A stretch of 64,000 bases of DNA from contig NZ_CP159837.1 of assembly GCF_040564635.1 (NCBI RefSeq), positions 2,901,001-2,965,000 of the forward strand, read 5' to 3'. The notes below the pieces were generated by a model. The model was not told where the DNA came from. It ran no database searches and was given only the letters and a program-made list of their open reading frames with translations. This document shows positions 1-64,000 of this stretch, piece by piece. The DNA comes from Planktothricoides raciborskii GIHE-MW2 (lineage in GTDB: Bacteria; Cyanobacteriota; Cyanobacteriia; Cyanobacteriales; Laspinemataceae). Every line of letters starts with the position of its first letter. The stretch's first letter is position 1. The translations under genes and the position numbers were made by a program.

Positions 1-7
1 CATGACA

Positions 8-167
8 TAGAAACCGGGTTTCTCAAAGAAACCCGGTTTTCGACTGGGTAGGGTGGGCAAAATTTTGCCCACCCTACAATTGCTAAAATGTCTGGCTTAT
101 CATAAATTTTTGAATCTAATAAGCTGGGTAGGGTGGGCAAAATTTTGCCCACCCTACAATTGCTAAA
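8..167. repeat. Dispersed palindromic repeats (two families)
   Basis: Positions 11-40 hold an inverted repeat built on AAACCGGGTTTC / GAAACCCGGTTT. Positions 44-87 and 124-167 are two near-identical copies of another element with the palindromic core GGGTGGGCAAAATTTTGCCC, each followed by ACCCTACAATTGCTAAA. Relatives of the second family recur at about 1829-1865, 18575-18730 and 37428-37455, and of the first at about 33918, 43036, 44138 and 63680. They look like small non-coding dispersed repeats that fold into hairpins. No gene is visible in 1-189. Confidence 0.8.
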
Positions 168-189
168 TTATCCGCTAATTTATATATAG

Positions 190-1662
190 CTAAATTGCTT
201 GTAATATATTTTCTGAAAAATTGGTAATTATACTAATCGTTTCTGCGGATAAACTTAACTCTTGGTAAATGACTTGATTCACCGCAAATATATATTGCAT
301 TGCTGCTTGCGATGAGACTTTTTTTTCATAAGCTTCCTGAGCAAATCTTTGAAGTTTTTCTTTTCCCTTAACGCTAATTTCCGGGATAGGAATCCGCCCT
401 ACATAACCAGAAGTAATCATGTTAGACCGATTTAATATCCCCCGGACCATAAATGTCACCAAATGACTATTTAAGTAAGCAATCAGCCACCAAGTATCCC
501 GATCGCTCGTAATAATATTGGCATTGACTCCATAAGTTGAATTAGCTGGTAAATAGCAAGCAGAAAAAGGAATTCCCATCGAAGAACAAGTTATTCCCGG
601 TCGATATAATAGGTCTTGGTTACGCACCATAAAATTAGGAACTTTTTGGGCAATTGATAAGAAATTATCGGCTAAGTAAGCATTAGGATGAGTAAAAAAC
701 CGAGATTTACCAGGATTTTTATAGAAGGGTATGTTAAATCCTGGTTTTTTCTGTTTAGATAAATATTCGCGATCGCATCCGGTAGAAATTCCGGTGACAC
801 AAGGAAATAAAGTTCCTAACCTGGGATAAGAAAATAGCCCCTGGATTTCATCGGTCATGGCGATCGCAAATTCATAGCGATCTGATTTCCCTGACAGCAG
901 AATTTGCTCTAAAGGTGCGGTGACAAATTTTTTCGCTTCTAATGTTGTGGCCAATTTTTGCATATTTAACGGACGATTTGCTATTTTAACTTGTTTTTGA
1001 TACTCGCTTCCTTTTTGCAGAATCATAATACAAGTCCGCACGTCAGCCCCTTGAGCCAAAAACAGGTCATTGGGACAGAGAATCAGATAGTGAATTGCAC
1101 AATTATTGATAATTTTTTGCCGCAATTCTGTATGCGCTTTAGCCGTCAGGAATGAATCCAGAGTAATCATCCCGATCAAAGCGCCATTCTTGGCAAAATC
1201 AATTAACGCCGATATAAAGATGGAATACATATTATGTACTCCTACGTCTGAGAAAAAACTCAATAGCTTAGATTTATTTTGTCTAATATAATCGACTTCA
1301 TGGCAGTTATAAGGTGGATTAGCAATATAAAAATCGTAATTTAGTCCTATTTTTTGATTTAAAATACAGTGATTTTTTTGATTGATATAGTATTCTAAAA
1401 AATCTTGGGGGTGAAAATTTATGGTTTCTGGCAAATTGAAGGATAAAATATCCATCCCGTCTACGAATACACCCCGCTTCATCAGCGGAATTGCCATTTC
1501 CCCGCGACCCACACAAGGATCTAAGGCATAACTGCCGGTGGGATTAAGGTTTGTAATTGCCCAAGCAATGAACTCAGAAATAAAAGCCGGGGTCGAGTAG
1601 TAACCTGTTTCTCGCCGGTCTATACCTGTTTTTGTCTGAATTATTTTAGGATGGCGACCCAT
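190..1662 (-). CDS. N6-adenine DNA methyltransferase (Eco57I/TaqI-like)
   Basis: A 490-residue protein predicted to transfer a methyl group from S-adenosylmethionine to adenine N6 in DNA. The AdoMet-binding motif I is seen as DPCVGRGEMAIPL near residues 48-60, and the catalytic motif IV as ANPPY near residue 114, the (N/D)PPY signature of gamma-type adenine methylases. The region after about residue 270 should be the target-recognition part. Length fits a stand-alone methylase; no nuclease domain is visible. No restriction gene lies downstream to 7 kb, and the window edge hides the other side, so it may be an orphan methylase or part of a restriction-modification system. The start ATG at 1662 gives MGRHPKI just ahead of the conserved region. 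Recognition specificity cannot be read from the sequence. Confidence 0.85.
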   Translation of the reverse strand: MGRHPKIIQTKTGIDRRETGYYSTPAFISEFIAWAITNLNPTGSYALDPCVGRGEMAIPLMKRGVFVDGMDILSFNLPETINFHPQDFLEYYINQKNHCILNQKIGLNYDFYIANPPYNCHEVDYIRQNKSKLLSFFSDVGVHNMYSIFISALIDFAKNGALIGMITLDSFLTAKAHTELRQKIINNCAIHYLILCPNDLFLAQGADVRTCIMILQKGSEYQKQVKIANRPLNMQKLATTLEAKKFVTAPLEQILLSGKSDRYEFAIAMTDEIQGLFSYPRLGTLFPCVTGISTGCDREYLSKQKKPGFNIPFYKNPGKSRFFTHPNAYLADNFLSIAQKVPNFMVRNQDLLYRPGITCSSMGIPFSACYLPANSTYGVNANIITSDRDTWWLIAYLNSHLVTFMVRGILNRSNMITSGYVGRIPIPEISVKGKEKLQRFAQEAYEKKVSSQAAMQYIFAVNQVIYQELSLSAETISIITNFSENILQAI

Positions 1663-1928
1663 TTTTAATTATGTAACTTGCTTGCTATGACTATTGATTA
1701 ATTTTAACTAATTTTTTGAAAAAAATCAAATTTAAAATAGCGATCGCGGCTTTGACCAAATCACCGCTGAAGTGATGTATGCCGCCAAAGAATCTGTAGG
1801 GGCATAGAGTTACCTTTGCTTGACCTAGCTGGGTAGGGTGGGCTTTTACCCTACAATTGCTAAAAAAGAGGATAAAATCGGCATTGAAAAGAAAGCACGA
1901 TCAGCTATCACCGGCTGCGTAAAAATTT
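1663..1928. other. Intergenic, no gene recognised
   Basis: An AT-rich stretch with one degenerate copy of the GGGTGGGC hairpin repeat at about 1829-1865. A short open stretch around 1750-1806 (reading DQITAEVMYAAKE and then a stop) could be a gene remnant, but I cannot assign it. Confidence 0.5.
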
Positions 1929-2515
1929 TCATTTTTTGTTAACGTCAAATAAAAAAAAATGCGAGAATAATCGCTCGCCAGCCTTAAATTTTTCTAGACA
2001 ATATTCCTCATCGACTAGGGTACAAATAGTAATTGTTAGTTGTTTTGGTTTGCCTGTATATCGGGTGGCACCCAGCGCCAGAAAATCGCCTAACCAATAT
2101 TCGGCAATTTGCAATTCTTCATCATCGTCAAACTTGGTTAAATAATCATCGCGCCAATTGGTACTTACCACCTCAATAACCAGGGCAATACTGTCACCTT
2201 GTGTACTGTCGATGCTTTTTTCCATAGCAACTCTTTCCCTAAAACATCTTGTTTGAGTACAATCACATCCGGGTTATAACCCGATCGCTCTCGAAAAGGT
2301 TTCACCACACAAGTTTTGGGAATCACATAAGGCAAACGACGCTGCCAAATTTCTACTTGCAGTTTCGTTGCCAAAAAACTACTAACTAATTCGTACGGGC
2401 CGGTTGGCAACATTTCAACTAAAATTCCATTGAGTAATTCATAACGTTGCCCATTTTCTGGATAGGCTTCTATAAATTCTTCAAAACTAATCAGGTCGGG
2501 GATAGATTGAATCAT
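1929..2515 (-). pseudogene. Uma2 family (DUF820) endonuclease-fold protein, frameshifted
   Basis: Two overlapping minus-strand frames together make one Uma2-family protein. The upstream frame (from ATG 2515) carries the N-terminal half, with RYELLNGILVEMLPTG and GYNPDVIVL. The downstream frame carries the C-terminal half, with IALVIEVVSTNWRDDYLTK, EYWLGDFLALG and KPKQLTITICTLVD. The frame changes once at about 2190-2215, inside the sequence following WKKASTV. Uma2 proteins are abundant in cyanobacteria, have a PD-(D/E)XK-like fold and no settled function. Either the gene is broken or there is a one-base sequencing error. A second, intact Uma2 gene lies at 43135-43851. Confidence 0.85.
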
Positions 2516-2708
2516 AATTGCTGTTTCAAACCCTCAGTCCTAGTCTAACACTTGGGGCAGATGGCGATTTTGGATTTGCCATGAAAAGGGACTGCTCCCT
2601 CGTACTCAGGGAGTATCTGAGTAGTTCCCGGGTGTATGGCTTAGATCCTTTCTTTACCAATTCAGGCTATACGCCCATATCGGTCGTCGCGGTCAGTATT
2701 TTTCCAGT

Positions 2709-2903
2709 ATGGGTTTAATCAAAAAAACAACCGGTAAAAAAGGTATAACTCACATATATGAGCTAACACCGAGAGAGCAGTGGAAAAAGCCAGAATTTAA
2801 TGACAAAGACGGATAAATAGAAGCCGAACGCCAAAAAGTCCAAGCGGCACTATCAAATGCCAGAAAAATGACCAGTCAAGACGAATTTTCAGTAAAAAAT
2901 TAA
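2709..2903 (+). pseudogene. Small ORF with an in-frame stop
   Basis: A frame beginning ATG at 2709 reads MGLIKKTTGKKGITHIYEL, is stopped by TAA at 2814-2816, then continues in the same frame (IEAERQKVQAALSNARKM) to TAA at 2901-2903. The two parts look like one short basic protein interrupted by a nonsense codon. I do not recognise a family; it may be chance. The upstream stretch 2516-2708 shows nothing I can name. Confidence 0.35.
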
Positions 2904-2936
2904 TCCAGTGAGCAAAATTTTGCCCACCGGATCAAT

Positions 2937-2967
2937 AAAACCTGTCGCATATCAGCAACAGGTTTTT
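2937..2967 (+). terminator. Hairpin with T-run
   Basis: AAACCTGT at 2938-2945 pairs with ACAGGTTT at 2958-2965, followed by T residues. It looks like a simple intrinsic terminator reading rightwards, downstream of the broken small ORF. Confidence 0.5.
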
Positions 2968-3161
2968 AATTTTAATGATTAATAAATCTGAGCGATCGCC
3001 TACAATAGTCAATAGTCAGTGATTTTCGCAATCCTGATTTAAAGCCAACAGTAAATCAGTTGCCGCCATTTTACCCAGGCAAAGATAATTTTTTTATAAA
3101 AAAATTATCTCAGGCTTACGAAGTCTATGGATTATGTTTTCGCCAACGAATTTCAGCCGAT
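2968..3161. other. Intergenic, possible gene remnant
   Basis: From about 3018 the plus strand stays open and reads DFRNPDLKPTVNQLPPFYPG, later AYEVYGLCFRQRIS, running into the terminator hairpin. There is no start codon and I do not recognise the family. It may be the tail of a decayed gene or chance. Confidence 0.3.
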
Positions 3162-3210
3162 AAAAAAAAGCAGCGACTTAGGATAAATTACATAAGTCGC
3201 TGCTTTTTTT
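3162..3210. terminator. Bidirectional intrinsic terminator downstream of psbA
   Basis: GCAGCGACTTA at 3170-3180 pairs perfectly with TAAGTCGCTGC at 3193-3203. An A-run precedes it (3162-3169) and a T-run follows (3204-3210), so it can terminate transcripts in both directions. It lies about 30 bp past the stop codon of the minus-strand D1 gene. Confidence 0.85.
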
Positions 3211-3241
3211 CATCGGTTATTTAAGCGGAAAATAACTAGCA

Positions 3242-4336
3242 TTAGATCATCGCTGGAGCCGTTTTTAGGCTAACGGGAATGCCTTCACCGCCAGCAATCA
3301 AATTCGGGAAATGATGGGTATTCGGCGCGTGCATTGCCTGAATTCCCAGGGTAGCCCGATTGAGCAAATCCGCATCGGTGGAAATGACTTTGCCGGAAGC
3401 ATCGATAATCGAATGGTTGAAGTTAAAGCCATTCAAATTGAAGGCCATCACCCCAATTCCCAGGGTGGCAAACCAAATGCCAATGGTGGGTAAAGCACCC
3501 ATGAGAAAATGGACAGAACGGCTGTTGCGGATGCCTAATCCGGGAATTAATAATCGGCCTAAAAAGCCCGAATGTCCGGCTAAAAGATTGTAAGTTCCTT
3601 CTTGTTGGCCAAATTTATATCCCACATTTGTGGATTCTAAATCGCTGGTTTCACGAATTAAACTGCTGGTGACTAATGACCCATGTAAGGCACTTAACAA
3701 AGCCCCGCCAAAAATTCCGGCAACGCCGATCATGTGTAGCGGGTGCATTAACACATTATGTTGTGCTTGGAGGGACATCATAAAATAGAAAGTCCCGGAA
3801 ATTCCCAAGGGCATTCCTTCAGAAAAGCTGCCTTGTCCGATGGGATAAATTAGCAATACGGCGGTGGCTGCGGATGCGGGGGCGGAAAAGGCGACGGCAA
3901 TCCAGGGACGCATTCCCAGGCGATAGCTTAATTCCCATAAGCGGCCCATATAAGACCAAATGGCGATCGCAAAATGCAGAATTATCAGTTGATAAGGGCC
4001 ACCATTGTAAAGCCATTCTTCAATGGAACTGGCTGACCAAATGGGATAGAAATGTAAACCGATCGCCGCTGAGGTGGGCACTACGGCGGCAGTAATCATA
4101 TTTTGATTACCTAAAATTGACCCGAAAATAGGTTCGCGGATGCCTTCCATATCCACCGCAGGGGCAGCGATGAAGGCGATCGCAAATGTTGTCACTGCGA
4201 CCAGGAATGTGGGAATCATCAAGACACCAAACCAACCAATATAAATGCGGTTTTCCGTGCTAACGATCCAGTCCACAAACATCGGCCACAAGTCACCGAT
4301 ATCGACTTCGCGTTTGGGTTGTAAAACGGTACTCAT
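3242..4336 (-). CDS. psbA: Divergent 'rogue'/sentinel photosystem II D1 protein
   Basis: A 364-residue D1-family thylakoid membrane protein. Standard D1 features remain: TyrZ (standard Y161, here Y164), H190 (H193), H198 (H201), the iron ligands H215 and H272 (H218, H276), H332 (H336), H337 (H341) and the A344 processing position (A348). Four ligands of the Mn4CaO5 cluster are changed: D170 is Glu (E173), E189 is Gln (Q192), E333 is Ala (A337) and D342 is Leu (L346). In the QB pocket, S264 is Gly (G268). These are hallmarks of the 'rogue' or sentinel D1 group, thought to build a photosystem II that cannot oxidise water. Position 130 is Leu. A far-red chlorophyll f synthase (ChlF) is a less likely alternative, and no far-red genes are nearby. 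The start is supported by AGGAG about 10 bp upstream (4348-4353). It is monocistronic. Confidence 0.93.
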
Positions 4337-4570
4337 AATGACAAATCTCCTAATACTAGGAAAAATAAACTACTTCTTTGTTGAAGCTGTTGAAGCTGTT
4401 GTTGAAGCTGAATTGACCGCTGTTTCATTGCGGTCGATCGCGGGGTAATCCCATCACGCCTTCAACATGAGTGTTGCTCCTCCTACTTAATTCAAAACAA
4501 TGAAAACAATGAGAACAACTTAATGCAAAACAACTTAATGCAAAACAACCCTTGGGTGATGGAGGCGATT

Positions 4571-4607
4571 CGCTTCTGCGCGATAGCGAAGCTATCGCGC
4601 AGAAGCG
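4571..4607. repeat. Perfect 17-bp-arm palindrome
   Basis: The arm CGCTTCTGCGCGATAGC is followed by the loop GAA and the exact reverse complement. It lies in the 480-bp gap upstream of the D1 gene, which otherwise shows short tandem repeats (TTGAAGCTG near 4379-4412; a unit ending TTAATGCAAAACAA near 4519-4550). It belongs to the hairpin-forming dispersed repeat class. Confidence 0.8.
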
Positions 4608-4815
4608 ACCAAAGCATTTTGCTAGTGGTATAAACAATGCCTAAGCAATGCCCAACTTCCGCCGGATGAATTACCCACCCTGCTATACTAACTCATTATA
4701 TACCGAAATAGTGATTAATATAAATTAAGTTTTATGTAGCTTGGGTTAACGATTGTGACGAAAGATGAAGTCAAGGAAACCCTTGAAACCCCATAAACCA
4801 GGTTTCTAAGGTTAG

Positions 4816-6969
4816 TTGACTTATGTCCTTTGGGTAAATACGCCACATCTTCAAGAGAGAGAATGTTTTCGATCACTGATGAACGGAATCGCCGCAACAC
4901 TGTACATTAATCATTGGAGCAATCCTCAAGACATCTTTGCCCCTTGTATCCTCATGCTTAACGTTAATCAGGCTTCCTTTTCTGTGTCTATCTTATTCGT
5001 GAAGGGTTTATTTTCGCTGCCGATCGCCCAATTGACCCTACATCCTGCTCATAGTGGCATAATTTTCTCGCTATTCACCTTAGTTTCAGGCTTATTATAT
5101 TTCTTCCTAACTCCACGGTTCCGCAAATGGATCGCCAACTATCAGGGGATTTTTGTCCCGGAACCACTGGATCGGTTGCCGATCCGTCGCGGGTTCTCGA
5201 TCGCCTTCACATCTTGCCTGGGAATAGTGATGATGGCCGCGATCGCCATGATTCATGGCGATCGCGGCCATCATCTTGCCCTAACTGCGGCATATCTTGG
5301 TGTGATTTTATTCAGCCTAGGAACTGCATTTTTCCCTGGAGTAATGGAGCCAAAATTGCGGCAATTTTGGCAAAAAACCCCCCAGATTGGCCGGGATGAA
5401 TTACTCAGCGCCATTCGTCAAGAAATTACCGAGCGATCACAACAGTCGTTACACCGGGCTGTATTCAATACTTTAATGTTTGACCCACACCAGGAAACAG
5501 AAACCCCCCGTCTTTGGAATGTGGATATTAAAATTGGACAAAACCCTACTCGCACCCTCAGTCCCACTGAAAAAATTATCGATGCTTTCCCCAATCAGAA
5601 CCACTTAGGTCGAGTGATTTTGTTAGGGATGTCCGGTTCAGGAAAAACCACCACATTATTAGAATTAGCCGCCGATTTTTGCGATCGCGCTCTTGAGAAT
5701 CCCCAAGTGCCAATCCCCGTTTTATTAGATTTACCCACTTGGCCATCTAGTCAACCATTGACTACCTGGGTTTGTGAGCAACTTCAGACTAAATATGGTG
5801 TGAGCTTTAATTTAAGCGAACTTTGGTTAAAAAACGGTCAACTCTTTCTGCTGCTCGATGGATTGGATGAACTCAAACCCTCAGATCAAGAAACCTGTGT
5901 TGCTGCCCTGAATCAATTAACATTATCCAATGGGCGATCGCCATCTTTCCTGGTTTCTACTCGCCTGGATTGCTACAAAAAAACTCGAAACAGACTAAAA
6001 TTATCTGCCGCCATTGGCTTAAAAAACATCGATATAGCCCAAATTCAAAACTATTTATTAGCATCTCGAAGTCGAGAATTTTGGGAAAATATTAAAGACA
6101 ATCCTCATTTATTAGCCCTAGCTAAAAATCCTTTGTTTTTAAATTTAATGGTCTTAGCCAATGAAGAAATTTTAATTCACTCTTGGAAACGCATCACCGC
6201 CAAATCCGATCGCATTGACTATTTATTTAATGCTTATATTCGCAGACAACTAAGCCGTCAAACTCCTAGCCAATCCTATCCCCCTGGGAAAGAACCTACT
6301 CCCGATCGTACCAAAACTTGGTTAAAAAGCTTAGTGATGCAGACTTCGCCAAAACAACAGATAGAATTTTCCTTGGACAGTCTGCCTAAACCCTTATTTC
6401 AGCCGAACATTGAACTAATTTATTTAACTATAAATTTAATACTGCCTATCGGCTTATGTGGGTTATATATTTACTTTTATACTAAAAAAATTAGCCTAAT
6501 TCCAGGAATAGTTATTCTGGGAACTACCTGGCTGTTCATGCTATTATTTTTATTATCAATAAAACATAAAATTTTTCTTGGTAAAATTATTCCCCCAAGA
6601 TATCATTTATTTTCCGCCATAAATACCATTATTTTATTTGGATTGGGACTGTTAAGTATTCGGCTAAATTGGCTGATAATTGCTCAAGCAGAAGGTCAAA
6701 TTGGTGGCTTATTGTATGGATTATCTTTACTCATTTTTACCATCGCGATCGCCCCACTTTTAGGCTTAATTCCTAGTATTTATGCTGCGTTTCCTTGCCT
6801 GAAACCCCTGTATATCCACTGGAATCTCGCTCGCAATGGTCGGATTCCCTGGAATTACGCCAGATTTCTGGATTTTTTAACCGAACGCTTATTTCTGCAA
6901 AAAATTCGCGGTCACTACCGCTTCATCCACCCGCTTTTTACTCAGCATTTGCAGAATCATTTTGATTAG
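4816..6969 (+). CDS. Membrane-anchored NACHT-type STAND NTPase
   Basis: A protein of up to 717 residues. Two or three hydrophobic segments precede residue 160. An NTPase domain follows with Walker A GMSGSGKTT near residues 271-279 and Walker B LFLLLDGLDEL near 342-352, the pattern of NACHT ATPases. After about residue 530 there are again several hydrophobic segments, then a short tail (YRFIHPLFTQHLQNHF). STAND NTPases are signal-triggered switches, and bacterial NACHT proteins include antiphage defence proteins. No leucine-rich, WD40 or TPR sensor repeats and no recognisable effector domain are visible, so a defence role is only inference. The start is uncertain: ATGs at 4816, 4879 and 4954 are all possible and none has a clear ribosome site. 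It stands alone. Confidence 0.75.
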   Translation: MTYVLWVNTPHLQERECFRSLMNGIAATLYINHWSNPQDIFAPCILMLNVNQASFSVSILFVKGLFSLPIAQLTLHPAHSGIIFSLFTLVSGLLYFFLTPRFRKWIANYQGIFVPEPLDRLPIRRGFSIAFTSCLGIVMMAAIAMIHGDRGHHLALTAAYLGVILFSLGTAFFPGVMEPKLRQFWQKTPQIGRDELLSAIRQEITERSQQSLHRAVFNTLMFDPHQETETPRLWNVDIKIGQNPTRTLSPTEKIIDAFPNQNHLGRVILLGMSGSGKTTTLLELAADFCDRALENPQVPIPVLLDLPTWPSSQPLTTWVCEQLQTKYGVSFNLSELWLKNGQLFLLLDGLDELKPSDQETCVAALNQLTLSNGRSPSFLVSTRLDCYKKTRNRLKLSAAIGLKNIDIAQIQNYLLASRSREFWENIKDNPHLLALAKNPLFLNLMVLANEEILIHSWKRITAKSDRIDYLFNAYIRRQLSRQTPSQSYPPGKEPTPDRTKTWLKSLVMQTSPKQQIEFSLDSLPKPLFQPNIELIYLTINLILPIGLCGLYIYFYTKKISLIPGIVILGTTWLFMLLFLLSIKHKIFLGKIIPPRYHLFSAINTIILFGLGLLSIRLNWLIIAQAEGQIGGLLYGLSLLIFTIAIAPLLGLIPSIYAAFPCLKPLYIHWNLARNGRIPWNYARFLDFLTERLFLQKIRGHYRFIHPLFTQHLQNHFD

Positions 6970-7160
6970 TTGTTGGTTATTAGTTGTTGATTCTTGGTTG
7001 TTGGTTATTAGTTCTTGATTAATCTTGTTTCTATGACCAACGCTCGAAGAGATGCCTAGAAAAGAGATGCCTAGAAAAGAGATGCCTAGAACAAGCATAA
7101 CCATACTCTTTCCTCTCCACTATTTCCTCTCCACTATTTCCTCTCCACCCTCTCCTGACC
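6968..7160. repeat. Low-complexity and short tandem repeats
   Basis: TTGTTGGTTATTAG-type sequence at 6968-7022, three copies of GAGATGCCTAGAAAA at about 7049-7090, and repeats of TTTCCTCTCCACTA at about 7110-7150. No gene is visible between the NACHT gene and 7258. Confidence 0.75.
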
Positions 7161-7257
7161 AATAACCTTCCCCTGAATCCGACCGAGATGTTAAGATTCA
7201 TTAAGTCAGGGCGAGTGCGATCGCAATTAACGCCCTTGACACCCCAAAAAATCTCGT

Positions 7258-7458
7258 GTGATGGCAAATTCAACAAGGATGCAAACAATGGAAGCGGAAA
7301 AATTACAAGCAAAAATGACCGAAATTGAAGGGAAGCGCGAATATTTGCTCAAGTTATTGGAAAGACCCAACCTAGGAACCTTAAGAATTGACGTAAATCA
7401 GGCGATCGAAGAATTAGACGATCTGATTATGGAGTTCAAGCGCACCTTTCCCGACTAA
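7258..7458 (+). CDS. Small hypothetical coiled-coil protein
   Basis: Up to 66 residues, mostly charged and helical (EAEKLQAKMTEIEGKREYLL, then QAIEELDDLIMEFKRTF). It could begin at GTG 7258, ATG 7261 or ATG 7288; the last starts directly at the charged helix. I do not recognise a named family. The regular heptad-like spacing suggests a short coiled coil. It stands alone and carries a GCGATCGA-type HIP-like site. Confidence 0.5.
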   Translation: MMANSTRMQTMEAEKLQAKMTEIEGKREYLLKLLERPNLGTLRIDVNQAIEELDDLIMEFKRTFPD

Positions 7459-7956
7459 AACTAGGTGATCCAGAGGCCCTCCAGAGGGAGTCATACCCAA
7501 CCCGATCTAACTTGTAGGGGTCAACATTGACTCCTACAACCACCGTTGACCCTTGCTCACCCAAGACCAGGAAAAATCAATCGATCGCCGTTTGGGATCA
7601 TCTCTGAGAGAGCGATCGCCCAGTTCTCACCTCCTGTCCCCTGAAGCATCTAACAGACTACAAAATTAGAGAATTTCCCATTAGATCAACCATCGATCAA
7701 GAATACCGCCCTCCCGGATACGCCCCGGATAATTATTGGATTTGGATGCAGATTAACCGCTAAAAATCTTGGCTTAGACTGAGATTGACAACGGGTTATC
7801 CCAGGGCTATACTGAGTCACTAAATCATAAAAATAGGCAATTCGTCCGCGATCGCGTGACGGCGAACCTAAGTTTTTGGCAACTGGCTCAAGAGGTAAAA
7901 AATCTTAAAAAAGATATTTAACCAGATTTAATTTACATGATTAAACAAGATTAAAA
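7459..7956. other. Intergenic, no gene recognised
   Basis: About 500 bp with an inverted repeat around 7514-7545 (TAGGGGTCAACATTGACTCCTA) and several HIP1-like sites. It probably contains the promoter of the glycosyltransferase cassette, but I cannot place it. Confidence 0.5.
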
Positions 7957-9006
7957 ATGAAATACTCCGTTGTAATTCCAATTTTTAATGAACAAGAAAC
8001 AATCTCTGAGCTTTGGAAACGTCTGCTGGGAGTGTTTCAGGCAATCAAGGATGATTGGGAAATTATTTTTGTCAATGATGGCAGCACCGATGCTTCTCGC
8101 TCAATGTTAACCCAACTCAGTCAACAGCACCAAAATGTAAAATTTTTAAGCTTATCTCGGAATTTTGGCCATCAGCCAGCCATTACCGCTGGAATTGATT
8201 ATGCCCAAGGAGATGCGGTGATATTAATGGATGGTGATTTACAAGACGATCCAGACGCAATTCTCACTTTTATCGATCTGTGGAAACAGGGTTACGACGT
8301 AGTTTATGCCCACCGCAAAAAACGCAAAGAACCCTGGCTAAAACGCCTTGCATTTAAGACGTTTTACTATCTGCAAACTACCCTATCAGACATCAACTTG
8401 CCTCGTGATGCGGGGATTTTTTCCCTACTCGATCGCCGAGTAATTCAAGCCTTAAGACAAATGCCGGAACGCAATAAATATTTGAGTGGTTTACGTGCTT
8501 ATACCGGGTTTCACCAAATTGGGGTAGTAGTAGAACGGGGGCCACGGTATCATGGTCAACCACGAGTCTCCATTCGCAAGCTATTTAAATTAGCCTTTGA
8601 TGGGATTTTTTCTTTTTCCACATTGCCTTTACGGTTTGTCACCTATTTGGGCATTCTGATTTCGCTCACCGCTTTGGCGATCGCCATGATTGGTTTAGTC
8701 GTAAAATTTATTTTGGGACTACAATTTTTCGATTGGCCTTTTGGCTTGACCAGCATTTTTTTCCTGGGAGGAGTGCAACTTTTATCTCTAGGAATCATTG
8801 GGGAATATATCGGGCGCATCTATGAGGAAGTAAAACAACGTCCTTATTACATTGTAGCAGAAGCAATAGGATTTGAACTATATAAAACAGTGGAAGCAAC
8901 CCCCCCCGATGACCAGAACGAAAAAAAATATCACTTGACTCAATCATCCACTGAGTTACCGTCATCTCCCCAGGGAAAAATACCCCATATCGATGAAATT
9001 TATTGA
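7957..9006 (+). CDS. GT2 glycosyltransferase, GtrB/ArnC/DPM1-like
   Basis: A 349-residue membrane-attached glycosyltransferase. The N-terminal GT-A domain shows SVVIPIFNEQET at the start, a DGSTD motif near residue 48 and the metal-binding region DGDLQDDPDA near residues 91-100. Two transmembrane helices follow at about 225-255 and 265-290, then GEYIGRIYEEVKQRPYY, typical of polyprenyl-phosphate sugar transferases. Enzymes of this group load glucose, mannose or a similar sugar from a nucleotide donor onto a lipid carrier at the cytoplasmic face. It leads a three-gene cassette: a small flippase-like gene follows 63 bp downstream, then a polytopic membrane protein. Sugar and acceptor are unknown. 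Confidence 0.88.
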   Translation: MKYSVVIPIFNEQETISELWKRLLGVFQAIKDDWEIIFVNDGSTDASRSMLTQLSQQHQNVKFLSLSRNFGHQPAITAGIDYAQGDAVILMDGDLQDDPDAILTFIDLWKQGYDVVYAHRKKRKEPWLKRLAFKTFYYLQTTLSDINLPRDAGIFSLLDRRVIQALRQMPERNKYLSGLRAYTGFHQIGVVVERGPRYHGQPRVSIRKLFKLAFDGIFSFSTLPLRFVTYLGILISLTALAIAMIGLVVKFILGLQFFDWPFGLTSIFFLGGVQLLSLGIIGEYIGRIYEEVKQRPYYIVAEAIGFELYKTVEATPPDDQNEKKYHLTQSSTELPSSPQGKIPHIDEIY

Positions 9007-9069
9007 GTGAATTATGAGGAATCTCATGGGATATGTGCCATCATGTATTTTACATTTTAACTCAAAACA

Positions 9070-9426
9070 ATGAATCTACAATTCAGTGCTTGGTTTTATG
9101 TGTTTATTGCGGGAATTAATACTTGCATCGGCAATCTACTCTTAAAACAATCTCGGCGGGTTGCCCTGGCTGATTCGGGGATATTTTCTCTAATTTTTTC
9201 TCCTTGGTTTATCATGGGAGCATTATTTTTCGGCATCAATGTCATTTTGTTTACCAAAGCCTTAGAAAAACTCCCCGTCTCCGCAGCTTATCCAGTGTTA
9301 GCTGGTTTAGGTTTTTGTTTACTCGCTATTTTTAGTAGCCTGATTTTTAATGAAAGACTCTCTTTAAGTCAATGGTCTGGAGTCGCCTTAATTTTAACCG
9401 GCATTATTATTGTTTCTCGCCAGTAA
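9070..9426 (+). CDS. Small four-helix DMT-superfamily (EamA/SMR-like) membrane protein
   Basis: 118 residues with four hydrophobic helices, including a GINTCIGNLLLKQS region in the first and PVLAGLGFCLLAIFSSLIFNE in the third. The ending GVALILTGIIIVS is typical of SMR/EamA half-transporters such as ArnE/ArnF. Placed between a polyprenyl-phosphate glycosyltransferase and a large membrane protein, it is best explained as the flippase for the lipid-linked sugar. A drug-efflux role is possible from sequence alone but less likely in this setting. Confidence 0.8.
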   Translation: MNLQFSAWFYVFIAGINTCIGNLLLKQSRRVALADSGIFSLIFSPWFIMGALFFGINVILFTKALEKLPVSAAYPVLAGLGFCLLAIFSSLIFNERLSLSQWSGVALILTGIIIVSRQ

Positions 9427-9461
9427 ATTATTACCCAATACCCGAAATGAATGATTTCTGA

Positions 9462-11225
9462 ATGATGAAAAAAAATTTTTACAATTTTATTTTCTGGTGT
9501 CTTATATTAGCCCCGCTAATATTCATGGTGTGCATCTGTCTGAGTTATGGGTTAAACTTTCCCTATTGGGATCAGTGGACAACTCCAGGATTATTATTTG
9601 CCAACAAAGTTTACGAAAATCAACCGATTACCTGGTCAGATTGGCTCTCGCAACATAATGAAAGTCGGAAGTTATTTCCTCGGCTGATTTTTGTGGGCAT
9701 GGCCAGTTTAACGAACTGGAATATCAAGGTTGAATTAATGGTAAACTGTTTTTTAAATACAGTCAGTTTAACCACCTTATATTTCCTCGCCAAACAGACA
9801 TTAAAAAACAGTCATATCCGGAATATTTGTTTGATTTTATCAAGCATATTGCTGTTTTCCCTGGTGCAATATGAAAACTATCTTTGGGGAATTCAGATTT
9901 GTGTATTCTTGTCCCTAGCCGCTTTTGTGCTTTGCTTAGGTCTATTTCAACAAAAGTTACCGTTGGCGGTAAAAGTGATAGTCGGGGGAATTCTTTGTAT
10001 TATTAGTACATTTTCTTTCGCCAATGGAATGCTCAGTTGGGTTGTAGTCATGCCCGCTTTAATCATTGATGAAAAATTGACTATTGCTGATTTAAAAAAA
10101 CGCCTGCCTTGGTTGCTATTCTGGCTGCTTTTGATGGGGACAAATTTATGGATTTATTTCCATGATTATGTAAAACCTGGGGGACATCCCGCGTTTTCGG
10201 TAGCCGTAGAAAACCCCGCGACGGCAATTCTTTATTTTAGAATTTTCTTCGGCAGTATATTAGGAGGTTTTGACAAGGATCAAGCCATGATTGCCGGAGA
10301 AGTTATTTTAGTATTATGGTTGTTTTGTGTGGGGATGATTGGCTATCGAGCTTTACGAGATGACAAAATATTGCCCCAAACCAAAGGCTGGATTTTATTA
10401 GGAGGATATAGCATTGCCAGTGGGTTAATTACCACCTTCGGACGAGTCGGATTTGGGGCACAGCAGGCTTTCTCCTCTCGCTACACGACCTTTTCTGTAT
10501 GGTTATATATTTCTCTAATTTTTCTGATCGGAATCCTGCTACAAGAATTTCGTCTCAGTCAGCGATATTCTCGCATAATTAAAGGAATGATTGGGGGCTT
10601 GATTGGTGTCGGGCTAATTTTGCATATTTCTACTAGCCAAAATGCCTTTACTCAACTCCAGTCCCACCGTTTTAGCAAGCTTCAGGGACAAGCTTGTGCG
10701 GTACTGAGTCCCGTGCTAGAAGATGCGGAATGTTTAACAACTTTCGTCTATCCTGACCTAGAATCTTTACGCCATTTAATCGTCAACATTAATCGCTTGG
10801 GTTATCTTCATCCTCCTCCGTTAGAAACTGCTGAAGTTGAAAGCTTTGCGGAGGTGAATTCAACCCCAGAAACCATCGGCTACTTCGATGAACTTTCCCC
10901 GATTTCGGAGACGGTTTACCATATTCATGGTTGGGCTAGACTCCCTCAACGAAGAGAACCGGCTGATGCAATTTTACTGAGTTATCAAGGAGGGCAAACT
11001 CCCGCCCAAGTGTTTCATCGCGTCCAACGAGCGACCCCACGAGAGGATGTGACGGATTTGTTTCGCGATCGCCCATCTTCTTGGCTTTGGGGTTGGGACG
11101 GCGACTTTCCCGTGTCAAAATTGCCCCCAGGACAATGGACTATCAAAGCTTGGGCTTTTGATACCATGAAAGCCAAAGCTTTTGAACTTTCGGGACAATT
11201 TTCTCTAACGGTAAAACCTTCCTGA
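9462..11225 (+). CDS. Polytopic membrane protein, probable lipid-linked sugar transferase
   Basis: 587 residues with roughly ten or eleven hydrophobic segments through about residue 390, then a soluble C-terminal region of about 190 residues with beta-type composition ending in QWTIKAWAFD...LSGQFSLTV. The first extracytoplasmic loop is acidic and aromatic (NFPYWDQWTTPG), as in GT-C enzymes. I do not recognise a named family. By position it would be the third member of a GtrB-flippase-transferase set that moves a sugar from a lipid carrier to a cell-surface acceptor. Tandem ATGs at 9462 and 9465 give an ambiguous start. The gap to the previous gene is 35 bp, so co-transcription is likely. Confidence 0.65.
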   Translation: MMKKNFYNFIFWCLILAPLIFMVCICLSYGLNFPYWDQWTTPGLLFANKVYENQPITWSDWLSQHNESRKLFPRLIFVGMASLTNWNIKVELMVNCFLNTVSLTTLYFLAKQTLKNSHIRNICLILSSILLFSLVQYENYLWGIQICVFLSLAAFVLCLGLFQQKLPLAVKVIVGGILCIISTFSFANGMLSWVVVMPALIIDEKLTIADLKKRLPWLLFWLLLMGTNLWIYFHDYVKPGGHPAFSVAVENPATAILYFRIFFGSILGGFDKDQAMIAGEVILVLWLFCVGMIGYRALRDDKILPQTKGWILLGGYSIASGLITTFGRVGFGAQQAFSSRYTTFSVWLYISLIFLIGILLQEFRLSQRYSRIIKGMIGGLIGVGLILHISTSQNAFTQLQSHRFSKLQGQACAVLSPVLEDAECLTTFVYPDLESLRHLIVNINRLGYLHPPPLETAEVESFAEVNSTPETIGYFDELSPISETVYHIHGWARLPQRREPADAILLSYQGGQTPAQVFHRVQRATPREDVTDLFRDRPSSWLWGWDGDFPVSKLPPGQWTIKAWAFDTMKAKAFELSGQFSLTVKPS

Positions 11226-11475
11226 ATTCAGGGTATTAGTTATTAGTTGTTAGTTGTTTTTTGTTGGTTGTTAGTTGTTAGTGATTATTTATTATTTATT
11301 ATTGGTTATTTGTTGTTAGTTGTTGTTGGTTGTTAGTTATTAGTGATTTATTGTTGGTTGTTTGCTTCAAACAACCAATAACAACCAACCAAGAACAAAT
11401 AACTAACAACTAACAACTAACAACAAATAACCAAAGAATCCCTACCCAACAACCAACAACCAACCAACAACTAAT
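11226..11475. repeat. Low-complexity inverted repeat between convergent genes
   Basis: The left half is made of TTAGTTGTTAGTTGTT/TTGTTGGTTG units, and the right half (from about 11365) of their reverse complement (AACAACCAAC, CTAACAACTAACAACTAAC). RNA from either strand could fold into a long imperfect hairpin. It lies exactly between two convergent genes, so it may act as a bidirectional transcription barrier (inference). The same words recur at 6968, 32481-32760, 58965-59050 and 60660-60800. Confidence 0.8.
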
Positions 11476-13656
11476 TTATTGAGCGGCCATTTCCATTAAA
11501 ATATTCTGGCTGCTACATTCACCAAAAGTATCTTTCATGGGCGATCGCTGCACATAAGTGCCATCAGCTTGTAAATCCCAAGCTTGGCGATTATCTGACA
11601 GCATAATCCCCAAAATTTCTTGCAAATCTTTCATTAAATCTGGATCTTCTACAGGCGTAATTGCCTCGACCCGACGGTTAAGATTTCGCGGCATCCAATC
11701 CGCCGATCCAATAAATAACTCTTCCTCACCGCGATTGTGGAAATAAAAAATGCGAGAATGTTCTAAATAACGACCCACAATGCTCACCACTCGAATACTT
11801 TCACTCAGTCCGGGGACTCCAGGACGCAAACAGCAAATCCCTCGGATTAGCAAATCAATTTGCACTCCCGCTTGAGAAGCTTGATAAAGTTTGAGGATAA
11901 TTTTTGGATCTACCAACGCATTCATCTTGACCACTATTCGGCTATGATAACCATTTTTCGCGTGTTCCGTTTCCCGGTCAATTAAAGCTTCCATGCGATC
12001 GCGGATATTCACCGGGGCTACCAATAATTTCCGATAAGACCGCTGCCGAGAATATCCCGTCAAAAAATTAAACAAATCGGTCAAATCTGCACCAAGTTCA
12101 TCCCGACAAGATAGCAAACCCAAATCTGTATAAAGTCTGGCGGTCTTAGGATTATAATTCCCCGTACCAATATGAACATAACGCCGAATGCGATCCTGTT
12201 CCCGTCGGACGACCATCGCAATTTTCGTGTGAGTTTTTAACCCCACCAAACCATAAACCACATGAACTCCGGCTTTTTCTAACTTTCGTGCCCACTGAAT
12301 ATTATTTTCTTCATCAAATCGGGCTTTCAGTTCCACCAATGCCGCCACCTGCTTGCCATTTTCTGCCGCCGTAATTAAAGCATTAATAATCGGCGAATCT
12401 CCCGAAGTCCGATACAGTGTCATCTTAATCGCCAACACTCCAGGGTCATGGGCCGCTTGAGTAATAAAACGTTGCACCGAGGCGCTAAATGAATAATAAG
12501 GATGGTGCAGCAATATATCTTTTTGGCGAATTAAGGCAAATAAATCTTCCCCTTCCTCTACATCCAGGTCTACTTGGTCTACGGGTAAATCATGGAGACG
12601 ACGCAAACGCGGGGGAACGACCGGGTTCCAGGGTCGATCTTTGAGTTCTGGTTTGGGCAATCCCATGAAACTCATTAAGTCCCCTAAATTCAGTAATCCT
12701 TGCACTTCATAAACATCCGACTCTTCAACGTCCAGTTCGTGCATAAGCATTTCCCGAATGCTGGGCGGCAAGTCCACGGGTATTTCCAGGCGGACCACGG
12801 AACCCCCAAACCGTCGTTTCCGCAGTTCTTTTTCAATCGCTAATAACAAGTCATCGGCTTCGATCTCTTGCAGTTCTAAATCCGCATCCCGCGTAATTCG
12901 GAATAAATGATATTCCTGAATATTCATTCCGGGAAATAAAAACTCTAAGTTATGAGCGATGACTTGTTCCAGGGGGACAAATTGGTAGATGGTTGGCGGT
13001 GTTGCTGCGGTGACGGGGGTCTGAGAAGGTTTAATCGGGTCTGGAGGCAAGGAAATAAATCTGGGTAAGACTTTGGGGACTTTGACGCGAGCAAAAAATT
13101 CCTCCTCGGTTTCTGGATCTTTAACCAGTACCGCTAAGTTTAAGCTGAGATTGGAAATATAGGGGAACGGATGACCCGGATCGACGGCTAAAGGAGTGAG
13201 CACGGGAAAGATTTGCTCTTCAAAGTAGCTCTGCATATAGAGCCTTTGTTCTTGGTTGAGATCGATGTAGTCGAGGATATGAATTTGGTTGGCGACTAAT
13301 AGGGGTCGGATTTGCTGTTGAAAGTGACGATGCTGCTCGACTACCATTGGGTGCAGGCGATCGCTAATCGCATTCAGTTGTTCTTCCGGTGTCCGTCCAT
13401 CAGGGGTTAACCGGGCAACCTTGGCTTCTACCTGTTGTTTTAAAGCGGCAACCCGAACCATAAAGAATTCATCCAGGTTGGTGCTGAAGATCGATAAAAA
13501 CTTCAGTCGCTCCAGTAGGAGTGTCCGAGCATCCAAGGCTTCATGTAAAACCCGGTAGTTAAACTCTAACCAGCTTAACTCGCGATTAATATAATACTGC
13601 GGATCTTTGAGGTTAATCTCGCTGGCCGTGGGATCTACTGTTTTGGTTTTGGCCAT
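11476..13656 (-). CDS. ppk: Polyphosphate kinase 1
   Basis: 726 residues, slightly longer than the E. coli enzyme. It polymerises the terminal phosphate of ATP into polyphosphate and can run in reverse. Seen: the N-terminal helical domain with INRELSWLEFN near residues 23-33, the head domain, and the C-terminal phospholipase-D-like domains. The first of those contains GLKTHTKIAMV, with the histidine expected to be phosphorylated, and HIGTGNYNPKTARLYTDLGL. SADWMPRNLNRRVE follows near the end. A proline-rich insertion around residues 200-225 (PPDPIKPSQTPVTAATPPTI) is probably a lineage-specific loop. The start at 13656 is close to the usual INRELSW position. It is convergent with the glycosylation cassette. 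Confidence 0.96.
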   Translation of the reverse strand: MAKTKTVDPTASEINLKDPQYYINRELSWLEFNYRVLHEALDARTLLLERLKFLSIFSTNLDEFFMVRVAALKQQVEAKVARLTPDGRTPEEQLNAISDRLHPMVVEQHRHFQQQIRPLLVANQIHILDYIDLNQEQRLYMQSYFEEQIFPVLTPLAVDPGHPFPYISNLSLNLAVLVKDPETEEEFFARVKVPKVLPRFISLPPDPIKPSQTPVTAATPPTIYQFVPLEQVIAHNLEFLFPGMNIQEYHLFRITRDADLELQEIEADDLLLAIEKELRKRRFGGSVVRLEIPVDLPPSIREMLMHELDVEESDVYEVQGLLNLGDLMSFMGLPKPELKDRPWNPVVPPRLRRLHDLPVDQVDLDVEEGEDLFALIRQKDILLHHPYYSFSASVQRFITQAAHDPGVLAIKMTLYRTSGDSPIINALITAAENGKQVAALVELKARFDEENNIQWARKLEKAGVHVVYGLVGLKTHTKIAMVVRREQDRIRRYVHIGTGNYNPKTARLYTDLGLLSCRDELGADLTDLFNFLTGYSRQRSYRKLLVAPVNIRDRMEALIDRETEHAKNGYHSRIVVKMNALVDPKIILKLYQASQAGVQIDLLIRGICCLRPGVPGLSESIRVVSIVGRYLEHSRIFYFHNRGEEELFIGSADWMPRNLNRRVEAITPVEDPDLMKDLQEILGIMLSDNRQAWDLQADGTYVQRSPMKDTFGECSSQNILMEMAAQ

Positions 13657-13860
13657 AATATTTTTTGATGGGTGTCTTATTCCGTTAATGTGCTTAGATT
13701 ACCAAATTTGTTGCTCCTACAAATCCAAATTATTTGTGAATTTTTGTGACGTTCTAAACTGTTCAGGAAACCCCCTTCTTGAGACTGGTCTGCCAAGTCA
13801 TCCGCTGATTATTTATCGGTACTACATCCCATCTATCTGGGTTCTGATATGATCCCAGCC

Positions 13861-13905
13861 AAAATCATGGGGGAATTGTCCAGAAACATTTTCCCCCATG
13901 ATTTT
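13861..13905 (-). terminator. Long hairpin downstream of the alpha-E gene
   Basis: AAAATCATGGGGGAA at 13861-13875 pairs perfectly with TTCCCCCATGATTTT at 13891-13905. It lies about 40 bp past the stop of the minus-strand gene at 13944. The U-run is short, so it may be a weak terminator or RNA-stabilising hairpin. The rest of 13657-13943 shows no gene. Confidence 0.6.
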
Positions 13906-13943
13906 GCCTAGATGCAAATTTGCCCCCGCCTGCCTATAGATGC

Positions 13944-14948
13944 CTACAGACTGGCAGCGATCGCACTTTGATTACTGGTCATGGATGTTTTTTCTATGGG
14001 TTTAATCGCAAAGAAATTATCAAAGATATTGTCGCCAATTTCATTCATTTTTTCTTGTAAATCATTGAGAAATTCATGCAGACCAATATGCATAATTTCA
14101 TCAATGGTAATATACCCTAATTCAGACCGCAACCGGCCTAATGTCCTTTCCACGGGATTTTGCCAGGTGCCATGAGGGGTGCCGGTAATTTGATGCAGCG
14201 ATCGCTCTGCTTGCAACAGACAAAACTGAATTGACCGAGGAAATTCGCGATCTAAAATTAAAAATTCCGCCACTCCATCCGGGGTAATCCGATGTTGACT
14301 CCGTTTCCGATACATTTCATAAGCACTTGCCGATCGCAACAAAGAAATCCACTGTAATTGATCCAAAATTGTCCCGACGTGCTTCACCGAAGGCAACAAA
14401 ATATAATACTTCACATCTAAAATTCGACTGGTTTTATCAGCCCGTTCTAATAACCGGCCAATTTGACCAAAATGCCAGCCTTCATTATGACTCATGGTGG
14501 CATCCATCACGCCCGCAAATAGATGAGAAGCGAGTTTTACCTCCGTGAAAAAATCTTGCAACCCAGAAAGGGATTGGTCCGGAGCCGCAGTCTTCACCAT
14601 CCAATAAAAAGCATTAATTTGTTCCCACATTTCTGAAGAAATAATTTCCCGCACGGAACGAGCATTTTCTCGCGCTATTTGCAAACAAGATAAAATAGAA
14701 TTGGGATAATTACTATCAAAAGTGAGAAACTGAATCACGTTTTGGGCATTTCCTTCCCCGTAGGCTTGCTCAAAAAGTTCTTGATCTCCCGTGGTATAAA
14801 CTAAAGGTTTCCACTGTTGTTCAATTCCTCTGGGAGAATCCAACATTAAGTTTAAATTAGTTCCCACGAACCGGGCAATATTTTCCGCCCGTTCTACATA
14901 TCTGTTTAGCCAGTAGATTGAATCGGCAACGCGACTCAGCATAAGCAC
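13944..14948 (-). CDS. Alpha-E domain protein (DUF403)
   Basis: A 334-residue, nearly all-helical protein. The N-terminal motif MLSRVADSIYWLNRYVERAE and a WHFGQIGRLLERADKTSRIL segment near residue 160 are typical of the alpha-E family. These proteins are almost always encoded next to a circularly permuted ATP-grasp protein, as here: that gene lies about 390 bp upstream on the same strand. The pair has been predicted to take part in peptide ligation or modification together with transglutaminase-like proteins. No transglutaminase gene is in the window. The biochemical role is not established. Confidence 0.9.
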   Translation of the reverse strand: MLMLSRVADSIYWLNRYVERAENIARFVGTNLNLMLDSPRGIEQQWKPLVYTTGDQELFEQAYGEGNAQNVIQFLTFDSNYPNSILSCLQIARENARSVREIISSEMWEQINAFYWMVKTAAPDQSLSGLQDFFTEVKLASHLFAGVMDATMSHNEGWHFGQIGRLLERADKTSRILDVKYYILLPSVKHVGTILDQLQWISLLRSASAYEMYRKRSQHRITPDGVAEFLILDREFPRSIQFCLLQAERSLHQITGTPHGTWQNPVERTLGRLRSELGYITIDEIMHIGLHEFLNDLQEKMNEIGDNIFDNFFAIKPIEKTSMTSNQSAIAASL

Positions 14949-14984
14949 TATTCCTAATTTACTATTCAGTTATTCAGGTTAACC

Positions 14985-15325
14985 GTCAGAGGAGAAAGGA
15001 GAGAGGAGCAGAGGAGCAGAGGAGCAGAGGAGCAGAGGGGCGGAGGGGCGGAGGGAGGGGCGGAGGGGCAAAGGAGAAGTGAAAAGTTAAAAGTCGTGGG
15101 GGCGAATGGCCAAGAGAGAAAAGAGAGGAGAGAAAAGAGAGGAGAGAATATCTTTCCTCTTTCCTATGCATCCTCTTTCCTATGCATCCTCTTTCCTATG
15201 CATCCTCCCTTTCACTATTCACTCTCCCCTCATCCCCCCTGCACCCCCGCACCCCTGCACCCCTGCTCGATGGCGGCTCCCCCGCTCGATGGCGGCTCCC
15301 CTCTCTTTTCTCTTCTGACTATTAT
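14985..15325. repeat. Purine/pyrimidine tandem repeats
   Basis: Four or more copies of GAGGAGCAGA at 15000-15040, GGGGCGGAGG units to 15075, three copies of TTTCCTATGCATCCTC at about 15160-15205, CACCCCTG units and two copies of CTCGATGGCGGCTCCCC near 15265-15300. It separates the alpha-E and ATP-grasp genes, with no convincing coding sequence. Confidence 0.8.
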
Positions 15326-15334
15326 TTACTCCGC

Positions 15335-16768
15335 CTATTCAAACAAAACCCAGGTATCTTTTGAACCACCTCCTTGAGATGAATTGACTACTAAAGAACC
15401 TTTTTTCAAAGCTACACGGGTTAAGCCCCCCGGATGTACGTAGATTTCTTTTCCATAGAGAATATAGGGACGTAAATCTACATGGCATCCGGCAAATTCG
15501 TCCTTGATTATGGTAGGAACTCTGGATAAACAGAGGGTGGGTTGGGCAATATAATTCCGGGGATTTTCTTGGATCCGCCCCGCAAAGTCTTCCCGTTGTT
15601 CTGGGGTGGCATGAGGGCCGACTAGCATCCCATATCCTCCCGCTTCATTCACCGCTTTGACTACCAATTTATCTAAGTTGGCTAACACATGGTTGCGATC
15701 TTTTTCTTCCCAACATCGATAGGTCGGCACGTTGGGTATTATTTGGTCTTCACCAAGATAATAGCGAATAATATCCGGGACATAAGTATAGATTCCTTTG
15801 TCATCAGCGACCCCAGTTCCTAACGCATTGGCGATCGCGACTCGGCGATTGCGGTAAACTTCCATCAGCCCCGGAACTCCCAGTAAACTATCGGGACGAA
15901 ATGCCAAAGGATCGATAAAGTTATCATCAATTCGCCGATAAATTACATCGACTCTTTGTAGTCCTTTGGTGGTACGCATTCTTAAGTAGCCATCCACCAC
16001 CACTAAATCTCTACCTTCGACCAGTTCTACCCCCATTTGTTGGGCTAAAAATGAGTGCTCAAAATAGGCCGAATTATAAATTCCTGGGGTGAGAACCGCT
16101 ACTCTAGGATTGGTTAAATGGGGTGGGGCTAAGTTTAGCAGAGTTTCTAGGAGATGACTGGGGTAATCATCTACGGGTTTAATGCCCATTTTGCCAAATA
16201 ATTCGGGAAAGCAAGATTTCATTACCCGGCGATTTTCGATTACATAAGAAACCCCCGACGGACAGCGAAGATTATCTTCTAAAACATACCAATGACCATG
16301 TTTATCTCGGACTAAATCTGTCCCCGTGATGTGACACCAAACATCTGCCGGTGGTTTTAATCCAATACAAGGTTTGAGAAATCCTGTAGCAGAGGCGATC
16401 GCATATTCGGGAATTATCCCATCAGCAATAATTTTTTGTTCCCCATAAATATCACCAATAAATAAATTTAATGCCGCAATTCGTTGTTTGAGTCCTTTTT
16501 CTAGCCATTGCCACTCTAAAGCTGAGACAATGCGGGGAATAATATCAAACGGAAATATCCGTTCGGTTCCTTGGTTGTCGCTGTAGACATTAAAGGTTGC
16601 CCCTAGCTTCATCAGGGCATTTTGGGCTGCTTGTTGTCGCTGTTCCAGTTCTCCACTCGGTAAGGAGTTGATTTTGGCAATCAATAACTGGGCTTCTGGG
16701 CGGGGTTTACCCTTTTCGATGAACAGTTCATCGTAAAAATCCCCTGGATCGTAAGTATTAAATTGCAC
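15335..16768 (-). CDS. Circularly permuted ATP-grasp protein (DUF404/407)
   Basis: 477 residues. The N-terminal [11 protein letters not shown] and the middle block with [31 protein letters not shown] and [15 protein letters not shown] match the circularly permuted ATP-grasp type 2 family. The C-terminal [23 protein letters not shown] provides the conserved glycine-rich ending. ATP-grasp enzymes activate a carboxylate with ATP and join it to an amine. The natural substrate of this family is unknown. The alpha-E partner lies downstream on the same strand, separated by repeats, so the two are probably one transcription unit. The start at 16768 matches the usual family N-terminus. Confidence 0.92.
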
Positions 16769-16984
16769 GGTTTAGCTACCCGATTTTTTAACGACTATTG
16801 GCTACTGTGTGGTTAATGCGGTGGCTGCTTCACTGAAATCACAGATTTCTGGGAATTGACACCCTTTTAGGCTTCTCGGTCAGTAGCCGACTCTAGACTC
16901 TGAATTGGGTATAGAGTTTTTTCCGTTTCTTTAACTGTAGCGGTGGATACAGCCGGTGAGAAAATTTATAATAATTTTTTTAAC
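16769..16984. other. Intergenic upstream of the ATP-grasp gene
   Basis: No gene is visible. The interval should hold the minus-strand promoter of the ATP-grasp/alpha-E pair, but no element is clear enough to call. Confidence 0.4.
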
Positions 16985-17078
16985 AATAGACAATTCTGGC
17001 TTCGATCGCGGATCGATTCCCCCAACCTCCCTTTTTTAAGGAGGGCTTTTTCGCCAGGGAAAGCCAGAATTGTCTATT
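16985..17078. repeat. MITE-like element with 18-bp terminal inverted repeats
   Basis: AATAGACAATTCTGGCTT (16985-17002) and its exact reverse complement (17061-17078) enclose a 58-bp centre. The centre contains its own hairpin, CCTCCCTTTTTTAAGGAGGG, next to GGATCGATTCCCCCAAC. A related centre in the opposite orientation occurs at 47645-47686 without these outer arms. There is no coding capacity. The flanking stretch 17079-17323 holds no gene I can recognise. Confidence 0.7.
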
Positions 17079-17323
17079 CAGTATGTTGATTAACTGTGTT
17101 GATTAAGTATATTCTCCGATCGCTCTTATTTCTCAGCAATTATGGCCTAAAAATGCTGTTTCTGAGTTAAGATTTTTCAGAATCTTCCAAAATCTTTACA
17201 CTTTGACTCAGGTAGGGGTATGGTCTGATGGCTGATATGATTATTTCAATTGTAATTGAGACAATACATCAGGGGCGCAGCGGCTTGCGCCCTACATAAT
17301 TGTATTAATCTTAATTTAACTAA

Positions 17324-17872
17324 CTATACCGGGGGTTTGGCGGCCAGCCTCTGGACGATCGCCCGAAAATCAGCAGCGATCGCTTCGATATTTTCTGGGT
17401 GCAATAAGGGTACATGAACAAAGATACAAGGAATGGGCGATTTTGCCTGGGTTTGCAGATAGTTTAAAACCGCATAGTACAGCGCTTCACAGACAAATTT
17501 ACCCGCGTCATGGCTGATTTCTGTGTTAGGTAACCCGGCGATTAATTGGGGCAAATTTACTAAAGTTTTGCGGCAATTTTTCCCGGATAAAGCTTGAGAT
17601 TCAACGGTTAATTTTTGCCGAGTTTCTGCCATACCCGCGCAAATCACTGCATGGGGTTGGACTTGGTTGATTTTGGCGATCGCCTCTTTTGGGGCTGCTT
17701 CGGGGTCTACGGGTAATTTTCTTAACAGAATCAATGAATCCCCGAAAAAATCCCCTTGAGAAATTTTTACTAATAAGTCATCGGAGGCATTGGATTTTTG
17801 ATGGGGCATCCAGGTATCAAAGGAAGTGAGTAAGATTTTGCTAGTGATATGAGTGATAATTTTGCCAGTCAT
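17324..17872 (-). CDS. Pyroglutamyl-peptidase-like protein (peptidase C15)
   Basis: 182 residues, a little shorter than typical pyrrolidone-carboxylate peptidase (about 210). The three catalytic positions of family C15 can be matched: Glu83 in CAGMAETR, Cys128 in GKFVCEALYY and His153 in IFVHVPLL. Family members remove N-terminal pyroglutamate from peptides in the cytoplasm. The sequence is divergent elsewhere, so the substrate is uncertain. It is divergent from hisH with a 61-bp gap containing both starts. Confidence 0.8.
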   Translation of the reverse strand: MTGKIITHITSKILLTSFDTWMPHQKSNASDDLLVKISQGDFFGDSLILLRKLPVDPEAAPKEAIAKINQVQPHAVICAGMAETRQKLTVESQALSGKNCRKTLVNLPQLIAGLPNTEISHDAGKFVCEALYYAVLNYLQTQAKSPIPCIFVHVPLLHPENIEAIAADFRAIVQRLAAKPPV

Positions 17873-17933
17873 AGAAAATTTGGGCGATTAAGAATTACAA
17901 TAGCGATCGCGGTATCGTAAGGAAAACAGGGCA

Positions 17934-18563
17934 ATGGCTGTGATTGCCATCGTAGACTATGATATGGGGAATTTGCACTCGGTGTGCAAAGGTTTGGAAA
18001 ATGCGGGGGCAACCCCAATAATTACCGATTCACCCGCAGAAATTTTGGCTGCTGATGCGGTGTTGCTGCCCGGAGTGGGTTCTTTTGACCCGGCAATGCA
18101 ACATTTGCGATCGCGGGATTTGGAGTTGCCGGTGAAAGATGCGATCGCTTCTGGGAAACCATTTCTCGGCATTTGTTTAGGGCTGCAAATTCTTTTTGAT
18201 GGCAGTGAAGAGGGGAAAGAACCGGGTTTAGGGGTAATTCCGGGGATGGTACGTCGGTTTAAAAGCGAACCGGGATTAACTATTCCTCACATGGGTTGGA
18301 ATCAGTTAGAATTGGCTCAACCGGATCTGCCATTGTGGGGCAATTTGCCCGCTAATCCTTGGGTTTATTTTGTTCACTCTTATTATGTCGATCCCATAGA
18401 TGCATCGGTGAAGGCTGCTACAGTGACTCATGGGAGTCAAAATGTCACTGCTGCGATCGGGAAAAATAACCTCATGGCGGTACAATTTCACCCGGAAAAA
18501 TCTTCTACTGCTGGGTTAAAAATGTTAGATAACTTTGTGGATTTTCTGCACCGCAAAAGTTAG
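17934..18563 (+). CDS. hisH: Imidazole glycerol phosphate synthase, glutaminase subunit HisH
   Basis: 209 residues, the normal length. It releases ammonia from glutamine and passes it to HisF in histidine synthesis. The class I glutamine amidotransferase triad is visible: Cys81 in GICLGLQ, and His186 and Glu188 in QFHPEKS. The N-terminus IAIVDYDMGNLHSV is characteristic. HisF is not in the window; hisD lies far away at 51.5 kb, as usual for scattered cyanobacterial his genes. Confidence 0.97.
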   Translation: MAVIAIVDYDMGNLHSVCKGLENAGATPIITDSPAEILAADAVLLPGVGSFDPAMQHLRSRDLELPVKDAIASGKPFLGICLGLQILFDGSEEGKEPGLGVIPGMVRRFKSEPGLTIPHMGWNQLELAQPDLPLWGNLPANPWVYFVHSYYVDPIDASVKAATVTHGSQNVTAAIGKNNLMAVQFHPEKSSTAGLKMLDNFVDFLHRKS

Positions 18564-18574
18564 AGGTAATCTAA

Positions 18575-18735
18575 TAGTAGGGTGGGCAAAAAATTTTACC
18601 TACTATACCATATACGATGGTGTATGCCCACCCTACAATATAAATAATTAACATTCGGATGGTGGGCAAAAAAGCAAAAAAATTTATCCACTATACCATA
18701 TACGATGGTTTACTTTTGCCCACCCTACAATAGAA
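18575..18735. repeat. Two copies of a GTGGGCAAAA...TTTGCCCAC hairpin repeat
   Basis: Two elements, at about 18577-18636 and 18658-18728, share CTATACCATATACGATGG in the middle and end in GCCCACCCTACAATA. They belong to the family seen at 44-167 and may act as the hisH transcript end. Confidence 0.7.
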
Positions 18736-18757
18736 ATACTACAATATAAATACTGCG

Positions 18758-19054
18758 GGGCATGAATTAGGTCGTTTTCTGTCAGAAAACCAGATTTTGC
18801 TCAAGCATTTTGTGGTGGTCTGGCTGACTGCTTCAACTTGTCTTTATAAGTATGATGATTGGGCAATAAAACAAAAACAACGTCGCCAAAAGTTTAAGCA
18901 AGGGTAACAAGTGGCAAAGGTGAAATATACGCCCACTTCTGTTGATGTAATTAGTGTTGAGTTGAATCAAATGAAAGGGAGTATGGGAATTACGAAAATG
19001 GGTTCATTTAGGCATAAATTTGCGGATAAAACTAAAAAAAAATTAGTCATTTAA
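18758..19054 (+). pseudogene. Two short open fragments, probably a decayed gene
   Basis: One frame (to TAA near 18905) reads GHELGRFLSENQILLKHF then KYDDWAIKQKQRRQKFKQ. A second, starting GTG at 18911 and ending TAA at 19052-19054, reads MAKVKYTPTSVDVISVELNQ and ends KFADKTKKKLVI. The second is short and basic. I recognise no family; they may be remains of a mobile-element gene or chance. Confidence 0.3.
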
Positions 19055-19149
19055 TACCAATTTTACAACCTATTGCTACAATTATAATGTTTATTTAGAC
19101 GGTGATATGTAGCGCCAAAATTGCATAATGTTTTGTAAATAATATTACC

Positions 19150-19380
19150 AATTTCTAAATAATCCAGAGTCGGTTTTAACCGACTTGCGCTATTAGCCGG
19201 AGGTTTTAACCTCTGGCGGTTTATGTACCCCCGCAATTAACCGACGATTGCGGGGATTAAAATTCGGCGATGATTAAAATTCGGCGATGATTAAAATCCG
19301 GCGGGGATTAAAATTCGGCGGGGATTAAAATCCCTGTAGGGGTCAACGGCCGTTGACCCCTACAGGCGGTTAAAACCGAC
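19150..19380. repeat. Inverted and tandem repeats next to the distal end of the array
   Basis: AGTCGGTTTTAACCGACT near 19161-19178, then about five tandem copies of a GATTAAAATTCGGCG(G/A)(G/T) unit at 19256-19332. A palindrome AGGGGTCAACGGCCGTTGACCCCT follows near 19337-19360, then GGTTAAAACCGACT. The rest, to 19460, shows no gene. Confidence 0.75.
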
Positions 19381-19460
19381 TACTTGACCAATTTTAAAAA
19401 GCTACAATTTCAAGGTTTACTTGGGCGATCGGACGTAGCGCCCAAATAAGTGCGATCGTT

Positions 19461-22400
19461 GTTTCAATCCCTGATAGGGATTCTATATAGTTGCAACCAG
19501 AGTTTGACCGCTCGGACGCTGATCAAGAAATCATCGTTTCAATCCCTGATAGGGATTCTATATAGTTGCAACTTTCATTAATTTAAGGTGTAGTCTTCTT
19601 CAATCGCGGTTTCAATCCCTGATAGGGATTCTATATAGTTGCAACCTGGCCAAAGCTTTTGCTTGAGTCATTTTGTAATTGTTTCAATCCCTGATAGGGA
19701 TTCTATATAGTTGCAACAATTCACCCCGTTTTTAAGTAAAGTCAAGGTTGGCGTTTCAATCCCTGATAGGGATTCTATATAGTTGCAACTCGTCAAACTG
19801 AAATTTAATCTGAGAAGAATTAAAGTTTCAATCCCTGATAGGGATTCTATATAGTTGCAACATCCAAATTTGTTCCAAAGGAGGAGATGAATTTATGTTT
19901 CAATCCCTGATAGGGATTCTATATAGTTGCAACCAAGCCAGATGATTGCAGTAATTTAGTATTACCTGTTTCAATCCCTGATAGTGATTCTATATAGTTG
20001 CAACTCGTAATTTTTTACTCGGTGACTTTCGATTTGCTGAAGTTTCAATCCCTGATAGGGATTCTATATAGTTGCAACGTACAGGCAGAATTATTTGGAA
20101 ATTTTGCCGGAGAAGTTTCAATCCCTGATAGGGATTCTATATAGTTGCAACCATCTTGATTAAAGCGAATTTTCAAGCTTTCAGGTGTTTCAATCCCTGA
20201 TAGGGATTCTATATAGTTGCAACTTGCTGGATTCTGGGGTGAGCGATTCTGATATTCTAGTTTCAATCCCTGATAGGGATTCTATATAGTTGCAACTGAA
20301 TTCCTCCTCTTTTTCCCCACCAGAAAAAGTCTGGTTTCAATCCCTGATAGGGATTCTATATAGTTGCAACCGGGACTCACTATCTCGCCTAAAAATTCCC
20401 ACTCGTGGTTTCAATCCCTGATAGGGATTCTATATAGTTGCAACAGACCGGCTCTTTCCAGGGCCGCCCGAAACCAGCGATCGTTTCAATCCCTGATAGG
20501 GATTCTATATAGTTGCAACATCAGCCAGCCACCGCGACTAACTTTTTCGCACCCGTTTCAATCCCTGATAGGGATTCTATATAGTTGCAACATCTCTGGT
20601 TTACTAAAATCCCACTCTTTTTTTGAGTTTCAATCCCTGATAGGGATTCTATATAGTTGCAACATTGAATTAGCGATCGCCGATGGGAATGTGATCGTGT
20701 TTCAATCCCTGATAGGGATTCTATATAGTTGCAACAATAGCCATAATTTTCACAATAAAACACAATTTTTGTTTCAATCCCTGATAGGGATTCTATATAG
20801 TTGCAACCAAGCGATCACTACAATAATCCCAGGCACGGCGGAGGTTTCAATCCCTGATAGGGATTCTATATAGTTGCAACTCTTCCGCCGGTGTTACCTG
20901 CCCAAGTGGTCAGTTAGGTTTCAATCCCTGATAGGGATTCTATATAGTTGCAACTGGGCGTATCACGGTGCCCTCGATTTTGGCTTTGGTTTCAATCCCT
21001 GATAGGGATTCTATATAGTTGCAACCAGCCCAGGGGCTTCAGAAGAGTGAAACATAAACCACTGTTTCAATCCCTGATAGGGATTCTATATAGTTGCAAC
21101 CGGGCAATTCAATTAAGGGATCAAATTCGTTTGATTGGTTTCAATCCCTGATAGGGATTCTATATAGTTGCAACCGAAACCGCCGCCGAAAAACCCCCCG
21201 CACCACACAAGGGTTTCAATCCCTGATAGGGATTCTATATAGTTGCAACCCCAAAAAAACGGCCCCCGCGAACGAGGCGCTCGCGGGGTTTCAATCCCTG
21301 ATAGGGATTCTATATAGTTGCAACACAGAATGAAAAGCAGTTGCAATGCTTCTATTATCTCGTTTCAATCCCTGATAGGGATTCTATATAGTTGCAACTT
21401 TCTCTCGTGTAGCGACTCATATTGCTACCATATCAGTTTCAATCCCTGATAGGGATTCTATATAGTTGCAACCTTTCTTTTGAGAGACGCCGGTGACAGC
21501 CACCTTTTCAGAGTTTCAATCCCTGATAGGGATTCTATATAGTTGCAACTGTCACCATTGTTTTTTGTGGCAGATACTATGCAAAGTTTCAATCCCTGAT
21601 AGGGATTCTATATAGTTGCAACCAATCACGATGTGCCGATGTTACTGGGCCAGTGGCAAAGTTTCAATCCCTGATAGGGATTCTATATAGTTGCAACTAA
21701 CTTACATCGTAGCGAGATTTAGAGCGCAGGTTAAAGTTTCAATCCCTGATAGGGATTCTATATAGTTGCAACTTTCTAAATCAATTTCTATCCGATCGCA
21801 CCGAGATTTGTTTCAATCCCTGATAGGGATTCTATATAGTTGCAACGTGAGAACTGTTGCCGCGTGGTTAGCATCTTTTGGGCTGTTTCAATCCCTGATA
21901 GGGATTCTATATAGTTGCAACCAGCAAAATCAGGGCGATCGTCGCCCAATTCCATCAAGTTTCAATCCCTGATAGGGATTCTATATAGTTGCAACCTTTC
22001 TTCTAGCAAGCCTGTATGCATCCGATTTATCTCGTTTCAATCCCTGATAGGGATTCTATATAGTTGCAACCTTAATCGGTATTTCCTTTTAATCTCCAGG
22101 TAAAGTTTCAATCCCTGATAGGGATTCTATATAGTTGCAACTACTTTGTACTTGCTACCGGGTTTGGCTGCATCCACCCAAGTTTCAATCCCTGATAGGG
22201 ATTCTATATAGTTGCAACTAAGGCTGATGAAATTCGATCAGCGGGAATGCTTTCGTTTCAATCCCTGATAGGGATTCTATATAGTTGCAACGTATATGGA
22301 TTAGTACGCAGAGTTAGATCAAGTAATGTTTCAATCCCTGATAGGGATTCTATATAGTTGCAACCGAATAGGAATTTGCTTAATTGTCAAATTTTTTGGT

Positions 22401-25400
22401 GTTTCAATCCCTGATAGGGATTCTATATAGTTGCAACTCGATATGCCAGTTATGCTGGTACTCCGTGCCCTTTTCGTTTCAATCCCTGATAGGGATTCTA
22501 TATAGTTGCAACTCCTTTTGGATCATCTCGTGTCCCAGGTTCTCAGAGTTTCAATCCCTGATAGGGATTCTATATAGTTGCAACCTGAAAATCAAGGTGA
22601 TGGTTGATTGCTCATCCGCGTTGTTTCAATCCCTGATAGGGATTCTATATAGTTGCAACTCTAGTACAAAAGAAGCTGGTAAAGCTAAAGGCTGTGTTTC
22701 AATCCCTGATAGGGATTCTATATAGTTGCAACTAGCGGGATTGTTAGACACCTACCAATTTTCCTGGGAGTTTCAATCCCTGATAGGGATTCTATATAGT
22801 TGCAACCTTACCTAGATTAAATATAGCCCAAGCCCAGGGCTGTTTCAATCCCTGATAGGGATTCTATATAGTTGCAACGTAGTTGGGGTAATAGCACTGC
22901 CGATCGCATTCCGCGTTTCAATCCCTGATAGGGATTCTATATAGTTGCAACAACTCCACCTCATCAGCTTTAGAAACAGCAACGGCGTGTTTCAATCCCT
23001 GATAGGGATTCTATATAGTTGCAACGCTCAAGTTTGCCCCCAGTTTGGCGGCACCGGCACCCGTTTCAATCCCTGATAGGGATTCTATATAGTTGCAACT
23101 GATGTTGGCCGGAAGTTCATATCAAATTTATTAGCCGTTTCAATCCCTGATAGGGATTCTATATAGTTGCAACGCTTGTCCGTGGTACTCGGAGCGAAGC
23201 CCCAAAGCAGTTTCAATCCCTGATAGGGATTCTATATAGTTGCAACCGGCGATAAAAGCGCTTACCGAGAAAATGCTCAGGTGTTTCAATCCCTGATAGG
23301 GATTCTATATAGTTGCAACAAAAAATGCTTAAAGGCGGGAGGATATGTGTTTAATGTTGCGTTTCAATCCCTGATAGGGATTCTATATAGTTGCAACCAG
23401 CTTGATAATGTTCGGCGCTAAATGCGGGAGATTTTGTTTCAATCCCTGATAGGGATTCTATATAGTTGCAACAACCTTTTCGGTGCCGAAATCACAAAGC
23501 GAGGTAAATCGTTTCAATCCCTGATAGGGATTCTATATAGTTGCAACATTCCTTGCCACCGGATTTTTTGCGGCAAATATCGCCGTTTCAATCCCTGATA
23601 GGGATTCTATATAGTTGCAACAGTAGATCGGGTATTTCTGATTCATCCAACTCAACTGGTTTCAATCCCTGATAGGGATTCTATATAGTTGCAACTGGAA
23701 TAAATTTGTAGCCCACAAAATTGACAAGGGCGTTTCAATCCCTGATAGGGATTCTATATAGTTGCAACGGTGCATCACCACCAGGGAGTCATTCCGCGTA
23801 TGCGGTTTCAATCCCTGATAGGGATTCTATATAGTTGCAACTCGTTGTGCAGGACAATATTCGCCAAATTGCTGCCCTTGAAGCGTTTCAATCCCTGATA
23901 GGGATTCTATATAGTTGCAACACCCATGCGGGTGGAGATGATATTTACATTCTGTCAGCGTTTCAATCCCTGATAGGGATTCTATATAGTTGCAACTCAG
24001 TTCAGTTGCGGTCAAATTTTGGTACATATCAAAATGTTTCAATCCCTGATAGGGATTCTATATAGTTGCAACTTTAAATACATCTCCACGAATCTGCCAA
24101 TCAGTCTGTTTCAATCCCTGATAGGGATTCTATATAGTTGCAACCCTGTGCATTTGCAGCAATTTCTGCTAATTTATCCGATGTTTCAATCCCTGATAGG
24201 GATTCTATATAGTTGCAACTTGATTTGCATGAATTAAATTTCCCAGCTTATATGTTTCAATCCCTGATAGGGATTCTATATAGTTGCAACAGGAATCACA
24301 GAAAGCGGAGAAGGCTCGGATTTTCTAGGTTTCAATCCCTGATAGGGATTCTATATAGTTGCAACTACTCTATCTTCGTATATGGGGCCATAGGCGTAAA
24401 GGTTTCAATCCCTGATAGGGATTCTATATAGTTGCAACCCATCAAATTTCATCTCTATCAATTCAAAGCTATCGTAGTTTCAATCCCTGATAGGGATTCT
24501 ATATAGTTGCAACCTTAGGCTCACAATTTTCTTCACCAAAAACCGATCTAGTTTCAATCCCTGATAGGGATTCTATATAGTTGCAACTTGGCCAATGCTG
24601 CCAAAGTTTACGGTGAGTCAGGGTTTCAATCCCTGATAGGGATTCTATATAGTTGCAACTCTTGGCATACATGGTCGGCACATGAATTTAGCCATGTTTC
24701 AATCCCTGATAGGGATTCTATATAGTTGCAACCGACGGTCCAAGGATGTGCAGTCGGGTCTACGAATCAGTTTCAATCCCTGATAGGGATTCTATATAGT
24801 TGCAACCCTAGGGGATAGCCCGCGCAACATCGTAATCGCGTTTGTTTCAATCCCTGATAGGGATTCTATATAGTTGCAACGGGCTATGGGGCTACATTCA
24901 TTTGAGGCAAAAAATGGTTTCAATCCCTGATAGGGATTCTATATAGTTGCAACTTTACCTTTAATCAATCGCAATGGGAAAATGTTTCTGTTTCAATCCC
25001 TGATAGGGATTCTATATAGTTGCAACCAAAAGAAAATCCCTGGGCTTTTGCCGGGGAATTTGTTTCAATCCCTGATAGGGATTCTATATAGTTGCAACCG
25101 GTCAAATTTTGGTAGTTCATTAGTTCATTGCGTGTTTCAATCCCTGATAGGGATTCTATATAGTTGCAACCCAAAAATCAAGAGATTCCCCCGTGATTTT
25201 ACGGAGTTTCAATCCCTGATAGGGATTCTATATAGTTGCAACAAGGCCGTGGCACTTTATGATTACTTGTGCGAAGTTTCAATCCCTGATAGGGATTCTA
25301 TATAGTTGCAACATCGCATCTTCAGAGTCACAGTCGATCGCCAAAAGTTTCAATCCCTGATAGGGATTCTATATAGTTGCAACCTCTCGTCTTTGAGCCA

Positions 25401-28400
25401 GCATGGATTTCTCCTCACTCGTTTCAATCCCTGATAGGGATTCTATATAGTTGCAACTTGTAGCGATCGCAGATTTCCTGGATTGCCTTTTTCGTTTCAA
25501 TCCCTGATAGGGATTCTATATAGTTGCAACAATTAAAATTGTTGAATCCACCAAAAGTGGATGCAGTTTCAATCCCTGATAGGGATTCTATATAGTTGCA
25601 ACCTTTAAGTCGCGTGTATCGCGAAAATTCTTGGTTGGTTTCAATCCCTGATAGGGATTCTATATAGTTGCAACATCGTGGCTGAAATTCTCAAGCCTGA
25701 GCACTTTTCTTTGTTTCAATCCCTGATAGGGATTCTATATAGTTGCAACAAACCCAAACAACGGATTTTGGCTAGGCGCGATCGCCGTTTCAATCCCTGA
25801 TAGGGATTCTATATAGTTGCAACCAATCCAAAACCGAGTCCAAAACCGAGCCTAAAATCTGTTTCAATCCCTGATAGGGATTCTATATAGTTGCAACCTG
25901 GGAGTTGTTTTGCCGGTTGTGGCAGTCGGGATTGGTTTCAATCCCTGATAGGGATTCTATATAGTTGCAACACTGGCGGCTGCTAAAGCCGCACCGATCG
26001 CCTTCGACGTTTCAATCCCTGATAGGGATTCTATATAGTTGCAACCATGCTGTATCGAGATGAATACTACAATCCCGAAACGTTTCAATCCCTGATAGGG
26101 ATTCTATATAGTTGCAACAAACGATCGCGGCTAGATTTTGCGTCTGTAGAACGGTTTCAATCCCTGATAGGGATTCTATATAGTTGCAACTGTTTTTGGA
26201 TTACCTATCTCAAGTAATCCGAATGGGTTTCAATCCCTGATAGGGATTCTATATAGTTGCAACAATTACCACCCGGAATCACGGGCCGTTACCACCAGTT
26301 TCAATCCCTGATAGGGATTCTATATAGTTGCAACAGAGGTATTTTCCGCCACTTACCCCCGCGTCAATGATGTTTCAATCCCTGATAGGGATTCTATATA
26401 GTTGCAACTCAATGCTTTTAAAGCCGTTCCAGTCGGCTCTACGCGTGTTTCAATCCCTGATAGGGATTCTATATAGTTGCAACTCGCAAATCCTTCGTAA
26501 ATATCCCCTGCCTGAAAGTTTCAATCCCTGATAGGGATTCTATATAGTTGCAACATTTTCTCAAAGTCTGGTAAATTTTCGTAAAAATTAGTTTCAATCC
26601 CTGATAGGGATTCTATATAGTTGCAACCCCTCATTCATGCCTTCGGCCCTTTCTCTCATTCCCAGGTTTCAATCCCTGATAGGGATTCTATATAGTTGCA
26701 ACACATTAATTGATTGTGTTAGTCTAATGTTGCGTTCTTTGTTTCAATCCCTGATAGGGATTCTATATAGTTGCAACCAGTTTTTGAGGAGGGCAATACA
26801 CCCAAAAACATCAGTTTCAATCCCTGATAGGGATTCTATATAGTTGCAACTCGGATGCCTGTTCATCAGTCGAAACCCGGATATATAAGTTTCAATCCCT
26901 GATAGGGATTCTATATAGTTGCAACATTATGTACCAACAACAAAATCTAAGCCATATCGTTTCAATCCCTGATAGGGATTCTATATAGTTGCAACTTTGC
27001 CTTTATAGAGTGTTTATTAATTGCAGATTGCCGTTTCAATCCCTGATAGGGATTCTATATAGTTGCAACATTCCAGATGGTCTATGAGCCATAAAAGCTT
27101 GCAAGTTGTTTCAATCCCTGATAGGGATTCTATATAGTTGCAACGAACTGATAGCCGCCGCCGTGCCGATAGCAAAGGTACGTTTCAATCCCTGATAGGG
27201 ATTCTATATAGTTGCAACTCCGCGTGACATTGCTTATATCCCTTTACTAAATCTGTTGTTTCAATCCCTGATAGGGATTCTATATAGTTGCAACAATGAT
27301 AGCTTTTGGTGGATTCTCTCGGTCCTGGGAAGTTTCAATCCCTGATAGGGATTCTATATAGTTGCAACTCCCGGTATCGGGAAGTGAGGCGATAATCTCA
27401 GGGATGTTTCAATCCCTGATAGGGATTCTATATAGTTGCAACTGGCAGTGGCGTAACCAGTGAGCGCTTACCTTATCCCCTGTTTCAATCCCTGATAGGG
27501 ATTCTATATAGTTGCAACGGCTTGTCCACCACGCGATCGCTTGTTGCCCCTTCTTTGGTTTCAATCCCTGATAGGGATTCTATATAGTTGCAACTTGATG
27601 CCCGCAACCCTACTTGAAATCATGGGTTTGTTTCAATCCCTGATAGGGATTCTATATAGTTGCAACGGTTGCCACTTATCTTATCAGGAATCGAAAAAGA
27701 AATGTTTCAATCCCTGATAGGGATTCTATATAGTTGCAACTTGCAGTGCAAAGCTGCCGGATTAATGAACAGCAAAGACGTTTCAATCCCTGATAGGGAT
27801 TCTATATAGTTGCAACAGCCGGTACTGGATTCAGATCAAATTGATTTGGCTTTGTTTCAATCCCTGATAGGGATTCTATATAGTTGCAACCTCCTTTTTA
27901 TTGTTATCTAATTTGATATTATGCAATTTGTTTCAATCCCTGATAGGGATTCTATATAGTTGCAACTACTACTAACCCGTTGGCGATAAAATTGTGATGT
28001 TTGTGTTCGTTTCAATCCCTGATAGGGATTCTATATAGTTGCAACACTCGAAATAGAGCGGGCAAGCTATCAGAACGCCCTCGTTTCAATCCCTGATAGG
28101 GATTCTATATAGTTGCAACCCAAACTCAGATAGAGCAATTGATATGATTTTAGTGTTTCAATCCCTGATAGGGATTCTATATAGTTGCAACCGGGTCTGG
28201 TCTGCACCACGATGCAAATAGGAGCGCGTTTCAATCCCTGATAGGGATTCTATATAGTTGCAACCATGTAACTGCGCCACTGTGTAAGCCTCCGTATTTA
28301 GTTTCAATCCCTGATAGGGATTCTATATAGTTGCAACAATTAACTTATGCTATACTTGAGAAACAAAAGTAATGTTTCAATCCCTGATAGGGATTCTATA

Positions 28401-31400
28401 TAGTTGCAACGTGGGGGTGGTAGTACCTCTATGCCGCGATCGCCACTGTTTCAATCCCTGATAGGGATTCTATATAGTTGCAACATCGCATCTCTTGAGT
28501 TTCCGCCAAGGGTATCGGTTGGTTTCAATCCCTGATAGGGATTCTATATAGTTGCAACTTGGTGACGGATTGGTGACGGATTGGTGACGGATACCGTGTT
28601 TCAATCCCTGATAGGGATTCTATATAGTTGCAACATCGCATCTCTTGAGTTTCCGCCAAGGGTATCGGTTGGTTTCAATCCCTGATAGGGATTCTATATA
28701 GTTGCAACTACCGAGGCAATTGGGCGCGGGCGTGTACCGAGAAAGTTTCAATCCCTGATAGGGATTCTATATAGTTGCAACTTCGGTGACGGTTGGTGAT
28801 GCGGTGTCACCACGTCAAAGTTTCAATCCCTGATAGGGATTCTATATAGTTGCAACAAGATTTGAACAAAGAATCTGCATTATTGCAGACTGAGTTTCAA
28901 TCCCTGATAGGGATTCTATATAGTTGCAACGTGATTGAAGCTGGGCTGGTATATCTTCCTAAAAATGTTTCAATCCCTGATAGGGATTCTATATAGTTGC
29001 AACCCTGGTCAGCGATCGAGCGTTGCCGGTTCGGGTACTGGTTTCAATCCCTGATAGGGATTCTATATAGTTGCAACGTGGGGCTTTAATTTATTTTCCC
29101 GGATATCGAAGTTTCAATCCCTGATAGGGATTCTATATAGTTGCAACATCTGGAATCTCAGGGAATAGAGATTCCAGAGATACCGGTTTCAATCCCTGAT
29201 AGGGATTCTATATAGTTGCAACGTGATTTCAGCTATGGCAGCACAGGCATTGATATCGCTGTTTCAATCCCTGATAGGGATTCTATATAGTTGCAACGGT
29301 AATCCGAATCCAAATCCACCCTCTCAATATTTGTTTCAATCCCTGATAGGGATTCTATATAGTTGCAACATGACATAGAAGCTGCCGCCATCATCTCTTA
29401 TACGTTTCAATCCCTGATAGGGATTCTATATAGTTGCAACATCTCTGGTTTATTTTTGCCTGATTTCTTACTAGCTAAGTTTCAATCCCTGATAGGGATT
29501 CTATATAGTTGCAACGATTAAATCGGTTTATTCGGTTCTCAATCGGTTAGAAGTTTCAATCCCTGATAGGGATTCTATATAGTTGCAACGGCCCCGGCGA
29601 TCCCCCTAAAGACTTCAGCGAGTCCAGGTTTCAATCCCTGATAGGGATTCTATATAGTTGCAACTATCCGTGATGGTATCCGCGTGTGATGGCAAAACCG
29701 ATGTTTCAATCCCTGATAGGGATTCTATATAGTTGCAACTTTGGGGATTTCGTTTAAGTCAAAGCTGCCATCGATTGTTTCAATCCCTGATAGGGATTCT
29801 ATATAGTTGCAACTAGGCTTGTTGTTTTCCGCTTTTAAGATGGCAATCTGCTGTTTCAATCCCTGATAGGGATTCTATATAGTTGCAACTCGCGAGATGT
29901 ATTTCCTTATCTACTTTTACCAACAAAGTTTCAATCCCTGATAGGGATTCTATATAGTTGCAACCGAAGCTGCAAATCATCATTAAAAAATTGCAATATC
30001 GAGTTTCAATCCCTGATAGGGATTCTATATAGTTGCAACTTTGGGGCGTAGTTTCCGGTTGGGGTTGATTTTCCAAGTTTCAATCCCTGATAGGGATTCT
30101 ATATAGTTGCAACAAAAGCATACTGGGAATCTTTAAATTTATGGTGAGGTGTTTCAATCCCTGATAGGGATTCTATATAGTTGCAACACTCGTTGGATCT
30201 GCAAAGTGAAGCGATCGCCATTCCGTTTCAATCCCTGATAGGGATTCTATATAGTTGCAACCGCACTCCTGGATCTGAAATCGGCACCAATCCATGTTTC
30301 AATCCCTGATAGGGATTCTATATAGTTGCAACAATAGCTTTTGAAGCTTGCCTGAAATTGTGGCTTAAGGTTTCAATCCCTGATAGGGATTCTATATAGT
30401 TGCAACCCTTGCAATGTTTGATTTACTTCTTTTCTCTTTTACCTGTTTCAATCCCTGATAGGGATTCTATATAGTTGCAACTCTTAGATGTAAACCTGGC
30501 GACTTGCTTGGATGGGATGTTTCAATCCCTGATAGGGATTCTATATAGTTGCAACATCGCCTCTACAATTTACCAGGATATTCTCACCCCGGTTTCAATC
30601 CCTGATAGGGATTCTATATAGTTGCAACGCAATTCAGCCTCACCCCGCTTTATTGCCCAAAAGTTTCAATCCCTGATAGGGATTCTATATAGTTGCAACC
30701 AAGATTAAGCGCTGATGCGGGTTTTACAGTTTTTTGTTTCAATCCCTGATAGGGATTCTATATAGTTGCAACCTCACACCCTCAGCCTCGATCGCCACGG
30801 ATGACACTTTGTTTCAATCCCTGATAGGGATTCTATATAGTTGCAACTTGATAAATGATGCCTCTCACTATAAAAAAAGGTATTGTTTCAATCCCTGATA
30901 GGGATTCTATATAGTTGCAACTTGGCTAGAATTTGCGCCTCTGCCCAATAGTTACGGGTTTCAATCCCTGATAGGGATTCTATATAGTTGCAACCGCATC
31001 CGCTGATACGGATCGGCTTTATCCGCCAAGTGTTTCAATCCCTGATAGGGATTCTATATAGTTGCAACTCCAATTATTTAGTGTTAGCAGTGGGGGCGCC
31101 GGCCCGTTTCAATCCCTGATAGGGATTCTATATAGTTGCAACGAATGGTTTTTTGTCCGATCGCATTCTCAACCCCAGCACTGTTTCAATCCCTGATAGG
31201 GATTCTATATAGTTGCAACATGGTTTGGCAGATTCACCGCGTCCCACAGCCCAAATGTTTCAATCCCTGATAGGGATTCTATATAGTTGCAACGTTTCTA
31301 TAATATATATTATATAGAGAGTTTGGGTTTCAATCCCTGATAGGGATTCTATATAGTTGCAACCTTGCAGCCCAATGGTCAAATGAAATCGAGGCCCGTT

Positions 31401-31876
31401 TCAATCCCTGATAGGGATTCTATATAGTTGCAACTTATTGCCCGATTCAGCTTGCAATCGTCGCCGGTGGCTGTTTCAATCCCTGATAGGGATTCTATAT
31501 AGTTGCAACACGAAAATTCGCCCAAAGTAAGGGATTTATCGTAGCCGTTTCAATCCCTGATAGGGATTCTATATAGTTGCAACACAAATGTTTTTGATGA
31601 AACTGATAGAAATATCTGTTTCAATCCCTGATAGGGATTCTATATAGTTGCAACTAAAAAGATTTTTCTGCCTTCTTTTAAGGCAGTTTCGTTTCAATCC
31701 CTGATAGGGATTCTATATAGTTGCAACCTCTTTAGCTACTGCTAGATTATAGCCAGCTTGTGTTGTTTCAATCCCTGATAGGGATTCTATATAGTTGCAA
31801 CATAACCAACCGCCAAAGTCAGCGGCGATCGATGATTTAGTTTCAATCCCTGATAGGGATTCTATATAGTTGCAAC
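19461..31876 (-). CRISPR. Very large CRISPR array, about 169 repeats (type I-D locus)
   Basis: A 37-bp repeat beginning GTTTCAATCCCTGATAGGG and ending TATATAGTTGCAAC on the plus strand. By hand count there are about 169 copies and 168 spacers of mostly 35-38 bp, average unit about 74 bp. The inner CCCTGATAGGG can form a short stem. The reverse complement ends in ATTGAAAC, the usual 8-nt crRNA handle, so transcription is inferred to run on the minus strand, in the same direction as the adjacent cas genes. That puts the leader at the right end. One repeat near 19968 has a G-to-T change in the stem, at the presumed old end of the array. One spacer is duplicated (28485-28521 and 28635-28671). All short ORFs across this interval are repeat artefacts. 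Confidence 0.99.
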
Positions 31877-32207
31877 TGCCGGGGTTCGGAACCCTTAATC
31901 TATTTAGTTTTCCAGGTTCGTTTGCGCGAATCGAGTTAATCATACCATGAAAACCCCAAAACTTGTCAATATGCCTCAAACACGAATCAGGGGAAACCTA
32001 AGCGGGGAGAGAGTTTCAGCATTTGCGCGAATCGGTTCACCAATCCTAAAGCCCCAAACCTTCACCCTGTAAAGGCTTCAGAGGAAAAAATCCCCTGGGC
32101 TTATTTTACAGCCACCCCTCCGCGCAAATTACCGCTTCATCTCATCCTCAAACCGAAGCTTCCGGGAAAGCCGGTTAGCCAGCCACTCCAGGGCGCCGGT
32201 CATGGGA
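31877..32207 (-). promoter_or_regulatory. Presumed CRISPR leader
   Basis: The 331-bp interval between the last repeat and the end of cas2, on the side predicted to be the promoter-proximal end of the array. It contains two exact copies of TTTGCGCGAATCG (31921-31933 and 32032-32044) and AT-rich stretches. Leaders typically carry the array promoter and integration signals. The assignment rests on repeat orientation and on position, not on a recognised promoter. Confidence 0.65.
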
Positions 32208-32480
32208 TCAGGCAAAAAATACCGTCGTATCCATTGGCTGTTCGCCCCCAATTCGTTCTATTTTACCCTGGCAGCAGCCACAAAGAAAATAAAACCGGAT
32301 ACTATCCTCCTCTGACTTAATCAACTTACTCAATCTTGCCCGTAACTTCGCATACTCCGTCTCACTCAGCGAGCATTCAAACAAACTATACTGCATCCAC
32401 TGTCCATAAGAACTGAGAGTTTTATGGATTTTGGTGCGCCGTTTATCATCAGAAATATCATAGGAGACAACTATATACAT
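32208..32480 (-). CDS. cas2: CRISPR adaptation protein Cas2
   Basis: 90 residues when started at ATG 32480 (MYIVVSYDISDDKRR), the normal size. A longer open frame upstream is low-complexity repeat sequence and is unlikely to be translated. Seen: the ferredoxin-like fold start with the conserved VSYDI aspartate, LSSYGQWMQYSLFEC and the IRFYFLCGCC strand. Cas2 bridges two Cas1 dimers in the spacer-integration complex. It is the cas gene nearest the array. Unusually it is separated from cas1 by about 410 bp of repeats. Confidence 0.96.
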   Translation of the reverse strand: MYIVVSYDISDDKRRTKIHKTLSSYGQWMQYSLFECSLSETEYAKLRARLSKLIKSEEDSIRFYFLCGCCQGKIERIGGEQPMDTTVFFA

Positions 32481-32892
32481 CGGTTGGTTGTTGGTTGTTG
32501 GTTGTTCGTTGTTGGTTGTTGTTCGTTGTTCGTGGGTAGGGATTCTTTTGTTCGTTGTTCGTTGTTGAATCTGTAGGGGCGAAGCATAAAGCCTGACGGC
32601 ATGGCTTCGCTTACCGGGCAAAAAATATATAGGAAAAAACCAAAAATTTATTACCCGAATGCAACGCCGCCCTGACATATATCAGGAGCAACCGTTGTTG
32701 TTCGTTGTTCGTTGTTGGTTGTTGGTTGTTGGTTGTTGGTTGTTGGTTGTTGTTGGGCAGGGAACGGGGAACAGTTATCGGGGAACGGGGAAATATTTTT
32801 CTCCTCTGCTCCTCTGCTCCTCTGCTCCTCCGCTCCTCTGCCGATGGCGGGCTCCCCTGCCCCCCTGCCCCTCTGCTCCTCTGCTTCTTGCA
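32481..32892. repeat. Low-complexity repeats separating cas1 and cas2
   Basis: TTGTTGGTTGTTGGTTG/TTCGTTGTTCG units at 32483-32565 and 32690-32757, and CTCCTCTGCTCCTCTG units at 32803-32890. Between them, at about 32570-32626, lies a hairpin-family element containing GGGGCGAAGCATAAAGCC and GGCATGGCTTCGCTTACC. An inverted copy of that element is at about 34868-34930. No gene is present. Confidence 0.85.
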
Positions 32893-33897
32893 TTACTTCA
32901 ACACCAACGGCGGATATTTATCGGTTTCTCCCATTAAATACTTGGCTAAAAGTCGGGCTTGCCATTCAAAAGCCTCCTGATAAGTGCATTGCCGTCCCAT
33001 CACCGGATGCTTAAACTTTGACTGCTTTTTCTGTTCATAAAGGCGCAGAAAAATTTTCAACCCATCCGGGGTCAAAGAAACCGCATTACTAATCGGTTCG
33101 CTGACAAAATCTGCGGGAGATAAAGCCCCTTTATTAATCGCCGCTAATACCATCGCATCCACTACTAAAGGGCGAAACTCTTCCATTAAATCTAAGGCTA
33201 AAGAAGGGCGACCATAACGTTCCACATGAAGATAGCCTAAATATGGATCGAACCCCACAATATTTACCGCACTTTGAACATCGTGACGCAGCAACGCATA
33301 ACCAAAACTCAACAGGGAATTTACCGGGTCAGTGGGAGGTCGCCGGTTGCGGGTTTTAAAAGTAAATTCTGGATTGCGAATTAAGCGATCAAAACAACCA
33401 AAATACGCCGCACTTCCTGCCCCTTCATATCCCCGCAATGAATCAATCAATTCGGTATTTTCCAGAGATTCAATACTTTGCTTAATTTGGGCAATACTTG
33501 AACTTAAATCTACTCCCAAATTTTCCCGTTGACAGCGCATCAAACTACTGCGGTAATTCTTCAACTTGCCTCGGACAAAAGCCCGCACCAAATGCACTGC
33601 TTGCTCAGAATCTCCTGCGGCTTGCCATTGGGCTTTACGGACAAAAATATTCTTGGTCACTTCTGGTTCTAAGCGACCTAAATATTTACCATTTTTGGTT
33701 AAAAAACTTAGGGGTATTTTCCGGGTGAGTAACTCTGTCACCACCGCTGGGGAAACTGTCGCCCGACCCAAAACCACGACCCCATCAATTTTAATCAATG
33801 GCACATCTAATAACTTCTCTTTTTGGAATTTGACGTTTAATCGTTCATCGGTTTTACCAATTAACGCATCTTCTTGCGTAATGTACACGGTTCCCAT
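32893..33897 (-). CDS. cas1: CRISPR integrase Cas1
   Basis: 334 residues, the usual length. Metal-binding catalytic residues expected of Cas1 are seen: Glu158 in RGYEGAGSAAYF, His224 in GYLHVERYGR and Glu239/240 in ALDLMEEFRP. An N-terminal beta domain (MGTVYITQEDALIGKTDE) precedes the helical catalytic domain. With Cas2 it integrates new spacers at the leader end; Cas4, encoded just upstream, helps trim prespacers and choose the PAM side. It is 74 bp downstream of cas4 on the same strand. Confidence 0.97.
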   Translation of the reverse strand: MGTVYITQEDALIGKTDERLNVKFQKEKLLDVPLIKIDGVVVLGRATVSPAVVTELLTRKIPLSFLTKNGKYLGRLEPEVTKNIFVRKAQWQAAGDSEQAVHLVRAFVRGKLKNYRSSLMRCQRENLGVDLSSSIAQIKQSIESLENTELIDSLRGYEGAGSAAYFGCFDRLIRNPEFTFKTRNRRPPTDPVNSLLSFGYALLRHDVQSAVNIVGFDPYLGYLHVERYGRPSLALDLMEEFRPLVVDAMVLAAINKGALSPADFVSEPISNAVSLTPDGLKIFLRLYEQKKQSKFKHPVMGRQCTYQEAFEWQARLLAKYLMGETDKYPPLVLK

Positions 33898-33915
33898 ATT
33901 TTTTTCTCCTTGGTT

Positions 33916-33975
33916 CCAGAAACCGGGTTTCTTGAAGAAACCCGGTTTCTATGATTCAAAAAACCCGGTTTCTAT
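33916..33975. repeat. AAACCGGGTTTC hairpin repeat between cas4 and cas1
   Basis: GAAACCGGGTTTCTTGAAGA and its inverse at 33919-33949, plus a further half copy AACCCGGTTTCT at 33963-33974 reaching into the cas4 3' end. Same family as 11-40, 43036 and 44138. Confidence 0.8.
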
Positions 33976-34571
33976 TCTTGATATCGCCCAACTTTTTGCA
34001 CCGCTTGGGGCAAACATTGACTGAATAAACTACACCCTTGACACCGTTGGCTATACACCGCTGGGGGCATTTTTCCGGTGGTAAATAAGGCTTGAATTTT
34101 CCCAATAATCGCGATCGCTTCTTGCCGCATTTCCGGGGAAATATCCACGGCGACTCGCTGATGGGAATGGGCATAATAGACAAAACCTTGGTGAATTTTT
34201 TTGCCGGTCATTTCTTCCAAACATAACGCTTGACCCACCACTTGCAACGCATCATTATCCCACTCTCCCCGGTTGCCTCGTTTATATTCCACCGGATATA
34301 ATTGCCCATCTTTCGACTCAATTAAATCCGACTTGCCAATTAACTGATACTGCGCTGACTTTAACCAAATTGCCCGGACTTGTTCCGTTTCTTCTCGGTT
34401 ATTTTCACTGGTTATATAGACCGTTGTATGGACGCGATCGTGTAAACTGGTTCCCTCAATAGTGTACTGATTTTCGCTAAATTCGCCAGCACAAAACATC
34501 CGCCAACAACGGTGTTCGCAATAGGCATAATGATTCAATGCCGCAATGGGAATATATTCTGATTCATTCAT
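33972..34571 (-). CDS. cas4: CRISPR-associated exonuclease Cas4
   Basis: 199 residues. One cysteine near the N-terminus (Cys18 in AYCEHRC) and three near the C-terminus (Cys177, Cys180, Cys186) are positioned for the iron-sulphur cluster of Cas4. The RecB-like nuclease core shows Asp82 in GKSDLIE, Glu95-x-Lys97 in YPVEYKRG and QVVGQALCLEE. Cas4 trims prespacers before Cas1-Cas2 integration. The gene lies directly upstream of cas1. Confidence 0.96.
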   Translation of the reverse strand: MNESEYIPIAALNHYAYCEHRCWRMFCAGEFSENQYTIEGTSLHDRVHTTVYITSENNREETEQVRAIWLKSAQYQLIGKSDLIESKDGQLYPVEYKRGNRGEWDNDALQVVGQALCLEEMTGKKIHQGFVYYAHSHQRVAVDISPEMRQEAIAIIGKIQALFTTGKMPPAVYSQRCQGCSLFSQCLPQAVQKVGRYQE

Positions 34572-34619
34572 GGATTTTTACCTGACTTAATTAATCAAAC
34601 CGCCTGGGGTTAAAACCCC

Positions 34620-34935
34620 CGTCTAATAGCTAAAGTCGGTTAAAACCGACTAAAAATATATAATTTTGTAGGGTGTGTTAGGCGCTGGATTAACTTAATT
34701 ATTCCCAGGGAATAAATTAGATTCAGCGCCGTAACGCACCATTGACAATCGGTGCGTTACGGCGGTTTAATAAACCTTGATAAATGTCTGGGAAAACTGA
34801 CCGCCTAACGCACCCTACCGCTGTTTATCAGGGCGAAGCATTCGGGTAAAAAATTGTTAATGTTAACCGATAGATTGTTTGCCCGGTAAGCGAAGCTATG
34901 CCGTCAGGCTTTATGCTTCGCCCCTACCAGGCAAA
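34620..34935. repeat. Cluster of hairpin repeats between cas6 and cas4
   Basis: A GTAGGGTGTGTTAGGCG...CGCCTAACGCACCCTACC inverted repeat spans about 34674-34820, with GTGCGTTACGGCG in the middle. A GGGCGAAGCATTCGGG...GCTTCGCCCCTAC element follows at about 34832-34927, and its right part is an inverted copy of the one at 32570-32626. No gene is present. Confidence 0.8.
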
Positions 34936-34937
34936 AA

Positions 34938-35768
34938 TTATCGGTTAAATCGCCGAACCATGCCCATACCCATTGTGGTTTTTCGACCCACTCCGGCATA
35001 TAACGCAAAGTCAGCTAGGGCATTGATTTGTTTAACGATTAACGAGTCAATATTGCCCATTATTTGATAACCAACTTTGCCCACACAACCGATAAACTTA
35101 CTCCGATGATCCTGGACTAATTCCGTTTTAATATCAAAAAAACTGGGAAATATCTGGTCAAATGACTCTGAATTAAACGGCATCAGACTATATTTATTCC
35201 AGCGATTAATTAAACTCTGAAACACCGCCTCTCGGTTGGGCAAAGCGCAATCATATTTTCCCTGACGAAAACTCGTAGGGGTACAAAAAATTAAGCTAAA
35301 TTTGCGATCGCTTTCTGAGGCTTCCTGATAAATTTGCTGATAACTCATGGCTTTTGCCCAAGGCTGATTGGGGTTAGGATTGGTTAAAATACTGGTAATT
35401 TTCAAAACCGCCGATCCTAAATGCCAAGAATTTTCTAAATCCAGGGATAACCACAAATGAGTTAATCGCTGAAATAGGCGATCGTCTAACAGAGAAATTC
35501 GCCACCAGCAGGGAGTTCCGGGAGAAATTGGCTGAGAATGTTGCCACTGTAAACAATGGATATAATTCTCAGGTTTAGGAACATGAGTCACTTGCAACGG
35601 ACTCAAGGTAAAGGCTTTATCGCTATTTGACTCATGCAATAAATCCCCCAATTCTTTATCAACCGCAGATACCAAAGTTAAAAATAAAGCGTGAAAATGT
35701 CGCCCAGTTAAATACTGAGGATAAATTGGGGAAGTAGGGATTAAATTCAAAACTAAACTATAGGGCAT
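34938..35768 (-). CDS. cas6: CRISPR endoribonuclease Cas6
   Basis: 276 residues, a RAMP-superfamily protein that cuts pre-crRNA within the repeat to leave the 8-nt handle. Seen: the first ferredoxin-like strand SLVLNLIPTSPIYPQYLTGR and the C-terminal glycine-rich loop AGVGRKTTMGMGMV characteristic of Cas6. A histidine in YLTGRHFHALF is a candidate catalytic residue. It follows csc1 by about 100 bp on the same strand. Confidence 0.92.
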   Translation of the reverse strand: MPYSLVLNLIPTSPIYPQYLTGRHFHALFLTLVSAVDKELGDLLHESNSDKAFTLSPLQVTHVPKPENYIHCLQWQHSQPISPGTPCWWRISLLDDRLFQRLTHLWLSLDLENSWHLGSAVLKITSILTNPNPNQPWAKAMSYQQIYQEASESDRKFSLIFCTPTSFRQGKYDCALPNREAVFQSLINRWNKYSLMPFNSESFDQIFPSFFDIKTELVQDHRSKFIGCVGKVGYQIMGNIDSLIVKQINALADFALYAGVGRKTTMGMGMVRRFNR

Positions 35769-35867
35769 AATTTGGGTGTGGGTGTTTAGAGGATAGAGGA
35801 TAGAGGAGAGAGGAAAGAGTAATCAACAATCAACAATCAACCAACAAAAATCAACAATTCACAATAT

Positions 35868-36572
35868 TTAACTACTAAAACAATATGCCATATTTGCCGG
35901 TATTTTACCCCAGGGAGTGTCATAATATTGCCCTCGCAACTTGACATTTTTAATTAAACTTACTGGGGGCATATTAATGGTATCATAACTAAAGACTTGA
36001 TGGCTAAACATCACATCCAATGGATTCAAAGGATAGGGATAGAGAAAATCCGTTTCAGACTGCGATCGCTTTACCTCTTCTTTCTTGACAATCGTCACTT
36101 TTGCCTTACTCATCCATTTGCCTAACCGAATCCACCGGGGTAATTTTAATTCCCGATTGGCAATAATAAAACATTCAAAAACACTTTCTGGGGCAATTTC
36201 TTTTGTCCGACCAAAACTGGGAATATTTTTCTGGGTTTTCTGCATTTCCACATGATAGCGATTATCCGCATATTTCCAAGTATTTAACACAGTCTTATGA
36301 GACAGCGATCGCCCTGGAGTGACATAAATTTGCTGTTGATTTAACGGGTTTAAATGTGCGGCATATTTCGGGACTTGGGTCGGGCAAAAATAGCGATAAC
36401 TATCTTCCTCGGATACCTGAGTTTGGAAGCGATCGCTGTCTACCAGTCCCAAAGCATAACAGAGGGAATAATTATGTAACACCGTCTCAGTTTCATATAA
36501 GCGACCAATTTCTCTCGTAGCAAAATAGACGCTATCATGTAACTCGATTTCACACTGATGAATAATTGCCAT
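35868..36572 (-). CDS. csc1: Type I-D effector subunit Csc1 (Cas5d)
   Basis: 234 residues. The N-terminus IIHQCEIELHDSVYFATREIGRLYETE matches the Csc1/Cas5 group of type I-D systems. In the effector Csc1 caps the 5' handle of the crRNA next to Cas10d. Assignment also rests on position between csc2 and cas6. The start ATG at 36572 has little ambiguity. Confidence 0.93.
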   Translation of the reverse strand: MAIIHQCEIELHDSVYFATREIGRLYETETVLHNYSLCYALGLVDSDRFQTQVSEEDSYRYFCPTQVPKYAAHLNPLNQQQIYVTPGRSLSHKTVLNTWKYADNRYHVEMQKTQKNIPSFGRTKEIAPESVFECFIIANRELKLPRWIRLGKWMSKAKVTIVKKEEVKRSQSETDFLYPYPLNPLDVMFSHQVFSYDTINMPPVSLIKNVKLRGQYYDTPWGKIPANMAYCFSS

Positions 36573-36629
36573 AATTTTTTTCCTGATTTAATTGATTTGA
36601 TAAGTATTACCAAATATTACCAAATATTA

Positions 36630-36912
36630 CCTTGTAGGGGCGAAGCATTGGGCAGATACCTCATGGGGAAAAACCCAAATTTTTGCCCCAATGCTTCGCC
36701 CTAATTTATGGAATAGAGAACCAACCAAAAATTAAGTTAAGGGCGAAGCATTCGGTGCGGAATTTTTTAGTTGTGATTCAGATATATTTTGCCCGAATGC
36801 TTCGCCCCTACAGGAATAAACCAGCCCCCAAATCAGAGAATTGTCGGGGCGAAGCATTGGGCAGATACGTCATGGGGAAAAACCCAAATTTTAGCCCCAA
36901 TGCTTCGCCCTA
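36630..36912. repeat. Three GCGAAGCATT hairpin elements upstream of csc1
   Basis: Copies at about 36634-36703, 36739-36811 and 36844-36911, each starting GGGGCGAAGCATT and ending AATGCTTCGCCC in inverted orientation, with variable centres of about 45 bp. The first and third have nearly the same centre (GGGCAGATACNTCATGGGG). Confidence 0.85.
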
Positions 36913-36986
36913 ATTTATGGAACAGTAACCCTCCACTTTATTCCACTATGCTATAATCGACGTAATTACCAATTTTCATTATAAAG

Positions 36987-37250
36987 ATGTCCAAATATTT
37001 AACGATTGCTGAAGCCCAAGAAAAACTGCCCGAATTAGCGGATGATTTGACCTGCGAACCTGCCATCATCACTAAAGAAGGCAAACCTGTGATGATTGCC
37101 ATGAGTTGCCAGCAGTTTGATTCTCTTTTGGAAACAATCGAAATTTTAAGCGATCGAGAATTTATGGCCGATTTAAAAGAGGGAATTAGACAAGCTGATT
37201 CAGGAGAAACCATTAGTTTAGATAACCTCAAAGCTGAATTAGGATTTTAA
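36987..37250 (+). CDS. Orphan antitoxin, Phd/YefM-like
   Basis: 87 residues with MSKYLTIAEAQEKLPELAD at the N-terminus, the Phd/YefM DNA-binding fold pattern, followed by PAIITKEGKPVMIAMSCQQFDSLLETIEIL. The C-terminal part (MADLKEGIRQADSGETISLDNLKAEL) is the usual toxin-binding tail. It is on the plus strand, opposite to the cas genes, between csc1 and csc2. Downstream only a very short frame (MDDINEYEVIK, from about 37259) is open, so no RelE/Doc-type toxin is present here. It may be a remnant of a toxin-antitoxin pair or a repressor acting elsewhere. Confidence 0.85.
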   Translation: MSKYLTIAEAQEKLPELADDLTCEPAIITKEGKPVMIAMSCQQFDSLLETIEILSDREFMADLKEGIRQADSGETISLDNLKAELGF

Positions 37251-37471
37251 TCAAAAAATGGACGATATTAACGAGTACGAAGTCATAAAATAACCAAAAA
37301 ATGAGCAAATAATGGGCAAATAATCGGCGATCGCTGCTGGTTTATTTTTTTATCTTTACCAATTTTTTATTTAAAGGAGATTTATGGGAAGCGATCGATA
37401 ATTTGATTTAAAAGACTGATTTAATCCTAGGGTGGGCAAAATTTTGCCCACCCTACGGGATTTTTTACGGG
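37251..37471. other. Gap between antitoxin and csc2
   Basis: No gene beyond the 11-codon frame noted with the antitoxin. A GGGTGGGCAAAATTTTGCCC hairpin at about 37431-37455, just past the csc2 stop codon, may act as its transcript end. Confidence 0.6.
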
Positions 37472-38473
37472 TTATTTGGCCGCCCTTGCTTCTTTAATAT
37501 ACTTTTTAGCATAAGCTTTCGCCTCATCATCCGCTTGCTTTAACAACGCTTTCAAACTTTCCTCATTGCCAATAATTGCCTTAACCTCCTGTAACAATGG
37601 GGTAAAACTTTCGCCAATAAAATCCGTATGCACAATAAACTCCTCTGCCATCAATTTAACAATAGCCTGCGTTGCTGCTGCGAATACCTCATCCTCATTT
37701 AATGGATCGGGAGAATGCAACATTTGCCCCGCTTTCATCTCATCATAAATAGCCTGAGTCCATTGCAAATTACTGGTAATTTCGCCATCGGCAAATATCA
37801 CCCCAATTAACTCATTGCGAACTCGTCCGGTTCGGGTAGTTTGTGCCCCATAATGCCGCGTCCGCAAGATATTATTAAACACATACAAGAAACTTGCCTC
37901 AGTCGGGTCTTTCAACGTGACAATACTGGGGAAAAATACCTGGGGTTTAATATGGTCTTGTTGGTTAATTCGGCTGGTGACTTCTCCTAATTTAGCACCC
38001 CCTTCTCCTTTAGAAGCCATTGTACCATTTTCAAACGGCGCATTCAGGGTAAAATTCTCGTGAGAATCATCAAAAGCAGTAATCGAAAAAGCCGTATCTA
38101 CCACCACTTTTGATTTTTCTGAACCCGACTCCCCGATCGCAAATCCATAGATAATACAATCAGGATTCTTCATGGCAAATTTGACATTATATTCGCATTC
38201 GTCTGCGGTCATTAAGCCATAATTCCGCAACAATTCCCGACCGACTAACCGTTCTGGGGTAGACTGTTTCCGCTTAAACATAGTTAAACGGCTGATAGGT
38301 TGCGGGTTAGCAATTCCTGCCCGAACTCGCGCCTTATTTAATTCCCCATCAGTTTGGAATAAAGGATAAGATTCAGTAATCCGCAGGGTGAGAAAATGGG
38401 CATATTTTCCCATCGGTTTATAGGGAATTTCACTGTGGAATTTTTGAGAATTGACGGTTTTTAGGAAAGACAT
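37472..38473 (-). CDS. csc2: Type I-D effector backbone Csc2 (Cas7d)
   Basis: 333 residues from ATG 38473 (MSFLKTVNSQ). This start is preferred over one 11 codons upstream because CAGGAGAAAAAA, a good ribosome-binding site, lies immediately before it (38478-38487). The sequence has the Csc2 pattern, including FKRKQSTPERLVGRELLRNY and TRHYGAQTTRTGRVRNELIGV. Several Csc2 copies form the filament along the crRNA spacer in the I-D complex. Confidence 0.95.
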   Translation of the reverse strand: MSFLKTVNSQKFHSEIPYKPMGKYAHFLTLRITESYPLFQTDGELNKARVRAGIANPQPISRLTMFKRKQSTPERLVGRELLRNYGLMTADECEYNVKFAMKNPDCIIYGFAIGESGSEKSKVVVDTAFSITAFDDSHENFTLNAPFENGTMASKGEGGAKLGEVTSRINQQDHIKPQVFFPSIVTLKDPTEASFLYVFNNILRTRHYGAQTTRTGRVRNELIGVIFADGEITSNLQWTQAIYDEMKAGQMLHSPDPLNEDEVFAAATQAIVKLMAEEFIVHTDFIGESFTPLLQEVKAIIGNEESLKALLKQADDEAKAYAKKYIKEARAAK

Positions 38474-38519
38474 AGTTTTTTTCTCCTGTTCTAAAACTTT
38501 CAACATTGTTCAACATTGT

Positions 38520-39180
38520 TCAACTTGTAGGGGCGAAGCATTGGGCAGATATTTTATGGGGAAAAACCAGAATTTTTGCCCCAATGCTTCGCCCTGATTT
38601 ATGGAATTAACCAGCCCCCCAAATGAGGGATTTGTAGGGGCGAAGCATTGGGCAGATATTTTATGGGGAAAAACCCACATTTTTGCCCCAATGCTTCGCC
38701 CTGATTTATCCATTGGGCAGATATTTTATGGGGAAAAACCAGAATTTTTGCCCCAATGCTTCGCCCTGATTCATAGCGGTTATTGTCCGAATGAAGTACA
38801 GAGATTTTCTGGATTCCCGCCTTCGCGGGAATGACAAATTTTTTTGTAATTCATAACTATGACAATCGCTATAGCAGTCCTAAATGATTTATAAAATCTG
38901 TCTTCTCCCCTCTCCCTCTCTGGGAGAGGGGGTGGGGGTGAGGGTCTTCCACAACTGATTTAGGATCGCTATAAAGAATAGGCAACAACCCAATTTGGGG
39001 GTTAGGGCGAAGCATTCGGGGCGGAAACTTGGGTTTTAATTCAGAGATGGTTTGCCCGAATGCTTCGCCCCTACGGGACGGGGATATCTCTGAAAATTTG
39101 GGGTTAGGGCGAAGCATTCGGGGCGGAAATTTTGGTTTTAATTCAGAGGTGATCTGCCCGAATGCTTCGCCCCTACGAGA
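38520..39180. repeat. Five GCGAAGCATT hairpin elements between cas10d and csc2
   Basis: Copies at about 38525-38592, 38633-38702, 38707-38766 (lacking part of the left arm), 39004-39075 and 39106-39176. The first three share a GGGCAGATATTTTATGGGG centre and the last two a GGGGCGGAAA...GGTTTTAATTCAGAG centre, so each set looks recently copied. Between them, 38767-38990 holds only a short hairpin (CTCTCCCTCTCTGGGAGAGGG near 38910) and no gene. Confidence 0.85.
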
Positions 39181-39186
39181 CGGGGA

Positions 39187-39669
39187 TTAATCATCCTCAT
39201 TTAATGGCTGATTTTCTTTATTTTCCTGGTTTTCCTTATCTTGGGCTAAACGATAGAGAAACTCGCAAGTATCGCGAATCAAATTAATTTGCCGACCGGC
39301 TAAACGACCGCGATCGCCTGCGAAAGATTTCTCAAACACTTCCTCCACAAAATAGCGGGCAAACTCTAAAATTTTCTGCCGTTCTATATCCCGTTCTTTG
39401 CTATTAAACATCCAGCGACCTTCCGCAGTAGAAGAATGAACCCGATCCATTAGCTTAGAAACTGCTGCTGCCACCGCATCAACTAACGCCTCACCCTGAA
39501 AACTAGGGTCAGCATTTAAAATAGTATTTGCGGCAATATCAATCGGTTTTAATACGGCATTCGCTTTGGGGCTAAATTGCTTATTTGCCCGGTAAAACTC
39601 GCGATAAAGTTCGGTTAATTTTTTCGGATGATTGAGTGGAGACTCTGGTGACTTAATTTCTAGGGACAT
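39187..39669 (-). CDS. cas11d: Internal small subunit Cas11d, in frame within cas10d
   Basis: Inside cas10d a perfect AGGAGG (39675-39680) precedes the in-frame ATG at 39669 by five bases. Translation from there gives 160 residues beginning MSLEIKSPES, all alpha-helical in character. It is known from type I-D and other systems that the small subunit is made by internal initiation within the large-subunit gene. Size, position and the unusually strong ribosome site match that. Translation has not been shown here. Confidence 0.85.
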   Translation of the reverse strand: MSLEIKSPESPLNHPKKLTELYREFYRANKQFSPKANAVLKPIDIAANTILNADPSFQGEALVDAVAAAVSKLMDRVHSSTAEGRWMFNSKERDIERQKILEFARYFVEEVFEKSFAGDRGRLAGRQINLIRDTCEFLYRLAQDKENQENKENQPLNEDD

Positions 39670-42666
39670 TAAATCCTCCTGATATTCTACATAAGGGTCA
39701 AAACAGGGATAAAACGCATAAGCATAAAGCTTAATTTTCTCAATTCGCGCCGTCTCTACCCCCTGACGGCGAACCCAGCGATTCAGATAATTAAAAACAT
39801 AAAGAGGGCTGGTTTGAAAATTCGTGGCTAACTCGACTAATTTACCCCAATTTGCATCATATCCCCCTTTACCTTGTTTAGCATTCACATCTAAATGAAT
39901 GGCATAAGCAGCAGTTAGCACATTTAACGGGGCAGGATATTTTTTCTGGTTTTCTTCCCACCCTTCTTCCCACCCTTCTAAGATATAATCCAACCGGAAG
40001 CGATCGCGCTGAGTCAAGGCTTGAATAGCTTGGGGTGGACTATCTAAAAACACCGTTTCTTCAAACTCTGCCCCATCATTAAACGGGGGAATAGGGGACT
40101 CAGAAACTACGGTTTTGACATCCAAAATCATGGGAAAAGCAAATGCTAACCAACTTGGCATTACCCAAGACTCCGTATCTTTAGCATCCTTTCCTGGAGG
40201 CAAGGCAATAAAATAAAAAGTCAGCGGTTGGTCTTCGGGATAAGATAGCTTAAAAGTGCGGTCTTTTTCTTTGTCCAATTGTTCATCAATTAAGAAACTA
40301 TCCACCGTCTGATATTGAATGCGATCGAATTTTGCCTGCCACTCCTTAGTAATAAAGTGATTCCGCAATGGGGCAGTAAACCGAGTTTGCGAAATATTGG
40401 TATAAGCAGCTTGGAGAAACTTATTCGTTTCTGGAGTAAAGTAATAAGTAGGATAAAAATAAAGATAGCGATAATTTCCATCTTCAAACCTTTTCCCTAC
40501 TGCCTGAGTTTGGTTCATTAAAATTTGCCGCAGCATCATTTCTACTCCAGCAATACTGGAAATATTCCGCTTGGCATTAGAACCCCCCAACATTTGCTTA
40601 TTGGTGTAAACTTGCGGAGTAAACAAAACCGCTGACTCCATTTGTTCTGTCACCGTATAAGCAGAATGGGAAATCGAACAAATTAACTGCCGTCCCCGTC
40701 CCGGTTTCTTTGCCAATTGATAACGGTCTAATTCATCAAGAAATACCTCCGCATTCTGAGTTATTGGGCTGGTTTTTCCTGGTAAAATAACCACCCGTTT
40801 TACCCAGTCCCGTAAATCATCCCAACCATCGGGTAATTTATACTGATTGAGAATAGGTTGAATCAAATTAGCCACATATTGAATTAATGTCTCGCAAGTA
40901 TCGCGAACATCCTCAAGTCCGGGATTTTGTTGGACATATTTGGCAGCTAAATAATACCACTCATAAGGAACTCCTCCGGTATTTCCTTTTAGTTTATGTT
41001 CTTTCAGGCTTTCATTAATTCGCTGAATTTCCCGAATAGGGTTTAAATAGGCTGACAATTGCCAAAATTTGGCAACTTCTGCCACAATATCCGGTAACTC
41101 AGGCAGTTGTTGCTGAGTCTTTTTATTCTGTTTACACAGTTTCTCGATTTCCGTGACGCGATCGCCCCATATTTTTCGAGTAACTAAATCCCCAAACTCG
41201 GCAATTTGGTCAATGCGAATATCATCATCAAAGCGGAAATCATACTCTGGGGATAATATCTGATTTTGCTGAAACTTGACTAAATTATCACTGCGACTTT
41301 TTGCCACCGAAGCTTTAGTCCCATGCAAAATCCTTAAAGTGGCAGCGAGTCCCACTTGCATCAAGCCAAATTCATCAAAAAATTGACTATAATATTCGGC
41401 ATATTTCATCCCCTTGCCGTCTCGACCAAACCCGGTTTGTCTGCGTTGCAACTGACCCCCACAAAGTTGTTTAATTTTCTTGACAACTCGTTCGGGAATA
41501 TCCGTTTCGGGAATAGCTGGCGCCTGCCGCATTGCCAGATAAATTACCCCCGTGGGCAAGTACAAAAGCGGTTTATAGTAACAACATTCGGCGGTATTTA
41601 TCGCTTCGTATGTTTCAATTAAAGCATTATTTACCACATTTGTTAAAACTCCGCGATTTTCCGCAATCCCATGATAGGTAAATTTTAAATTGCCATCACT
41701 GAGATTATGGAGAATATCATTTAATGTCCGATGTTCTGCATCTTGGGGATGTTTAATCACCGAAGCCATTAAATCAGCAATTCTAGTTAAATCCGCCAAA
41801 CTTCTTAGGGTTTTATCCCGGAGTTTTGGCTGTAACCCGTGTACAGAAAGATTCAGATTTGTATCATTTTTTGCTTGGGCATTATAGGCAACAAATAACA
41901 GATCGTCCAGATATTCTGACCAAGATTCTGGATTGGTGGAATCGATCAATTGATTAATCCCTAATTCGCGCACAATGACCGAAATAATTTCTCGGTGTTC
42001 TTCTAGGGATAACTTGCGAATATCCTGGGTAAAATCCCGCCGAATTGCCCGATATTTTTCCGGCATTTCCGGGAATAAGTCATAGTTAAATTTTTCAAAG
42101 TCATGGAGAATAAACCCAGCTACTAATAACCGACGTTCTCTGTCTTTGACTACCCGACAAACAGTAGTGTCAAATTGTTGTAAACGTCGTTCAATTAAAT
42201 TAGCGGGAAATAGTCCATTAAGTAGGTGAGTATTCAGAGATTGATCGCCCGCATTATCCCGTCTTATTTTATCTTTTCCTGCGGCTTCTCGCTGCTGGTC
42301 TATTTTGTCGAAAAACTTACCACCTTTGGCAGTAACTCCAATGGCAACCCGCAATAAGTTTGGCAGCACATATTCGGCAAAGTCTGCCATGACTAAATCA
42401 TTAGGATTTTGGGCGGTAATTGCCTCTCGTAATAGTTTCAGGGTGAGAAGTTCTGAGGGTGTTTCTATGGTGCGATCGCTGCTTTCTTCCGTAATTCCTG
42501 ACTCATCATAATCGATATCATCCAGGTCAACCTCATCATAATCCTCGATTTCTGCTTCTATTTCTGCTTCTATATAATTAGAAGCTGGATTTTCGGTTGC
42601 TTGATTTAAGTCAAACAACGAAAGTTGTTCGGTTTCCGTTTCTGATTGTTTGCGTTTTTTAGCCAT
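39187..42666 (-). CDS. cas10d: Type I-D large subunit Cas10d (Csc3) with HD nuclease domain
   Basis: 1159 residues from ATG 42666 (MAKKRKQSET); an upstream in-frame ATG at 42726 reads through repeat sequence and is less likely. An acidic low-complexity segment lies at residues 32-60. The HD nuclease motif is at His188-Asp189 (FILHDFEKF), with His147 upstream. A central Cas10-like region includes CSISHSAYT and AGVEMMLRQIL near residues 675-735, and a helical C-terminus follows. In type I-D this HD domain cuts DNA while Cas3 supplies only the helicase. The C-terminal 160 codons have their own ribosome site and can be made separately as Cas11d. No GGDD cyclase motif is seen, consistent with I-D rather than type III. 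Confidence 0.96.
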   Translation of the reverse strand: MAKKRKQSETETEQLSLFDLNQATENPASNYIEAEIEAEIEDYDEVDLDDIDYDESGITEESSDRTIETPSELLTLKLLREAITAQNPNDLVMADFAEYVLPNLLRVAIGVTAKGGKFFDKIDQQREAAGKDKIRRDNAGDQSLNTHLLNGLFPANLIERRLQQFDTTVCRVVKDRERRLLVAGFILHDFEKFNYDLFPEMPEKYRAIRRDFTQDIRKLSLEEHREIISVIVRELGINQLIDSTNPESWSEYLDDLLFVAYNAQAKNDTNLNLSVHGLQPKLRDKTLRSLADLTRIADLMASVIKHPQDAEHRTLNDILHNLSDGNLKFTYHGIAENRGVLTNVVNNALIETYEAINTAECCYYKPLLYLPTGVIYLAMRQAPAIPETDIPERVVKKIKQLCGGQLQRRQTGFGRDGKGMKYAEYYSQFFDEFGLMQVGLAATLRILHGTKASVAKSRSDNLVKFQQNQILSPEYDFRFDDDIRIDQIAEFGDLVTRKIWGDRVTEIEKLCKQNKKTQQQLPELPDIVAEVAKFWQLSAYLNPIREIQRINESLKEHKLKGNTGGVPYEWYYLAAKYVQQNPGLEDVRDTCETLIQYVANLIQPILNQYKLPDGWDDLRDWVKRVVILPGKTSPITQNAEVFLDELDRYQLAKKPGRGRQLICSISHSAYTVTEQMESAVLFTPQVYTNKQMLGGSNAKRNISSIAGVEMMLRQILMNQTQAVGKRFEDGNYRYLYFYPTYYFTPETNKFLQAAYTNISQTRFTAPLRNHFITKEWQAKFDRIQYQTVDSFLIDEQLDKEKDRTFKLSYPEDQPLTFYFIALPPGKDAKDTESWVMPSWLAFAFPMILDVKTVVSESPIPPFNDGAEFEETVFLDSPPQAIQALTQRDRFRLDYILEGWEEGWEENQKKYPAPLNVLTAAYAIHLDVNAKQGKGGYDANWGKLVELATNFQTSPLYVFNYLNRWVRRQGVETARIEKIKLYAYAFYPCFDPYVEYQEDLMSLEIKSPESPLNHPKKLTELYREFYRANKQFSPKANAVLKPIDIAANTILNADPSFQGEALVDAVAAAVSKLMDRVHSSTAEGRWMFNSKERDIERQKILEFARYFVEEVFEKSFAGDRGRLAGRQINLIRDTCEFLYRLAQDKENQENKENQPLNEDD

Positions 42667-42689
42667 TGTCTGTTTCCCATGAATGTAAA

Positions 42690-43110
42690 TTTTTCCAGAT
42701 AAATGTAGGGTGCGTTGGGCGGGCAAAATTTATAGATTATTTACAAAATTCATGTATCCGCCGTAACGCACCGTAGTTAGCGGTAAGTAAATGTAGGGTG
42801 TGTTAGGCGGTGATAATTTATCGATAATATGCAAAATTTATCTATCCGCCGTAACACACCTTAGTTAGCGGTAAATAAAATAGTTTTTCCTCAATAGACA
42901 AGTTTAAACGAATGAGTGAGAATTTTTTGGCGAATCTATATTTCGGAAATGGTGCGTTACGGCGGATAATAAAATATTTGATTAGTTTCAAAAATTATCA
43001 CCGCCTAACGCACCCTACCATCCTGTTAAGGATTCAGAAACCGGGTTTCTTCTGAATTACAGCAAAAATATCGGCTTTAAACCACAGAAACCCGGTTTCT
43101 TTTATCGGTT
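42690..43110. repeat. GTAGGGTGCGTTGGGC inverted-repeat elements upstream of cas10d
   Basis: Elements at about 42703-42775, 42794-42862 and 42951-43018 share a GTAGGGTG(C/T)GTT end and a CCGCCGTAAC(G/A)CACC end in inverted orientation, with an AT-rich centre. They are followed by an AAACCGGGTTTC family pair at 43036-43105. A related copy lies at 34674-34820. No gene is present; the cas10d promoter must lie in or between these. Confidence 0.8.
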
Positions 43111-43134
43111 TCTTTTTTCAACCCATATTTTTGG

Positions 43135-43851
43135 TTACATCGTATCAGGGTCAATCCCTAATTCTCGGAGTTTTTCCGCAAGGCGATCGGCCCGTTGACG
43201 TTCGATTTCTGCGATTTGCCGTTCGGTTTCAGCCCGTTGACGTTCGGTTTCTGCCAGTTCTTCCGCGAGTTGCCGTTCGGTGTCTAATTCAATATAAGTT
43301 GAGAATTTTCGACCATCAGGACGATAAAGCTCTAACCCTTCATCACCCATTGCAAATCGCACTCCTAAGCGGGGAGAAACCCAACCATTGATAGTTTCAA
43401 TTGCCTCGAATTTTTCCCCTTGCCTCAGCCAACCGCAAAAGTCTATTTTATCCGGGTCATAGATATAGTATTCATCGACGCCATAGCGGAGGTAAAATTC
43501 CTGCTTTTTGGCCATTTCCGTCAAAGTATTGCCCGGAGATAATACCTCAAAAACCACTTGAGGGGCAATATTATCTTCTTGCCATTGCAAATAGGAACCG
43601 CGTTTTCCTTTGGGTCGCCCAAAAGCCACCATAGTATCTGGGGCTACGCGAATTTTATTGTTGCCCTCTACGGGATACCAAAGTAAATCCCCGGCGACAA
43701 ATACGTTAGGGTCATCTTTAAATAGGGCATCAATTCCCCCTTGAATTGTGACAATCCAGCGAAATTGTTCGGTGTTGTCTGCCATTGGTTGACCGTCGCT
43801 TTCAGGATAGATAATTTTTGTCTTGGCAGTGGGCTTAATTTCCGTAACCAT
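43135..43851 (-). CDS. Uma2 family (DUF820) endonuclease-fold protein
   Basis: 238 residues from ATG 43851 (MVTEIKPTAK), chosen because GGAGG lies six bases upstream; an ATG at 43863 overlaps that site. The core has RVAPDTMVAFG, PQVVFEVLSPGNT, KKQEFYLRYGVDEYYIYDP and a C-terminal coiled coil of repeated AETERQ/IAEIERQ units ending LRELGIDPD. These are typical of the large cyanobacterial Uma2 family. It lies between cas3 and cas10d on the cas strand, but Uma2 is not a known I-D component, so its place here is probably incidental. A broken relative is at 1929-2515. Confidence 0.9.
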   Translation of the reverse strand: MVTEIKPTAKTKIIYPESDGQPMADNTEQFRWIVTIQGGIDALFKDDPNVFVAGDLLWYPVEGNNKIRVAPDTMVAFGRPKGKRGSYLQWQEDNIAPQVVFEVLSPGNTLTEMAKKQEFYLRYGVDEYYIYDPDKIDFCGWLRQGEKFEAIETINGWVSPRLGVRFAMGDEGLELYRPDGRKFSTYIELDTERQLAEELAETERQRAETERQIAEIERQRADRLAEKLRELGIDPDTM

Positions 43852-43884
43852 TGCTGCCTCCATTTGGTGAATTATGACAATATT

Positions 43885-44215
43885 TTACCATATTTAGAAA
43901 CCGGGTTTTTTCTGACTTTGGACAAAAAATTTCTGTATTTGAATAACAGAAACCAGGTTTCTTTTCTTTACAGCGTTTTTCAGATGACTAAACCAAGATC
44001 GGGCGAAGCATTCCGGCAGTAGGGGCGAATGGCCATTCGCCCGTACAATATTCTAAGTAATAATTTATCTGCCGGAATGCTTCGCCCCTACAGGTGTTTG
44101 TGGTTTATTTAATCAAAAATTGCTATAACCATAATTCAGAAACCGGGTTTCTTCTGAATTACAGCAAAGAATCTCGGTTTTAAGCCACAGAAACCCGGTT
44201 TCTTTTCTCAACTCA
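43885..44215. repeat. Hairpin repeats between cas3 and the Uma2 gene
   Basis: AAACCGGGTTT family pairs at about 43897-43962 and 44138-44205 flank a GGCGAAGCATTCCGGCAG...CTGCCGGAATGCTTCGCCCC element at about 44008-44092. The latter contains a nested palindrome GGGGCGAATGGCCATTCGCCC. No gene is present. Confidence 0.85.
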
Positions 44216-44234
44216 AAAAACCGATATATTTTTT

Positions 44235-46412
44235 CTAACAAATCCATGAATTACCCCCTTGACCCTTGAACCAGTCCGCTAAGATATCCACCAACAACGC
44301 GGACTGACCAAAGGCGATCGCATACGGGGGGGTGGAGTCGTGGATACTATAGCGATCGCATATCGGATAAATCTGAAAATGCATGGGCAACCGCAAACGA
44401 GCCCGAACTTCTGCCAAAGGACGACCCAACACATAACTGACCAAAGGTTGCTTTTTCAGCTTTTGATTAATCTCGCGGATCCAGGGATTATCCGGTTGCC
44501 ACACCTCAACCCCGGTTAAAACCTGCACTTTCCAAGCATCTGCCACTGGTTGCAAGTCCCCAGAATAGGTAAATTTCCAATTTAAGCGTTCCTCCCGATA
44601 ACTTTGCAATTTCACAAAGGCCAAACAATGTTTAGGTTCAAACCGACCTTTGGCAATGGGTTGTCCGGTGCGATCGACCGTTGCTTGCAACTCCCGCAAA
44701 AATGCCGTTTTGGTCATCGGTTCAACCGTTAAATTACTCAAAATTCCCGGTAAATCGTAAGTTTTAAAGCGATCGCCCTCCTCTGGTTCCGTTAAATCAT
44801 AAATCCCACATTGCAAAGGACTGGAACCGCGAAAACTACTAGCATCCTCAACAATAGGATTACCCTTTTTTCCCGATAGCTGTTTCCACTCGTCTGCCCA
44901 TTCGCGCATCCGACCCGCTACACTCTTTAATTTAGTCTGAAAAATGCGCTGGGCATCGGCGGCAAATGCCTGTTGACTGCCCTGATATTGCTGTTTAATA
45001 ATCGGATTACTTAACTGGTAAGAAATTTTTAGAGATTGCACTGCCCCCCAGCGACGATAATAACCGCGAAAATCATTAATTTGGCGATATTTTTCCCGAA
45101 TTTGCTCATGGAAAAAAGCCCGGTCATAAATTCCCCCGCTTTCTAGGGCTGGTGACTCTCCTAAAAATAGTCTTTCAATCAAATATTTTGGGCATAAAGC
45201 ATAAGCGGTAAACCTTTCAAATCCATCATGGCGACCCAACCGACCCAACCGCTGAATAAAGTTTCCGGCATCAGCGGATTCAAAAATAAGTAAATTAATC
45301 TTAAAATCTACCCCCACATCAATGGTACTCGTCCCCAAAACTAAGTCACAAGAAAGCAATCGCTCTTTTTGTTTCTTCCCAGATAACCCCGTATTTTCTT
45401 CCACAGTTAACCCCGCAGAGGCGAATAATTCCTTAAAAAATGGGATTAACCGCTTCACTGATGCAATAGAATTAAGAATAATTGCCCCTTGACTGCCCGG
45501 ATATTGGCGAAAATAATCTAGAATCAGATTACCGGATGCTTTTAACCAAGTTTCTGCCGCGCTAGAGGTAGCGGTTTTTAACTCAATAAAATTTAAATTA
45601 ATCCCCCGTGTCACAGGTCGCCACTGTTCTGCTTTTAACGCTTTTTCTTGTTCCTCATTATCGGGAAACAGATATTTGCCCTCTGCCAGAGGATTAATCA
45701 GACAGCAGCGAAAATTAGCCGCCTGTAACCGGGCGATTAACTCATCATTTGGAGTTGCGGAAAGAAAGAGAAACTTTTTCTGCCGCTTGGTATGCCGAAT
45801 CAGCAACATAGTATTTAAAACACTGGCAACTTGTGGGGCAGCAAAAATATGAAACTCATCAAATATAAATAGGTCAAAATCTAAATCAATCCGTCCCCAC
45901 AACTTATCGGGATTATCATTCCCAGTTAAATAAGCCCCGCGATGCAAATAATGGAAAATATCCGGGTTAGATAGCAAAATATCTGATTGCCCCGTCCGAG
46001 TGGCGATCGCGTCTGACTTTCGCAAACCCTCATTGTCCGCATAAATTTCCAACTCTGGGCCACTGAGTTGGTTGACGCGAGGGCAAACCTCTGGTTTAAA
46101 CTTCTCGATATATCCTTGTAATTGTCGATACTGGTCTCTTGCCAATTCATTGGTCGGATATAGCCCCAAAGCACCCAAAGCATCACTTTGTCCGTAAATA
46201 GTATCCAGATAAGCGGCCAAACTTTTGCCATCCCCAGCCATGGCTACATTGACCACAACATCAATATTTGGGTCGCGCAATGCCTTGATGGTTTCTACCT
46301 GATGCCAGGAAAGCCGCCAATTTTCAGGCAGTTGCACCCCAGATAGAAAATCCTGGGTTTCCGTTGCCGGACCAGAGTAAACGGGCTTAAGATAAATATA
46401 GTATTCGCACAT
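44235..46412 (-). CDS. cas3: Type I-D Cas3 helicase (no HD domain)
   Basis: 725 residues, a superfamily 2 helicase. Seen: Walker A AMAGDGKS at residues 57-64, the DEFH box at 185-188, LSATP at 217-221 and the late motif QRLGRLGRHDG. There is no HD nuclease domain, as expected for type I-D, where it resides in Cas10d. Cas3 is recruited to the target-bound effector to unwind DNA. It is the first cas gene on the minus strand and is divergent from the WYL regulator, with a 202-bp gap. Confidence 0.94.
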   Translation of the reverse strand: MCEYYIYLKPVYSGPATETQDFLSGVQLPENWRLSWHQVETIKALRDPNIDVVVNVAMAGDGKSLAAYLDTIYGQSDALGALGLYPTNELARDQYRQLQGYIEKFKPEVCPRVNQLSGPELEIYADNEGLRKSDAIATRTGQSDILLSNPDIFHYLHRGAYLTGNDNPDKLWGRIDLDFDLFIFDEFHIFAAPQVASVLNTMLLIRHTKRQKKFLFLSATPNDELIARLQAANFRCCLINPLAEGKYLFPDNEEQEKALKAEQWRPVTRGINLNFIELKTATSSAAETWLKASGNLILDYFRQYPGSQGAIILNSIASVKRLIPFFKELFASAGLTVEENTGLSGKKQKERLLSCDLVLGTSTIDVGVDFKINLLIFESADAGNFIQRLGRLGRHDGFERFTAYALCPKYLIERLFLGESPALESGGIYDRAFFHEQIREKYRQINDFRGYYRRWGAVQSLKISYQLSNPIIKQQYQGSQQAFAADAQRIFQTKLKSVAGRMREWADEWKQLSGKKGNPIVEDASSFRGSSPLQCGIYDLTEPEEGDRFKTYDLPGILSNLTVEPMTKTAFLRELQATVDRTGQPIAKGRFEPKHCLAFVKLQSYREERLNWKFTYSGDLQPVADAWKVQVLTGVEVWQPDNPWIREINQKLKKQPLVSYVLGRPLAEVRARLRLPMHFQIYPICDRYSIHDSTPPYAIAFGQSALLVDILADWFKGQGGNSWIC

Positions 46413-46614
46413 ATCCTTAAATTTTTTCTTAATGTCCGTAACTTGTTGCTTTTCACAGCATAACCCGGCAAAATAGAAAATGCCAAGAGATAACCGGATA
46501 AAGTGTCCGTATAGTTTTTAGGGCGATGTAGAGGTGATTCGCGAATCACCCCATATATGGGTTTGATGCCAAAATGCCTAAATCCTCTTATCCCACCATC
46601 AAAGGAACTCAGCC
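46413..46614. promoter_or_regulatory. Divergent cas3 / WYL-regulator promoter region
   Basis: A 202-bp gap that must hold both divergent promoters. It contains the perfect palindrome GGTGATTCGCGAATCACC at 46533-46550, about 64 bp before the regulator start, and a direct repeat of TGTCCGTA (46434-46441 and 46504-46511). The palindrome resembles other dispersed cyanobacterial repeats, so calling it an operator is only inference. Confidence 0.5.
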
Positions 46615-47499
46615 ATGACTCGCAAAGGTCAATCGATCACCTTGTCAATTTCTGCCAGAGATAAAGCCAAATTAGAAGAATTAGCCGTAGAACTAGGGAA
46701 AACCTGGGGCGATCGCCCGAATATTTCTAAACTGGTAGCAGCGATCGCCCGTCGCGAACTCCTAGTAAAACGCAATAATGACTGGGAAACCAGCCGCATT
46801 GATGCCTTAGAACAAGCCATGAACGCCCTAACGGACAATGGCAAAATATTAGAAGCCCAAGAAATTGCCCGTTTACTATTAGAACGTAGCGAACTTTCTA
46901 TCCCCTTGCGGCGAAAAATCGAAAATTTTCAAAACTCTCCACCCCCTGCTTGGCGAGTTACTTTAGATCGCTATATTACTCGCCAACAACCCTTTCAACT
47001 TTCCTACCAAGATGCCACGGGACGACCCTGGACTTTTACGGTCAGACACGCCCGCATTACCCTCCATGAAAAACGCCAACATCTTGATTGCTGGTGTGAA
47101 GAAACAGAGGGCAATTTAGACTTACCAGAATTACATCATAACTGGTCTTTACGCTTAGACCGAATTCCCGAAGCGGGCATTACGCCTATTGCGGGGAAAT
47201 GGCAGCCGAATTTGGATGAAATTGAGGTAGAAATGCACTTATTTGGCTGGTTTGCTTTTAGCTATGAAGGCACCCAAAGCGATATCGAAACGGAATTAAT
47301 TAATCCCAAGCCACCAGTTAAACGAGTAATTAGAAGAATCTATAATACTTACTGGTTTATCCGAGAAATTCTTAGTTTAGGCAGCAATTGTTTACTGATT
47401 GCTCCAGAAAATTTAATCGCTAAAATAAAAAAAGAAAGCATGAATTTGTATCAATTATATAATCTTCACAATCATCGTGAACATGATTTTGAAGATTAA
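46615..47499 (+). CDS. WYL-domain transcriptional regulator of the CRISPR locus
   Basis: 294 residues. The N-terminal 50 residues (QSITLSISARDKAKLEELAV) look like a ribbon-helix-helix DNA-binding segment. A helical linker follows, then a WYL-type sensor domain from about residue 125 (PFQLSYQDATGRPWTFTVRH, HLDCWCEETEG). WYL regulators are common next to cyanobacterial type I-D loci; the Synechocystis homologue sll7009 lowers crRNA levels of the I-D system there. By position and family this is probably the repressor of this locus. The last part (EILSLGSNCLLIAPENLIAK) is also typical of WYL proteins. Confidence 0.85.
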   Translation: MTRKGQSITLSISARDKAKLEELAVELGKTWGDRPNISKLVAAIARRELLVKRNNDWETSRIDALEQAMNALTDNGKILEAQEIARLLLERSELSIPLRRKIENFQNSPPPAWRVTLDRYITRQQPFQLSYQDATGRPWTFTVRHARITLHEKRQHLDCWCEETEGNLDLPELHHNWSLRLDRIPEAGITPIAGKWQPNLDEIEVEMHLFGWFAFSYEGTQSDIETELINPKPPVKRVIRRIYNTYWFIREILSLGSNCLLIAPENLIAKIKKESMNLYQLYNLHNHREHDFED

Positions 47500-48294
47500 C
47501 CCTTCAACCGCGATATTTGACCAAAAACCCACAACCCATAAATGTAAAAAAAGTCAGGGTATTTCCAAGATTTAACTCATCAAGACTGAACAGAATTTGT
47601 CATTGGTTATTTGTAGGCAAATTAGACAAGAATGCTTTCCCAAGCTAAAAAGCCCCCCTTGAAAAAGGGGGGTTGGGGGGGATCGATCCGTCCTGTATGC
47701 CCTCTTGTCTATTATTTATGGGCAAGTTGTTCCCTTGACCAAATAACTTTCCAACAAATAACAAATAACCAACAAATTAAGTTTCAACATATCGGGCGCC
47801 ATTTCATTGACAGAAGTCCTGATTCTTTTCCACCCTCAACCCCAGTGTTAGGATGGGTTTAACTGAATTTTTATCGTCAAATGAAGTACCTGAATTGTGT
47901 TTAAGACCATAGTTCTGAGATGAATGTGAGATGAATGTGAGATTAATTAGTAGAGATTGATAAGCTGCCAAACTCAAGCAGACTGAGGCACCACCGTTTT
48001 CTGAGACAGAGGTTCTCAGTCCGGGAAAAAGCGTAATTGCGGAAAAGAAACCCTAAATCCTGTTCCATACCAATTAAGATGATTAACCCATTAATTGTCA
48101 GAGGATAAAAATAAAACTTGTAGGGGTATATTGCATACGCTCCTACAAGCCACAACAATTGTCGTTATTAGTGATTGGTAATCTATGGGTCAACCGCCGT
48201 TGACCCATAGACAGGAATAACCAGTAACATATAACGAGTCACAATTCCCCTGGGACGAAAATTACGACCTTCGGCTGATATAGGAGAAAACATT
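47500..48294. other. Intergenic with repeats, no gene recognised
   Basis: An AT-rich 795-bp gap. At 47645-47686 lies a hairpin AAAGCCCCCCTTGAAAAAGG followed by GGGGTTGGGGGGGATCGATC, an inverted relative of the MITE centre at 17011-17050. TAGGAGC-type inverted repeats at about 48119-48148 and GTCAACCGCCGTTGACCC near 48187-48205 are further hairpins. The end of the gap should hold the promoter of the next gene. Confidence 0.55.
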
Positions 48295-48909
48295 ATGACG
48301 GCTGCTTTGAGAAAAATTGATTCGCCTCAACCACGCAGATATCGGCAACGAGTATCGGCACAAAATTCCCGCAGTAAGGTGACATATCTGCCATTAGTTT
48401 CACCGGCAGAATTCTTGAACCCATCAGAGAGGTTTCAGGGTCGTCGCGTACCCACAAAGCCCTCATTAGCTAATAGTGAGACTCCAGGTGAGACTCTAGG
48501 GTCAATCACAGGGGAGAATTTGAAGGGAAAGATTGCTATGGGGAATCCCTGGGCGAAACCGATCTGGCTGCGATCGCTTCTAAGGATGAAGACCGGGACG
48601 GCGATCGCTATGTTGATCCTCGTAAGTGCAGTGGTCGGACTATACAGCAAAGTCGTTTACACCAAACAACATTGGGGTCAAGAGTACCGCAAACTAGAAC
48701 GGCTGCAAAAGGAAGAACGGCAAGTGACAATTTTCAATGAAGCGTTGAAAAATGACATTGCCCAAACCGCGAAAAAAGGCGGAACTGGCTTAGTCCCTCC
48801 CAATGGCAGCCAAATGATTGTGCTAGAACCTAGCCCAGTACGTCCCTGGCAAGAAACTGCTTTGGCACAACCAGAGAATTTTCAAAGCGGACAACCTTTG
48901 GGCTATTAG
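48295..48909 (+). CDS. FtsL/DivIC-like single-pass membrane protein
   Basis: 204 residues: a basic, poorly conserved cytoplasmic N-terminus of about 95 residues, one transmembrane helix (TAIAMLILVSAVVGLYSKVV, near residues 102-121) and then a charged coiled-coil segment (EYRKLERLQKEERQVTIFNE) with a proline-rich tail. This topology, and the position just upstream of ftsI on the same strand, match FtsL/DivIC-type divisome proteins, which bind the FtsI-FtsW complex. Sequence identity alone would not prove it. AGGAGA lies upstream of the ATG at 48295. Confidence 0.65.
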   Translation: MTAALRKIDSPQPRRYRQRVSAQNSRSKVTYLPLVSPAEFLNPSERFQGRRVPTKPSLANSETPGETLGSITGENLKGKIAMGNPWAKPIWLRSLLRMKTGTAIAMLILVSAVVGLYSKVVYTKQHWGQEYRKLERLQKEERQVTIFNEALKNDIAQTAKKGGTGLVPPNGSQMIVLEPSPVRPWQETALAQPENFQSGQPLGY

Positions 48910-49244
48910 GAAATAAATCTCTGGCTAACTTAAAACAGCCGGGGATTTATAACTATAAATGGACAGTGAATAGTGAATAGTGAATAGTGGATGCTAGATA
49001 GTAGGCAACAAATATTAAATAGTAAATAATAAATAGTGAATAGTGAATAGTGAATAGTGGACAATTTTCTACTCATTTATTATAGACTTTCTGATAAAGG
49101 CACTTATTTTTCTCTGTCCCGAACCGCTTCAGGCGGGAATCCACAGAGCTAATACACCTCACAAAAGTTAAAATATATCAATTATTCATTATAATGTTTC
49201 ATTGATATTTATATATTTTAGTTAGATATTTTTTAAAATATTAT
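48910..49244. repeat. GAATAGTGAATAGTG tandem repeats
   Basis: Short tandem AATAGTG units at about 48965-49065 between the FtsL-like gene and ftsI. The remainder is AT-rich and probably includes the ftsI promoter and ribosome site. No gene is seen. Confidence 0.7.
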
Positions 49245-51281
49245 TTGGTTAAATTTATGGACAAAAATAAAGATTCAAAAAACAGAAAAAAAGTTCAAAA
49301 AGAAAATATTACATATTTTAATAATCGAGTCAATAGACAACAAAAATATTCGGATTATACCACAGGCTCAAAAATAGCAAAAAATAGCAAAAATTCTAGG
49401 TATAAAAATATAATAATCTCATTAATCTCGTCAATGAGATTAGTATTAAATTTATTCAAAAAAACGTTCAAATACTCCGCAAATTATCACCGCCACCCAA
49501 TTAATCGCCATTCACAAAGGAATCGGGGCAATGCCGCCCGCCCGCGATCGCCACATCGCCGACAGTATCGGCAAAACTTGGCTAATTCCCGCGTCCGCCT
49601 ATTTATAGTCTGGGGCATTTTGCTGGCGGGGATGTTCGGTTTAATTCTCAAATTATATTTACTGCAAATCGTGCAAGCAGCGGATTTGCGGACGACAGCC
49701 CAGGAGCAACAATCTGTCAAAATTGAACCATTTGTCCCACGGCGAAAAATCTTGGATCGAAATGGCAACGTGATTGCCCTAGATCAACCGGCTTATCGTT
49801 TATTTGCTCACCCGGGATTATTTCAAGAATCTAAAACTGAAATTGCCGAAAAATTAGCCCCAATTTTGGAGCGATCGCCTGCCGAATTGTCCAATGAATT
49901 TAACCAAAAAGAAACCGGCATTTTAGTTAAAGATGACCTCACAGAAGTGGAGGCAAAGAAAATCAAACAGCTATTTTTAGATGGACTAGAACTTAGTCAA
50001 TATCAGCGGCGGTTTTATCCCCAAGAAAAACTATTTGCCGATGTCTTGGGCTATGTGGATTTAGAAGGGAAAGGCCAAGCCGGGGTAGAATATAGTCAAG
50101 AAAAACTATTAGATCGCTCCTTGTCCCGACAGACCCTCACCCGTTCTGGGGAAGCGTGGATTGCGGATCTCGTCCCCGACAATTTCCTGAAACTGGATGA
50201 TTTAACGATCGAACTAACCTTAGATAGTCGCCTGCAACGAGCGGTTCGGGAAGCTTTGGACAAAAAAATTAAAGAAACCAAAGCCAAACGGGGGACAGTA
50301 ATTGTCATGGATGCGGTTGATGGATCTTTGCTCTCTCTCGTGTGCGAACCAACTTACGATCCGAATCATTATTATAAATTTGCTCCAGAATTGTATAAAA
50401 ACTGGGCAATCACCGATTTATATGAACCGGGATCGACTTTTAAACCAATTGCCGTCGCGATCGCCCTAGAAGCGGGTGTAATTAAACCCGACAGTGTGTT
50501 CTACGACGAAGGACGAATCTATGTCGATGGCTGGCCGATTTCCAATGCTGACTATAATTACTCAGGGGGGAGAGGCACGATCGATATTAAAGAAATCTTG
50601 AAATATTCCAGTAATGTCGGCATGGTTCATATTGTGTCGCAGATGCGCCCCCGTGCCTTCTACCAGTGGTTAAAACGCTTAGGACTAGGAGAAACCGTCA
50701 CCGTTGACCTGCCCTTTGAAACCCCCAGCGACATCAGACCGGACTGGGAATTTATCGCCTCCCCGGTTCACCCAGCTACCACCGCCTTTGGTCAAGGGTT
50801 TGCCCTAGCGCCCATCCATCTAGCCCGATTACACGCCGCCTTAGCCAACGGGGGCTACTTAATCACCCCCCATGTCGTCCAAGGACTTTACGACAGTCAA
50901 GGCAACGCCAAATGGACATTAGACTTGCCCGAACCGCAGCAAATTTTTTCCGCTGATACGGCGGCCAGCGTAGTGAAAATGATGGAAAGTGTCATTCACG
51001 ACGAAGATGGCACCGGCAAACAAGCGGAAATTGCCAATTATCGCATTGCGGGCAAAACTGGCACCTCACAAAAAGTCACTGCGGATAGTGGGGGTTATTC
51101 AAATTACGCTAGAATCACCAGTTTTGTGGGCATTTTGCCAGCGGAAAATCCTCGCTATGTCGTCCTCGCGGTGATCGATGAACCAGAAGGTGGCTTTGGC
51201 GGAACCGTAGCCGCCCCAGTGGTGCGATCGGTCATGGAAGCCCTGATCGGCATTGAAGGAATTCCTCCTGCAACAAAATAA
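49245..51281 (+). CDS. ftsI: Peptidoglycan transpeptidase FtsI (PBP3, class B PBP)
   Basis: Up to 678 residues. A long basic, low-complexity cytoplasmic N-terminus (about 115 residues) is followed by one transmembrane helix (LFIVWGILLAGMFGLILKLY). Next come the dimerisation domain with RRKILDRNGNVIAL, and the transpeptidase domain with the active-site STFK near residue 397, SSN near 454 and KTGTSQK near 603. It cross-links septal peptidoglycan during division. The start is uncertain (ATGs at 49245 and 49257). The N-terminal region, rich in Lys, Asn and Arg, differs in composition from the rest. Confidence 0.94.
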   Translation: MVKFMDKNKDSKNRKKVQKENITYFNNRVNRQQKYSDYTTGSKIAKNSKNSRYKNIIISLISSMRLVLNLFKKTFKYSANYHRHPINRHSQRNRGNAARPRSPHRRQYRQNLANSRVRLFIVWGILLAGMFGLILKLYLLQIVQAADLRTTAQEQQSVKIEPFVPRRKILDRNGNVIALDQPAYRLFAHPGLFQESKTEIAEKLAPILERSPAELSNEFNQKETGILVKDDLTEVEAKKIKQLFLDGLELSQYQRRFYPQEKLFADVLGYVDLEGKGQAGVEYSQEKLLDRSLSRQTLTRSGEAWIADLVPDNFLKLDDLTIELTLDSRLQRAVREALDKKIKETKAKRGTVIVMDAVDGSLLSLVCEPTYDPNHYYKFAPELYKNWAITDLYEPGSTFKPIAVAIALEAGVIKPDSVFYDEGRIYVDGWPISNADYNYSGGRGTIDIKEILKYSSNVGMVHIVSQMRPRAFYQWLKRLGLGETVTVDLPFETPSDIRPDWEFIASPVHPATTAFGQGFALAPIHLARLHAALANGGYLITPHVVQGLYDSQGNAKWTLDLPEPQQIFSADTAASVVKMMESVIHDEDGTGKQAEIANYRIAGKTGTSQKVTADSGGYSNYARITSFVGILPAENPRYVVLAVIDEPEGGFGGTVAAPVVRSVMEALIGIEGIPPATK

Positions 51282-51309
51282 ACCCGATCGACTGATAGAT
51301 GGCCTTCTT

Positions 51310-51333
51310 AGGGGCGAACGGCCGTTCGCCCCT
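51310..51333. repeat. Perfect 24-bp palindrome
   Basis: AGGGGCGAACGG followed directly by its reverse complement, 29 bp after the ftsI stop codon. It belongs to the hairpin repeat class. Confidence 0.8.
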
Positions 51334-51389
51334 ACAATTTCTCTCCAAATTGCCCCTCTAGCAGCCGCTTGCCCATGCCTACAAGAAAC

Positions 51390-51430
51390 AACCGACATGA
51401 CACCTAAAAACAAGGGCGGTCATGTCGGTT
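51390..51430. terminator. Hairpin between convergent ftsI and hisD
   Basis: AACCGACATGAC at 51390-51401 pairs perfectly with GTCATGTCGGTT at 51419-51430. It lies between the two convergent genes and probably ends transcripts from one or both sides, although the T-run is short. Confidence 0.6.
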
Positions 51431-51469
51431 TGACGTTTCCATCGGATGATGGTTTATGTTCTGAATAAT

Positions 51470-52771
51470 TCAGTGTGATTTTTTCACTCTGAGTCTCACC
51501 GACTCCGCATGAGAAGGTAAACCTTCGGCAGTCGCAAGCAGGTCAATGGCGCTGGCTACTTTTTGCAAAGCCTGTGGGCTATACTGAATTAAACTGGAAC
51601 TTTTCATAAAAGTTTCCACCCCCAAGGGGGAAGCATAACGAGCCGCCCCGGAAGTTGGTAAGGTGTGATTTGGTCCAGCTAAATAGTCTCCCACCGCTTC
51701 CGGGGTGGAATTCCCCAGAAAAATTGCCCCCGCATGGCGAATGTGGGGCAGTAAATCCCACGGTTGAGCCACTTCGAGTTCCAAGTGTTCTGGAGCAAAT
51801 TGATTTGAGAGTTCAGCGGCAATTTCCAGGGACTCTACGACGATCGCCAAACCATAATGAGCGATCGCCTTTTCCGTTAGAGTCCGGCGCGGATGTTCTG
51901 CCAACTGGCGATCGACTTCCATTGCCACCTGTTTGGCCAAAATTTCATCGGTCGTAATCAAAATCGCCGCTGCCATCGGATCGTGTTCCGCTTGGGCCAA
52001 TAAATCGGCGGCCAAATGAGCGGGGTTAGCAAGGCTGTCTGCAATAATCAGCACTTCCGAAGGCCCAGCCAAGGAATCGATCCCCACCGTGCCATAGACT
52101 AGCTTTTTCGCCAACGTTACATAGATATTCCCCGGTCCTGTAATCACATCCACTTTAGGAATGGTTTCCGTCCCATAAGCCATCGCCGCGATCGCTTGCG
52201 CCCCGCCAACCCGATAGATTTCCGTAACCCCGGCTTCTTGGGCAGCCACCAACACCGCAGGAGCGATCCCTTGTGCTAGGCCTGGTGGAGTACAAATAAT
52301 AATTCTTGGCACCCCAGCCACTTTGGCTGGAATAGCATTCATCAGCACTGTACTCGGATACGCCGCACGACCCCCAGGGATATAAAGACCCGCCCGGTCT
52401 ACCGGGGTGTAACGTTTACCCAGAACCACTTCATCTTCGGCAAATTGTACCCAGGACTTTGGGGTACGCTCGCGATGAAATGCTTCGATTTTTTGCCGAG
52501 CCAAGCGAATGGCGTCTAGTAAGTCCTTATTAACCTGCTGATAAGCAGCATCCAGGTCAGATCCGCTTACTCGCAGGGAGTCAACATTTAAAGAAAGACC
52601 ATCAAACTGAGCAGTATAATTTAGGAGTGCCTGGTCACCTTCGTGCCTCACGGTCTGAAGGACATCTCTGACCATTGATTCTTTTTGAACCACTTGGTCA
52701 TCGTGGGTGCGTTCGCAGATCCGTGCGATTTCTGCGACTGCGTAGGTTCGCTGAGTAATGATTCGCAGCAT
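51470..52771 (-). CDS. hisD: Histidinol dehydrogenase
   Basis: 433 residues, the usual length. It oxidises histidinol to histidine in two NAD-dependent steps. Seen: YIPGGRAAYPSTVLMNAIPA, the zinc-binding LLAQAEHDP near residue 262, the catalytic FAPEHLE near residue 329 and the C-terminal GPNHTLPTSGAARYASPLGV. It is convergent with ftsI. The start at 52771 agrees with the family (MLRIITQ). Confidence 0.97.
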   Translation of the reverse strand: MLRIITQRTYAVAEIARICERTHDDQVVQKESMVRDVLQTVRHEGDQALLNYTAQFDGLSLNVDSLRVSGSDLDAAYQQVNKDLLDAIRLARQKIEAFHRERTPKSWVQFAEDEVVLGKRYTPVDRAGLYIPGGRAAYPSTVLMNAIPAKVAGVPRIIICTPPGLAQGIAPAVLVAAQEAGVTEIYRVGGAQAIAAMAYGTETIPKVDVITGPGNIYVTLAKKLVYGTVGIDSLAGPSEVLIIADSLANPAHLAADLLAQAEHDPMAAAILITTDEILAKQVAMEVDRQLAEHPRRTLTEKAIAHYGLAIVVESLEIAAELSNQFAPEHLELEVAQPWDLLPHIRHAGAIFLGNSTPEAVGDYLAGPNHTLPTSGAARYASPLGVETFMKSSSLIQYSPQALQKVASAIDLLATAEGLPSHAESVRLRVKKSH

Positions 52772-53280
52772 GGGGTTTGGAAGTTATCAAAAGTATGCGC
52801 CCATACGAGAACTCGTCTGGCATGACTCAGAGGGGCCGATCCCATGATGCTTATTTAGATTAAATAAGATAGGACTTGCGTTTTTATCCCTCTGACTAGC
52901 AAGTAAAAATGAGTGGCTCGCCTCGGGGGGAGCGAAGCATAAGCGGACAAGGTTACTCGTTATCTGCGAGAAATAAAAGCGCTTATGCTATCGCCCCTAC
53001 CTGTATCTAGCTTAACGTGGAATCTTGTTTACTGACTTGCCTTTTCTATAATCTTGACCCAGGGGAGGCCAATTTCTCTGGATCCTCAGAGAAACTTGCT
53101 GCTAGGGGCGACGAATAGAGGCGACGAGTTGATTCTTCCGAGGCTCATCCTCAAGTATCAAAGAGGCTGACCCAGGGTTCACTCAAGGTTAAAATCACCC
53201 CTGAAGTAACGGAGCGATCGCGATCGCCGATGTATTCCCGTGACTTCGCCGCCATCGATCAAGAAATTAGGACTCCAAAT
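52772..53280. other. Intergenic between hisD and rpsT
   Basis: No gene recognised. A GAGCGAAGCATAAGCGG...GCGCTTATGCTATCGCCCC element at about 52930-53000 belongs to the GCGAAGCAT hairpin class. The hisD promoter lies near the left end on the minus strand. Confidence 0.55.
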
Positions 53281-53310
53281 TTGTAAATCAGCCGACTTCA
53301 ATGCTACAAT
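53281..53310 (+). promoter_or_regulatory. Candidate sigma-70 promoter of rpsT
   Basis: TTGTAA at 53281-53286 and TACAAT at 53305-53310 are separated by 18 bp and lie about 58 bp upstream of the rpsT start. This fits a housekeeping promoter for the rpsT-tatD-rpo region. It is called by eye only. Confidence 0.5.
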
Positions 53311-53367
53311 GTGGAGTCTAGTATTTTGTATGTCTTTGAAGCGTAAAGAGTTTTATTAGAATCTGCT

Positions 53368-53667
53368 GTGGCCAATATTAAGTCTGCTGAAAAACGTATC
53401 CAAATCAACGAGCGCAACCGTTTGCGCAACAAATCCTATAAGTCGGCGGTCAAGACCCTGATCAAGAAATGCCTCGCGCAAATCAGCAAGTACGAAAAGA
53501 ATCGTAGCCCTGAAGTGCGACAAGAAGTCAGTGAGTCGATCAGTGCCGCTTATAGCAAGATTGATAAAGCCGTGAAAACCGGGGTGATTCACCGTAATAA
53601 TGGCGCTAGAAAAAAATCTCAGCTAGCAAGAGCACTCAAAAAGGTCGAAACTTTGGCGGCTGCATAA
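53368..53667 (+). CDS. rpsT: 30S ribosomal protein S20
   Basis: 99 residues from a GTG start at 53368 giving [28 protein letters not shown], a textbook S20 N-terminus. The protein is basic and helical and binds 16S rRNA during 30S assembly. It precedes tatD and rpoB as in many cyanobacteria. A small hairpin (ACAGAGA/TCTCTGT, 53700-53716) follows and may attenuate transcription. Confidence 0.98.
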
Positions 53668-53781
53668 GCGTGTGTGAATTCCTCCACTGCGAACAGGGGA
53701 CAGAGAAAGTCTCTGTACCCTGTCCTCTATATCGTGTATTGTAAACAAAGATAACCTTATTCTTAAAGCGACGCCAAGCAG

Positions 53782-54585
53782 ATGCAATTGATCGATACCC
53801 ACGTTCACATCAACTTTGATGTGTTCCAATCGGACATTCAGGCAGTGTGCGATCGCTGGCGTTCTGCTGGAGTGGCTCGTCTGATTCATTCATGTGTGAC
53901 CCCAGATGAATTTGCCAGCATTCAAGCCTTGGCGGATCGCTTTCCCGAATTGTATTTTGCCGTAGGATTACACCCCCTAGACGCTCACGAATGGCAGTCT
54001 GACACCCAGGATCGGATTCGCTATTTAGCGGCTTCGGATCCCAAAGTAGTGGCGATCGGTGAAATGGGTCTGGATTTTTACAAAGCTCAGAACCAAGATC
54101 ATCAAAAATTCGTCTTCACCAGCCAATTACAAATTGCCCAAGAACTAAATAAGCCAGTGATTATTCACTGTCGAGATGCCGCCCTAGTGATGGCAGAGCT
54201 ATTGCGAGACTTTTGGGAAAGTTCCGGGTCTGTGCGAGGGGTGATGCACTGTTGGGGCGGCACCCCAGAAGAAACCCAATGGTTTTTGGACTTGGGATTG
54301 TATGTAAGCATTAGTGGCATTGTCACTTTTAAAAATGCCCATCAGGTGCAAGCCTCGGCAAAGATGATCGCCTGCGATCGCCTCCTGATCGAAACCGATT
54401 GTCCTTTTCTGGCTCCAGTTCCCAAACGGGGAAAACGGAATGAACCTGCTTACGTTCGATATGTCGCTGAAGAAGTGGCGAGACTCAGGAATGTTACTTT
54501 AGAAACTTTAGCTGAACAAACTACCAAAAATGCAGAAGAATTGTTTGGACTCCGATCGTCGGCGAGTCAAGTTCCCGATAACTGA
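53782..54585 (+). CDS. tatD: TatD family metal-dependent hydrolase
   Basis: 267 residues, a TIM-barrel DNase-like hydrolase. Metal-binding motifs are clear: DTHVHIN at residues 5-11, [17 protein letters not shown] with the catalytic Glu, [16 protein letters not shown] and the final [19 protein letters not shown]. TatD proteins are 3'-5' exonucleases or D-tyrosyl-tRNA-type hydrolases linked to DNA quality control; the exact substrate is not known. The rpsT-tatD-rpoB order is conserved in cyanobacteria. Confidence 0.95.
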
Positions 54586-54960
54586 TTTTATGATAACAGC
54601 TAATTAAGACACTAATTAAACAATCGCCAACCATCAACCACCAACCATAACAGTTAGTCTTCCCCTAAGCCAGAACCTTTAAAAGTGTCTAGTTATTTGC
54701 TGGCTAAATAACCCAAAAAAGGTACTAATGAAAGAGATGCTAATGAAAGAGGAAATAGCAAAGAGGAAATAGCAAAGAGTATGGTTATGTTTATTCTCTC
54801 TCCTCTCTCCTAAGAAACTCTATCCTAAGAAACTCTCTCTCCTCTCTCCTAAGAAACTCTCTATTTGAGTTAAACGGATTTGCCAATCTGTCAATATCCG
54901 CTCATTGATTGGTAAATCTCTATAGAAGTCTACGATCGCACACCACAACCTGCACTCGAA
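54586..54960. repeat. Short tandem repeats upstream of rpoB
   Basis: AGAGGAAATAGCAA units at about 54748-54780 and four copies of CCTAAGAAACTCT at about 54809-54862. The rpoB leader and promoter must lie in the last part. No gene is seen. Confidence 0.7.
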
Positions 54961-54986
54961 TTTACTCTTGGAACGGTTCACTAATA

Positions 54987-57900
54987 ATGGATAATCAGAC
55001 CTACAGAACACCGGCATTCACGTTACCAGATTTGGTCGAAATCCAAAGAGCCAGCTTTCGGTGGTTTCTTGAAGTGGGACTCATAGAAGAACTAGAAAGT
55101 TTTTCCCCCATTGCGGACTATACGGGCAAGCTGGAACTTCATTTTATCGGCAAAAATTATAAACTGAAGCGCCCCAAATACGATGTAGATGAAGCAAAAC
55201 GCCGTGATGCCACCTACGCGGTACAAATGTATGTGCCAACTCGCTTAATTAACAAAGAAACAGGCGAGATTAAAGAGCAGGAAGTCTTCATCGGCGACCT
55301 GCCTTTAATGACTGAACGGGGCACGTTCATTATCAACGGAGCCGAACGGGTAATCGTCAATCAAATTGTGCGATCCCCTGGGGTTTACTACAAATCAGAA
55401 ACCGACAAAAATGGTCGGCGCTGCTACAACGCCAGCCTGATCCCCAACCGAGGGGCATGGCTGAAATTTGAGACGGATAAAAACGATATTGTCTGGGTGC
55501 GGATTGACAAAACTCGGAAACTGTCTGCCCATATTTTACTCAAAGCTTTGGGGCTGACGGATAACGAAATATTCGACACCATGCGTCACCCAGAGTATTA
55601 CCAAAAAACCATCGAAAAAGAAGGGCAATACACCGAAGATGAAGCCCTGATGGAACTCTATAAAAAGCTGCGTCCCGGTGAACCCCCCACGGTTTCTGGC
55701 GGTCAACAACTGCTCGACTCGCGCTTCTTCGACCCCAAGCGCTATGACTTGGGCAAAGTCGGTCGGTACAAGCTGAATCGCAAATTACGCCTATCCATAC
55801 CCGACAGCGTGCGCGTCCTGACACCCCAGGATATTCTCACCGCGATCGACTATCTGATTAACCTGGAATTTGACGTTGGTTCTACCGATGACATCGACCA
55901 CTTGGGCAACCGTCGTGTCCGCTCGGTTGGCGAACTGCTGCAAAACCAAGTCCGCGTGGGGCTGAATCGATTAGAACGGATTATCCGGGAACGGATGACC
56001 GTTTCTGACTCCGATGCCTTAACTCCTGCTTCCTTAGTCAACCCCAAACCCTTAGTCGCCGCGATTAAAGAATTCTTTGGCTCCTCCCAACTGTCGCAGT
56101 TTATGGACCAAACCAACCCTCTGGCGGAACTGACCCATAAACGGCGGCTGTCTGCCCTCGGCCCTGGCGGTTTGACTCGCGAACGGGCTGGCTTTGCCGT
56201 GCGGGATATTCACCCGTCTCACTATGGCCGGATTTGCCCCATTGAAACCCCAGAAGGACCAAACGCTGGACTGATTGGCTCCTTGGCCACCCATGCGCGG
56301 GTAAATGACTATGGCTTTATTGAAACGCCATTTTATCCAGTGAAAAATGGCCGAGTCGATCGCTCTCAAGCACCCATCTTTATGACCGCTGACGAAGAAG
56401 ACGATCGCCGCGTCGCCCCAGGGGATATTCCCATTGATGAAAATGGCTATATCCAAGGGGAAACCGTACCCGTGCGCTATCGCCAAGACTTCACCACCAC
56501 CACCCCGGAACAAGTGGACTATGTGGCCATTTCCCCGGTGCAAATCATCTCCGTGGCCACCTCCTTAATTCCCTTCCTAGAACATGACGACGCCAACCGC
56601 GCCCTCATGGGGTCTAATATGCAGCGCCAAGCGGTGCCCTTGCTCAAACCGGAACGCCCCCTAGTCGGCACCGGACTCGAAACCCAAGCCGCGCGGGACT
56701 CTGGCATGGTCATCGTCTCCCGCACCGATGGTATTGTTACTTATGTAGATGCGACTCAAATTCGGGTACAGCCTCTTCCTAAGATTGAAGTAAACACAGG
56801 CAAACCAAAACTAGATGAAGTTTTGGAAGCAACTTCTGAGTTACTTGGTCAAAAACTGGCTTGGATGGTGATGCAACAACTCACAATGTCCGCAGTTACT
56901 GCCAGTAGTGGAATAGCAGTATCTACTCTAACTACCATTGATCCAAAGTTGTTATCAAACATTGATACTACTTTCCCATCTTTGATGATTGATAATCTCA
57001 AAGAGCATTTACTGGGTTTAATTCCCAACAAATTTCTGAAAGAACAATTTACACAGGTAATTGATTGGCTTTTTGAGCAGATCAAAAAGTACATCAGTAA
57101 TCGCATTTATGAGGTGGTTAAATCTGTTGGAAATATCTTGCCACCAGGTTTGGCTCCAGCGGAAATAGAAATTGCTTTAGCTCGTTCTTTTGCTGCCTGG
57201 ATTTTGCTTCCAGCACTGAGTTCTATTGCTGGAGTTTTGAAGGATATACTTTCTACGCAAGTTTTTGACCAACTTGTAGAATTTACTTGGAAGGCTGTAG
57301 CAACTTTTCAACATGGAGGCTGGAAACTGCTTCAGCAAGTTCCTCAGCTAATCAATGACTTAGCGCAACTACTTGCATCAGTCACAGATAGCCTGATCAA
57401 AGGACAACTGCTGAAACCTGCCAATATCTCACCAATAGTTCAGCCACAATTAGCTGAGATTACCTACGAACTCCAGAAATATCAACGGTCTAACCAAGAT
57501 ACCTGCTTAAATCAACGGCCTCTGGTCTATGAAGGCGACCAAGTTGTGCGCGGCCAAGTGTTAGCCGATGGTTCCTCCACCGAAGGCGGCGAACTAGCTT
57601 TGGGTCAGAATATCCTCGTGGCTTATATGCCTTGGGAAGGCTACAACTACGAAGACGCCATCCTAATTAGCGAGCGCTTAGTCTATGACGATATGTACAC
57701 TTCCATTCACGTGGAAAAGTACGAGATTGAAGCCCGTCAGACCAAACTCGGCCCTGAAGAAATTACCCGCGAAATTCCTAACGTCGGGGAAGATGCCCTG
57801 CGGCAACTGGACGAAGGCGGCATTATTCGCATTGGCGCTTGGGTCGAATCCGGGGATATTTTAGTGGGTAAAGTCACCCCCAAAGGTGAATCAGACCAAC

Positions 57901-58958
57901 CCCCAGAAGAAAAACTACTGCGAGCCATCTTCGGGGAAAAAGCGCGGGATGTGCGGGATAACTCCCTGCGGGTGCCCAATGGGGAAAAAGGTCGCGTCGT
58001 CGATGTCCGGGTATTTACCCGCGAACAAGGGGACGAACTGCCCCCCGGCGCCAACATGGTGGTGCGGGTGTATGTCGCCCAAAAACGCAAGATTCAAGTG
58101 GGCGATAAAATGGCTGGACGCCACGGCAACAAAGGGATTATTTCCCGAATTTTGCCGGATGAAGATATGCCCTACTTGCCCGATGGCACCCCAGTAGATA
58201 TCGTCTTAAATCCTTTGGGTGTACCATCCCGGATGAATGTCGGCCAAATCTTTGAATGCTTGCTCGGTTGGGCTGGCCAAAATCTCAACGCTCGGTTTAA
58301 AGTCGTACCATTTGATGAAATGTACGGGGCGGAAATGTCCCGGAAGACTGTGCATGGCAAATTGCAAGAAGCTGCCAGTAAAAAAGGGAAAAATTGGGTT
58401 TACGACCCGGGAAACCCAGGCAAAATGGTGGTCTATGATGGCCGCACCGGAGAACCGTTTGATCGCCCCGTCACCGTGGGCAAAGCATATATGCTCAAGC
58501 TGGTGCATTTGGTGGATGACAAGATTCACGCTCGTTCCACCGGACCTTATTCTTTGGTGACACAACAACCCCTGGGTGGCAAAGCCCAACAAGGGGGTCA
58601 ACGGTTTGGAGAAATGGAAGTGTGGGCTTTGGAAGCTTTTGGGTCTGCTTATACCCTCCAAGAACTTCTGACGGTGAAATCCGATGATATGCAAGGTCGG
58701 AATGAAGCCCTGAATGCGATCGTCAAAGGTAAAGCAATTCCTCGCCCTGGCACTCCAGAATCTTTCAAAGTGTTAATGCGAGAACTGCAATCACTTTGTT
58801 TAGATGTGGCTGTGCATAAGGTTGACACATCAGATGATGGCACTTCCCGCGATGTGGAAGTCGATTTAATGGCCGATGTCAATCAGCGCCGCACCCCATC
58901 TCGTCCTACTTATGAGGCAATTTCTGCCACTTCTTTTGCGGAGGACGAGGAAGATTAA
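54987..58958 (+). CDS. rpoB: RNA polymerase beta subunit with a large in-frame insertion
   Basis: 1323 residues from ATG 54987 ([20 protein letters not shown]); frames opening earlier, at 54909, are non-conserved. Cyanobacterial RpoB is normally about 1100 residues. All usual regions are present, including [23 protein letters not shown], the rifampicin-region [47 protein letters not shown] and the C-terminal [18 protein letters not shown]. The excess is explained by about 231 extra codons at 56769-57461, which replace a short loop between YVDATQIRV and [18 protein letters not shown]. The flanks are perfectly conserved and the frame stays open, so the protein is probably functional with an extra domain. 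First gene of the rpoB-rpoC1-rpoC2 operon. Confidence 0.97.
56769..57461 (+). other. 231-codon insertion in rpoB of unknown origin
   Basis: The inserted segment starts [20 protein letters not shown] and ends [16 protein letters not shown]. It looks mostly helical, with amphipathic or hydrophobic stretches such as [20 protein letters not shown] and [20 protein letters not shown]. By eye it is more AT-rich than the surrounding rpoB and has no HIP1 site, suggesting separate origin. It has no Cys/Ser at the first position and no His-Asn at the end, and no endonuclease blocks, so it is not an intein. I do not recognise a family. Confidence 0.85.
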
Positions 58959-59050
58959 AAATTAGCTGTTGGTTGATTGTTGATTGTTGATTGTTGTTAG
59001 TTGGAAAGTTGGTGGGTAGGGATTCTTTGGTTGTTAGTTGTTAGTTGTTA
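58959..59050. repeat. Left arm of inverted-repeat rpoB-rpoC1 spacer
   Basis: TTGATTGTTGATTGTTG units, AGTTGGAAAGTTGG and TTGGTTGTTAGTTGTTAGTT run up to the first intron. The reverse complement of this pattern follows the second intron (60659-60809). Without the introns the spacer would be a long hairpin. Confidence 0.8.
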
Positions 59051-59854
59051 GTGCGATTCGTTCAGGCGGAAAGTCTAGGGATAAAACCCAAAACGTGCGT
59101 CTGGTGTAGGTTCTGACCTACATAACTCTGGGGGTGTACAGGATAGTCCTGTAGACAAAGATTCCCGGAGGGTTTTTCCTCCGAGGTCATAGACACCTCA
59201 CCCCACGGTAAAGATTCACTATCTTTACTCGTGAAGCGGGTAGGAAAGCTGATCATCCCTAAGCAGATGGGAAAAATCAGCAAGTCAAGCGCTCATGGGC
59301 AGCGAGAGCGAATTCCCGGCTTGAACCCTCTCCAAACAAAAGTAGCGAAACTGCTTGTTACGCTGCGTCCAAAATGGCATAGGGAAAGGTGACGAATTTA
59401 ACAAGTCAGTCACAAAGGAATCCCAGAAATACCTAGGGGGACAGGGAAGACCCTAAAAGCGCATTCAACCACCACTAGGGAACGAAGTAAACCCATATTT
59501 CTCTTACCAGTAATGGTAAGTAGCGATAGTGTGTAAGCGGATGAAATATTGGGAATGGGATGTGGCAAGAAAGCTCTTTTCCGCCGGTTTTGCCAGTGGA
59601 TATGCAGACGTGCCACGGCTGTGAAGTTAGCGATTATTAGTAAGTCCAAAGGACGCACAAAACCAGTCGCTTACGACATGGTGTGATTTTAAAGGGACAA
59701 AGGATGAACGCTATGCCAAACGGGAACGTTTAACGACTTCCCCATTAGGATGCTATTGGTTTAGCAAGCGCAGCTAGGAGCGGAGTGCCGCGAAAGTGGC
59801 ACGCTCCGTTCTGAATGGGAGGTGGGAGTTGTGAAGCTCCCATCGACCCCTACC
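59051..59854 (+). mobile_element. Group II intron copy 1 (ORF-less)
   Basis: A ribozyme-type intron of about 803 bp on the plus strand. The 5' end GTGCGATTCG fits the group II GUGYG rule. Domain V is visible at 59778-59811 as a 34-nt hairpin GAGCGGAGTGCC, GCGAAAGT, GGCACGCTCCGTTC. Domain VI follows (TGAATGGGAGG...CATCGACCCCTAC). There is no reverse-transcriptase gene, so splicing or mobility would need help from elsewhere. It is inserted at the tip of the palindromic spacer between rpoB and rpoC1 and directly abuts a second copy. Open frames on the minus strand here are artefacts. Confidence 0.9.
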
Positions 59855-60658
59855 GTGCGATTCGTTCAGGCGGAAAGTCTAGGGATAAAACCCAAAACGT
59901 GCGTCTGGTGTAGGTTCTGACCTACATAACTCTGGGGGTGTACAGGATAGTCCTGTAGACAAAGATTCCCGGAGGGTTTTTCCTCCGAGGTCATAGACAC
60001 CTCACCCCACGGTAAAGATTCACTATCTTTACTCGTGAAGCGGGTAGGAAAGCTGATCATCCCTAAGCAGATGGGAAAAATCAGCAAGTCAAGCGCTCAT
60101 GGGCAGCGAGAGCGAATTCCCGGCTTGAATCCTCTCCAAACAAAAGTAGCGAAACTGCTTGTTACGCTGCGTCCAAAATGGCATAGGGAAAGGTGACGAA
60201 TTTAACAAGTCAGTCACAAAGGAATCCCAGAAATACCTAGGGGGACAGGGAAGACCCTAAAAGCGCATTCAACCACCACTAGGGAACGAAGTAAACCCAT
60301 ATTTCTCTTACCAGTAATGGTAAGTAGCGATAGTGTGTAAGCGGATGAAATATTGGGAATGGGATGTGGCAAGAAAGCTCTTTTCCGCCGGTTTTGCCAG
60401 TGGATATGCAGACGTGCCACGGCTGTGAAGTTAGCGATTATTAGTAAGTCCAAAGGACGCACAAAACCAGTCGCTTACGACATGGTGTGATTTTAAAGGG
60501 ACAAAGGATGAACGCTATGCCAAACGGGAACGTTTAACGACTTCCCCATTAGGATGCTATTGGTTTAGCAAGCGCAGCTAGGAGCGGAGTGCCGCGAAAG
60601 TGGCACGCTCCGTTCTGAATGGGAGGTGGGAGTTGTGAAGCTCCCATCGACCCCTACC
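59855..60658 (+). mobile_element. Group II intron copy 2 (ORF-less)
   Basis: A second head-to-tail copy of the preceding intron, offset by exactly 804 bp. In my reading the only difference is C at 59326 versus T at 60130. Domain V is at 60582-60615. Near-identity means a recent duplication, gene conversion or a second homing event; an assembly artefact is possible but the single difference argues for two real copies. Confidence 0.9.
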
Positions 60659-60809
60659 GTTTAGCTAACAACTAACAACTAACAACTAACAATCAAGTTT
60701 CTAACAATCAACTTTCCAACTTTCCAAAAAAGAACAATCAACTAATAACCATCAACCACCAACCACCAACAAACAACAACCAACCACCAACAAAGAACAG
60801 ATTCAAACT
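60659..60809. repeat. Right arm of inverted-repeat rpoB-rpoC1 spacer
   Basis: CTAACAACTAACAACTAAC, then CAACTTTCCAACTTTCC and CAATCAACTAATAACC, the reverse-complement pattern of 58959-59050. It ends just before the duplicated rpoC1 start. Confidence 0.8.
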
Positions 60810-60950
60810 ATGCCAAAACTAGAGCAACGCTTTGATTATGTAAAAATTGGGTTGGCTTCACCCGATCGCATTCGGGAATGGGGCGAAAGAATTTTACCGG
60901 CGGAGTTGGGCTTGTGTACGATCTGCATACCCGCCCCCCCGTATAGTTAA
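60810..60950 (+). pseudogene. Duplicated 5' end of rpoC1 (truncated copy)
   Basis: From ATG 60810 the first 30 codons ([20 protein letters not shown] to RILP, ending 60899) repeat the start of the intact rpoC1 at 61635. A few synonymous changes are visible (GCT/GCC for Ala, AGA/CGC for Arg). The sequence then diverges ([16 protein letters not shown]) and stops at 60948-60950. It keeps the native upstream spacer, so it is probably the original rpoC1 start, cut off by the insertion of the HNH element. Translation would give a useless 46-residue peptide. Confidence 0.92.
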
Positions 60951-61043
60951 AATGCTGATTAAAATGCCTATTAAAATGCCCCAGTCGCGCAGTAAACACG
61001 GCTGAGGCGTTACCAACGTATCGAGTTAAGGACCAACGTTGAT

Positions 61044-61620
61044 ATGTCCCATTATGTCACAGTTCCTCCTCAACTTCTAGGAGAATTAGTCGAATCTGGT
61101 TGTATTATCTATATCGGCCCAGGCAATGGTAATGGCTACGGCGTTAAGCGGGTTCAGGGCAAAAAGTGCTATGCTCATCGATTGGGCTAAGTTAGGAAGA
61201 CCACTAAAGCAGGGATACTGCGCCTGTCACACCTGTGATGTCCGTAACTGCATCAATCCTGAGCATCTATTTGAGGGGACTTACTCGGAAAATACCTTAG
61301 ATGCGGTTAAAAAGGGTCGATATTGCAAGCATAGTCAAAAGTTATCGGAGTCAGAGATTTGGGAAATTAGGCGGCAGTTATATATGAAAAATAGCCATAC
61401 AGAATTGGCGCAAATGTATGGTGTCACTGTAGCTCGGATTGGCCAAATCAATAAACTTTATTTTCCTGAAACTGTAGTTAAGCCGAAACTTAATAAGGAG
61501 ATAGCTGATGAAATTAGAGGGCGATTGGCGGCAGGAGAAAAAGGTTCTCATTTGGCTAAGGCTTATGGCGTTAGTGACAGAATGATTCGGAAGATTAAAA
61601 ACGGTGAGGTTTACAAGTAA
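61044..61620 (+). pseudogene. HNH homing endonuclease gene, frameshifted
   Basis: The frame from ATG 61044 (MSHYVTVPPQLLGELVESG) runs to GKKCYAHRLG and is stopped at 61188-61190. The +1 frame continues WAKLGRPLKQGYCACHTCD, CINPEHLFEGTYSENTLDAV and KKGRY, a clear HNH_3-type endonuclease core. Two helix-turn-helix repeats follow (SESEIWEIRRQLYMKNSHTE; KEIADEIRGRLAAGEKGSHL), as in DNA-binding tails of homing endonucleases. The frame break lies between about 61170 and 61188, so the gene is probably dead unless frameshifting occurs. Upstream, 60951-61043 holds three spaced copies of TTAAAATGC and no recognisable intron core. It stops 14 bp before the intact rpoC1 start. Confidence 0.9.
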
Positions 61621-61634
61621 TTGCAGGACGAATT

Positions 61635-63650
61635 ATGCCAAAACTAGAGCAACGCTTTGATTATGTAAAAATTGGGTTGGCCTCACCCGATCGCATTCGG
61701 GAATGGGGCGAACGCATTTTACCCAATGGCCAAGTAGTCGGAGAAGTCACTAAACCAGAGACTATAAATTACCGCACGCTCAAACCTGAAATGGACGGTT
61801 TGTTCTGTGAGCGAATCTTTGGCCCAGCAAAAGATTGGGAATGCCACTGCGGTAAATACAAAAGAGTACGCCACCGGGGAATCGTCTGTGAACGCTGTGG
61901 CGTCGAAGTCACCGAATCCCGCGTCCGCCGCCACCGCATGGGCTACATCAGACTAGCCGCCCCCGTCACCCATGTTTGGTATCTCAAAGGCATACCTAGC
62001 TATATGTCCATCCTACTGGATATGCCCCTACGAGACGTAGAACAAATCGTCTATTTCAACTCCTACGTCGTCCTCAGTCCGGGGAACGCGGAAAACCTGG
62101 CTTATAAGCAACTACTCACAGAAGACGAGTGGATGCGGATTGAAGATGAAATGTATGTGGAAGATTCCGACCTAGCCGGAATCGAAGTAGGCATTGGCGC
62201 CGAGGCAGTGCAGCGGTTGTTGCAAGACTTGAACTTGGAGCAAGAAGCCGAATCCTTGCGCGAAGAAATTGCCAACTCCAAAGGCCAAAAACGGGCAAAG
62301 CTAATTAAACGCTTGCGGGTAATTGATAACTTTATTGCCACAGGTAGCTGCCCCGATTGGATGGTATTGGAATATATCCCGGTGATTCCTCCAGACCTGC
62401 GCCCAATGGTGCAGTTAGACGGGGGTCGCTTTGCCACCAGTGATTTAAATGACTTGTATCGGCGCGTAATTAACCGCAATAATCGCCTCGCCCGGTTGCA
62501 GGAGATTTTAGCCCCAGAGATTATCATCCGTAATGAAAAGCGGATGCTCCAAGAAGCCGTCGATGCCCTGATTGATAACGGTCGCCGGGGCCGCACGGTG
62601 GTGGGGGCAAATAATCGTCCCCTGAAGTCCCTGTCAGACATTATTGAAGGGAAACAAGGTCGTTTTCGGCAAAATCTCCTGGGAAAACGGGTGGACTATT
62701 CTGGCCGTTCGGTGATTGTGGTCGGCCCAAAACTGGCCATTCACCAGTGTGGTTTACCCAGAGAAATGGCGATCGAATTGTTCCAACCCTTTGTAATTCA
62801 TCGGTTGATTCGCCAAGGACTGGTGAACAATATTAAGGCGGCGAAAAAACTGATTCAACGGGGCGACCCAACGGTCTGGGATGTGCTCGAAGATGTGATT
62901 ACCGGCCATCCGGTGCTGTTAAACCGTGCCCCGACGTTGCACCGTTTGGGGATTCAAGCCTTTGAGCCGATGCTGGTAGACGGACGAGCGATTCAGTTGC
63001 ACCCCCTGGTCTGTCCGGCATTTAATGCGGACTTTGATGGCGACCAAATGGCTGTCCATGTCCCCTTGTCCTTGGAAGCTCAAGCCGAAGCCCGTTTGTT
63101 GATGCTGGCTAGTAACAATATTATGTCTCCAGCGACAGGTCAGCCGATTGTGGCGCCTTCTCAGGATATGGTGTTGGGCTGTTATTATTTGACGGCAAAT
63201 AATCCCCAGGGTCAAGAAAGTGCTGGCAAGTATTTTGCCAATATGGATGATGTGGAAGTTGCCTACGACCAGAAACAGGTTTCTTTGCATACTTTGGTCT
63301 GGGTGCGCGTTGACCCAGAGATGGAGATGGAAACCGATAAGCCAGAAGAACCACCGGAAGTTACCCAGTATCCAGATGGCACGGTGTTAAAGCTTTATTG
63401 GATGCCGTTAGAGATTAATTTGTTGCCTCAGTTGACCGAAGCACCCCAGCAAATACAGCACTCTGATGGCACCGTGGAGCAATTGACCAGTTTGTCCCGG
63501 GTAATTACTGATGCTACAGGTCAGGTGATTGCGTCTTATATTAAGTCTCGCCAAGTTCGAGAAGTTAAAGGACGGCCAGCTTCTCAGTATATTTTGACTA
63601 CCCCTGGGCGGATTATCTTAAATCAGGCGATCGCCCGCATTTTGGCTTAG
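61635..63650 (+). CDS. rpoC1: RNA polymerase gamma subunit (beta' N-terminal part)
   Basis: 671 residues. Seen: [20 protein letters not shown], the zinc-binding [20 protein letters not shown] near residues 72-91, and the catalytic [12 protein letters not shown] with three Mg-binding Asp near residues 475-486. [14 protein letters not shown]-type sequence (APTLHRLG) precedes that. Cyanobacteria split beta' into RpoC1 and RpoC2. The protein is about 45 residues longer than typical. The extra part lies just before the C-terminal [20 protein letters not shown] block (acidic [15 protein letters not shown] and following). No ribosome site or spacer of the original operon precedes this start; only the HNH element's tail does. 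Confidence 0.97.
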
Positions 63651-63659
63651 AAACCCAGC

Positions 63660-63720
63660 CTTGGAAATTCGGAAAAAAACCGGGTTTCTGGAGGGTTTCT
63701 GGAGGGTTTCTGGAAACACA
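63660..63720. repeat. GGGTTTCTGGA tandem repeats between rpoC1 and rpoC2
   Basis: Three copies of GGGTTTCTGGA at about 63683-63714, after an AAACCGGGTTTC half-element. The spacer is only about 100 bp in all. Confidence 0.7.
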
Positions 63721-63749
63721 ACTAACTAAGAGAACTTAAGAGAATTAAG

Positions 63750-64000
63750 ATGCAAAAAATCCGTTTTCTCAACCGAGTTATTAATAAAGGGCAGCTAAAA
63801 AAGTTAATGGCCTCAGCCTTTATTAATTATGGGACGGCTCGTTCAGCCCAGATGGCCGATTGCTTAAAAAATTTAGGATTTCACTACGCTACAAAGGCAG
63901 GAGTTTCTATTAGTGTAGATGACCTAAAAGTTCCGCCGTCTAAACGGAAATTACTCCTAGAAGCAGAACAGGAAATTTCTGAAACCGAAGCCCGTTATAG
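63750..64000 (+). CDS. rpoC2: RNA polymerase beta' subunit RpoC2, N-terminal fragment
   Basis: An open frame from ATG 63750 to the window end, reading [20 protein letters not shown], then [20 protein letters not shown] and [19 protein letters not shown]. This is the conserved start of RpoC2, the C-terminal part of beta'. It is truncated by the window edge after 83 codons. It is last in the rpoB-rpoC1-rpoC2 order. Confidence 0.95.

Follow-up and report, generated by a model that had tools for sequence, protein, structure and literature searches.

The locus described here raises the question of whether a strong ribosome-binding site inside a cas10d gene is the translation start of a second protein, the small subunit Cas11d of the type I-D Cascade. 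The DNA analyzed, called the window below, is a 64,000-nucleotide stretch of the Planktothricoides raciborskii GIHE-MW2 genome (7.2 Mb, one contig); the nearest named relative is Planktothricoides sp. SR001, with 98% identity over the queried end of cas10d. In type I-D systems, Cas11d arises from an alternative start within cas10d, the complex contains two Cas11d per Cas10d, and Cas11d is required for binding of double-stranded DNA, as described in PMC10212523, PMC9123187 and PMC11903412. An earlier note on this DNA had called internal translation of the small subunit established for type I-D, and these papers bear it out; because such translation is already published, the Planktothricoides case is known in kind.

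The cas genes of the window were named by NCBIfam models. The features considered are as follows:

39675..39680, minus strand: AGGAGG, the putative Shine-Dalgarno hexamer upstream of the internal ATG, pairing with CCTCC of the 16S tail
39667..39669, minus strand: internal ATG, probable start of Cas11d; no other in-frame ATG, GTG or TTG occurs from codon -72 to codon +64
39187..39669, minus strand: putative cas11d, nested in the cas10d frame; 160 aa, with a mass near 18 kDa estimated from length; matches PDB 7sba_J
39187..42666, minus strand: cas10d (csc3), TIGR03174, 1005 bits against a cut-off of 60
37472..38473, minus strand: cas7d (csc2), TIGR03157
35868..36572, minus strand: cas5d (csc1), TIGR03159
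34938..35768, minus strand: cas6, TIGR01877
33972..34571, minus strand: cas4, TIGR00372
32893..33897, minus strand: cas1d, TIGR04093
44235..46412, minus strand: cas3' helicase, type I-D, TIGR03158
30003..31876, no strand given: CRISPR array with the 37-nt repeat GTTTCAATCCCTGATAGGGATTCTATATAGTTGCAAC; it may reach further left than the stretch searched

The type I-D features, namely Cas10d/Csc3, Csc1 (Cas5), Csc2 (Cas7) and a separate Cas3' helicase, thus occur in one locus, all above cut-off. The cas10d start is most likely the ATG at 42666-42664, which has a weak Shine-Dalgarno (SD) pairing of -4.2 kcal/mol, and cas7d likely starts at MSFLK, codon 11 of the listed open reading frame, with an SD of -7.4. 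Several 94-nt palindrome-like repeats (GGGCGAAGCATT...) occupy the extended intergenic stretches that separate cas10d, cas7d and cas5d (36616-39187); in two relatives, L039 and L100, cas10d and cas7d are close to each other. A Uma2-family gene (PF05685) lies between cas3' and cas10d at 43135-43863, with short repeats on its flanks. Adjoining cas3', a divergent 294-aa protein is encoded at 46615-47499; it has no match in Pfam or NCBIfam and is possibly a regulator of the cas locus.

On the minus strand, the internal start reads ...gaatatcAGGAGGatttaATGtccctagaa..., with AGGAGG at 39680-39675, the spacer ATTTA and the ATG at 39669-39667. The ATG is in frame with cas10d and lies 160 amino acids before the TAA stop (39187-39189), exactly the arrangement of hexamer, five bases and in-frame ATG, 160 codons before the end of cas10d, that the earlier note had read from the letters. 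The ATG is residue 1020 of the listed open reading frame, and the match to a solved Cas11d begins just downstream: residues 1032-1168 of the window protein match 7sba_J (Synechocystis Cas11d in the PDB, 146 residues) with an E-value of 2.5e-6.

By itself, AGGAGG-N4-9-ATG is not significant, since the motif counts are not decisive: the 64-kb window contains 2 matches against 3.08 expected, and the genome 191 against 113 for a reversed control pattern. Position changes the picture. An in-frame chance motif within a start region of about 30 codons would be expected in about 2 of 10,000 cases, an estimate that comes from the density of the 113 reversed-control matches on both strands of the 7.2 Mb. 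What rises above chance is the place of the site and the conservation of the module across relatives, not the bare motif. The distinction matters for the simplest alternative, in which AGGAGG-N5-ATG is a mere by-product of the Cas10d residues Gln-Glu-Asp-Leu-Met and has no role. Synonymous shuffles of this cas10d alone reach an equal SD pairing energy with P = 0.10 (0.135 with the start fixed), which together with the unremarkable motif count in the window is what a by-product would predict. A by-product would not, however, explain why the site falls just where the Cas11 domain begins, or why the family shows a synonymous bias to GTG and GAG exactly in this linker, as described below. We consider the by-product explanation very improbable.

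Relatives of cas10d were collected from three sources: a phylum-wide draw of 386 genomes (60 of them matching), contigs of named genomes (38 loci), and 388 genomes of the order searched with the Cas11d domain as query (159 with a match, 30 loci kept). The first set comprised 102 loci, of which 7 lacked a tblastn match to the last 299 residues. From the other 95 we dropped L028 (the same place as L063), L039 (frameshift), and L044 and L064 (broken genes), leaving 91, and merging linkers more than 90% alike gave 62 (50 close, 4 middle and 8 distant). An enlarged set added 37 further loci, two of which (L171 and L172) gave no linker, for a total of 64 non-redundant linkers. In the family test, each linker was represented by its best-paired start codon, judged by SD energy; the shuffles left both the encoded protein and the gene's codon usage intact, and a pairing of -5 kcal/mol or lower counted as good.

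In the two nearest relatives (L065 and L066) the internal site is unchanged, the sequence being identical to the window from 63 bases upstream to 50 bases downstream of the ATG; from base 50 onward, L066 differs from the window at 17 places along cas11d. At 60-74% identity the ATG is mostly absent, and another start is usually present in the CFD-NHP linker. The usual form is GGAG 8 or 9 bases before a GTG or TTG, which stands 8 residues before the histidine of the NHP motif. At this position the window has AAG, and its ATG lies five codons upstream of the AAG; for this reason, the Planktothricoides start appears to have been relocated by about five codons, the GTG of most relatives giving way to a closer-spaced ATG. 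Loss of the site in close relatives, which the earlier note had named as evidence against its reading, is thus not seen at the level of the genus. Beyond the genus the exact ATG is lost, but other modules substitute for it, mostly ones with GTG or TTG that lie about five codons downstream.

A good SD is found in 39 of the 50 close linkers, against a mean of 5.1 and a maximum of 11 in 1000 synonymous shuffles; these counts are not strict probabilities, because the relatives are not independent, but the gap is very wide nonetheless. The result is much the same without the window (38/49) and within the loci up to L064, which come from the genome draw only (17/26; null mean 2.2, maximum 8). Enlarging the set gives a start codon with a good SD in 52 of 64 linkers (1000 shuffles: mean 7.7, maximum 15), leaving 12 without one. 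Among 1956 other in-frame ATG, GTG and TTG codons of the same genes, only 8% have an SD of -5 or lower. Codon choice within the linker is biased as well: valine at positions 8-10 is encoded by GTG in 29/30 cases, compared with 632/2805 (23%) elsewhere, and glutamate by GAG in 54/120, compared with 1050/3732 elsewhere. The middle and distant groups (4 and 8 non-redundant rows) mostly have AAGGA, AAGGAG or AGGAG before the start codon; there the protein sequence itself favors an SD, so synonymous shuffles cannot separate them. Three distant loci (L045, L047 and L048) are misaligned at the start, with an ATG just downstream, and thus their weak SD scores mean little. Taken across the family, the data strongly support synonymous-site selection that would keep an equivalent start module in this linker.

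The conserved module also bears on a different origin of Cas11d, either as a proteolytic fragment of Cas10d or as the product of a separate internal mRNA, and not by initiation on the cas10d mRNA itself. Such routes are compatible with the sequence, and for comparable short products in type I-B fragmentation had at one time been suggested, according to PMC11899642. Proteolysis would leave the conserved SD and start codon unexplained, and as for an internal transcript, the minus strand shows no promoter-like match from the site to 41253, and with 6 such matches the region has fewer than the shuffles (9.0). In our judgement this origin has very little chance of being the right one. We are instead highly confident that the site is the translation start of Cas11d, as the earlier note had proposed; homology to 7sba_J, the identity in L065 and L066 and the family-wide start module all strongly support that proposal.

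In some relatives, cas11d is also found outside the cas10d frame. Hydrocoleum sp. CS-953 has two extra cas11d frames directly after cas10d (L151:984-1926 and L169:5711-6653; also L075); in both, the ATG corresponds by homology to the internal start and is preceded by AAAGGAG. Pairing of the SD is -7.8 in the free-standing copies and -5.6 in the one within cas10d. In protein, the three copies share 70-86% identity, with dN/dS of 0.22-0.44, indicating purifying selection. L151 and L169 were placed on the L075 contig by an identical stretch; this is a draft contig, interrupted by assembly gaps at whose edges sequence is repeated, but the copies differ, with no N between them. From these sequences, the Hydrocoleum case shows the internal start-to-stop stretch apparently behaving as a gene of its own. 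In G500 (L170:2845-3378), cas10d has a frameshift about 50 codons before the internal start, which may be a real split or a sequencing error, and the cas11d frame is intact, with AAGGAG-N8-ATG. In the metagenome-assembled genome PMM_0008 (L100, CASBRD010000329.1), one cas10d frame of 1278 codons ends in two tandem, diverged Cas11d domains, about 45% identical, an arrangement seen in no other of the 91 first-set loci. Another locus, L039 (G056), was considered as a natural split of cas10d at the internal start and rejected: the frameshift is about ten codons after the internal ATG, within the shared frame, where it breaks both the Cas10d C-terminus and Cas11d, and so it is no evidence for a separate cas11d.

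A further question is how strongly the site would be used. The 16S tail of this genome, present in 3 copies, reads GGATCACCTCCTTT, and its pairing with the internal AGGAGG, at -10.3 kcal/mol, is the strongest among the cas starts examined in the window. The other values (in kcal/mol) are -4.2 for the cas10d start, -7.4 for cas7d, -4.3 for cas5d, +3.4 for cas6, -3.8 for cas4, -8.3 for cas1, 0.0 for cas3' and +2.9 for the likely start of cas2. On paper, therefore, the internal site is much better than the start of cas10d itself, as had been claimed. The same tendency is seen in relatives: in 45 of the 50 close linkers (excluding L075, L089, L033, L036 and L084, which is open-ended), the internal SD is stronger than that of the best main-start ATG in 31, weaker in 13 and tied in 1 (Wilcoxon P 0.004). 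Predicted openness of the mRNA at the internal site hardly departs from the gene average (0.44 versus 0.43) and lends no support; the mRNA is predicted to be more open at the cas10d start, which weighs against stronger internal initiation.

We infer initiation at the internal ATG, its rate and the assembly of the product into the complex from the sequence, from homology to the solved Cas11d and from the conserved start module. Some ribosomes on the cas10d mRNA would begin at the weak start of cas10d itself and produce the full-length protein; others would bind the internal AGGAGG and initiate at the ATG five bases on, yielding the C-terminal domain of Cas10d as a free protein of 160 residues. 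Such free Cas11d copies would lie along the belly of the complex, next to the C-terminus of Cas10d. It is plausible that the better SD puts Cas11d in excess, which fits the ratio of 1 Cas10d to 2 Cas11d given in PMC9123187. Cas11d could also be translated here and yet not be in excess despite the strong SD, its dosage being set by assembly and degradation. In favor of this, the domain is kept although a good SD is missing from 10 of the 23 first-set linkers that carry an ATG, and in E. coli profiling SD strength was uncorrelated with translation efficiency (PMC7043885). Against it, an SD raises expression in cyanobacteria (PMC6847405), and the complex does contain two Cas11d per Cas10d (PMC9123187). 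We regard the absence of an excess as somewhat improbable.

Start codon and SD appear to be related. A good SD accompanies 26 of 27 linkers without an ATG versus 13 of 23 with one in the first set (Fisher P 0.001), and 35 of 36 versus 17 of 28 in the enlarged set. The window alone, among the first 50 close linkers, combines an ATG with an SD of -7 or lower; L170 comes near it in the enlarged set. A tentative reading, which we place a little short of probable, is that a slot of about 15 codons keeps one good Cas11d start across cyanobacterial type I-D systems, acting as a dial of dosage. Within this slot the codon (GTG, TTG or ATG), its position and the SD would turn over and compensate for one another, and the unit would sometimes be copied out as a true gene, as in Hydrocoleum, or joined in tandem, as in PMM_0008; AGGAGG plus ATG in Planktothricoides would be the strongest setting in the group.

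For one more type I-D system, a likely Cas11d boundary is now set from sequence alone. The GTG or TTG start in most of the cyanobacterial relatives examined matters for annotation and for cloning a separate cas11d for use in eukaryotes, and the turnover of start codon and SD, with the free-standing duplicates, makes tuning of Cas11d dosage testable. Apparently new are the Planktothricoides site, the GTG/TTG rule with its turnover, and the free-standing copies, none of which was found in the portions of the type I-D literature examined. At the level of titles and abstract beginnings, no publication was recognized on cas11d start codons or on free-standing or duplicated cas11d in type I-D, which leaves absence unproven; McBride et al. 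2020 (Mol Cell), reportedly the primary paper on type I-D Cas11d, is known to us only via citing papers.

Among known systems, the closest comparison is with the type I-D Cas11d of Synechocystis sp. PCC 6803 (PDB 7sba and 7sbb), where the homologous C-terminal domain of Cas10d is translated separately, as proposed here. In Synechocystis, the ATG lies 146 codons from the end of cas10d, with AAGGA upstream; the Planktothricoides SD is stronger (-10.3 versus -5.2), and its start lies about seven residues earlier relative to the domain. The two Cas10d proteins are only distantly alike. Cas11c and Cas11b of types I-C and I-B also come from an in-frame internal start in the gene for the large subunit, cas8c or cas8b (PMC7684278 and PMC11899642); there, however, the large subunit belongs to another family, and the likeness drawn here is that of the published descriptions.

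Follow-up and report, generated by a model that had tools for sequence, protein, structure and literature searches.

Two abutting copies of an ORF-less group II intron between rpoB and rpoC1 of Planktothricoides raciborskii and their probable origin by re-invasion of an occupied site

The rpoB-rpoC1 spacer and its two introns

In the analyzed window (a stretch of 64,000 nucleotides of the P. raciborskii GIHE-MW2 genome), the spacer between the rpoB and rpoC1 ORFs harbors two 804-nt units, placed head to tail and directly abutting each other. Our re-comparison found a single mismatch between them, C59326 versus T60130, just as the preliminary description had reported for this intergenic part of the rpoBC1 operon (Table 1). 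The CTAACAA repeats of the 3' exon could pair with the TTGTTAG arm on the 5' side (inverted repeats I1-I10).

Table 1. Features of the intron tandem and its surroundings (window coordinates, except for the second tandem). L066 and L067 are ORF-less paralogues of the intron.
Feature	Position	Strand	Remarks
rpoB	54909..58958	+	ORF start listed mechanically; true start may be further downstream
5' arm, TTGTTAG-type intergenic repeats	58967..59050	+	5' exon, 3' UTR of rpoB
IBS2 (TTGTT)	59038..59042	+	5' exon; predicted to pair 5/5 with EBS2
IBS1 (TTGTTA)	59045..59050	+	5' exon; predicted to pair 6/6 with EBS1
Intron copy 1	59051..59854	+	804 nt, no ORF, C at intron position 276
EBS2 (AACAA), copy 1	59335..59339	+	intron positions 285-289; homologous loops in L067 and L066 fit their own exons
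EBS1 (TAACAA), copy 1	59399..59404	+	intron positions 349-354; homologous L067 loop pairs 7/7 with its exon
Domains V and VI, copy 1	59776..59853	+	RF00029, 58.7 bits
Intron copy 2	59855..60658	+	804 nt, T at intron position 276
EBS2, copy 2	60139..60143	+	identical sequence, plus 804
EBS1, copy 2	60203..60208	+	identical sequence, plus 804
Domains V and VI, copy 2	60580..60657	+	RF00029, 58.7 bits
3' exon	60659..60790	+	starts with G, then reverse-complement repeats CTAACAA
rpoC1, full-length copy	61635..63650	+	identified from its translation
Second tandem	G000:C1:1388277-1389884	-	exact head-to-tail pair
Target sequence			5' side TTGTTAGTTGTTA; 3'-exon side GTTGTTAG; intron start GTGCGATTCG

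Both units are ORF-less group II introns of type IIB. The covariance model RF00029, whose gathering score in Rfam is 40, recognizes domains V and VI in each of them, and the 5' end GTGCG, present in 8/8 full-length copies, agrees with the group II consensus GTGYG; the group II identity claimed earlier for each unit withstood the covariance-model test. The consensus fold of four related introns retains domains V and VI, and compensatory double changes occur in 45 of the 150 base pairs that it predicts, which together indicate the conserved six-domain ribozyme fold. The intron ends with CTACC and not with the AY usual for group II, while its close relatives end with TAAT or TAAC. Both the unit length of 804 nt and the CTACC end are fixed by two empty sites (see below), and an intron ending at TAC, followed by an exon that starts with C, was ruled out, as this C is absent from the empty sites. 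Since altered 3' ends are known among otherwise regular group II introns (PMC3261151, PMC4424553), such an end does not exclude the unit from this group. As to coding capacity, the ORF list of the window contains no reverse transcriptase ORF inside either copy, and the only ORFs of at least 80 aa within the introns are two antisense frames of 82 aa, in agreement with the earlier remark on the absence of ORFs.

Downstream of the introns, the first ~30 codons of rpoC1 are duplicated (60810-60900 and 61635-61725) with few base differences; the upstream partial copy, absent from the related genome G012, runs into unrelated sequence and then stops. A free-standing ORF between rpoB and rpoC1 (61044-61620), which by eye resembles an HNH homing endonuclease (CHTCDVRNCINPEHL), occupies the same position in G012 and G001; compared to G012, it has a small deletion near 61185, and its frame is broken here. 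It gave no NCBIfam match and just a weak match to Mor in Pfam. RpoB (ORF 54909-58958) carries, after the motif YVDATQI, an apparent in-frame insertion of ~220 residues containing ISPIVQPQ, which matches no Pfam RNA polymerase domain. The minus strand of the window harbors, from 19461 to beyond 30406, a very large CRISPR array of ~169 CRISPR-DR5 repeats (Rfam), 37 nt each.

Copies of the intron and their target

The host genome (7,215,835 bases in a single contig, 99% completeness) contains eight full-length copies of the 804-nt intron at six sites, none with more than two differences relative to copy 1. Four sites are occupied by single copies and two by tandems of exactly two copies; this distribution, and especially the second exact tandem, excludes a chance arrangement. 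The copies are 99.9-100% identical, those of the second tandem being identical to each other. Position 276 is C in rpoBC1 copy 1 and in the single copies, and T in rpoBC1 copy 2 and otherwise only in both copies of the second tandem. Neither this tandem, nor the repeat target considered below, nor the reason why such an arrangement forms appeared in the preliminary description.

An assembly artefact, i.e., a single copy mistaken for two, might be suspected for any multi-copy repeat, the more so as the draft genome of the same species breaks at it. However, the genome is a single 7.2-Mb contig of 99% completeness, the rpoBC1 copies differ by one base, and exactly two copies are found at two separate sites and exactly one at four, so that we consider an artefact very improbable.

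At all six sites, the intron lies in the sense orientation, with the stop codon of the preceding gene 13-187 bp away. This orientation bias is not significant: three of the sites are located between convergent genes, where sense placement is automatic. Among relatives, a metagenome-assembled Oscillatoriales genome has one copy of the intron (98% identity). Screening of 386 cyanobacterial genomes for further tandems by the junction pattern, which detects this intron subfamily only, yielded two other matches, neither of them with any intron. In the host genome as a whole, the Rfam model recognizes 31 domain V regions, those of the eight copies included. Candidate heterologous tandems, namely domain V pairs separated by ~2.4 kb at three further loci, were rejected, since the sequence past the 3' ends is that of one intron inside or near another: these introns are nested and do not abut. 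Nested group II intron clusters (L054, L055, and L056; G000:C1:1901000-1905500, 4168500-4172500, and 5313000-5320000) comprise an intron with a 550-aa reverse transcriptase inside or beside another intron type.

The upstream flank reads TTGTT-RN-TTGTTA at all six sites of the genome and at one site of G012. This sequence is a part of the dispersed intergenic heptanucleotide repeat (TTGTTAG)n, and TTGTTRNTTGTTAR has 145 matches in the genome. At each site checked, the 5' exon can be paired with EBS1 (6/6) and EBS2 (5/5) in separate loops of domain I, as is characteristic of class IIB. The predicted EBS assignment gains independent support from the ORF-less paralogues L067 (817 nt) and L066 (927 nt), with ~63% identity to the intron, which differ from it at both EBS loops and also in their targets: the L067 loops fit their own exon (EBS1 7/7, EBS2 6-7), and so do those of L066 (EBS2 6/6; EBS1 weaker, with two G-U pairs). 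Class IIB introns recognize the 3' exon by EBS3-IBS3 pairing; EBS3 was not located in this intron, and a role of G at +1 is suggested by how often it occurs, the first 3'-exon base being G at six of the seven sites and A at one.

In the draft genome of the same species (G011), the site of the second tandem is empty and contiguous, with ...GATTGTTA joined to GTTGTTAG... or, over a longer stretch, GGTTGTTAGTTGTTGATTGTTA joined to GTTGTTAGTCTAATTTT; the site of L005 is empty in G012. At both empty sites the comparison reveals seamless insertion with no target duplication, and such precise insertion at new sites is what marks a mobile element of this kind. Consequently, both copies of the second tandem came by precise insertion, unless the draft lost them equally precisely; of the two possibilities, gain in this strain or precise loss in G011, the gain is simpler. 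At the other five sites, rpoBC1 included, G011 contigs end on both sides, within the intron or at its edge, which indicates that these sites are occupied there, by one or more copies.

Formation of the tandem

The second copy most probably retrohomed into the 5' junction of the resident copy with the help, in trans, of a related reverse transcriptase-maturase. The ORF-less IIB intron would home to (TTGTTAG)n by means of EBS1-IBS1 and EBS2-IBS2 pairing. An occupied site should stay a valid target, as the upstream 13 nt and G at +1 recur at the junction between exon 1 and the intron: the intron begins with G, as the 3' exon usually does, and TTGTTA plus this G makes up a complete target by the rules deduced here. 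A second lariat could then reverse-splice precisely at the boundary of exon 1 with the resident copy, giving exon 1-copy 1-copy 2-exon 2. On this upstream route the incoming copy would meet the repeat unaltered, and the cut would be followed by the intron's G, the base preferred at +1. On the downstream route the flank is the end of copy 1 (...ATCGACCCCTACC), with which EBS1 pairs at 0/6 and EBS2 at 1/5 positions, so insertion downstream of the resident copy is disfavored.

The combination of C276 in copy 1 and T276 in copy 2 fits the arrival of copy 1 as a newcomer from another locus, whereas after a local duplication both copies should carry the same allele, unless one of them changed afterwards. 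The same observation bears on recombination, in which a resident intron was doubled by a full-length intron DNA circle or by unequal exchange between copies. Exactly abutting full-length copies would likewise result, and the 99.9-100% identity of the copies, complete in the second tandem, is in line with such an event; however, a DNA circle would have to be cut exactly at the intron ends, and nothing here points to one, while exchange between copies at separate loci would not yield abutting copies. Besides, the alleles of the two rpoBC1 copies differ and each is common to other loci, although such a pattern might also arise through subsequent mutation or gene conversion. On balance, we regard recombination as unlikely. 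Still less probable is the reverse splicing of a ready-made dimer, i.e., an unspliced or circular two-copy RNA copied as one unit: one event would be enough for the second tandem, with its identical copies missing from the same-species genome, but the rpoBC1 tandem is C-T and the second one T-T, so that neither tandem can simply have been copied from the other, and standard retrohoming copies one intron length.

As for the favored retrohoming into the resident 5' junction, its frequency deserves attention. Besides the occupied sites, ~139 target-like sites exist in the genome, and with uniform insertion the chance that eight copies include at least two tandems would be only ~1%, or 5% if just 70 sites are usable. 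These values imply that junctions are preferred or that some other factor helps; junctions may be preferred, for example, by being transcribed or otherwise accessible.

The 804-nt intron has no reverse transcriptase of its own. The genome contains 19 matches to the reverse transcriptase family, some of them fragmentary. Proteins of this family, 514-578 aa long, are encoded by introns that belong to the same RNA subfamily as the 804-nt unit. The 578-aa protein of L055 is complete: it combines RVT_1, maturase (GIIM), and HNH domains and scores 324.6 bits against the group II RT-maturase model (cut-off 300); thus, the search for a matching intron reverse transcriptase, suggested in the preliminary description, did find a related intact RT-maturase-HNH protein in the genome. 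By analogy with Thermosynechococcus elongatus (PMC2882425), we infer that a protein of the L055 type mobilizes the 804-nt intron, supplying mobility and probably also splicing in trans, with the caveat that the introns encoding such helpers share only 62-85% RNA identity with it in matching parts.

More generally, this could be an intron without self-immunity: its initial G would take the place of the base with which the 3' exon starts, so that an occupied site is again a full target, serial arrays would be removed in order, and repeat targeting would keep the intron out of genes. On this broader proposal we are evenly divided.

Splicing and comparison with known systems

Judging from the pairing potential, copy 1 should splice first, with the G of copy 2 serving as the 3' exon; its removal would put exon 1 beside copy 2 and restore the IBS1 of the latter, which could then splice as well. 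Copy 2 should not splice alone first, because the end of copy 1, pairing 0/6 with EBS1, offers it no usable IBS1 or IBS2. Joint excision of both copies as one lariat, from the 5' end of copy 1 to the 3' end of copy 2, is also possible. Ordered splicing and joint excision would give identical ligated exons, and the base at intron position 276 distinguishes the routes in a one-intron intermediate. The preliminary description was right about ORF-less group II introns in an intergenic tandem, but its statement that excision of the first, the second, or both copies gives different RNAs needs correction: the routes are not equivalent, and the predicted final ligated product is the same. As the exons consist of non-coding repeats, splicing is probably of little consequence for the protein but would restore a possible long TTGTTAG/CTAACAA hairpin. 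The pair is not a twintron proper, since the copies abut and neither body is interrupted, leaving no intron within an intron; nevertheless, it may function in a twintron-like way by ordered splicing.

ORF-less introns, helper proteins acting in trans, nested twintrons, and homing into introns are already known (PMC2882425, PMC4424553, PMC4649490). The closest parallel is provided by TeI3/TeI4 of T. elongatus (Mohr et al., 2010, PMC2882425), also cyanobacterial ORF-less intron families, which are mobilized by the reverse transcriptases of related introns; there, too, insertion into introns makes new target sites and recent copies are identical. In contrast to our case, the inner intron of T. 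elongatus lies inside the ORF of another intron, forming a nested twintron, whereas here the intron would land at the 5' edge of another copy of itself, and a dispersed intergenic repeat serves as its primary target. Repeated homing into group II introns is shared with Methanosarcina acetivorans, where introns in non-coding DNA provide a lasting target (Dai and Zimmerly, as reviewed in PMC4424553), although those arrays are nested and the identical copies described here abut un-nested. The Trichodesmium twintron Tr.e.I7-I8 (Pfreundt and Hess, 2015, PMC4649490) is likewise a cyanobacterial double intron with ordered splicing; unlike our pair, it consists of two distantly related ORF-bearing introns, nested within a protein gene, and its splicing was shown experimentally, while the order proposed here comes from sequence. 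In stwintrons, the spliceosomal twin introns (PMC8469720), the 5' splice site of one intron becomes functional through removal of the other, as predicted here, but these are eukaryotic and their donor sequence itself is split, so the parallel is functional only. In open-access papers, we found no homotypic abutting group II intron pair (tandem, head-to-tail, or adjacent), no homotypic pair formed via reuse of its own 5' junction, and no targeting of a cyanobacterial heptanucleotide repeat.

If the proposed origin is true, a simple sequence rule would govern the re-invasion of its own site by a group II intron, and the tandem would provide a natural substrate for following the successive splicing of two identical ribozymes, marked by their one-base difference. 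It would also suggest one answer to the question, raised in PMC8919778, as to why the chloroplast-like class of introns undergoes expansion in cyanobacteria: this family lands in a common intergenic repeat, near stop codons and outside genes.
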